24,976 nucleotides of DNA from a virus, in the IMG/VR virus record IMGVR_UViG_3300028809_000063, positions 1-24,976 of that record. One strand, given 5' to 3'. This document shows, piece by piece, positions 1 through 24,976 of this stretch. The notes under the pieces were generated by a model. The model was not told the DNA's origin and ran no database searches. It saw only the letters and a list, made by a program, of their open reading frames with translations. The translations under genes and the position numbers were made by a program. Position 1 is the first letter of the stretch. Every line of letters starts with the position of its first letter.

Positions 1-1942
1 ACGCGACACTTTGCTACAGTATTTTTATGGAGATATTCCAGCACCGGATTCCGTTGATGAAGAAGGAGTGCCGACCACCTCGACGGTTGTATCGACGGAT
101 GTTCGTGATACCGTCATGGCAATCATGCCGTCACTCATCCGCATTTTCTGCGCGCCAGAGCACATTGTTTCATGCATGCCGAACCATAATGGTCAAGAGG
201 AGATGGCCAAGCAGGCTACGGAATACATAGAGTATGTGTTCTGGGAGGACAATCCTGGATTCCTGCTGCTACACGACGCATTCAAGGATGCTCTTACGAC
301 GAAGACGTGCGTGACGCATTGGTACACCGACAATGATACCGAAGTGGTGACGCAAGAATTCGAGAATATCACTCAGGAGCAACTCCAGTTCCTCATTTCG
401 GAGAACGAGACGATCGAAGTGCTCGAGGCGAATGCTAGCTCGACGCAGCCAGATATGCTCGAGACTGTTTCGCTGCGCTGGGAAGTGAGCAAGCCTACTT
501 TAAAGATCGTGGGCATTCCGCTCGACGAGTTCCGGGTGGATCGGAAGGCGCGCAGCGTGGACGATGCGTCATTGATTGGGTTCCAGACCATCAAACGAAT
601 TGGCGAACTGGTGGCGGCTGGTTATGATGAAACCATACTTAGCCAGTTCACCGGGGCGACTCAGCCATATTCTGCAGACCGGATATTCCGAAATGTCGGA
701 CTGGATGAGAACAGCCCTCTCGAAGCATTCGAGATCGACTACGGAGAGTATTACGTTCGTGTCGATAAAGACGGGGACGGCATCGAAGAACTCCGGAAAA
801 TTTGCACAGTTGGCAGTAATAATACGATCATCGCGGACGAACCCGTTCAGTGGGCGAACTTTTCTGTCGGTTGCCCCGATCCGAAGCCGCACACGTTGAT
901 CGGGGATTGCCCCGCCGATTTGGTTACTGATATTCAGCGGATTAAGACGAATATGCTGCGCGGGTCGCTCGACTCGCTTGCGCAATCAATCTGGCCGCGA
1001 ACAGTTTTCAATGAGCTGTTGGTGAACGTGGATGATGTTCTTAACGAAGAGATCGGGGCTGCAATTCGTACAAGAGGCGCACCGCAAGAGACCCTTATGT
1101 CCATCGCCCACCAGTTTGTGGGCCAGCCGGTCTTTCAGATGTTTGACACTATGGAGAGGCTCCGGCAAGTTCGTACCGGCATATCGGACGCGTCTAAAGG
1201 CATCGATCCTAAAGCACTCCAGAGCACGGCGATTACCGGCGTCGAAGCCATTATCTCTGGAGCCCAAGAACGAATTGAGCTTATCGCTCGACTCATGGCT
1301 GAAACCTGGCTCAAACCCATCTTTAGAGGACTCCTCCGAGAAATAACGAACCACCCGAACCAGCAGCGAACCATTCAGCTCCGCGGCAAGTGGACAGATG
1401 TTCAGCCGAGCACTTACGATCCTAACATGCGCATTTCGGTGAACCCCACGCTCGGTAAGGGTTCGGACGTTGCGCGGCTGATGGCTCTGCAGGAGGTCAA
1501 ACAGACCCAGTTGCTAGTCATCGAGAAGTTCGGGGTCAGCAATCCGGTAGTCGGGCCGCAGGAGTTTATCAACACCGTAACCGACATGATGGCGATCGCG
1601 AACGTCAAGAACACGCAACGTTACTTCAAGGATATCCCGCCTGAGGTGATGGAACAGATCATGAATGCGCCGAAGGATCCCGATCCGGCTTTGGTGCTTG
1701 CACAGGCCGAGATGGAGAAGCGCCGCGTTGAGATGATCAAGGAGCAGGCGAAGCAGGTGGCGGACCAGCGGAAGCTCAAGATCGACGATGATTTTAAGCG
1801 CGACCAGTTGATGGTTACGAGCATGCTCGACGCCGCCAAGATCGAGGCGCAATTCGCGGTAGACGTAAACGAGCAGAGAATTTTGCAGGAAAATCAAGCT
1901 AACGAATTGGCACAGGAAGATGAAGGATCAGTTCCAGCTTGA
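1..1942 (+). CDS. Phage portal protein (5' end outside window)
   Basis: Portal proteins form the dodecameric ring at the capsid vertex through which DNA is packaged and ejected. The frame is open from base 2 (reading Arg-Asp-Thr-Leu-Leu-Gln) with no stop, so the N-terminus lies upstream; the TTG at 11 is not a convincing start. About 645 residues are visible. The assignment rests on a podovirus-like portal pattern (DGDGIEELRKI, then a GDCPADLV stretch, then helices around SDASKGIDPKAL) and on order: portal, small protein, scaffold-like protein, major capsid protein. The C-terminal 100 residues are charged and helix-prone (EMEKRRVEMIKEQAKQ), as in the barrel or crown of podovirus portals. The stop overlaps the next gene by 23 nt. 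Family is inferred from pattern and position, not from a search. Confidence 0.85.
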   Translation, partial: RDTLLQYFYGDIPAPDSVDEEGVPTTSTVVSTDVRDTVMAIMPSLIRIFCAPEHIVSCMPNHNGQEEMAKQATEYIEYVFWEDNPGFLLLHDAFKDALTTKTCVTHWYTDNDTEVVTQEFENITQEQLQFLISENETIEVLEANASSTQPDMLETVSLRWEVSKPTLKIVGIPLDEFRVDRKARSVDDASLIGFQTIKRIGELVAAGYDETILSQFTGATQPYSADRIFRNVGLDENSPLEAFEIDYGEYYVRVDKDGDGIEELRKICTVGSNNTIIADEPVQWANFSVGCPDPKPHTLIGDCPADLVTDIQRIKTNMLRGSLDSLAQSIWPRTVFNELLVNVDDVLNEEIGAAIRTRGAPQETLMSIAHQFVGQPVFQMFDTMERLRQVRTGISDASKGIDPKALQSTAITGVEAIISGAQERIELIARLMAETWLKPIFRGLLREITNHPNQQRTIQLRGKWTDVQPSTYDPNMRISVNPTLGKGSDVARLMALQEVKQTQLLVIEKFGVSNPVVGPQEFINTVTDMMAIANVKNTQRYFKDIPPEVMEQIMNAPKDPDPALVLAQAEMEKRRVEMIKEQAKQVADQRKLKIDDDFKRDQLMVTSMLDAAKIEAQFAVDVNEQRILQENQANELAQEDEGSVPA

Positions 1943-2180
1943 TGAACGTGCCGCTGAGGCAAAAAATATCCTGAATAGTCCCCTGTTCCAGGAGGCGATC
2001 AGGAAGATGAGGGAGCATCATATCGCTCGTTTAATGCAAGCAGTCGTAGGTTCGGATGAGGCTAAAGAAGCCCACGCAATGCTCAAAGTGGTCAGTGAGT
2101 TCGAAGTCAACTTTCAGAGCATCATGACGGACCAGAAGATGGATCAGTACTACAGGAAGGCGCAACATGGCACCGGATGA
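1920..2180 (+). CDS. Small helical protein between portal and scaffold
   Basis: An 86-aa, charged, mostly helical protein with no recognisable enzyme motif. It starts inside the end of the portal gene (23-nt overlap) and its stop overlaps the start of the scaffold-like gene by 14 nt, so translational coupling is likely. AGGAA lies directly upstream of the ATG, closer than ideal. Small proteins of this size sit between portal and scaffold genes in many podoviruses and their role is unknown. Function is not assigned here; the tight overlap on both sides is the main support that it is a real gene. Confidence 0.7.
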   Translation: MKDQFQLDERAAEAKNILNSPLFQEAIRKMREHHIARLMQAVVGSDEAKEAHAMLKVVSEFEVNFQSIMTDQKMDQYYRKAQHGTG

Positions 2181-3306
2181 TGATATGGAATCGGCCGCTC
2201 AGGCTTTCGATGCAGCTATAACTGCCGAACAGCGCGGCAATCCGCCTGCGCCTCCGGAGGATACTTCGAAGCAGAAACCCACTGAGCGGATGTTCGGCAA
2301 TCTGGGGAAGACCGAGGTAGACGACGAATCCCCGGAGAAGGGTGGCGGCGATGATGAAGCCGACCCTGAGGCAACTATTTACGCCAAGCAGAATCGCGGA
2401 AAGGAGGCTAAGAAAGAAAATGAGACAGAGGCGGAAGACAACGAGTCCGAAGAAAGGGACCCAGAAGCCCTCGTGGAAGAAGATGAGGAAGACGACGAGC
2501 AAGAAGAAGATGACGGAGGGGTTGACGCAGGCGAGCTTGACCTATCCACTAAAGTAAAGGTGATGGTCGATGGTGAGGAAGCCACCGTTCCGCTCAAAGA
2601 GGCTCTCGAAGGCTACATTCGTACTGAAACCTTCCACCGTCGCCTTGGGGAGATCGAGGAAGGACGGAAAGTCGTTCAAGCTGCCGCCGCCGATGTCGTT
2701 CAAAATTTCCGGTATTCCCAGCAGCTAATCGAAACCATGGAAGGCCAGTTGAAGGAACTCGTTCCTCCTGAGCCGAATTGGGATGAGGAATTCGCCAAGG
2801 ACCCGCAGAAAGCTCGGCAATTGCAGAAATACTACCAGCAGGTTGCCGATTTCAAGGGGAAGCTGCAGAAGCAGCGCGACGAGATTAACCAGAAGCAAGA
2901 GGCGCACAACGCTGAACAGCTGAAGGCTTATGCGGAGACGGAGGAAATTCGTTTCAATCGTCTAAACGCAAAGAATTGGGGTGTCGATCCGTCTAGAAAG
3001 GCGAAAGACCTCCAAGCAATGCGCCGTACGGCGCTAACGGAGGGCTTTACAGAGGAGGAGCTGAACGGCGTCTTTGATAGTCGCATGCTTCAGGTCCTTC
3101 TGAAAGCCTCTAAGTATGATCGCATTATTGCGACGAAGCCGAAGCCCAAACAATCGGCTGTCAAGTCAGTACCACCCGGACCGGGAAAACGTTCAGTGAA
3201 CGGGACTGGTCGCAAAGGCATAGCTGACGCGATGAAGAAACTCGCCCGGACTGGAACGGTAGAAGATGCTGCTCCAGTCTTTGATCAAATCTTGCGCCAA
3301 AGGTAG
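2167..3306 (+). CDS. Putative capsid scaffolding protein
   Basis: A 379-aa protein directly upstream of the major capsid gene, the usual place for a scaffold that directs procapsid assembly and then leaves. Residues about 40-120 are extremely acidic, including a Glu/Asp run near 100-117. A VDGEEATVPL segment follows (about 135-145), a pattern often seen in phage scaffold-like proteins. Next comes a long charged coiled-coil-like region (about 155-260, rich in Glu, Lys and Gln), then a basic C-terminus (KPKPKQ and onwards) that could bind capsid protein. The start at 2167 overlaps the previous gene; a second in-frame ATG seven codons in (MESAAQ) is possible. The role is inferred from composition and synteny. 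Confidence 0.7.
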   Translation: MAPDDDMESAAQAFDAAITAEQRGNPPAPPEDTSKQKPTERMFGNLGKTEVDDESPEKGGGDDEADPEATIYAKQNRGKEAKKENETEAEDNESEERDPEALVEEDEEDDEQEEDDGGVDAGELDLSTKVKVMVDGEEATVPLKEALEGYIRTETFHRRLGEIEEGRKVVQAAAADVVQNFRYSQQLIETMEGQLKELVPPEPNWDEEFAKDPQKARQLQKYYQQVADFKGKLQKQRDEINQKQEAHNAEQLKAYAETEEIRFNRLNAKNWGVDPSRKAKDLQAMRRTALTEGFTEEELNGVFDSRMLQVLLKASKYDRIIATKPKPKQSAVKSVPPGPGKRSVNGTGRKGIADAMKKLARTGTVEDAAPVFDQILRQR

Positions 3307-3311
3307 AGAAA

Positions 3312-4304
3312 ATGCCTAACAAAGTAGCAGGCGCTTTCACGACCTACAACGCTCAGGGCAATCGTGAAGACTTGTCGAATGCGATCTACAACATCGATCC
3401 GTTCGATACGCCGATCATGTCCTTGGCTCGTCGTCGTAACGTGAAGGCTCGTACATTCGACTGGCAGACCGAAAATCTGCCGAACGTCGATCCCAACAAT
3501 GCCCAGCTCGAAGGTTTTGAGCTGACCAGAGCCGGTGGACAGGCAACTGTCCGACTGACCAACGTCTGCCAGATTTCGTCGCGCGATGCGACCGTTTCTG
3601 GTTCTCAAGAAGCCTCGGATGCAGCTGGTAAGGGCTCTGAAATGGGCCACCAGATGGCGATGAAGTCCAAGGTGCTCAAGTCGGATATCGAAACCATCAT
3701 GTCGGGACGCCAAGCCCGCGTCGATGGCGACGATACTACTCCTCGCAAGACCGAAGCGATTGCACACTGGATCGCTCGTGCAGTCGACCGGAACGCGGTT
3801 GCAGGTGATGCCGTTATTGGAGTCACGGCTGGCCTTCCGGTTACCGCAACCGGCGCGTTTGCCGCTGTCGTAGCGGGTTCTCAAATCGCTCTGACCGAGG
3901 TAATGCTCGGTGATGCGATGGAAAGAGCCTATGGCAACGGTGCTCGTCCCGATACGTGGGTGGTTCCACCTGCTATCAAGCGTACTGTCTCCACCTTCAA
4001 GGGCCGCGCAACCACGCAGGTTCTCGTTGGGAAGACGGAAGTGGTCGAGACGGTCGACATTATCGCCACCGATTTCGGTCGCGTGAAGGTGATGCCGTCC
4101 TTGTGGATTCCGACTGACATCGGGCTGCTGCTCGATCCGGATTTCGTGGCTCTAGGGTATTTCCGGAACTTCCGGACGTACCAAATCGCGAAGATCGGTG
4201 ATGCGGAAACTCGAATGATCCTCGCTGAATGGGGAGTGGAGATGCGGAACCCGCTCGGCCACATCCTGTTCAACGGAATCAAACAGGGCGCCGTCATTAC
4301 GTAA
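3312..4304 (+). CDS. Major capsid protein, SU10-type (DUF5309)
   Basis: A 330-aa protein that should form the icosahedral shell with an HK97-like fold. The N-terminal pattern NREDLSNAIYNIDPFDTPI followed by a DWQTENL segment is characteristic of the SU10-type major capsid (DUF5309) family. Length is right for the family. The middle is Ala/Gly/Val rich (about 165-200) and the C-terminal half has the usual beta-rich character (RVKVMPSLWIP, LDPDFVALGYFRNF). The start has AGGTAGAG a few bases upstream. It is the last gene before a strong hairpin terminator, so head genes can end transcription here. Recognition is from memory of the family pattern. Confidence 0.9.
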   Translation: MPNKVAGAFTTYNAQGNREDLSNAIYNIDPFDTPIMSLARRRNVKARTFDWQTENLPNVDPNNAQLEGFELTRAGGQATVRLTNVCQISSRDATVSGSQEASDAAGKGSEMGHQMAMKSKVLKSDIETIMSGRQARVDGDDTTPRKTEAIAHWIARAVDRNAVAGDAVIGVTAGLPVTATGAFAAVVAGSQIALTEVMLGDAMERAYGNGARPDTWVVPPAIKRTVSTFKGRATTQVLVGKTEVVETVDIIATDFGRVKVMPSLWIPTDIGLLLDPDFVALGYFRNFRTYQIAKIGDAETRMILAEWGVEMRNPLGHILFNGIKQGAVIT

Positions 4305-4327
4305 GAACTCCTCGCCGTACGGCAATT

Positions 4328-4364
4328 GGGTGGTGTTACGTTCCCAGTTCCACCACCCCTTTTT
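4328..4364 (+). terminator. Rho-independent terminator after the capsid gene
   Basis: GGGTGGTG at 4328-4335 pairs perfectly with CACCACCC at 4351-4358 across a 15-nt loop, and CTTTTT follows at 4359-4364. It begins 24 nt after the capsid stop. Read-through must feed the next gene, whose ATG at 4376 follows a CGGAGG ribosome site just after the T tract, unless a promoter lies inside the head genes. It probably sets capsid transcripts high relative to downstream ones. Confidence 0.8.
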
Positions 4365-4375
4365 CGGAGGGTAGT

Positions 4376-4570
4376 ATGCCGTTCAAGTCACAAGCGCAGC
4401 GGAATCTCTTCCACGCAGCTAAGAATGACCCCTCGGTTCGGAGACGCACCGGAATATCCAAAGGGACCGCGGAGAAGTTCACCGAACACGATTCGGGCGG
4501 GAAACTGCCCTATCACAAGAAGAAGAAGCACGCTCCGGGGGTGGGCATCTTATCAAAATCGAGGTCGTGA
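4376..4570 (+). CDS. Small basic phage protein of unknown function
   Basis: A 64-aa, strongly basic protein beginning MPFKSQAQRN, with a KKKK run near residue 50. I chose the ATG at 4376 because CGGAGG lies 6-11 nt upstream; the same frame is open further left but would start inside the capsid gene. Short proteins starting MPFKSxAQ are common in phage genomes near head genes and have no established role; nucleic-acid binding is possible from the charge. The stop overlaps the next start by one base (TGATG). Confidence 0.7.
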   Translation: MPFKSQAQRNLFHAAKNDPSVRRRTGISKGTAEKFTEHDSGGKLPYHKKKKHAPGVGILSKSRS

Positions 4571-5142
4571 TGTTTGACCGAGACATTTATTTCGACAGCG
4601 TTCGGAACATTATGTTCGAAGGAGCGCTGACGCAACAGCAAGTAGATGGTCAGTCCGTCATTCTCGCGGTGTGGGAATATCAGGCTGGCGGAACACCGAT
4701 GACGGATATCCGCTGGCTTGCTTATATGCTCGCTACGACTTACCACGAAACGGCTACGAAAATGTGGCCGATCCGTGAATATGGGCAAGGTTCCGGGATG
4801 AGTTACGGCACCACCTATTATGGGCGTGGGTATGTTCAGCTCACTTGGGAAGAAAATTATCGAAATGCCTCGGCAGCGCTTGGTCTCATTGATGATCGCG
4901 ATCTTATCAAGTATCCTGATTTAGCTTTGGACAGTCTTATTGCTGTCCGTATAATGTTCCGGGGTATGGCGGAAGGGTGGTTCACTGGCAAAAAATTGGG
5001 CCAGTATTTCAATGCTGAAGAAGATGACCCAATTAATGCCCGCCAAATTATCAATGGAAATGATTGTGATGAAATGATAGCTGAATATCACGATCATTTC
5101 CTCGTTGCTCTGAATACAGCTAGTGTTCCGCTTAGTACTTGA
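4570..5142 (+). CDS. GH19 chitinase/lysozyme-like muralytic enzyme
   Basis: A 190-aa protein of the glycoside hydrolase 19 superfamily, which in phages cleaves peptidoglycan glycan strands. The catalytic-acid region is YHETATK (Glu60), a second acidic residue follows in WPIREYG (Glu70), and the GH19 substrate-cleft signature YYGRGYVQLTW covers 83-93. The C-terminal NARQIING pattern (156-163) is also typical. There is no signal peptide or membrane segment, so as an endolysin it would need a holin. It is placed between capsid and adaptor genes, far from the holin candidates near 14 kb. It could therefore be the endolysin or a virion-associated lysin. The ATG at 4570 (TGATG overlap) is preferred to the GTG at 4567. 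Confidence 0.88.
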   Translation: MFDRDIYFDSVRNIMFEGALTQQQVDGQSVILAVWEYQAGGTPMTDIRWLAYMLATTYHETATKMWPIREYGQGSGMSYGTTYYGRGYVQLTWEENYRNASAALGLIDDRDLIKYPDLALDSLIAVRIMFRGMAEGWFTGKKLGQYFNAEEDDPINARQIINGNDCDEMIAEYHDHFLVALNTASVPLST

Positions 5143-5167
5143 CAGCCGCTACAGGGTGTGCTATACT
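5139..5167 (+). promoter_or_regulatory. Near-consensus sigma70 promoter
   Basis: TTGACA (5139-5144), a 17-nt spacer, then TATACT (5162-5167), with TG one base upstream of the -10 giving an extended -10. Only one base differs from the sigma70 consensus. It overlaps the lysin stop codon. The expected start of transcription (about 5173-5176) lies just inside the next gene, so it would serve the adaptor at 5474 and later genes rather than the gene at 5169. Not tested; chance is possible but unlikely for this quality of match. Confidence 0.6.
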
Positions 5168-5168
5168 G

Positions 5169-5477
5169 ATGACCGAATCTAAGTTCATATACCGCAACAG
5201 TGGAGGGGTTCGCAGGACGTCTATTTGGGACGACGATCACCCAGATCGATTAGTCGTTCATACTGAAGTAGATCTGGGCCGCATCGCTGAGAATAATCAG
5301 GAGATGCGCGAATTGCACCCTAGACGGAGTGCCAATAAGCTCTTGGCCAGAGGGGTGCCACTCACAGTCGCTGAACAGGCGATACGAGAGCAATGGGATG
5401 AACGAGATTGGGCTAAATGGCTCGATGATCCCGCTAACGCAATCTTTCGTGTCTGGCCTGGACGAGTGGGTAGATGA
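5169..5477 (+). CDS. Conserved small phage protein, unknown function
   Basis: A 102-aa soluble protein. The pattern is a short N-terminal basic stretch, a DLGRIAENN helix, then a C-terminal WLDDPANAIFRVWPGRV. This DP-N-x-x-FR-x-W/R-x-G-R-V ending is one I associate with a small podovirus protein found next to the tail adaptor. No catalytic motif is visible. The ATG at 5169 is the best start although only a weak CAGGG lies upstream (12 nt away). It overlaps the promoter described at 5139-5167, so its mRNA must come from further upstream. The stop overlaps the adaptor start (ATGA). Confidence 0.72.
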   Translation: MTESKFIYRNSGGVRRTSIWDDDHPDRLVVHTEVDLGRIAENNQEMRELHPRRSANKLLARGVPLTVAEQAIREQWDERDWAKWLDDPANAIFRVWPGRVGR

Positions 5478-6073
5478 GTGCAATCAGCGACTTCTGCAAT
5501 ACCATCAGATCATGGCTTAATTTAGGCCCGGAAGTTTACGCAGACCCGCTGGTTACATCGTGGGTTCGAATGGCTGAGGAGTACCTTTCGGAGAATCTGC
5601 GTGTTAAGCATATGTTGCAAATTGACTCCTCATCGATTATTGACAATCGTGTTCTATTACCTTCTGATTTACAAGAACTGGACTCTATTCGCTTTGCTGG
5701 CAGCAAGCCTCTTATTTATAAGCCTCGCGGTTATTTTTACGCTAAAGATTATTCTAATACTGATAGATATACTATTATAGGTAATTATCTTGTGCTGGAT
5801 GGCGTTGATGAGGTGAACGGAACGCCTGTTGAGATTTCGTATTATCAGAGCATCCCTCCGCTGGAAGAAGGTCCAAATTGGTTATTGCAGTATTATAGTC
5901 GCCTTTATGTAGTTTGTACGCTTTGGCATGCTTCGATGTATGCTATTGAAGATGATCGCGGGGAAAGTTGGGGCGCGGCTACCAAAGACTTTGTGTCAGA
6001 TATGAATACTCGGCACCAAGTTGGGAAGGCCGCTGGTTCAGCGCTTATCAGCAAGCGGAGATCATTCGGATGA
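5474..6073 (+). CDS. Head-to-tail adaptor protein (SU10/P22 gp4-like)
   Basis: A 199-aa protein resembling the adaptor family of SU10-like and other podoviruses, which binds under the portal and receives the tail. The N-terminal half has the usual helix pattern (WVRMAEEYLSENLRVKHML) followed by LLPSDLQELDSIRF, the family's LP-x-DF-x-E-L-x-x-I-type motif. The C-terminal half is a mixed beta/helix region ending in a helical, basic tail. Local GC is low (about 37% in the two 60-base lines at 5701 and 5881). It begins ATGA on the stop of the previous gene. Position after the capsid module agrees with the role. Confidence 0.78.
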   Translation: MSAISDFCNTIRSWLNLGPEVYADPLVTSWVRMAEEYLSENLRVKHMLQIDSSSIIDNRVLLPSDLQELDSIRFAGSKPLIYKPRGYFYAKDYSNTDRYTIIGNYLVLDGVDEVNGTPVEISYYQSIPPLEEGPNWLLQYYSRLYVVCTLWHASMYAIEDDRGESWGAATKDFVSDMNTRHQVGKAAGSALISKRRSFG

Positions 6074-6447
6074 GTGGCCTTTCTTCTATCGGCGAGAATA
6101 TGGTGTTAGATGCGTTGTTGGCGGCACGGTTTATTTCACTGCATACGTCTGACCCAGGCAATGCAGGGTCAAACGAAGTAAGTGGGGGCGGTTATGCTCG
6201 GCAACCTGTTGCGTTTACTAAGACAGGGGCAAACCCGACCATCGCAGCAAATACCGCAATCATTCAGTTCCCGGTTGCAACTGTTAGTTGGGGCACCATT
6301 ACATCTTTCGGATTATGGTCCGCAGCTTCCGGCGGATCTTTTTTAGGAGGTTGGCCGGTTACAACGTCAAAAACGATTGGGCCGGATGATTCAGCACGAT
6401 GGGAAGCAGGAAAGCTAAGGATCGGAACGGATGAGTTGATTCCATAA
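6070..6447 (+). CDS. Phage tail-fibre-associated virion protein
   Basis: A 125-aa protein with the recurring phage pattern LHTSDPGNAG..NEVSGGGYARQPVAF, then a WGTITSFGLWSAASGG segment and a closing AGKLRIG. Proteins with this pattern are widely annotated as phage tail fibre or baseplate-associated proteins and are likely small beta-sandwich virion components. The exact role is not established. The start (ATGA overlap with the adaptor) gives a natural length for the family. Confidence 0.72.
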   Translation: MSGLSSIGENMVLDALLAARFISLHTSDPGNAGSNEVSGGGYARQPVAFTKTGANPTIAANTAIIQFPVATVSWGTITSFGLWSAASGGSFLGGWPVTTSKTIGPDDSARWEAGKLRIGTDELIP

Positions 6448-6803
6448 TGGCTGACTTAAGCGAGTCTGATTATGGGTTGGGCGATTATGGCGATGGGTAC
6501 TACTCTCTTCGCCCAATTTGGTTATTTGAGTCTGCTGTTTCCATTCTTGTTGACGCTGATTCTGATCTTGCTGTGTCTGCTTTTGGGGGATTTGAAGCAA
6601 CTGTTAGTATTTCATTGGACGCTGATAGCTCCCTTAGCGTTTCTGATAGCTTCGAATCTGCGGTTTCGATCCAATTTGACGTTCGTTCCATCGAGAATTT
6701 CGATGTGTTTTGGGAAGGTTGGATTCCTATAACTGGGGGCGTTGGAAATTGGCAACCAATTGGACCGGATATGAGGCCAAATAAGCCATGGTCGACACTA
6801 TAA
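6447..6803 (+). CDS. Phage protein with GYG-type N-terminus, unknown
   Basis: A 118-aa acidic protein. The start is Gly/Tyr/Asp rich (YGLGDYGDGYYS), a pattern common in small phage structural proteins found beside fibre genes. The middle holds two or three imperfect repeats of about 24-30 residues (FESAVSILVDADSDLAVS, FEATVSISLDADSSLSVS, FESAVSIQFDV), suggesting a repetitive beta structure. The C-terminus is Trp rich. The ATG overlaps the previous stop (TAATG) and the gene overlaps the large fibre gene by 16 nt. No function assigned. Confidence 0.65.
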   Translation: MADLSESDYGLGDYGDGYYSLRPIWLFESAVSILVDADSDLAVSAFGGFEATVSISLDADSSLSVSDSFESAVSIQFDVRSIENFDVFWEGWIPITGGVGNWQPIGPDMRPNKPWSTL

Positions 6804-9754
6804 CTCCTAATCTAGGACTTACGAAGCCAGAAGTTGGCGCTTCTCGCGATGCGTGGGGCGCGAAGCTGAATGGTAATTGGGATATTGTTGATGGGTTATT
6901 GAATTCCCCAAATTTTGTGGGTGATCCTAAAGCTCCCACTCCTGCAACTGCGGATAACGATACTAGTATCGCTACAACGGCATTCGTAAAAGCTCAGAAT
7001 TATGTCAGTCAGGCTTTCGCTGGAGCGACGTATGCCCCGATTAGTTCTCCGGTGTTGTCGGGTAATCCGACAGCGCCTACGCCATCAGCTGGCAATAATA
7101 GTTTAAGTATTGCGACGACTGCATTCGTTACGTCTGCGGTTGGTGTTGAAGCTACGGCTCGTGTCAATGCTGACGCATTAAAGGAGGATAAGTCAAATAA
7201 AGGCGTTGCCAATGGTTATGTGCCGCTCGATGCTTCCACTAAAATCGCATCAACTTATTTGCCAGCATATGTTGATGACGTGGAGGAATACCCCAATCTA
7301 GCATCATTTCCGGTAACCGGCACGGTTGGGATAATTTACGTTGCTCTTGATACTAACAATACTTACCGATGGAGCGGATCGACCTACATTCAGCTATCGT
7401 CTTCACCGGGGTCTTCGGACGCTGTTCCAGAAGGATCGGTCAATCTATATTACACAGCAGCGCGTTCGGTGCTGAAAGCTGATCTGGCCAGTCCGATATT
7501 TACCGGCGATCCGCGAGCACCAACACCTGCTACTGCTGATAATGACACTAGCATTGCGACGACGGCTTACGTTAAGTCTAATCTCGCGAACTACGTACCA
7601 ACTAGTGGTTACACCGCTGCTGATGTCCTCTCAAAACTTCTAACCGTTGATGGAACTGGTAGTGGCATCGACGCGGACCTTCTGGATGGACAATCTATAG
7701 CTTTCTTTGCTACGCAGAGCAGTCAATCGGCGCAGGACGCTCTGATTAATCTGAAGGCCCCGCTTGCCGATCCGACGTTTACTGGTACGGTGGTTGTGCC
7801 TACTTATTCGCCATTAACGGCGTCGGGCAATGTTGCGTCTACTGCGTTCGTTGCCAATGCAATCTCAACATTTCAGACTAGCGCTAATATTGCTTACGTC
7901 AATACTAGCGGCGATACCATGACAGGCAAGCTTGTCACGGCAGCTCCTATTGCTGGAGGAGCTGGGTTAAACCTTGCCCCTGGAACAGCTCCCACTTCTC
8001 CGGTGGACGGTGATATCTGGGTGACGACTGGCGGAACTTTTGCTGTTCGTCTGAGTGGCAGTACTTATACACCCGCTCATACTAATTACGTCAATAATTT
8101 CACTGTTAAACAGAACTTTAAGTCAGGGGATGCTAGCAGCGCGTCTATCAACATACCACACGGAGTTGTTCCTGCATCGCCGGTTAACGGTGATTTATGG
8201 ACGACAACTACAAGCGCTTACGCACGTATCAATGGCGTTACGGTTGATCTTGGCTCGGCCGGAACGACGATCTCCGATACGCCACCTTCCTCGCCTGTTG
8301 TTGGTCAGCTTTGGTGGGAAAGTGATAGTGGTAATCTGTACATTTGGTACAACGATGGTACCTCCACCCAATGGGTTCACGTTAATGGCGCGGTTGTAAC
8401 TGGTGGTGGGGGTGGCGTTTCGTCGGTTTCTGGAACGGCTCCTGTAGTTTCTTCTGGGGGTTCTGCCCCTGTCATTTCGATGCCAGCAGCGAATATTTCA
8501 ACTAGCGGCTATTTAACGCTTACTGATTGGGCAACGTTTAATAGTAAGCTGAGCGATGCGCCGAATGATGGCTTACAATATGTTCGTCAAAGTGGCGCGT
8601 GGAATAGTTTTATCGACGCTGAAACTCTCGATGGGCTTGATCGTGCCTTCTATCAGTCTCGCGGTAACCATACTGGTCAGCAAGCACAGTCGACCATCAT
8701 TAACTTGACGTCTGATTTAGCGCTGAAGGCACCGCTGGCTGATCCGACCTTCACTGGTACTCCGGCAGCGCCTACTCCAGATACGTCTAGCAATAGTACC
8801 CGCATTGCTACGACTGCTTATGTCAGGTCGATGAACTATGCGCCGTTAGCTTCTCCAGCTCTTACCGGCACCCCGACAGCGCCAACAGCTGGAGTTGGCA
8901 CCAATACGACGCAGATTGCAACGACTGCGTTTGTAACCGCAGCAGTAGCTGTTGGTGGAGGCGGTGGCGGTGCGCCATTGGATTCTCCTACGTTCACTGG
9001 AGATCCGAAAGCGCCGACACCAGCAACAGCCGACAACGATACCAGCATTGCTACTACGGCTTTCGTCAAGGCGCAGGGTTATCTCTTATCTTCGTCTTAT
9101 ACTGCAGCTGATGTGTTAGCGAAGCTGCTAACCGTTGATGGTGCCACATCGGGGTTGGATGCTGACCTTTTCGATGGTCAGGACGGCGCTTATTACCTTA
9201 ATCGCGCTAATCACACCGGTTCACAGGCGCAGGGCACTATTACTAATCTCACGTCTGATCTAGCATTGAAGGCTAATCTGGCAGACCCGACTTTTACTGG
9301 TACGCCTGCTTGTCCCACAGCGGCGGTTGGAAGCAATAGTACCCATATCGCTACGACTGCATTCGTTAAGTCGCAGGGATATTCGACACTAGCTTCACCT
9401 ACATTTACGGGCACTCCTGCGGCTCCGACAGCAACGGCTGGAACCAATACGACGCAGATAGCTACGACAGCCTTCGTGACTGGTGCGTTGGGTTCTTATT
9501 TGTTGTCTGCGAGCTATACCGCTGCTGATGTGTTGGCGAAGCTGCTCACCGTTGATGGTGCCGGAACCGGTCTCGATGCAGATTTGCTCGACGCACAGTC
9601 AGGAACCTACTATCTCGCGCGCGGCAACCACAGTGGAACGCAGACGCTAGCGACGATTTCCGATGCTGGAACCGCTGCGTCGAAGAATATCCATATTAGC
9701 ACGACTGCGCCCGGTTCACCGGCTGTTAATGATCTCTGGGTGGATATCACCTAA
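6788..9754 (+). CDS. Large repeat-containing tail fibre protein
   Basis: A 988-aa fibre. The N-terminus (about 6-32) carries the motif TPNLGLTKPEVGASRDAWG, probably the tail-attachment part. The shaft has nine copies of a unit reading approximately SPTFTGTPAAPTP..TTQIATTAFV. These alternate with three copies of YTAADVLAKLLTVDG leading into LLDGQ..YYL.RGNH.G.Q, a common phage-fibre repeat. A Gly-rich hinge (TGGGGG, near 537) and a GTAPVVSSGG..PVIS module lie in the middle. There is no enzymatic domain; the end (SPAVNDLWVDIT) is short and beta-like. GAGG lies 11 nt upstream of the ATG. It is the first of five receptor-binding candidates and likely makes a trimeric fibre. Confidence 0.88.
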   Translation: MVDTITPNLGLTKPEVGASRDAWGAKLNGNWDIVDGLLNSPNFVGDPKAPTPATADNDTSIATTAFVKAQNYVSQAFAGATYAPISSPVLSGNPTAPTPSAGNNSLSIATTAFVTSAVGVEATARVNADALKEDKSNKGVANGYVPLDASTKIASTYLPAYVDDVEEYPNLASFPVTGTVGIIYVALDTNNTYRWSGSTYIQLSSSPGSSDAVPEGSVNLYYTAARSVLKADLASPIFTGDPRAPTPATADNDTSIATTAYVKSNLANYVPTSGYTAADVLSKLLTVDGTGSGIDADLLDGQSIAFFATQSSQSAQDALINLKAPLADPTFTGTVVVPTYSPLTASGNVASTAFVANAISTFQTSANIAYVNTSGDTMTGKLVTAAPIAGGAGLNLAPGTAPTSPVDGDIWVTTGGTFAVRLSGSTYTPAHTNYVNNFTVKQNFKSGDASSASINIPHGVVPASPVNGDLWTTTTSAYARINGVTVDLGSAGTTISDTPPSSPVVGQLWWESDSGNLYIWYNDGTSTQWVHVNGAVVTGGGGGVSSVSGTAPVVSSGGSAPVISMPAANISTSGYLTLTDWATFNSKLSDAPNDGLQYVRQSGAWNSFIDAETLDGLDRAFYQSRGNHTGQQAQSTIINLTSDLALKAPLADPTFTGTPAAPTPDTSSNSTRIATTAYVRSMNYAPLASPALTGTPTAPTAGVGTNTTQIATTAFVTAAVAVGGGGGGAPLDSPTFTGDPKAPTPATADNDTSIATTAFVKAQGYLLSSSYTAADVLAKLLTVDGATSGLDADLFDGQDGAYYLNRANHTGSQAQGTITNLTSDLALKANLADPTFTGTPACPTAAVGSNSTHIATTAFVKSQGYSTLASPTFTGTPAAPTATAGTNTTQIATTAFVTGALGSYLLSASYTAADVLAKLLTVDGAGTGLDADLLDAQSGTYYLARGNHSGTQTLATISDAGTAASKNIHISTTAPGSPAVNDLWVDIT
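6900..9500 (+). repeat. Nine-copy protein repeat in the fibre shaft
   Basis: Nine units of about 32 residues (core TFTGxPxAPT followed by IATTAFV) are spread over the gene and interleaved with longer LLDGQ/NHTG units. Two copies (6920-6997 and 8999-9076) encode the same 26 residues but differ in 17 of 26 codons, every change being a synonymous third-position change. So the repeats are conserved as protein, not as DNA. Confidence 0.85.
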
Positions 9755-11055
9755 TGGCAAGCTATTACGTCTATAGCGGAGCAACTGGCGGAGGCACCGG
9801 GGCCGATTGGGCCAACGCCTTTACGACGCTGGCAACTGCGATGTCCGGCAAAGCGGCGGGCGACATATTTTATGTCGCCGACGACCATGCCGAGACGCAG
9901 GCGGCTCCTGTCGGTATTACCTCGCCCGGCACTGAAACAAACCCTTGTAAAATCTATTGCGTACGCCGCACCGGAGGATCGGTTCCGCCGGTTGCTGCCG
10001 ACCTCAGAACGACGGCTACGGTGACGAACACCGGGGCCAACGCCATGACTCTGAGCGGCACGGTGTCGGAATGCTACGGCATCACGTTCACCAACGGCTC
10101 CTCGACAAACCAAACCACTTTGACCCTATCTGGTACAACTGGGAGAACGTGGCGCTTCGTCAACTGCAAGCTTGCTCTGGGTAATACCAACGGGTCTTCG
10201 CGCATCCAGATTGGGGCAACGGGATTCGGCTGCACTAACATCTTCGAAAATAGCACGCTGCAATTTGGCAATGCCAGCCAGCTCGCCCCCATTGTTGGTA
10301 ACTTCATATGGCGTAATTCGGTTGCATTTACTGGTACCATTGCAACCAACACGTTTCAGGTGACTGCTGGTGGAGCAGTGATATTTTTTGAGGGTGTTGA
10401 TTTCAGCGCCAAGACCAGCGGTAATCTTTTCGCTTCTACTAACTCTGTTGCGAAAATCACGTTCAAGGATTGCAAGCTGGGGGGTACAACCGTCCCCTTT
10501 GCCTCGACCGGCAGTTTTGGCCAGTTGGAGGCTGTGGTAATTCGTACCGACACTGGCAACGCCAATTACAAACAAGAACGCTACCAGTTTCCCGGTACGC
10601 AGACCATCGAAACTAGCATCGTCCGCTCTGGCGGGGCGAGCGATGGCGTTACTCCGTTTAGCCACAAGATCGTCACCACGGCCAACGCCCGCTTTGACAT
10701 GGCATTTGAGTGCCTGCCGATCAGCATCTGGAACGACACGACTGGTTCGGCAAAAACGATCACCATCGAGGGTAATGCTGCTTCGCTGCCCAACAACGAC
10801 GAAATCTGGATCGACGTGCAGTATCTTGGATCATCGTCTTTCCCGATAGCATCGAAAGCGACCAGCGCCAAAGCGACGGCGCTCGATACTGCTGCTGCCC
10901 TTTCGGCGGGTACTGGAAGCTGGGCCGGTGGAACAACCGCATTTAAGATGTCGGCGACGTTCACGCCGCAGATGAAAGGTCCGGTTACGATCTACGTGAA
11001 GGCTGCCAAGGCCAGTTCGACTTTCTACATTGATCCGAAACCGGTGATTACATGA
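9754..11055 (+). CDS. Beta-helix tail spike / appendage protein
   Basis: A 433-aa protein. The N-terminus (YYVYSGATGGGTGADWANAF, then AAGDIFYVADDH) is a pattern seen at the start of many right-handed parallel beta-helix (pectin-lyase-like) proteins. The body is rich in short repeating strands with Asn, Thr and Gly turns (CYGITFTNGSS, TWRFVNCKL, ITFKDCKL). The end, VTIYVKAAKASSTFYIDP, matches the closing beta segment of such phage proteins. Spikes of this fold bind or cleave surface polysaccharide, but I see no clear catalytic residues. GC rises sharply (68% in the line at 9781), unlike the fibre before it, which suggests separate acquisition. The start overlaps the fibre stop (TAATG). Confidence 0.75.
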   Translation: MASYYVYSGATGGGTGADWANAFTTLATAMSGKAAGDIFYVADDHAETQAAPVGITSPGTETNPCKIYCVRRTGGSVPPVAADLRTTATVTNTGANAMTLSGTVSECYGITFTNGSSTNQTTLTLSGTTGRTWRFVNCKLALGNTNGSSRIQIGATGFGCTNIFENSTLQFGNASQLAPIVGNFIWRNSVAFTGTIATNTFQVTAGGAVIFFEGVDFSAKTSGNLFASTNSVAKITFKDCKLGGTTVPFASTGSFGQLEAVVIRTDTGNANYKQERYQFPGTQTIETSIVRSGGASDGVTPFSHKIVTTANARFDMAFECLPISIWNDTTGSAKTITIEGNAASLPNNDEIWIDVQYLGSSSFPIASKATSAKATALDTAAALSAGTGSWAGGTTAFKMSATFTPQMKGPVTIYVKAAKASSTFYIDPKPVIT

Positions 11056-12122
11056 GCTGGCCGGACGCTTCTACCACTGGAACGAGTGGAACTCTTACAT
11101 CGGTTCCCGGCTCCGCTACATCTGGCACCGGCTGGGCTTGGGATGGTGTCGAAGGAGGCGTCTACACGACGGGTGATAATGCGACCATTCAGAATCTCAG
11201 CGTAAACGGCTTCATCTTCGTAAGGAACGGCGACACTGGCAACACTATCAGCAACTGCAAGTGCACGCTCGACAGTAACGATGTATTTGGCATCTACACC
11301 GAGGGCCATAATACCATCATTCAGGACTGCGAGGTTATCGCACCGGGTGGTAGCGATGCAGGCGGCATCGGCATCAATATGATCTGGATCGAGCAGGCGT
11401 CGGGCTGCACTATCACGCGCTGCGAGACGAATGGCGGCGAGAACGGCCTGATGCTGAGCGGCATCAACTGCACGGTCACCGACAACTACATTCACGGCAT
11501 CGTGCTGGAGACCCTGCCGGGCGATCCTCACTCGGACGGCATCCAGCTGTTCGGCGGTCAGGCTTGCAACGGCACGTTGATAAGAGGCAACAACGTCATT
11601 GCTCCGACGACGTGGGCCACCTCTGCTATAATCATGGGCGACAACCTGAACCTCACGGTCGACGCTAATCGATTCCGCGGTGGCTATGCTGTGTTCCGCT
11701 ACTACAAGCACAACAGCTGCGTCTATACGAACAACCGCATCGGCGATAAGTCACCCGTGGCTGGTGGAGCGCTGGTTACCGATAATGGTGGTACCGGCAC
11801 GCCGACATGGTATGGCAACGTTAATGACGATAACAGTAACTTGATCGCAATGGACGGCACGGAGACGGAGGCGGAGATTGTTATGAGTCGTGAATACACC
11901 ATCGGTGGGCCTTTTTTCGGTGGTACGCTATCCACCACGACGGCTCGCGATTATGCGGCGCTGAATTCGGCGATCACCGAGGAAGCGGCTGCTGGAGGTC
12001 CCAATGTTAAAGTATGGAATGGTAGCGCTTGGGTCCAGAAGCCACTCAAGATATGGAACGGTAGCGCTTGGGTCCAGAAACCGCTCAAGGTGTGGACTGG
12101 TTCAGCTTGGAGAACACTTTGA
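11052..12122 (+). CDS. Second beta-helix tail spike with C-terminal repeats
   Basis: A 356-aa protein. Residues about 40-240 show the rung pattern of a right-handed beta-helix, with alternating strands and N/D/G turns (ATIQNLSVNGFIF, NTIIQDCEV, CTITRCETNGGENGLML, GTLIRGNNV). A DPHSDGIQLFGG segment is the kind of acidic cluster seen in pectate-lyase-like sites. A catalytic role is possible but not shown. The last 35 residues are three copies of a KVWNGSAWVQKPL unit. ATGA overlap with the previous spike and a one-base overlap with the next gene imply co-translation. Confidence 0.75.
   Translation: MSWPDASTTGTSGTLTSVPGSATSGTGWAWDGVEGGVYTTGDNATIQNLSVNGFIFVRNGDTGNTISNCKCTLDSNDVFGIYTEGHNTIIQDCEVIAPGGSDAGGIGINMIWIEQASGCTITRCETNGGENGLMLSGINCTVTDNYIHGIVLETLPGDPHSDGIQLFGGQACNGTLIRGNNVIAPTTWATSAIIMGDNLNLTVDANRFRGGYAVFRYYKHNSCVYTNNRIGDKSPVAGGALVTDNGGTGTPTWYGNVNDDNSNLIAMDGTETEAEIVMSREYTIGGPFFGGTLSTTTARDYAALNSAITEEAAAGGPNVKVWNGSAWVQKPLKIWNGSAWVQKPLKVWTGSAWRTL
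12008..12115 (+). repeat. Three 39-nt tandem repeats (WNGSAW units)
   Basis: Three in-frame copies encode K-V/I-W-N/T-G-S-A-W. The 20 bases at 12021-12040 recur exactly at 12060-12079; the third copy (12087-12110) has diverged. Short Trp-rich repeats like this recur at the ends of phage appendage proteins. This makes it a likely recombination hinge just before the next spike gene. Confidence 0.85.
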
Positions 12123-13918
12123 TGCCTGCATTCGATTTTCCTAATGCTCCTATCGTCGGTAGTATTTATGCTCCGACTGGTGGTCCGGTCTACCAGTGGA
12201 ATGGATTTGCGTGGGTATTAATAACCCCAGACACGAGCCGCTTGTTCACCCCAGCCGACATGCGAATGGCGCGTTCGATGGTTTGGTGGGACCCATTGGA
12301 CCCTGCGACGATTACTAAAAATGTTTCTGATCAGGTTAGCCAGATGACTAGCAAGGGCGGGCGGTCTTGCACGGCGACCCAGACCGTCGATGCCAACAAG
12401 CCGATACTGGAGGCTGACGGGCTCCGCTTCAATGCGAGCCCCGCCCAGATGAACACTCCGGTCGCATCGAGTTCTAATTTTAGGCACAACCGCTGGACGC
12501 TGTTCATCTTCAAGGCGAACATAGCTGGCGCAGTTGCTGCAAACGGCAATTTCTATCGGTTTAATGGTTCAGCCACATCGCATGGCGACAGGCAACCGCT
12601 AGCGTCGTGGAACAAGACCAGCAACGTCGCCAACGTGAACTGGTACGCCAATAATAGCAACAATCCGCTCCCCATCACCATCGTGGACAACACCTGGAAT
12701 TTCATGCTTAGCCGCATCCAGACAAACTCGGATGGGTTCTCGGTAGGCGGGACGCACTACAACTCCCTTAACGGCGGCACCGAAATTTCTACCGGTGGTG
12801 GACTGTGCCATCTGCAAATCCAGAACTCCCCTGTGGCTGGCATGATTGGGCACGAAACAGCCAACGCCTTTGATTGGAAGATGCGGCATATTTTGGTTGG
12901 CTCGGAGGAACTAACCCAAGCCGAAATCCAGCGATTGCAGGGTTGGGCTGCGTGGCAAATATATGCGCTCAATGGAACTATGGTTCTTCCGAACACCCAT
13001 CCATATTACGTTGCGGCACCTACTTTCAGCGAAAGTGAACTTGCTGCGCAAGAACCATCTGAACGGACTAGCGTTGCTGAGTTCGACGCTGCTGTGTGGA
13101 GCATTGCCAACCGTTGGACGGGCGTGTTGGATCGTACAGGTCTAGGAACGCCGACGTTTCAGGAGGACTTCACCGTCGACCCGCGAACCAATGAGGTGAT
13201 TGGGGAAGGGCCGTGGTTCAGTCCGGCGATCAGCAACACCGGCAACACTGATTTCTTTGCCAAGGGGTCTGCTAACGACACAGGTTCGGTCGTCGGTGGT
13301 CAGTTCATCATTAAACCGAAACGCGGTAGTTCTGGTGGCAGAACGTGGTCTACTTCGCTGCAGACTGTTTCTCGCACCGGCCGCATCGGCTACGTTCAGA
13401 CATATGGCATGTGGGAGATCAAGGTCGCGCTGTTCGATCTCGACAGCACGCTCAACCCGGAATGGAGGCCCTCCGTCTGGTTCAAGAGTAACAACTTCAA
13501 CCTCAACCCGTGCGTCCCCTACGTCGAGTTCGACCTGTTCGAGCTGTACAATCGGGAGGACCACAACGTCCACTCCAGCCGGTGGATACATAAGGCGGAC
13601 TTCCCGCATCCCGACGATATGCAGAGCGACAAGTTCCAGAGTCAGCAAGGCTCCTCCGACATCGCCAATGCTGCGAAGTGGAACATCGCTAATTTGTTCG
13701 ACGGCGTGTTGCGTACATGGGTTCTGGACCTGCGCGACCAGACCAACGCGTTTGTATACCTTGAAGACCACGAGTTCGCGCGCTGCCCGATCCTGCCGGA
13801 ATGGCGAGTTCCATGGTATATCATTCTGTGGTGCGATTGTACTACCATATCTCCGACCACCGATGTCGGGCCGTGGGACCTAATGCATATTGATTCTGTC
13901 AAGGCGTGGGCGACATAG
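12122..13918 (+). CDS. Lectin-like plus GH16-like tail spike (depolymerase candidate)
   Basis: A 598-aa protein in three parts. Residues 1-40 hold a short phage-appendage motif (GSIYAPTGGPVYQWNGFAWV). Residues about 50-300 resemble a concanavalin-A/LamG-like lectin: ARSMVWWDPLDPATIT at the start, RWTLFIF inside, and GWAAWQIYALNGT..LPNTHPY at the end. Residues about 345-598 match glycoside hydrolase family 16: YGMWEIKVALF, EWRPSVWFKS, then VEFDLFELY. This contains the catalytic E-x-D-x-x-E set (Glu469, Asp471, Glu474), with a downstream NVHSSRW segment. GH16 enzymes retain beta-1,3/1,4 or galactan specificity, so capsule or exopolysaccharide cleavage is plausible (inference). The start at 12122 is one base into the previous stop; a frame extension to 12068 lies in the previous gene. 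Confidence 0.75.
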   Translation: MPAFDFPNAPIVGSIYAPTGGPVYQWNGFAWVLITPDTSRLFTPADMRMARSMVWWDPLDPATITKNVSDQVSQMTSKGGRSCTATQTVDANKPILEADGLRFNASPAQMNTPVASSSNFRHNRWTLFIFKANIAGAVAANGNFYRFNGSATSHGDRQPLASWNKTSNVANVNWYANNSNNPLPITIVDNTWNFMLSRIQTNSDGFSVGGTHYNSLNGGTEISTGGGLCHLQIQNSPVAGMIGHETANAFDWKMRHILVGSEELTQAEIQRLQGWAAWQIYALNGTMVLPNTHPYYVAAPTFSESELAAQEPSERTSVAEFDAAVWSIANRWTGVLDRTGLGTPTFQEDFTVDPRTNEVIGEGPWFSPAISNTGNTDFFAKGSANDTGSVVGGQFIIKPKRGSSGGRTWSTSLQTVSRTGRIGYVQTYGMWEIKVALFDLDSTLNPEWRPSVWFKSNNFNLNPCVPYVEFDLFELYNREDHNVHSSRWIHKADFPHPDDMQSDKFQSQQGSSDIANAAKWNIANLFDGVLRTWVLDLRDQTNAFVYLEDHEFARCPILPEWRVPWYIILWCDCTTISPTTDVGPWDLMHIDSVKAWAT

Positions 13919-13927
13919 GAGACTAAA

Positions 13928-14146
13928 ATGATCGGAACTCTCATAACACTCATCGTATATCTTCTAGTCATCGGCATTCTGCTGTGGCTAGTTTGGTATG
14001 TCATTGATGCTATTCCGATACCCGATCCCCCAGCTCGGTTTGTCAAGCTTGCCGTCATTGTTATCTGCGTCCTTGTGGCAGTGGTAATACTGCTCGATTT
14101 CGCAGGTATATCGACCGGCTGGAACGTGCCGAGACTAAATCCGTGA
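13928..14146 (+). CDS. Small two-helix membrane protein (holin candidate)
   Basis: A 72-aa protein with two hydrophobic segments (about 3-27 and 40-59) separated by a Pro-rich PIPDPPAR turn. A good AGGAGA site precedes the ATG. Proteins of this shape are frequent in podoviruses beside lysis genes. A holin or holin-accessory role is inferred from size, topology and the neighbouring membrane gene. No endolysin lies next to it; the GH19 enzyme is 9 kb upstream. It could instead be a membrane protein of other function. Confidence 0.65.
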   Translation: MIGTLITLIVYLLVIGILLWLVWYVIDAIPIPDPPARFVKLAVIVICVLVAVVILLDFAGISTGWNVPRLNP

Positions 14147-14343
14147 CGTTACCGGAGCAGGCTGGGAAGGTTATTACCTCTACTGTCGATGCAATGAGGG
14201 GTTCCCCCGGTCTGCTTTCGGTGATACTGTTGCAAATGACGACGTTGGTGGTGATATTCATGGTATCTGAGCGTAATGCGGAACATCAACAGTTGCGCGA
14301 AATGGCCATATTAGAGCGTTGCTTCACAAATATGGGGAAATAA
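14143..14343 (+). CDS. Small one-helix membrane protein (lysis-associated candidate)
   Basis: A 66-aa protein starting with GTG in a GTGA overlap with the previous stop. One hydrophobic segment (about 22-40, LLSVILLQMTTLVVIFMV) is followed by a charged helix ending ERCFTNMGK. An ERHxxxLxExxLLERCF-type tail is known from small phage membrane proteins encoded beside holins. It may be a holin partner or spanin-like protein. No lipobox or RzRz1 arrangement is visible. Function inferred only from context. Confidence 0.6.
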   Translation: MTLPEQAGKVITSTVDAMRGSPGLLSVILLQMTTLVVIFMVSERNAEHQQLREMAILERCFTNMGK

Positions 14344-14344
14344 A

Positions 14345-15160
14345 ATGGCCGACTCACTTACACCCAATTTTAATTTTACCCTCCCCGAAATAGGAGGTTC
14401 GGACGATACATGGGGGAATAAGCTCAATGCGAATTGGACGGCGCTTGATGCGCTGATTAAATCAAAATTTGATACATTGGCAACTCTAATTACTACTAGG
14501 CAACTATTCAACACAGCGGGGGCTTTTACTTGGACTAAGCCAACAGGATGCCGATTTATCCAGTTATGGGGAAGCGGTGCGGGCGCGGCTGGTGGGGGAG
14601 CTTATGGTATCGGTGCCGGGTATGTTTCTGTCGGCGGTGGCGGTTCTAGTGGCATCTGCGGCCATTCTAATTTCATCGATGTTAGGACAATTGCTAATGC
14701 ATCAGGTATCATTGGCGCGAAGGGTATTGGCGTTGTTGCAGGAAATGGTGGCAATGGCGGTGAGACGACGATTACTATTGATGGAGTCGATTATGTTTTC
14801 GCTGGGGGTGGTGGCGGGCTTACTTCAGGGGGCTCTTATTCGGCACAAGTAGTTCTTGGCGCTGGCGGTGGGCCAACATCTGGAACCGTCAATGTAACGG
14901 CGAGCGCTTGGAACGGGCATGTTGGTATCGCGTCGTTCGGCAGCAATTGCGGAGCCAGTGGTGCGGGTGGTTCGTCATGGTACGGCGTTGGTGCCCCTTC
15001 AATAGTCTTTGGAGGGCTGCCAACTTCTCAAAACGGTGCGTCTGCCCACTCACTTTCTAGAGGCGCTGGCGGCGGTGGTGCGCTCGTCATTGCAGGAACA
15101 CCGCACTGCAAGGGTGGCGACGGCTCTGATGGCGTGTTGGAAATTTTGGAATTTTATTGA
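14345..15160 (+). CDS. Glycine-rich tail adhesin
   Basis: A 271-aa protein. Residues 4-32 (LTPNFNFTLPEIGGSDDTWG, then KLNANW) share the attachment motif found at the N-terminus of the 988-aa fibre. A segment FTWTKPTGCRFIQLWGSGAGAAG then opens a glycine-rich domain. Many Gly runs (GGGGSSG, GGNGGE, GGGGGL, GAGGGGAL) extend to the end. The order resembles gp38-type adhesins, in which glycine helices display variable receptor-contact loops. It is likely a second fibre or fibre tip, with the same mounting site as the large fibre (inference). Confidence 0.75.
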   Translation: MADSLTPNFNFTLPEIGGSDDTWGNKLNANWTALDALIKSKFDTLATLITTRQLFNTAGAFTWTKPTGCRFIQLWGSGAGAAGGGAYGIGAGYVSVGGGGSSGICGHSNFIDVRTIANASGIIGAKGIGVVAGNGGNGGETTITIDGVDYVFAGGGGGLTSGGSYSAQVVLGAGGGPTSGTVNVTASAWNGHVGIASFGSNCGASGAGGSSWYGVGAPSIVFGGLPTSQNGASAHSLSRGAGGGGALVIAGTPHCKGGDGSDGVLEILEFY

Positions 15161-15162
15161 TC

Positions 15163-16668
15163 ATGAGTAACATGGTCCCAATAGATATTCCAGCTGGCCT
15201 CGTCAACACGGCGTCGAAGGCTCGCCGTAGCTCTAATTGGCGTGAAGCTCACCTGATGCGGTGGGAAGGCGACACATTGGTTCCGATCGGTGGTTGGACG
15301 AAGCTGGACCTTCCTGCATTCGCATCGAAAGTGCGCCTGATCCATAAATGGATGACGAACGCTGGAATTATGTACACTGCTTATCTATGCGAAAGTCATT
15401 GCTATGTCGAGTTTAGCGGGTCTTTAACTGACATTACTCCGACCGGTGGAATGGCTCTTCCATCGGCTAATGTGGGCGGTTACGGCGACTATAAATTTAA
15501 TTACGGCAAATATGGAACGCCTCGCCCTGGTGAAAACAGGCGAAGAAACTACGCTGCCACCTATTCGATGGATAATTGGGGCGATCAACTTCGTGTAATG
15601 ACGAGCCATGATGGTCGTTTGCTTGGGTGGGACCCCGGCGCTGCTCCGGGAACCAAACTAACCGCTGTTACGAATGCCCCATTAAATAATCGTTCATTCA
15701 TAATCACTCCTGAACGCCACATCATGCTGTTTGGTATGGGCGGCAAGCCAGATCAATTCGGGTGGTGCGATCAAGAAAACGACACGAATTGGGATTTTAC
15801 TGATCTAGACAGCAGAGCTGGTTACTATGACATTGAGCCTTCAAGTCCGATTGTTGCCCATCAGCAATTTTTCGGTGGAATTTACATGGCAACTATGGCA
15901 AACAATTATTATATCCGACCGATTGGTTTGCCGTATGTCTACGCTTACGACCAAGTTGCCGATGTGGCAGTTCCCATCAGTCCGCTATCAATCACGCGAA
16001 TTCCCGATGGAGTGATTTGGGTAGGCATAGATGGGTTCTGGATATTTAACGGTAATGCGACCGTTCCTATTCCGTGCGATATTTGGGACCACATCCAAAA
16101 GCGGGCTAATTTCGCAGCTACAATTGATACTGGGTTCATGGGGGTCGCCGAAAATAAGTCAGAGATTTGGTGGTTTTACGCCGATCAGAATGACGCTACC
16201 AAGAATCGGATGGTGATTATCTACAATTATCGGGATAAATGGTGGTCGATGGGCTGGCTGGGCCGAACTTGTTTAACTACATACGGGAATGACCCGAACC
16301 CCCTCATGTCGGATGGAACGTATATTTATAAACATGAATACGGGTTTAGCTACGCTCCGGAATCGAAACCATGGATTGAGTCGTTTACCATCAACATGGC
16401 TGCCGGCGATGGGTTGGCTACGTTCCATCAGATGCGTCCAGAAATTCTGGATGGTCGCGAAATGGTGCGGTTTAGCCTCAAAAAGCAGATGGATCGCTCC
16501 AACCCACATATTGAAACGCAGTCTCCTCAGCGGGGTGCTTTCGGCGATGGGCTAGTGGATTTCCGGGAAACCGCTCGAGACTTTCGGCTACGTGTTGACA
16601 TGATCGCTGAGCAGAGATGGTCGATTGGTCAAATGTTAATGGATATTCGGGCAAGAGGTAAAAAATAA
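15163..16668 (+). CDS. Putative tail nozzle (beta-propeller-like) protein
   Basis: A 501-aa protein. It opens VPIDIPAGLVNTASKARRSSNWREAHLMRW..DTLVPIGGW, a pattern typical of podovirus tail proteins related to P22 gp10 / nozzle proteins, which close the tail tube below the adaptor. The body repeats Trp-rich blade-like strands (VIWVGIDGFWIFNGNA, SEIWWFYAD, DKWWSMGWLG), consistent with a propeller. The C-terminus is a basic domain (FRLRVDMIAEQRWSIGQM). The ATG at 15163 is chosen over TTG 15157, which would begin inside the adhesin stop. Function is inferred by pattern and by the presence of an adaptor. Confidence 0.68.
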   Translation: MSNMVPIDIPAGLVNTASKARRSSNWREAHLMRWEGDTLVPIGGWTKLDLPAFASKVRLIHKWMTNAGIMYTAYLCESHCYVEFSGSLTDITPTGGMALPSANVGGYGDYKFNYGKYGTPRPGENRRRNYAATYSMDNWGDQLRVMTSHDGRLLGWDPGAAPGTKLTAVTNAPLNNRSFIITPERHIMLFGMGGKPDQFGWCDQENDTNWDFTDLDSRAGYYDIEPSSPIVAHQQFFGGIYMATMANNYYIRPIGLPYVYAYDQVADVAVPISPLSITRIPDGVIWVGIDGFWIFNGNATVPIPCDIWDHIQKRANFAATIDTGFMGVAENKSEIWWFYADQNDATKNRMVIIYNYRDKWWSMGWLGRTCLTTYGNDPNPLMSDGTYIYKHEYGFSYAPESKPWIESFTINMAAGDGLATFHQMRPEILDGREMVRFSLKKQMDRSNPHIETQSPQRGAFGDGLVDFRETARDFRLRVDMIAEQRWSIGQMLMDIRARGKK

Positions 16669-16883
16669 TGCCGATCAAGCTTCCTGAAAAGATTAGTAAT
16701 TTCTCCGAAGTTCACATAGCGGTCAAAACTCTTGCGTCTGAATTGGATCGGATGAGGGATCGCATGCTTAGCAGAGAAACTACGAATGAAGCAATCATGC
16801 TGAGTTCCCCCAACGGATCGGTGTGGCGGTTGGAAGTTAGAGATTCAGGGTCTGTAATTACAACGAAGATGTCATCTGGATGA
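16668..16883 (+). CDS. Small phage protein, unknown function
   Basis: A 71-aa protein with an N-terminal helix (LASELDRMRDRML) and a C-terminal beta hairpin (SPNGSVWRLEVRDSGSVIT). The latter is a common ending in small phage structural proteins. It is in a chain of four tightly overlapped genes (TAATG with the nozzle gene, ATGA with the next). No enzymatic motif. Possibly a small tail or fibre accessory protein, but this is only context. Confidence 0.6.
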   Translation: MPIKLPEKISNFSEVHIAVKTLASELDRMRDRMLSRETTNEAIMLSSPNGSVWRLEVRDSGSVITTKMSSG

Positions 16884-17239
16884 GAATAACCGACCCAGAA
16901 ATGGAGAAGAAGTTTAATCGGATGCTTCGTCAATGCGGTGGACTTTACGAGCTATCCGATATCGAACGGTTGATAAACGAAGGTAAGATGCAGAGTTTCG
17001 TGCACGGAGCGACTTGGATAGTGACACAGATCAACGAATTTCCTCGCCGAAAAGTGCTGGAGATAGTATTCGTGGTCGGAACTGTGGCTGAATCCATCCA
17101 GGCGCTACCGCAGATATATGCGTTCGCAGATAAGATAGGCGCGACGTTGATCATGGCTTCCAACGCCCGCGATGGATGGTGGACTTACGCGCAACCCGGA
17201 TGGAAAAAGCTAGGGTCCATCTACGCTAAGGAAGTTTGA
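16880..17239 (+). CDS. GNAT-like small phage protein
   Basis: A 119-aa protein that looks like the short acetyltransferase-fold phage proteins found before internal virion genes. The pattern is an N-terminal DIERLINEGKMQSFVHG, a beta strand pair ending RRKVLEIVFVVG, then a helix and FADKIGATLIMASNARDGW. In typical family members the fold is kept but the acetyl-CoA loop is degenerate. I do not see a clear R/Q-x-x-G-x-G/A signature. A role such as internal virion protein A-like assembly function is possible but unproven. Confidence 0.55.
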   Translation: MRITDPEMEKKFNRMLRQCGGLYELSDIERLINEGKMQSFVHGATWIVTQINEFPRRKVLEIVFVVGTVAESIQALPQIYAFADKIGATLIMASNARDGWWTYAQPGWKKLGSIYAKEV

Positions 17240-17240
17240 T

Positions 17241-18320
17241 ATGGCACCGAAAACACCGGCTCACACGACCCAGACGACCGAAGTTAAGCTTCCGGCGTGG
17301 GTTGAGGCAGCCTCGCAGAAGAACTACCAAATGGCGCAGAAGATTGCGGGCCAGAAATATCGGCCTTACACGGGTCCGCGCCTCGCTGATCAATCCGCGA
17401 TGACTACGAGGGGCTATGACGTCCTCAACAAGGGTATCGGAGTTGCGGATCAAGACTACGCGGCGGCAACCGACCTCCTGTCGAAGGCTGGAGCGGGTCC
17501 GGACATTCAGAAGTGGCTCAACCCATACACCGCCGAGGTTGAGAAGAACGCAATGCGCAATCTGGAGGAGCAGCGCAGGCAATCGATTATGCGGGGTTCC
17601 GACGCTGCGGCTTCTGCTGGTGCTTTCGGGGGTTCTCGTCATGCTTTGACTGATGTTGGAACTAATCGGCAAGCTATCAAAGAAGCTGGTGATCTTTCGG
17701 CGAGGCTCCGCCAGCAGGGATTTGACACTGCGACAGCCAATGCGTTTGCGGATATTGCGTCGATGCGCGATACTGCTGCCGCTCGTCAAGGACTGGGTGC
17801 TCAGAAACAACGCTCGGTTATGACTGATGTTGGATCATTGCTTGGCGCTGGATCGCAAGAGCAAGCATATCGTCAACAAGGCATTGATGTTGCCCGCGAG
17901 AAGTGGGACGAGCCCCGTAATTATCAAATTGATAATCTTAACTTGCTCCTGTCTTCTCTCGGCATGTCGCCTTATGGCAAGACTGAAAATACAGTGAAGA
18001 CTGGCACCTCAGAGGAGAAGGGGCCAGATTGGGCGACTGCGGGATTGGGGTTCCTCCAGATGTTGCCAATGTTAGCGGGTATATCTGACCGAACGACCAA
18101 GACCGATATCAAGAAGATTGGCAAGGACTCCACCACTGGCCTTTCGATGTACTCGTTCCGCTACAAGGGTGATCCAAAAACTTATCCGAAAGTGGTAGGT
18201 CCAATGGCCCAGGAAGTAGAGAAGAAGTACCCAGAGCATGTGTTTGAGATTGCTGGTAAGAAAGCAGTATCTCCTGCTATAATGGCGGCGGCTAGGATTG
18301 CAGGTATGCAAAATGCCTAA
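17241..18320 (+). CDS. Virion protein with C-terminal S74 self-cleaving domain
   Basis: A 359-aa protein. The N-terminus (LPAWVEAASQKNYQMAQ, then YTGPRLAD) resembles a recurring family of phage proteins sitting at the start of ejection-protein blocks. The helical middle (about 70-240) has GGSRHAL and repeated Ala/Gln segments. Residues about 281-350 form an intramolecular chaperone (peptidase S74) domain: SDRTTKTDIKKIG, then STTGLSMYSFRYKGDP and GPMAQEVEKKYPEHV. The Ser-Lys dyad is Ser282 and Lys287, five apart as in other S74 proteins. The domain helps trimerise then cuts itself off. Since S74 usually sits on fibres, its use here suggests a trimeric tail or ejection component. Confidence 0.8.
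   Translation: MAPKTPAHTTQTTEVKLPAWVEAASQKNYQMAQKIAGQKYRPYTGPRLADQSAMTTRGYDVLNKGIGVADQDYAAATDLLSKAGAGPDIQKWLNPYTAEVEKNAMRNLEEQRRQSIMRGSDAAASAGAFGGSRHALTDVGTNRQAIKEAGDLSARLRQQGFDTATANAFADIASMRDTAAARQGLGAQKQRSVMTDVGSLLGAGSQEQAYRQQGIDVAREKWDEPRNYQIDNLNLLLSSLGMSPYGKTENTVKTGTSEEKGPDWATAGLGFLQMLPMLAGISDRTTKTDIKKIGKDSTTGLSMYSFRYKGDPKTYPKVVGPMAQEVEKKYPEHVFEIAGKKAVSPAIMAAARIAGMQNA
18275..18283 (+). promoter_or_regulatory. Candidate extended -10 promoter before the ART-like gene
   Basis: TG at 18275-18276 one base ahead of a perfect TATAAT at 18278-18283. No good -35 lies 16-18 nt upstream, which extended -10 promoters can do without. Transcription would begin near 18290, about 23 nt before the ATG at 18313. 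The same 9-mer occurs inside the spike gene near 11625, so chance is a real alternative. Confidence 0.35.
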
Positions 18321-19233
18321 AAATTGGCGGCGGGGAATTCTCGCTCCCATCGAAAAAGAGTACGACGTCGATCCGAATAACCGGATGCGCGACACTGGTG
18401 AATGGCGTTGGGCTGTTCCCGGAATATTGGCTGATATTCCTGAACAGGTTGAGACGCTTAAGCAACATCAGTTGGGGCGGAAATATACCGACCAGGAAAT
18501 TGGTTCCATATTGAATCTTGGCGGATTCGGTACGTCCCCAATTCGGGGTGGAGGAGTTACATTAAACGCTAAGCCTAATTATTTGGAATTGTTGCACGGC
18601 ACTAATGCCCCGCCGTCGTTTAAAAGCGTAGCACCTAATCCAGATCTACATTTGACCCCTAATCCTGATACTGCTAATTATTTTGCAATGGGCGGTGGAG
18701 ATCCGTGGGCTGAAATGCCGGTGGCTGGTGGTCGTGTTTATCCAGTCCTCGCCGATCCGGGGGCTAATCCGTTTAAGCGTGAATGGGGAATGCGTGATGT
18801 GTACAGATGGAACTCTGCCGAGGATTCGTTAAAACAAATACGATCGGATATTGAAGAAGGTACAACTATTCCGACTCCCCAGCTTCAAGAAATTATCAAT
18901 GATTTAGAACAAGGTATCACAATACCTGAATCATTAAAGAGACGCGGTTATACGTCGGCAGAATATGAACATGCAGATATAAATGCTGATACTCCAGGAA
19001 CTGCTCATTTATTCACTAATCCTGAGCAAGTAATACCAAAGTATTCACCAGAAGGTATATTAGCTGCGAAAGAAGGGCGGGTTAAACCTATCAAAGAAAA
19101 ACGTCCATATCAGGAAGAAATTTTAGACGAGTATGCCGAACAGGAAATGAAAGAATTTCAGGATCCAGAATTTATCAGACAAACAGAAAGCGATAGGATG
19201 AAAAAACTTCGCAAGTATTGGGGATTTGAGTGA
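18313..19233 (+). CDS. Candidate ADP-ribosyltransferase-like protein (AT-rich)
   Basis: A 306-aa protein. The central part matches the layout of ART-superfamily domains in phage polyvalent or internal proteins. LELLHGTNAP (His95) is the first core strand. LHLTPNPDTANYFA (Tyr123) then gives the aromatic-plus-A motif. GRVYPVLADPGANPF is the usual following strand. RRGYTSAEYE resembles GYDAI-type segments, and HLFTNPEQVIPKY (Glu238-Gln239) the E/Q motif. This H-Y-E order is that of HYE-type ADP-ribosyltransferases; a PARP-like toxin fold is possible. The N-terminus and charged C-terminus are unrecognised. Sampled GC is about 33-40%, against 65% in the upstream gene. The ATG at 18313 (AGG upstream) overlaps the previous stop by 8 nt. 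Activity is inferred, not shown. Confidence 0.5.
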   Translation: MPKNWRRGILAPIEKEYDVDPNNRMRDTGEWRWAVPGILADIPEQVETLKQHQLGRKYTDQEIGSILNLGGFGTSPIRGGGVTLNAKPNYLELLHGTNAPPSFKSVAPNPDLHLTPNPDTANYFAMGGGDPWAEMPVAGGRVYPVLADPGANPFKREWGMRDVYRWNSAEDSLKQIRSDIEEGTTIPTPQLQEIINDLEQGITIPESLKRRGYTSAEYEHADINADTPGTAHLFTNPEQVIPKYSPEGILAAKEGRVKPIKEKRPYQEEILDEYAEQEMKEFQDPEFIRQTESDRMKKLRKYWGFE

Positions 19234-19997
19234 TGGCTATGTCCGAATATGAAGCCTACGTTCGGCAATCAGCGGCTGCTCGCCATATCGATCCGGATGT
19301 AGCCGTTCGAGTCGCTCGCAGCGAAGGCGGGCTGAGTGACCCATTTCGGCGTGGTGAAGGTCCCGCGCCGAAAAGCCAGCTGTCCAGCCATGGTTCTACA
19401 GAGAATTCATGGGGACCGTTTCAGTTATACATTAGCGGAACAGGTGCGGGTCTTGGTGATCGCGCGCTTGCTTCTGGCGTCGACCCTCGTAAAGATTGGA
19501 GAGCAGGGGTAGATTTTGCTCTTGATGAAGTTACGCGAAAGGGGTGGGGACAATGGTATGGGGCGAAAAATGCTGGCATAACTGGAATGATGGGTGTTGG
19601 AGAAGGTGCTAAACCTCAAGGGGTAACGTTGAGCAGCACTCCTATTGGCAATGTGGTTCCGGGGGCGGGTCAGTTTACTCAAAATGTCAACACTCAGTTG
19701 GCAGATACCGGAGCCCCTCCTCCCGCTCCGGGCTCGGCGGCGGAAGCTGCTCCTACGTCCTTTTTAGATAAATTGAAGGGCGTTCTCGGTGGAGATGATG
19801 CTAAAGCGTTGACTAAGGCAGTTGGTCCGCGTGAAGGCGATACAGGGGAGCTTGCGCCGTCGAGTTTAGGCGCTTCGATGGCAGGAGCCGACGCGGCTCG
19901 AATGCAGGCTGGCCAGCAATTGATGGCAACGCTGCTCGCAGGAAGAAAGCGAAAGGGGGTAACGTTGAATACTCCTCCCCTTTCGATGATGGGGTAA
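19233..19997 (+). CDS. Virion-associated lytic transglycosylase-like protein
   Basis: A 254-aa protein. Residues about 15-115 resemble a lysozyme-like transglycosylase domain: RHIDPDVAVRVARSEGGL (catalytic Glu31 candidate), then STENSWGPFQLYISG (60-69), and WGQWYGAKNAGI. Such domains in podovirus internal proteins open a passage in peptidoglycan during DNA injection. The rest is Ala/Pro/Gly rich (PPPAPGSAAEAAPTS) and ends with a short basic segment, probably an ejection tail. Start ATG 19233 overlaps the previous stop (TGATG); MSEYEAYV at 19239 is a close alternative. The neighbours on both sides look like ejected proteins. Confidence 0.72.
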   Translation: MAMSEYEAYVRQSAAARHIDPDVAVRVARSEGGLSDPFRRGEGPAPKSQLSSHGSTENSWGPFQLYISGTGAGLGDRALASGVDPRKDWRAGVDFALDEVTRKGWGQWYGAKNAGITGMMGVGEGAKPQGVTLSSTPIGNVVPGAGQFTQNVNTQLADTGAPPPAPGSAAEAAPTSFLDKLKGVLGGDDAKALTKAVGPREGDTGELAPSSLGASMAGADAARMQAGQQLMATLLAGRKRKGVTLNTPPLSMMG

Positions 19998-20000
19998 GAT

Positions 20001-21824
20001 ATGAATCCTTTGTTAGACGCTCTGCTCGGCCTAAGTATCGGAGGGCTGCGGCATAACCCGGCCACCGAAAGGGCGAACCCTGTCTTGGATGCTCGGCAGC
20101 GCATATTGGCCGAAAGGTCTGGCGCCCAAGCTGCTCCGCAAGTGCCTCGCGAAGTTGGGGGTGTTCAGCCGGTGCAGCCGGAGGTCGCGCCCCTAGTGCC
20201 GCCCGACCGCGCGCAGCAGGTGAACGACACAGAGGTCGCCCCTAGGCTAATGCCCACGGAAACGATAACCGCGCAAGAGCAGGCGGTGAATGATAATTCG
20301 ATGGACCCGGCGCAAGTATCAGACGCCTACAAGTCTCCGCCTGACCTTTCGCAGATGTATCTCGACATGATGAACAACACGATGCGCCAGCAGCAATTTA
20401 GTTCGGCCGCGACACTTATCGCTGCTGGACTTGCCCAAGATCAGAACAAGGGCAAGCTGATCGAATTGGCGGGCCAAGGTGGCGTGGGCGCGACCGGCCA
20501 AGGGGATATGTTTAAAACTATCTATGATCTTCAAACGAAAGCGTCCGAGGCGGCGCAGAAACAGGCGCTCCGTCAACGCCTTCCCGCCATCGCCAAGGCC
20601 CATGGTATTTCGCTGGAGGACGCCCAAGTAATGTTCGAGGGCGGGTCTCTGGAGGAATTCCTCAAGGAAGCGGCATCGCCAGAAACTGAGGTCGTCGAAA
20701 GGGCGGATGGATCGAAGGCTCTGCTCAACAGCAAGAGTGGTGAGGTAATTCGCGAGATCAGCGGCGCGAAGGCGCGTAAAAAGACATACGCCAAGGTTGG
20801 TAATAAAGAAATTCAGGTCTACGAGGATACAGGTGAGCCCGTTGATCCTAATGCGGTGCTTCCGACAGAGGTTAAGACTCCACCTAAACTTAAGTGGGAA
20901 GAGGAACCATCTACTGGCCGGAAGCTCGCTTGGGATGAAACTACGGGTCAAAGAGTGCCGGAACAAGACCTTGCTGGTAAGGCGGACATTGGATTTGAAA
21001 AGTTGGCCGACGGAACTATTCAGCCGATCGACAAGCGAGCTGGCAAACTTATGGGCGCTCCTTTCGGTCCGCGAACCGACATTTCTACCGAAGACATGAA
21101 AGAATATGCTGTTGCGAGAGCAGCGGCGGAAGCTCGCGGTGAGAAATTTGAAGATTTTGATATCTGGCTAGAACGCAAAGAGAAGATTCGCGGGCCGAAG
21201 AGCCTTGGCACGGAGAAACTTACAGATAAACTCGGAACTAACCGAGCCGATCAGCTCAATACTTCCTACGAGCAGGGCAAGGGAAGCCGCGAGACGATCG
21301 ACTATGTTAATACCGCTCGCGAGCAGTTGGAGAAGGGTATCATTGCGGGTTCGGAGTTCTCACCGATCGAACTGCGCGGGCGCAAGCTATGGGCTGACAT
21401 CCTAGGCTTCGGCGATGACGACCAAGCTATTTCTAACACCGAGACGTTCCGCGCCTCGCTCAAGGAAGTAGTGTTGAGCAAAATTAAAGCGCTAGGCTCT
21501 GGCACCGCTATTTCCGACGCCGATCGCCGGTATATTGATCAAGCCACTGGCGGCGACATCACACTGAATGAAGCCTCGATGCGGCGCATCTTCGACATTC
21601 TTGACAAGGGTGCCCGCAAACGAATCGATCAGTACAACCAAGAGGTTGATGAACTACTGGCTACTTTCGATGATCCAGCAGAGCGCGAAGAAGTCGAACG
21701 CAACTTGCCGAAAATCAGGCAGCCCGAACTTTACAAGTCTAAAGTAAAAACCCGTGAAGAAGGCGGCACTCGGCGCACTAAAGATGACTTGATGAAACAA
21801 TACTTGCCGAAACCCGGAGGATAA
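20001..21824 (+). CDS. Large internal virion / DNA-ejection protein candidate
   Basis: A 607-aa helical, charged protein. It has a Pro/Val-rich low-complexity linker at 45-80 (VQPVQPEVAPLVPP), a mixed middle (LEEFLKEAA..ETEVVERADGSKALLNSKSGE), and repeated beta hairpins (about 260-345). The C-terminal helical domain contains IKALGSGTAISDADRRYID (about 495-512) followed by GGDITLNEASMRRIFDIL. The SGTxISDxDR-type pattern recurs in large phage internal or DNA-transfer proteins. No enzyme motif found. It lies within the block of presumed ejection proteins. Function is inferred from context and this motif only. Confidence 0.6.
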   Translation: MNPLLDALLGLSIGGLRHNPATERANPVLDARQRILAERSGAQAAPQVPREVGGVQPVQPEVAPLVPPDRAQQVNDTEVAPRLMPTETITAQEQAVNDNSMDPAQVSDAYKSPPDLSQMYLDMMNNTMRQQQFSSAATLIAAGLAQDQNKGKLIELAGQGGVGATGQGDMFKTIYDLQTKASEAAQKQALRQRLPAIAKAHGISLEDAQVMFEGGSLEEFLKEAASPETEVVERADGSKALLNSKSGEVIREISGAKARKKTYAKVGNKEIQVYEDTGEPVDPNAVLPTEVKTPPKLKWEEEPSTGRKLAWDETTGQRVPEQDLAGKADIGFEKLADGTIQPIDKRAGKLMGAPFGPRTDISTEDMKEYAVARAAAEARGEKFEDFDIWLERKEKIRGPKSLGTEKLTDKLGTNRADQLNTSYEQGKGSRETIDYVNTAREQLEKGIIAGSEFSPIELRGRKLWADILGFGDDDQAISNTETFRASLKEVVLSKIKALGSGTAISDADRRYIDQATGGDITLNEASMRRIFDILDKGARKRIDQYNQEVDELLATFDDPAEREEVERNLPKIRQPELYKSKVKTREEGGTRRTKDDLMKQYLPKPGG

Positions 21825-21825
21825 A

Positions 21826-22656
21826 ATGGCCTCGTACACCAATGATCAAATAAAGCAGGCCATAGAAGCAGCGAAAGCCGCTGGCGATACCGAAGCGGTT
21901 ACCGATCTAACGGCTATGCTTGCGCAACCGCGACCAGCTGAAGAAGTGCAGGCTGAATATGGTGATCTGCCTTGGTACAAGAAGCTTGGGCAAGCCGTTG
22001 TCGACGATGCTCGCATTATGACTCACGGGGCTACTTTCGGCAATTCACCGGGCATTACCGCTACTCTTCACGATTGGCTTGGCGGAGCAGGCGACTACGA
22101 GACGAACAAGGCCGAGCTAGAGAATAAATATAAAGAATCGGCAACGCGCGCTGGGAATGCTGGTGTTGTAGCCGAACTACTTGGAGGTGTTCGTACCGGA
22201 ATGCCTATTATGAAGGCTGGAGCGGCTCCGATCAGAATGGCGGGCGAAGCTATTGAAAAAATCCCAGCTGTTGGGAAATATTTATCCCCAATCGCCAGAG
22301 CTAAACTGCTGGCGGAAGGTGCTCCGGGTGGCGCTGTAATAGGTGGATTGACCGCAGCTGGGAATAATGAGAGCATCCCAGAAGGACTGGTAAAAGGTGG
22401 GGCAGTCGGCGGCGCTCTGGGCGTTCCGCTAGGATTGCTTGGAAAAGCTGGCGGATGGTTGGTTGGTAAGGGTGTATCCGATAAGATCGGCGGAGCGGTC
22501 AACGAAATGGCTGAGCAATATATAGGGGAAGCGAGTAAAGTAGCTGGCCGAGATATTCGCGACACTTTAACCGCCACGGGGATACTTGGAGCTGAAAAGA
22601 TCAAAGAGGCAAATAGACGTCTCAGGAAAGAACGTGCAGGTAAGTACTTTCGGTGA
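21826..22656 (+). CDS. Gly-rich hydrophobic ejection protein candidate
   Basis: A 276-aa protein with GGAGG just upstream of its ATG. Residues 7-32 (DQIKQAIEAAKAAGDTEAV) form a helix-hairpin found at the N-terminus of large phage internal proteins. A following region reads ARIMTHGATFGNSPGITATL, also typical of that group. Residues about 163-227 are Gly/Ala/Val rich and amphipathic or membrane-seeking (GAVIGGLTAAGNN, GGALGVPLGLLGKAGGWLVG). The C-terminus is basic (RRLRKERAGKYFR). It is shorter than large internal proteins of this kind, and its stop abuts the stop of the minus-strand gene. A C-terminal truncation is possible but cannot be judged here. Confidence 0.6.
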   Translation: MASYTNDQIKQAIEAAKAAGDTEAVTDLTAMLAQPRPAEEVQAEYGDLPWYKKLGQAVVDDARIMTHGATFGNSPGITATLHDWLGGAGDYETNKAELENKYKESATRAGNAGVVAELLGGVRTGMPIMKAGAAPIRMAGEAIEKIPAVGKYLSPIARAKLLAEGAPGGAVIGGLTAAGNNESIPEGLVKGGAVGGALGVPLGLLGKAGGWLVGKGVSDKIGGAVNEMAEQYIGEASKVAGRDIRDTLTATGILGAEKIKEANRRLRKERAGKYFR

Positions 22657-24063
22657 TCAGGCAACAGCTCTGGAGGAACGCCTGAGCTTCGAAAAGACAG
22701 TCTGGAATATGCTCTCCTTCATCTGGAGGGCGTTGTTGACTCGGTAATCGAGCGGGGTGCCGAATAGATCGACATAGATCACTTTTTCGGAGGTTTGCCC
22801 ATGTCTGTGGTTCCGATCCTCGACCTGGCTTCGGTCATCAAGGGAAAAGGTGTTTTCGAAAAATATGGTTGTAGCACAGCGGTTCTCAACTTCCGGCCCG
22901 CCCAGAAGCGTGAACCCATATTTAGATGCGCGTATCTGCGCGAGGAGCATCCGGCATTTCGGATCATTGTTGAACAGATCCTGCTGATGGCGCAAAGCCT
23001 CTGTGCTCATGTTCCCCTGAATCCATGCGGGGTTGTAATCAGCGAACGATTCGTTGAGAATTTTAAACGCATACCGGTGGTTATAGCAGACGATTACTTT
23101 GCCAGTGATTTCACGCTCAAGGATCTCCTTGATGAGTTTAACTCTGGGGTTAGCAGTCGGCGAGATAAGTTCAGTGACGCTACCATCTTCCTTAATAATA
23201 AACCCGCTTGCTATCTGAGCCAGCTTGATATATTTGGTGATGGCAGCTTCGACCGTTACGTTTTCGTCGTTCTCGAGCCAAAGAACGAACTCCTGCTCCA
23301 TCTGCCGGTATTGTTGGCGCATGAGCGGGGCCATCTCGTATTCACGTTGGGTATAGAGTTTCGGCGGGAGGTCAGTCCAATCGCTCTTCGTTGCCCGGAA
23401 AATAGCGTGATCCACTAGCTCCGAAAGGATGTCCTCATTTTGCGCCCCAATCACCTTTTTATTCATGTAGCCGCCCATCCGGCAGAAGGCCGTCTTGAAG
23501 GCGTAATAATTTTTACCGTCGAGCAGGCCGATCGCGCGCATTTGTCCCCAAAGGTCATGCGGGCCTTGCGTGATTGGCTTTCCGCTAAGGACGCGACGGA
23601 AGTTGAAGTGCTTGGCCAACAGGAGAGCGCTTTGGGTCTGCTCCGACTTGTTGTTTTTAAGCTGAATGCTCTCGTCAAATACGATAAAACAGGGCCGATT
23701 CTGGATGAACTTATAGATATAGTCTTGGACGTGTTGCGCCCTTATGGCCTCGTAGTTAACTATCAACACTGGTGGCCGATCGAAGGGACCACGGAGGAAG
23801 CGACTGTTATTGTAATCGTCGCCACTATTGTAAATGTGGGTGATGATATTCAAACCGTGCTTGGTAGCTTCATCAACCCAGCCCCCCTTAAATGAGTTCG
23901 GGCACACGACCACCATTCGGTGACATTCACCTTTGTTCACTTTGTCGAGGAAATCCATGTAGGCGACGAGGGTCTTTCCTAAACCCATTTCCATGAAGTA
24001 GGCGAATCCCTGCTTTGCCGACCCCGCCGAAAGGGCAGCCTGTTGAACATTTAGCAATTCCAT
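22657..24063 (-). CDS. SNF2-type DNA helicase/ATPase
   Basis: A 468-aa superfamily 2 helicase. Walker A is MEMGLGKT (24-31), Walker B is FDES (129-132) in the form DESIQLKNNKS, motif III is SGKPITQGPHDLW (160-172), and motif VI is QVEDRNHRHGQ (413-423), the SNF2 Q-x-x-x-R-x-x-R-x-G-Q signature. Motif IV/V region contains VIVCYNHRYAF and LLAQIRASKYGFTL. It should use ATP to translocate on DNA during phage replication or repair. A ribosome site AGGAG (24070-24074 on this strand) sits 6 nt before the ATG. It follows the MazG-like gene after a 59-nt gap with promoter-like boxes. Its stop abuts the late-gene stop. It is short but has the full motif set. Confidence 0.88.
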   Translation of the reverse strand: MELLNVQQAALSAGSAKQGFAYFMEMGLGKTLVAYMDFLDKVNKGECHRMVVVCPNSFKGGWVDEATKHGLNIITHIYNSGDDYNNSRFLRGPFDRPPVLIVNYEAIRAQHVQDYIYKFIQNRPCFIVFDESIQLKNNKSEQTQSALLLAKHFNFRRVLSGKPITQGPHDLWGQMRAIGLLDGKNYYAFKTAFCRMGGYMNKKVIGAQNEDILSELVDHAIFRATKSDWTDLPPKLYTQREYEMAPLMRQQYRQMEQEFVLWLENDENVTVEAAITKYIKLAQIASGFIIKEDGSVTELISPTANPRVKLIKEILEREITGKVIVCYNHRYAFKILNESFADYNPAWIQGNMSTEALRHQQDLFNNDPKCRMLLAQIRASKYGFTLLGGPEVENRCATTIFFENTFSLDDRSQVEDRNHRHGQTSEKVIYVDLFGTPLDYRVNNALQMKESIFQTVFSKLRRSSRAVA

Positions 24064-24085
24064 GACACTCTCCTAGCGATCCCCT

Positions 24086-24114
24086 AGTATAACACGCCCC
24101 TGCCTCGCCGTCTA
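24086..24114 (-). promoter_or_regulatory. Possible promoter upstream of the helicase gene
   Basis: Reading on the minus strand, TAGACG (24114-24109), a 17-nt spacer and TATACT (24091-24086) precede the helicase ATG by 22 nt, leaving room for the AGGAG site in the leader. The -35 matches 4 of 6 consensus bases and the -10 matches 5 of 6. The 8-mer TATACTAG also occurs 28 bp upstream as a second copy, so two start points are possible. Confidence 0.4.
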
Positions 24115-24122
24115 GTATATTT

Positions 24123-24518
24123 TCAATCCATTTTGGGTTCAGGCGTGTTGCGCCAGTCGGCTGATCCCCTATTTCGGATCGCTAAGAATATTAGGAACGC
24201 GAAATTAGCAGTGTCGAACAGCTCAATCGATGCGTTGGCATCTTCGATGTCCACTTGTATTTGTTCATTAAACTCCTCTACTTCGCCCAGCAACATATCT
24301 ACCATTCCAGGAATATCCGTGACTTCTGGAGTCCGCTTGTGAGCGTTCAGATGCAGCTTCCACAGCATTCCTTGGAAAAATTCTCTCAGCCGCTCTTCAA
24401 GTAGCTCTAGCGATTGCGGTAATCCCAGAGTCATGGGTAATATCTTCAACCCTAGGTCCTCGCCCTTCGATGACTTGGTAGGGCGGGACGCCGAAGGGTC
24501 GGTTTGTTTTGAGGTCAT
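24123..24518 (-). CDS. mazZ: MazG-like nucleotide pyrophosphohydrolase (MazZ candidate)
   Basis: A 131-aa all-helical protein. Residues 45-62 read like the first MazG helix pair (FFQGMLWKLHLNAHK). The metal-binding signature ExxE...ExxD is present: EVEE (79-82), 16 residues, then ELFD (99-102). In Z-genome phages the DUF550/MazG-type enzyme MazZ splits dGTP to dGMP and PPi, feeding PurZ. Here it is directly downstream of a PurZ-like gene, overlapping it by 122 nt in another frame. A strong AGGAG (24526-24530) seven nt before the ATG supports the long start; the first 35 residues are low complexity, and an internal ATG at 24434 is the alternative. A general dNTP-housecleaning MazG remains possible. 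Confidence 0.7.
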   Translation of the reverse strand: MTSKQTDPSASRPTKSSKGEDLGLKILPMTLGLPQSLELLEERLREFFQGMLWKLHLNAHKRTPEVTDIPGMVDMLLGEVEEFNEQIQVDIEDANASIELFDTANFAFLIFLAIRNRGSADWRNTPEPKMD

Positions 24519-24976
24519 CTAGGAACTCCTGTTGTTCATCCGGTGGGATATAGTTGAGAAAATTGGCGAACACGAAGTCTGGATGGTTGGCTTGCAACGC
24601 GTCATAGAATTGTTCCCAGCTGAACGTAGCCACCCTGCGAACGCGTTGCGTCACCGTGGTCAGTTCCGGTTCTACGCCTAGCTGTTCCCACGTGATTTCC
24701 TCTTGATCATCATACCAACTGCCTGATGAGAACCCATCCACGTCGCCTACTCGAATCGGGAAGGTACGGATCGACATATAAGTGCGTTTAACAGCGCTCG
24801 GCGGCAGGCCGGCATCGGTCAGACCCTGCGACACCGTGCACTCGCGTGATGTTGACTTCGGGTAAAATGGCTGATTGATCCCCAGCGAGAATCCCTGGGC
24901 AACCTCCATGATGTAAAAATTGGATTCTGGCTTGATGCGGTGATTTAGCATAGTTATATTAAGTGGCTGCTCCTTA
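24397..24976 (-). CDS. purZ: PurZ-like adenylosuccinate synthetase (5' end outside window)
   Basis: The frame stays open to the window edge, and the ATG at 24951 is probably internal; about 192 C-terminal residues are visible. Numbering from that ATG: VAQG (17-20) with YPKSTSRE (30-37) matches the PurA IMP-binding loop (GAQG...YP..TS). RTFPIRVG (62-69) matches the region before the substrate loop. LTTVTQRVRRV (97-107) matches PurA TTG/TTVT-x-R-x-RR. GRGPR near 163-167 matches STGPDR. PurZ uses dGMP plus aspartate and ATP to make the precursor of 2-aminoadenine nucleotide. The base-recognition TKLD of PurA is NFLN here (130-133). The MazG-like neighbour supports PurZ. A PurA used in ordinary AMP synthesis, or the PurZ0 branch, remains possible; the missing N-terminal catalytic residue would decide. 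Confidence 0.78.
   Translation of the reverse strand, partial: KEQPLNITMLNHRIKPESNFYIMEVAQGFSLGINQPFYPKSTSRECTVSQGLTDAGLPPSAVKRTYMSIRTFPIRVGDVDGFSSGSWYDDQEEITWEQLGVEPELTTVTQRVRRVATFSWEQFYDALQANHPDFVFANFLNYIPPDEQQEFLDDLKTNRPFGVPPYQVIEGRGPRVEDITHDSGITAIARAT
24526..24530 (-). promoter_or_regulatory. Ribosome site setting the mazZ start inside purZ
   Basis: AGGAG on the minus strand, 7 nt upstream of the ATG at 24518. It lies inside the purZ-like reading frame, so ribosomes translating purZ cross it. It is the main argument for the start at 24518 rather than 24434. Confidence 0.65.

Follow-up and report, generated by a model that had tools for sequence, protein, structure and literature searches.

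In sequencing, 2-aminoadenine (Z) is read as A. The Z cluster of phage S-2L comprises PurZ, MazZ-1, DatZ and PrimPol, and S-2L needs DatZ and has no DNA polymerase I (pol I); the phiVC8-type cluster comprises PurZ, MazZ-2, DatZ and the polymerase DpoZ; and the PurZ0 phages (Wayne, Archimedes; DutZ/DmtZ/DUF5664) are Z-genome phages without DatZ. The datZ gene has been described as co-conserved with purZ (PMC8342488) or as present in most PurZ phages (PMC12884076), and the family A polymerases of Z phages have been viewed as two groups of DpoZ, which match PurZ0 and PurZ (PMC8342488, PMC12884076). Ochrobactrum phage vB_OspP_OH (MT028492, Wolominvirus; OH below), the nearest described relative of the phage treated here, was presented in a paper that does not report its Z content and annotates the genes concerned as nucleotide salvage enzymes (PMC7139368). 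In the open-access literature, no report was found of a Z measurement for any member of this group.

The window, that is, the whole stretch of DNA that was analysed, is the entire virus record IMGVR_UViG_3300028809_000063 (24,976 bp), evidently a piece of a larger genome; the PurZ N-terminus, the polymerase and the early region lie outside it. The phage, an uncultured podovirus related to OH, is one of a large group that has hardly been studied. OH has a PurZ that is 55% identical to the window fragment (the top phage match of the synthetase) and the same operon order and pol I type as the group, but differs in carrying datZ (p35) and a MazG of the HKGRW type. The plus strand of the window holds the structural genes, starting with a portal (partial) and a capsid protein, both of SU10 type, and extending to about position 22656. 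On the minus strand, inward from the right contig end, the C-terminal 192 codons of a synthetase are followed by a MazG-like ORF of 131 codons and then by a helicase. The features are as follows.

2–1942, plus strand: portal protein, partial (SU10_portal, 4e-154).
3312–4304, plus strand: major capsid protein (SU10_MCP, 5e-78; 79% identity to that of OH), context for the virion module in common with relatives.
22657–24063, minus strand: SNF2/SF2 helicase, last gene of the purZ operon throughout the group (PF00176, 4.6e-16; PHROG 62, 2.6e-93; syntenic in relatives).
24064–24122, minus strand: gap of 59 nt between the mazG stop and the helicase start, the datZ slot of DatZ-bearing relatives (from gap sizes in relatives).
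24123–24518, minus strand: predicted MazZ-2-like MazG-type NTP pyrophosphohydrolase of a diverged 'HKxTP' subtype (catalytic residues, profile–profile match, four-helix model).
24397–24976, minus strand: purZ, C-terminal part of about 190 aa, predicted 2-amino(deoxy)adenylosuccinate synthetase (PF00709, PHROG 1211, PDB matches, tree, dGMP/ATP-site residues).
24526–24530, minus strand: AGGAG, possible ribosome-binding site of the mazG-like ORF, located within purZ (read from the sequence).

Three further genes of the window were noticed by eye: a chitinase/GH19-like lysis enzyme (4567–5142), a 988-aa tail-fibre-like protein with many similar repeats TFTGTPxAPT...IATTAFV (6788–9754) and a GH16-like polysaccharide hydrolase, a possible depolymerase (12068–13918).

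The pairing of PurZ with MazZ is known biology; new in relation to the open-access literature are the DatZ-free state of many members of the group and the type of their polymerase. It is very probable that the locus forms the nucleotide-pool part of a Z-DNA replication operon in an OH-related podovirus, acting by the mechanism proposed below.

The preliminary description had placed a PurA/PurZ-type C-terminus at the contig end and its N-terminus beyond it, and both are borne out: the frame 24397–24975 (192 aa) contains EVAQGFS, YPKSTSR, TTVTQRVRR and EGRGP, and its 5′ end runs off the contig. The protein matches PF00709 with 31.1 bits, above the cut-off of 27, and PHROG 1211 ('2-aminooxy adenylosuccinate synthetase') at 3e-32, and its top PDB matches are the PurZ of phiVC8 (1.2e-33) and that of S-2L (1.9e-21). 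The C-terminal half retains Gln190, Arg240-Val241, the TTVT loop, Arg280 and Asn305-Phe306 (numbering of S-2L PurZ), the residues to which substrate-site roles have been assigned in that enzyme (PMC8342488). Thus R-V before the PurZ insertion, TTVT, R280 and NFxN, which belong to the dGMP/ATP site, are all present in the window; position Gln308 is occupied by Asn, as in phiVC8, whose PurZ shares these dGMP/ATP-site motifs, and E. coli PurA deviates from the window at TTV and NFxN. The diagnostic Asp13 position lies off the contig and was read from full-length relatives instead, namely contigs L011 (83% identical) and L005. A profile-guided scan for PurZ led to 80 viral contigs, and the catalytic Asp13 of PurA is replaced by Ser in 86/86 aligned PurZ sequences other than the window, L011 included; in the group members displayed this Ser stands in a GSTGKG motif. 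The same replacement is found in phiVC8 and in the PurZ0 phages.

In the maximum-likelihood tree, which has a midpoint root only and a long PurA branch, the window pairs with L011 (99/93), and its group together with OH joins phiVC8, SH-Ab 15497, S-2L and other PurZ (99/96), apart from E. coli PurA and from PurZ0 (Wayne, Archimedes), which has a branch of its own; within PurZ, the clade of the window is separate from that of phiVC8. Residues and tree together rule out PurA and PurZ0 as the identity of the synthetase, and the phylogenetic check proposed in the preliminary description therefore places it within PurZ; grouping with host PurA and retention of the catalytic Asp, the outcome that had been named as contrary to a Z genome, did not occur. 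Judged by these features, the segment 24397–24976 on the minus strand encodes the C-terminal half of a genuine PurZ. A rival reading takes the synthetase for a PurA-like enzyme that uses IMP to raise the supply of ordinary adenine, the MazG for a housekeeping NTPase and the DNA for normal. It would agree with the PurA fold and with the nucleotide salvage described by the OH authors (PMC7139368), but is highly improbable in view of Ser at the Asp13 position in every full-length relative, the tree position within PurZ, the biochemically proven PurZ enzymes that head the PDB matches, and the linkage with a special pol I and with MazZ-2/DatZ.

Among the bacterial genome contigs searched, four matches were obtained, all of them distant (29–42% identity), and none indicated a host for the window's clade. 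Two metagenome-assembled 'bacterial' contigs, L121 (JAHFKN010000011.1) and L119 (CALMGO010000442.1), one of which is labelled Candidatus Gottesmanbacteria, carry PurZ-like genes in which Ser stands in place of Asp13; they are perhaps phage contigs binned with hosts.

The MazG ExxE-N16-ExxD signature reported beside the synthetase is indeed present: the ORF 24123–24518 (131 aa) has E79xxE82-16-E99xxD102xxN105. In an alignment of the window protein, the purZ neighbours of relatives and phiVC8 MazZ-2 (p26), residues E79, E82, E99, D102, N105, K54, L55 and K61 are invariant in 25/25 homologues, p26 included. As a single sequence, the window protein gave no significant match in library searches, and its probable identity as a MazG is based on profile–profile comparison, position and predicted fold. 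The profile of the HKxTP type matches that of the HKGRW type, found in OH-like phages and DatZ-bearing relatives, with an E value of 1.7e-19; against phiVC8 p26 the two profiles give 6e-7 and 2e-11, respectively, and OH p33 matches PHROG 9860 (phiVC8 p26) at 1.3e-6. The predicted structure is a four-helix model (pLDDT 89), and MazG-like proteins head the PDB list of its fold search, although with a helical fold of this small size the E values do not reach significance. MazZ-1/DUF550 was rejected as an identity, since profile comparison with S-2L MazZ, BUCT555 DUF550 and Bm1 p52 gave nothing significant; the MazZ-1 of S-2L belongs to another MazG family. The ORF is accordingly filed as a diverged MazZ-2, with a predicted function, and it adjoins purZ as the MazZ-2 of phiVC8 does.

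The overlap between the purZ and mazG frames amounts to about 122 nt when mazG is read from the ATG at 24518 and to 38 nt when it is read from its conserved core at 24434. The AGGAG sequence lies 7 nt 5′ of that ATG and is found in L011 and L005 too; considering that its bases also code for conserved PurZ residues, its conservation by itself does not prove a ribosome-binding site. Comparison of the window with L011 gives a dN/dS of 0.15 in PurZ and of 0.12 in the core of MazG, and therefore both are maintained coding genes under purifying selection. In a sub-clade formed by L099, L101, L107 and L117, datZ is present and no mazG is detectable downstream of purZ, the reverse of the state in the window. 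The genes of the Z pool are modular.

Because a true PurZ overlaps a diverged MazZ-2-type MazG, a Z genome, as proposed in the preliminary description, is the best inference for the phage of the window. What the enzymes do, whether and how far Z replaces A, and how dATP is excluded we infer from gene content and homology along the following lines. By homology, the MazZ-like MazG would convert dGTP to dGMP, and PurZ would join dGMP and aspartate, with ATP or dATP, to N6-succino-2-amino-dAMP; use of dATP as co-substrate has been shown for S-2L PurZ (PMC8342488). Host enzymes would yield dZMP and then dZTP, which the phage pol I, encoded just upstream and known from relatives only, would place opposite T. 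Most or all A of the virion DNA would then be Z, and many restriction enzymes would fail. When DatZ is lacking, dATP could be excluded by the polymerase, spent as co-substrate of PurZ or hydrolysed by the diverged MazG, or its exclusion could be incomplete.

The region beyond the contig end is known from relatives, in which the order is DNA polymerase I, PD-(D/E)XK-like nuclease, DUF6378, purZ, mazG, (datZ), helicase; this order is almost invariant across more than 80 contigs. L005 is part of a 44,026-bp genome (G004), which is effectively complete, since its helicase gene runs from the record end into the record start. PrimPol, a component of the S-2L cluster, is found in 15/15 genomes compared. 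The DUF6378 protein stands immediately 5′ of purZ in nearly every group member (L011: 4081–4482; L005: 9148–9525) and is predicted to be helical; it was considered as a further NTP-PPase and rejected on account of a low-confidence model (pLDDT 66) with no fold match.

The expectation that datZ would accompany purZ and mazZ, as in the usual Z clusters, failed in the window, where the mazG–helicase gap of 59 nt leaves no datZ in its usual slot. In members with datZ, the gene for this YfbR-like HD protein (PF12917; PHROG 7076, dATP triphosphohydrolase) lies between mazG (or purZ) and the helicase, and the gap measures 473–1052 nt, compared with mostly below 200 nt in DatZ-less relatives. After dereplication at 97%, datZ is present in the slot in 24 of the 58 scorable contigs and absent in 34, the nearest kin of the window among them, and at least seven changes between presence and absence are required on the PurZ tree. 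This HD dATPase is absent from the window and from its closed relative G004; where datZ occurs it occupies the mazG–helicase slot, although the missing part of the window's genome (about 19 kb by the length of G004) could yet hold it. In nine DatZ-less records of 42–45 kb, of which five (G004, G010, G011, G015 and G016) are apparently closed, to judge from end repeats or a gene that spans the junction, there was no match to PF12917, HD_3, PHROG 7076, dUTPase (DutZ) or DUF5664; the window's clade thus differs from the PurZ0 phages, which it resembles in lacking DatZ, by having no dUTPase-like or DUF5664 gene. The sensitivity of the PF12917 search is adequate, since it detected DatZ in 7/7 PurZ reference phages tried. 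A DatZ concealed in the mazG–helicase gap was likewise rejected: most gaps are too small, and the ORFs of the larger ones (35–153 aa) have no HHD motif. When the gene content of nine DatZ-less and six DatZ-bearing genomes was compared, no replacement gene common to the DatZ-less genomes stood out. In the lineage of the window datZ is lost, a difference from both OH and phiVC8, and no known substitute was found.

One explanation is that the HKxTP-type MazG hydrolyses dATP besides dGTP, which would make DatZ redundant. Absence of datZ was scored in 29/35 contigs of the HKxTP type versus 5/19 of the HKGRW type, MazG type and datZ are swapped together between the window's clade and L002/L004, and the DUF550 protein of SH-Ab 15497 reportedly hydrolyses both dATP and dGTP, as cited in PMC8342488. 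However, the MazG type changes only some three times on the tree, so that the strong association in counts is not independent evidence and MazG subtype as the driver of DatZ loss is kept only as a lead; moreover, six contigs combine an HKxTP MazG with DatZ and five DatZ-less contigs have the HKGRW type. This takeover by MazG is therefore regarded as unlikely.

Since datZ is absent and the polymerase is without the published DpoZ hallmarks, full replacement of A is not assured and mixed A/Z DNA is possible. According to this explanation Z is made but replaces A only in part, since dATP would persist in the pool of lineages that have no DatZ. The nine genomes without DatZ, HD_3, DutZ or DUF5664 speak for it, as does the lower Z content obtained when datZ and mazZ were omitted from the S-2L cluster in E. 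coli (PMC8342488). On the other hand, selectivity could come from the distinct pol I that is inherited along with PurZ, as it does from DpoZ in phiVC8 (PMC8599892), and PurZ itself is able to consume dATP (PMC8342488); a mixed genome in the DatZ-less lineages seems rather improbable on balance.

The preliminary description also anticipated a DpoZ-type polymerase beyond position 24,976. A pol I does lie just upstream in relatives, close to purZ as in the phiVC8-type cluster, but it is neither the phiVC8 nor the Wayne type of DpoZ. In the 62 pol I genes adjoining purZ in the group, insertions 2 and 3 of phiVC8-type DpoZ are absent, the F459 position is T in 57 and S in 5, the G548 position is S in all 60 that are readable, and L455 is retained in 7 and replaced by M in 55. 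The change of the helix-O Tyr to Phe (F459) is the sole phiVC8-type hallmark common to both DpoZ clades (PMC8599892). The helix-O motif of the group (KRMGMGLLTGMS in L211 and L224) aligns without gaps to that of E. coli (KAINFGLIYGMS), in which the position is Y766: it is Tyr in 11/11 non-Z polymerases, Phe in the phiVC8 and PurZ0 types, and Thr/Ser here, and has thus changed in all of the PurZ-linked pol I groups that were compared. Each of the three Z-linked polymerase sets forms one clade (100/100), and the set of this group and that of phiVC8 may or may not descend from one Z-polymerase ancestor (AU p 0.32). When the search was reversed and started from the polymerase, it yielded 80 contigs, in 75 of which purZ lies downstream, the other five ending 1.1–2.8 kb from the polymerase; wherever the contig reaches, purZ follows. 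As the helix-O motif was one pattern of this search, it tests the linkage to PurZ and not the conservation of Thr/Ser. Close non-Z relatives of this pol I were sought, and the best phage matches other than OH reach only some 30% identity. In L006 (6398–8127), pol I is read as two ORFs beside an intact purZ, owing to a frameshift or a sequencing error.

It is possible, though doubtful, that the group's pol I itself rejects dATP, with Thr/Ser in helix O contributing, and that DatZ is dispensable. The replacement of Tyr in 62/62 pol I genes found via purZ, at the very position where both known DpoZ types have Phe, is consistent with this; against it, the same pol I occurs in members with DatZ, the effect of Thr/Ser could instead be on fidelity or speed, and for phiVC8 no single residue accounts for selectivity (PMC8599892). 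More broadly, we propose tentatively, at somewhat below even chances, that this mostly uncultured podovirus group makes Z-DNA via a third Z-selective polymerase type (family A, helix-O Thr/Ser), and that many members, the phage of the window included, manage without a known enzyme for depleting dATP, this task falling to the polymerase and/or to a MazG with a new role.

DatZ has so far been regarded as core of the PurZ-type Z cluster, and this group suggests that removal of dATP is optional. It also suggests at least one further polymerase type in Z replication, with the helix-O Tyr position as a concrete candidate residue for the choice between Z and A. The DatZ-free window, L011 and L005, set against their DatZ-bearing sisters L002 and L004, offer a natural experiment on what full replacement of A by Z needs, and the DatZ-free members might serve to build simpler in vitro systems for Z-DNA.
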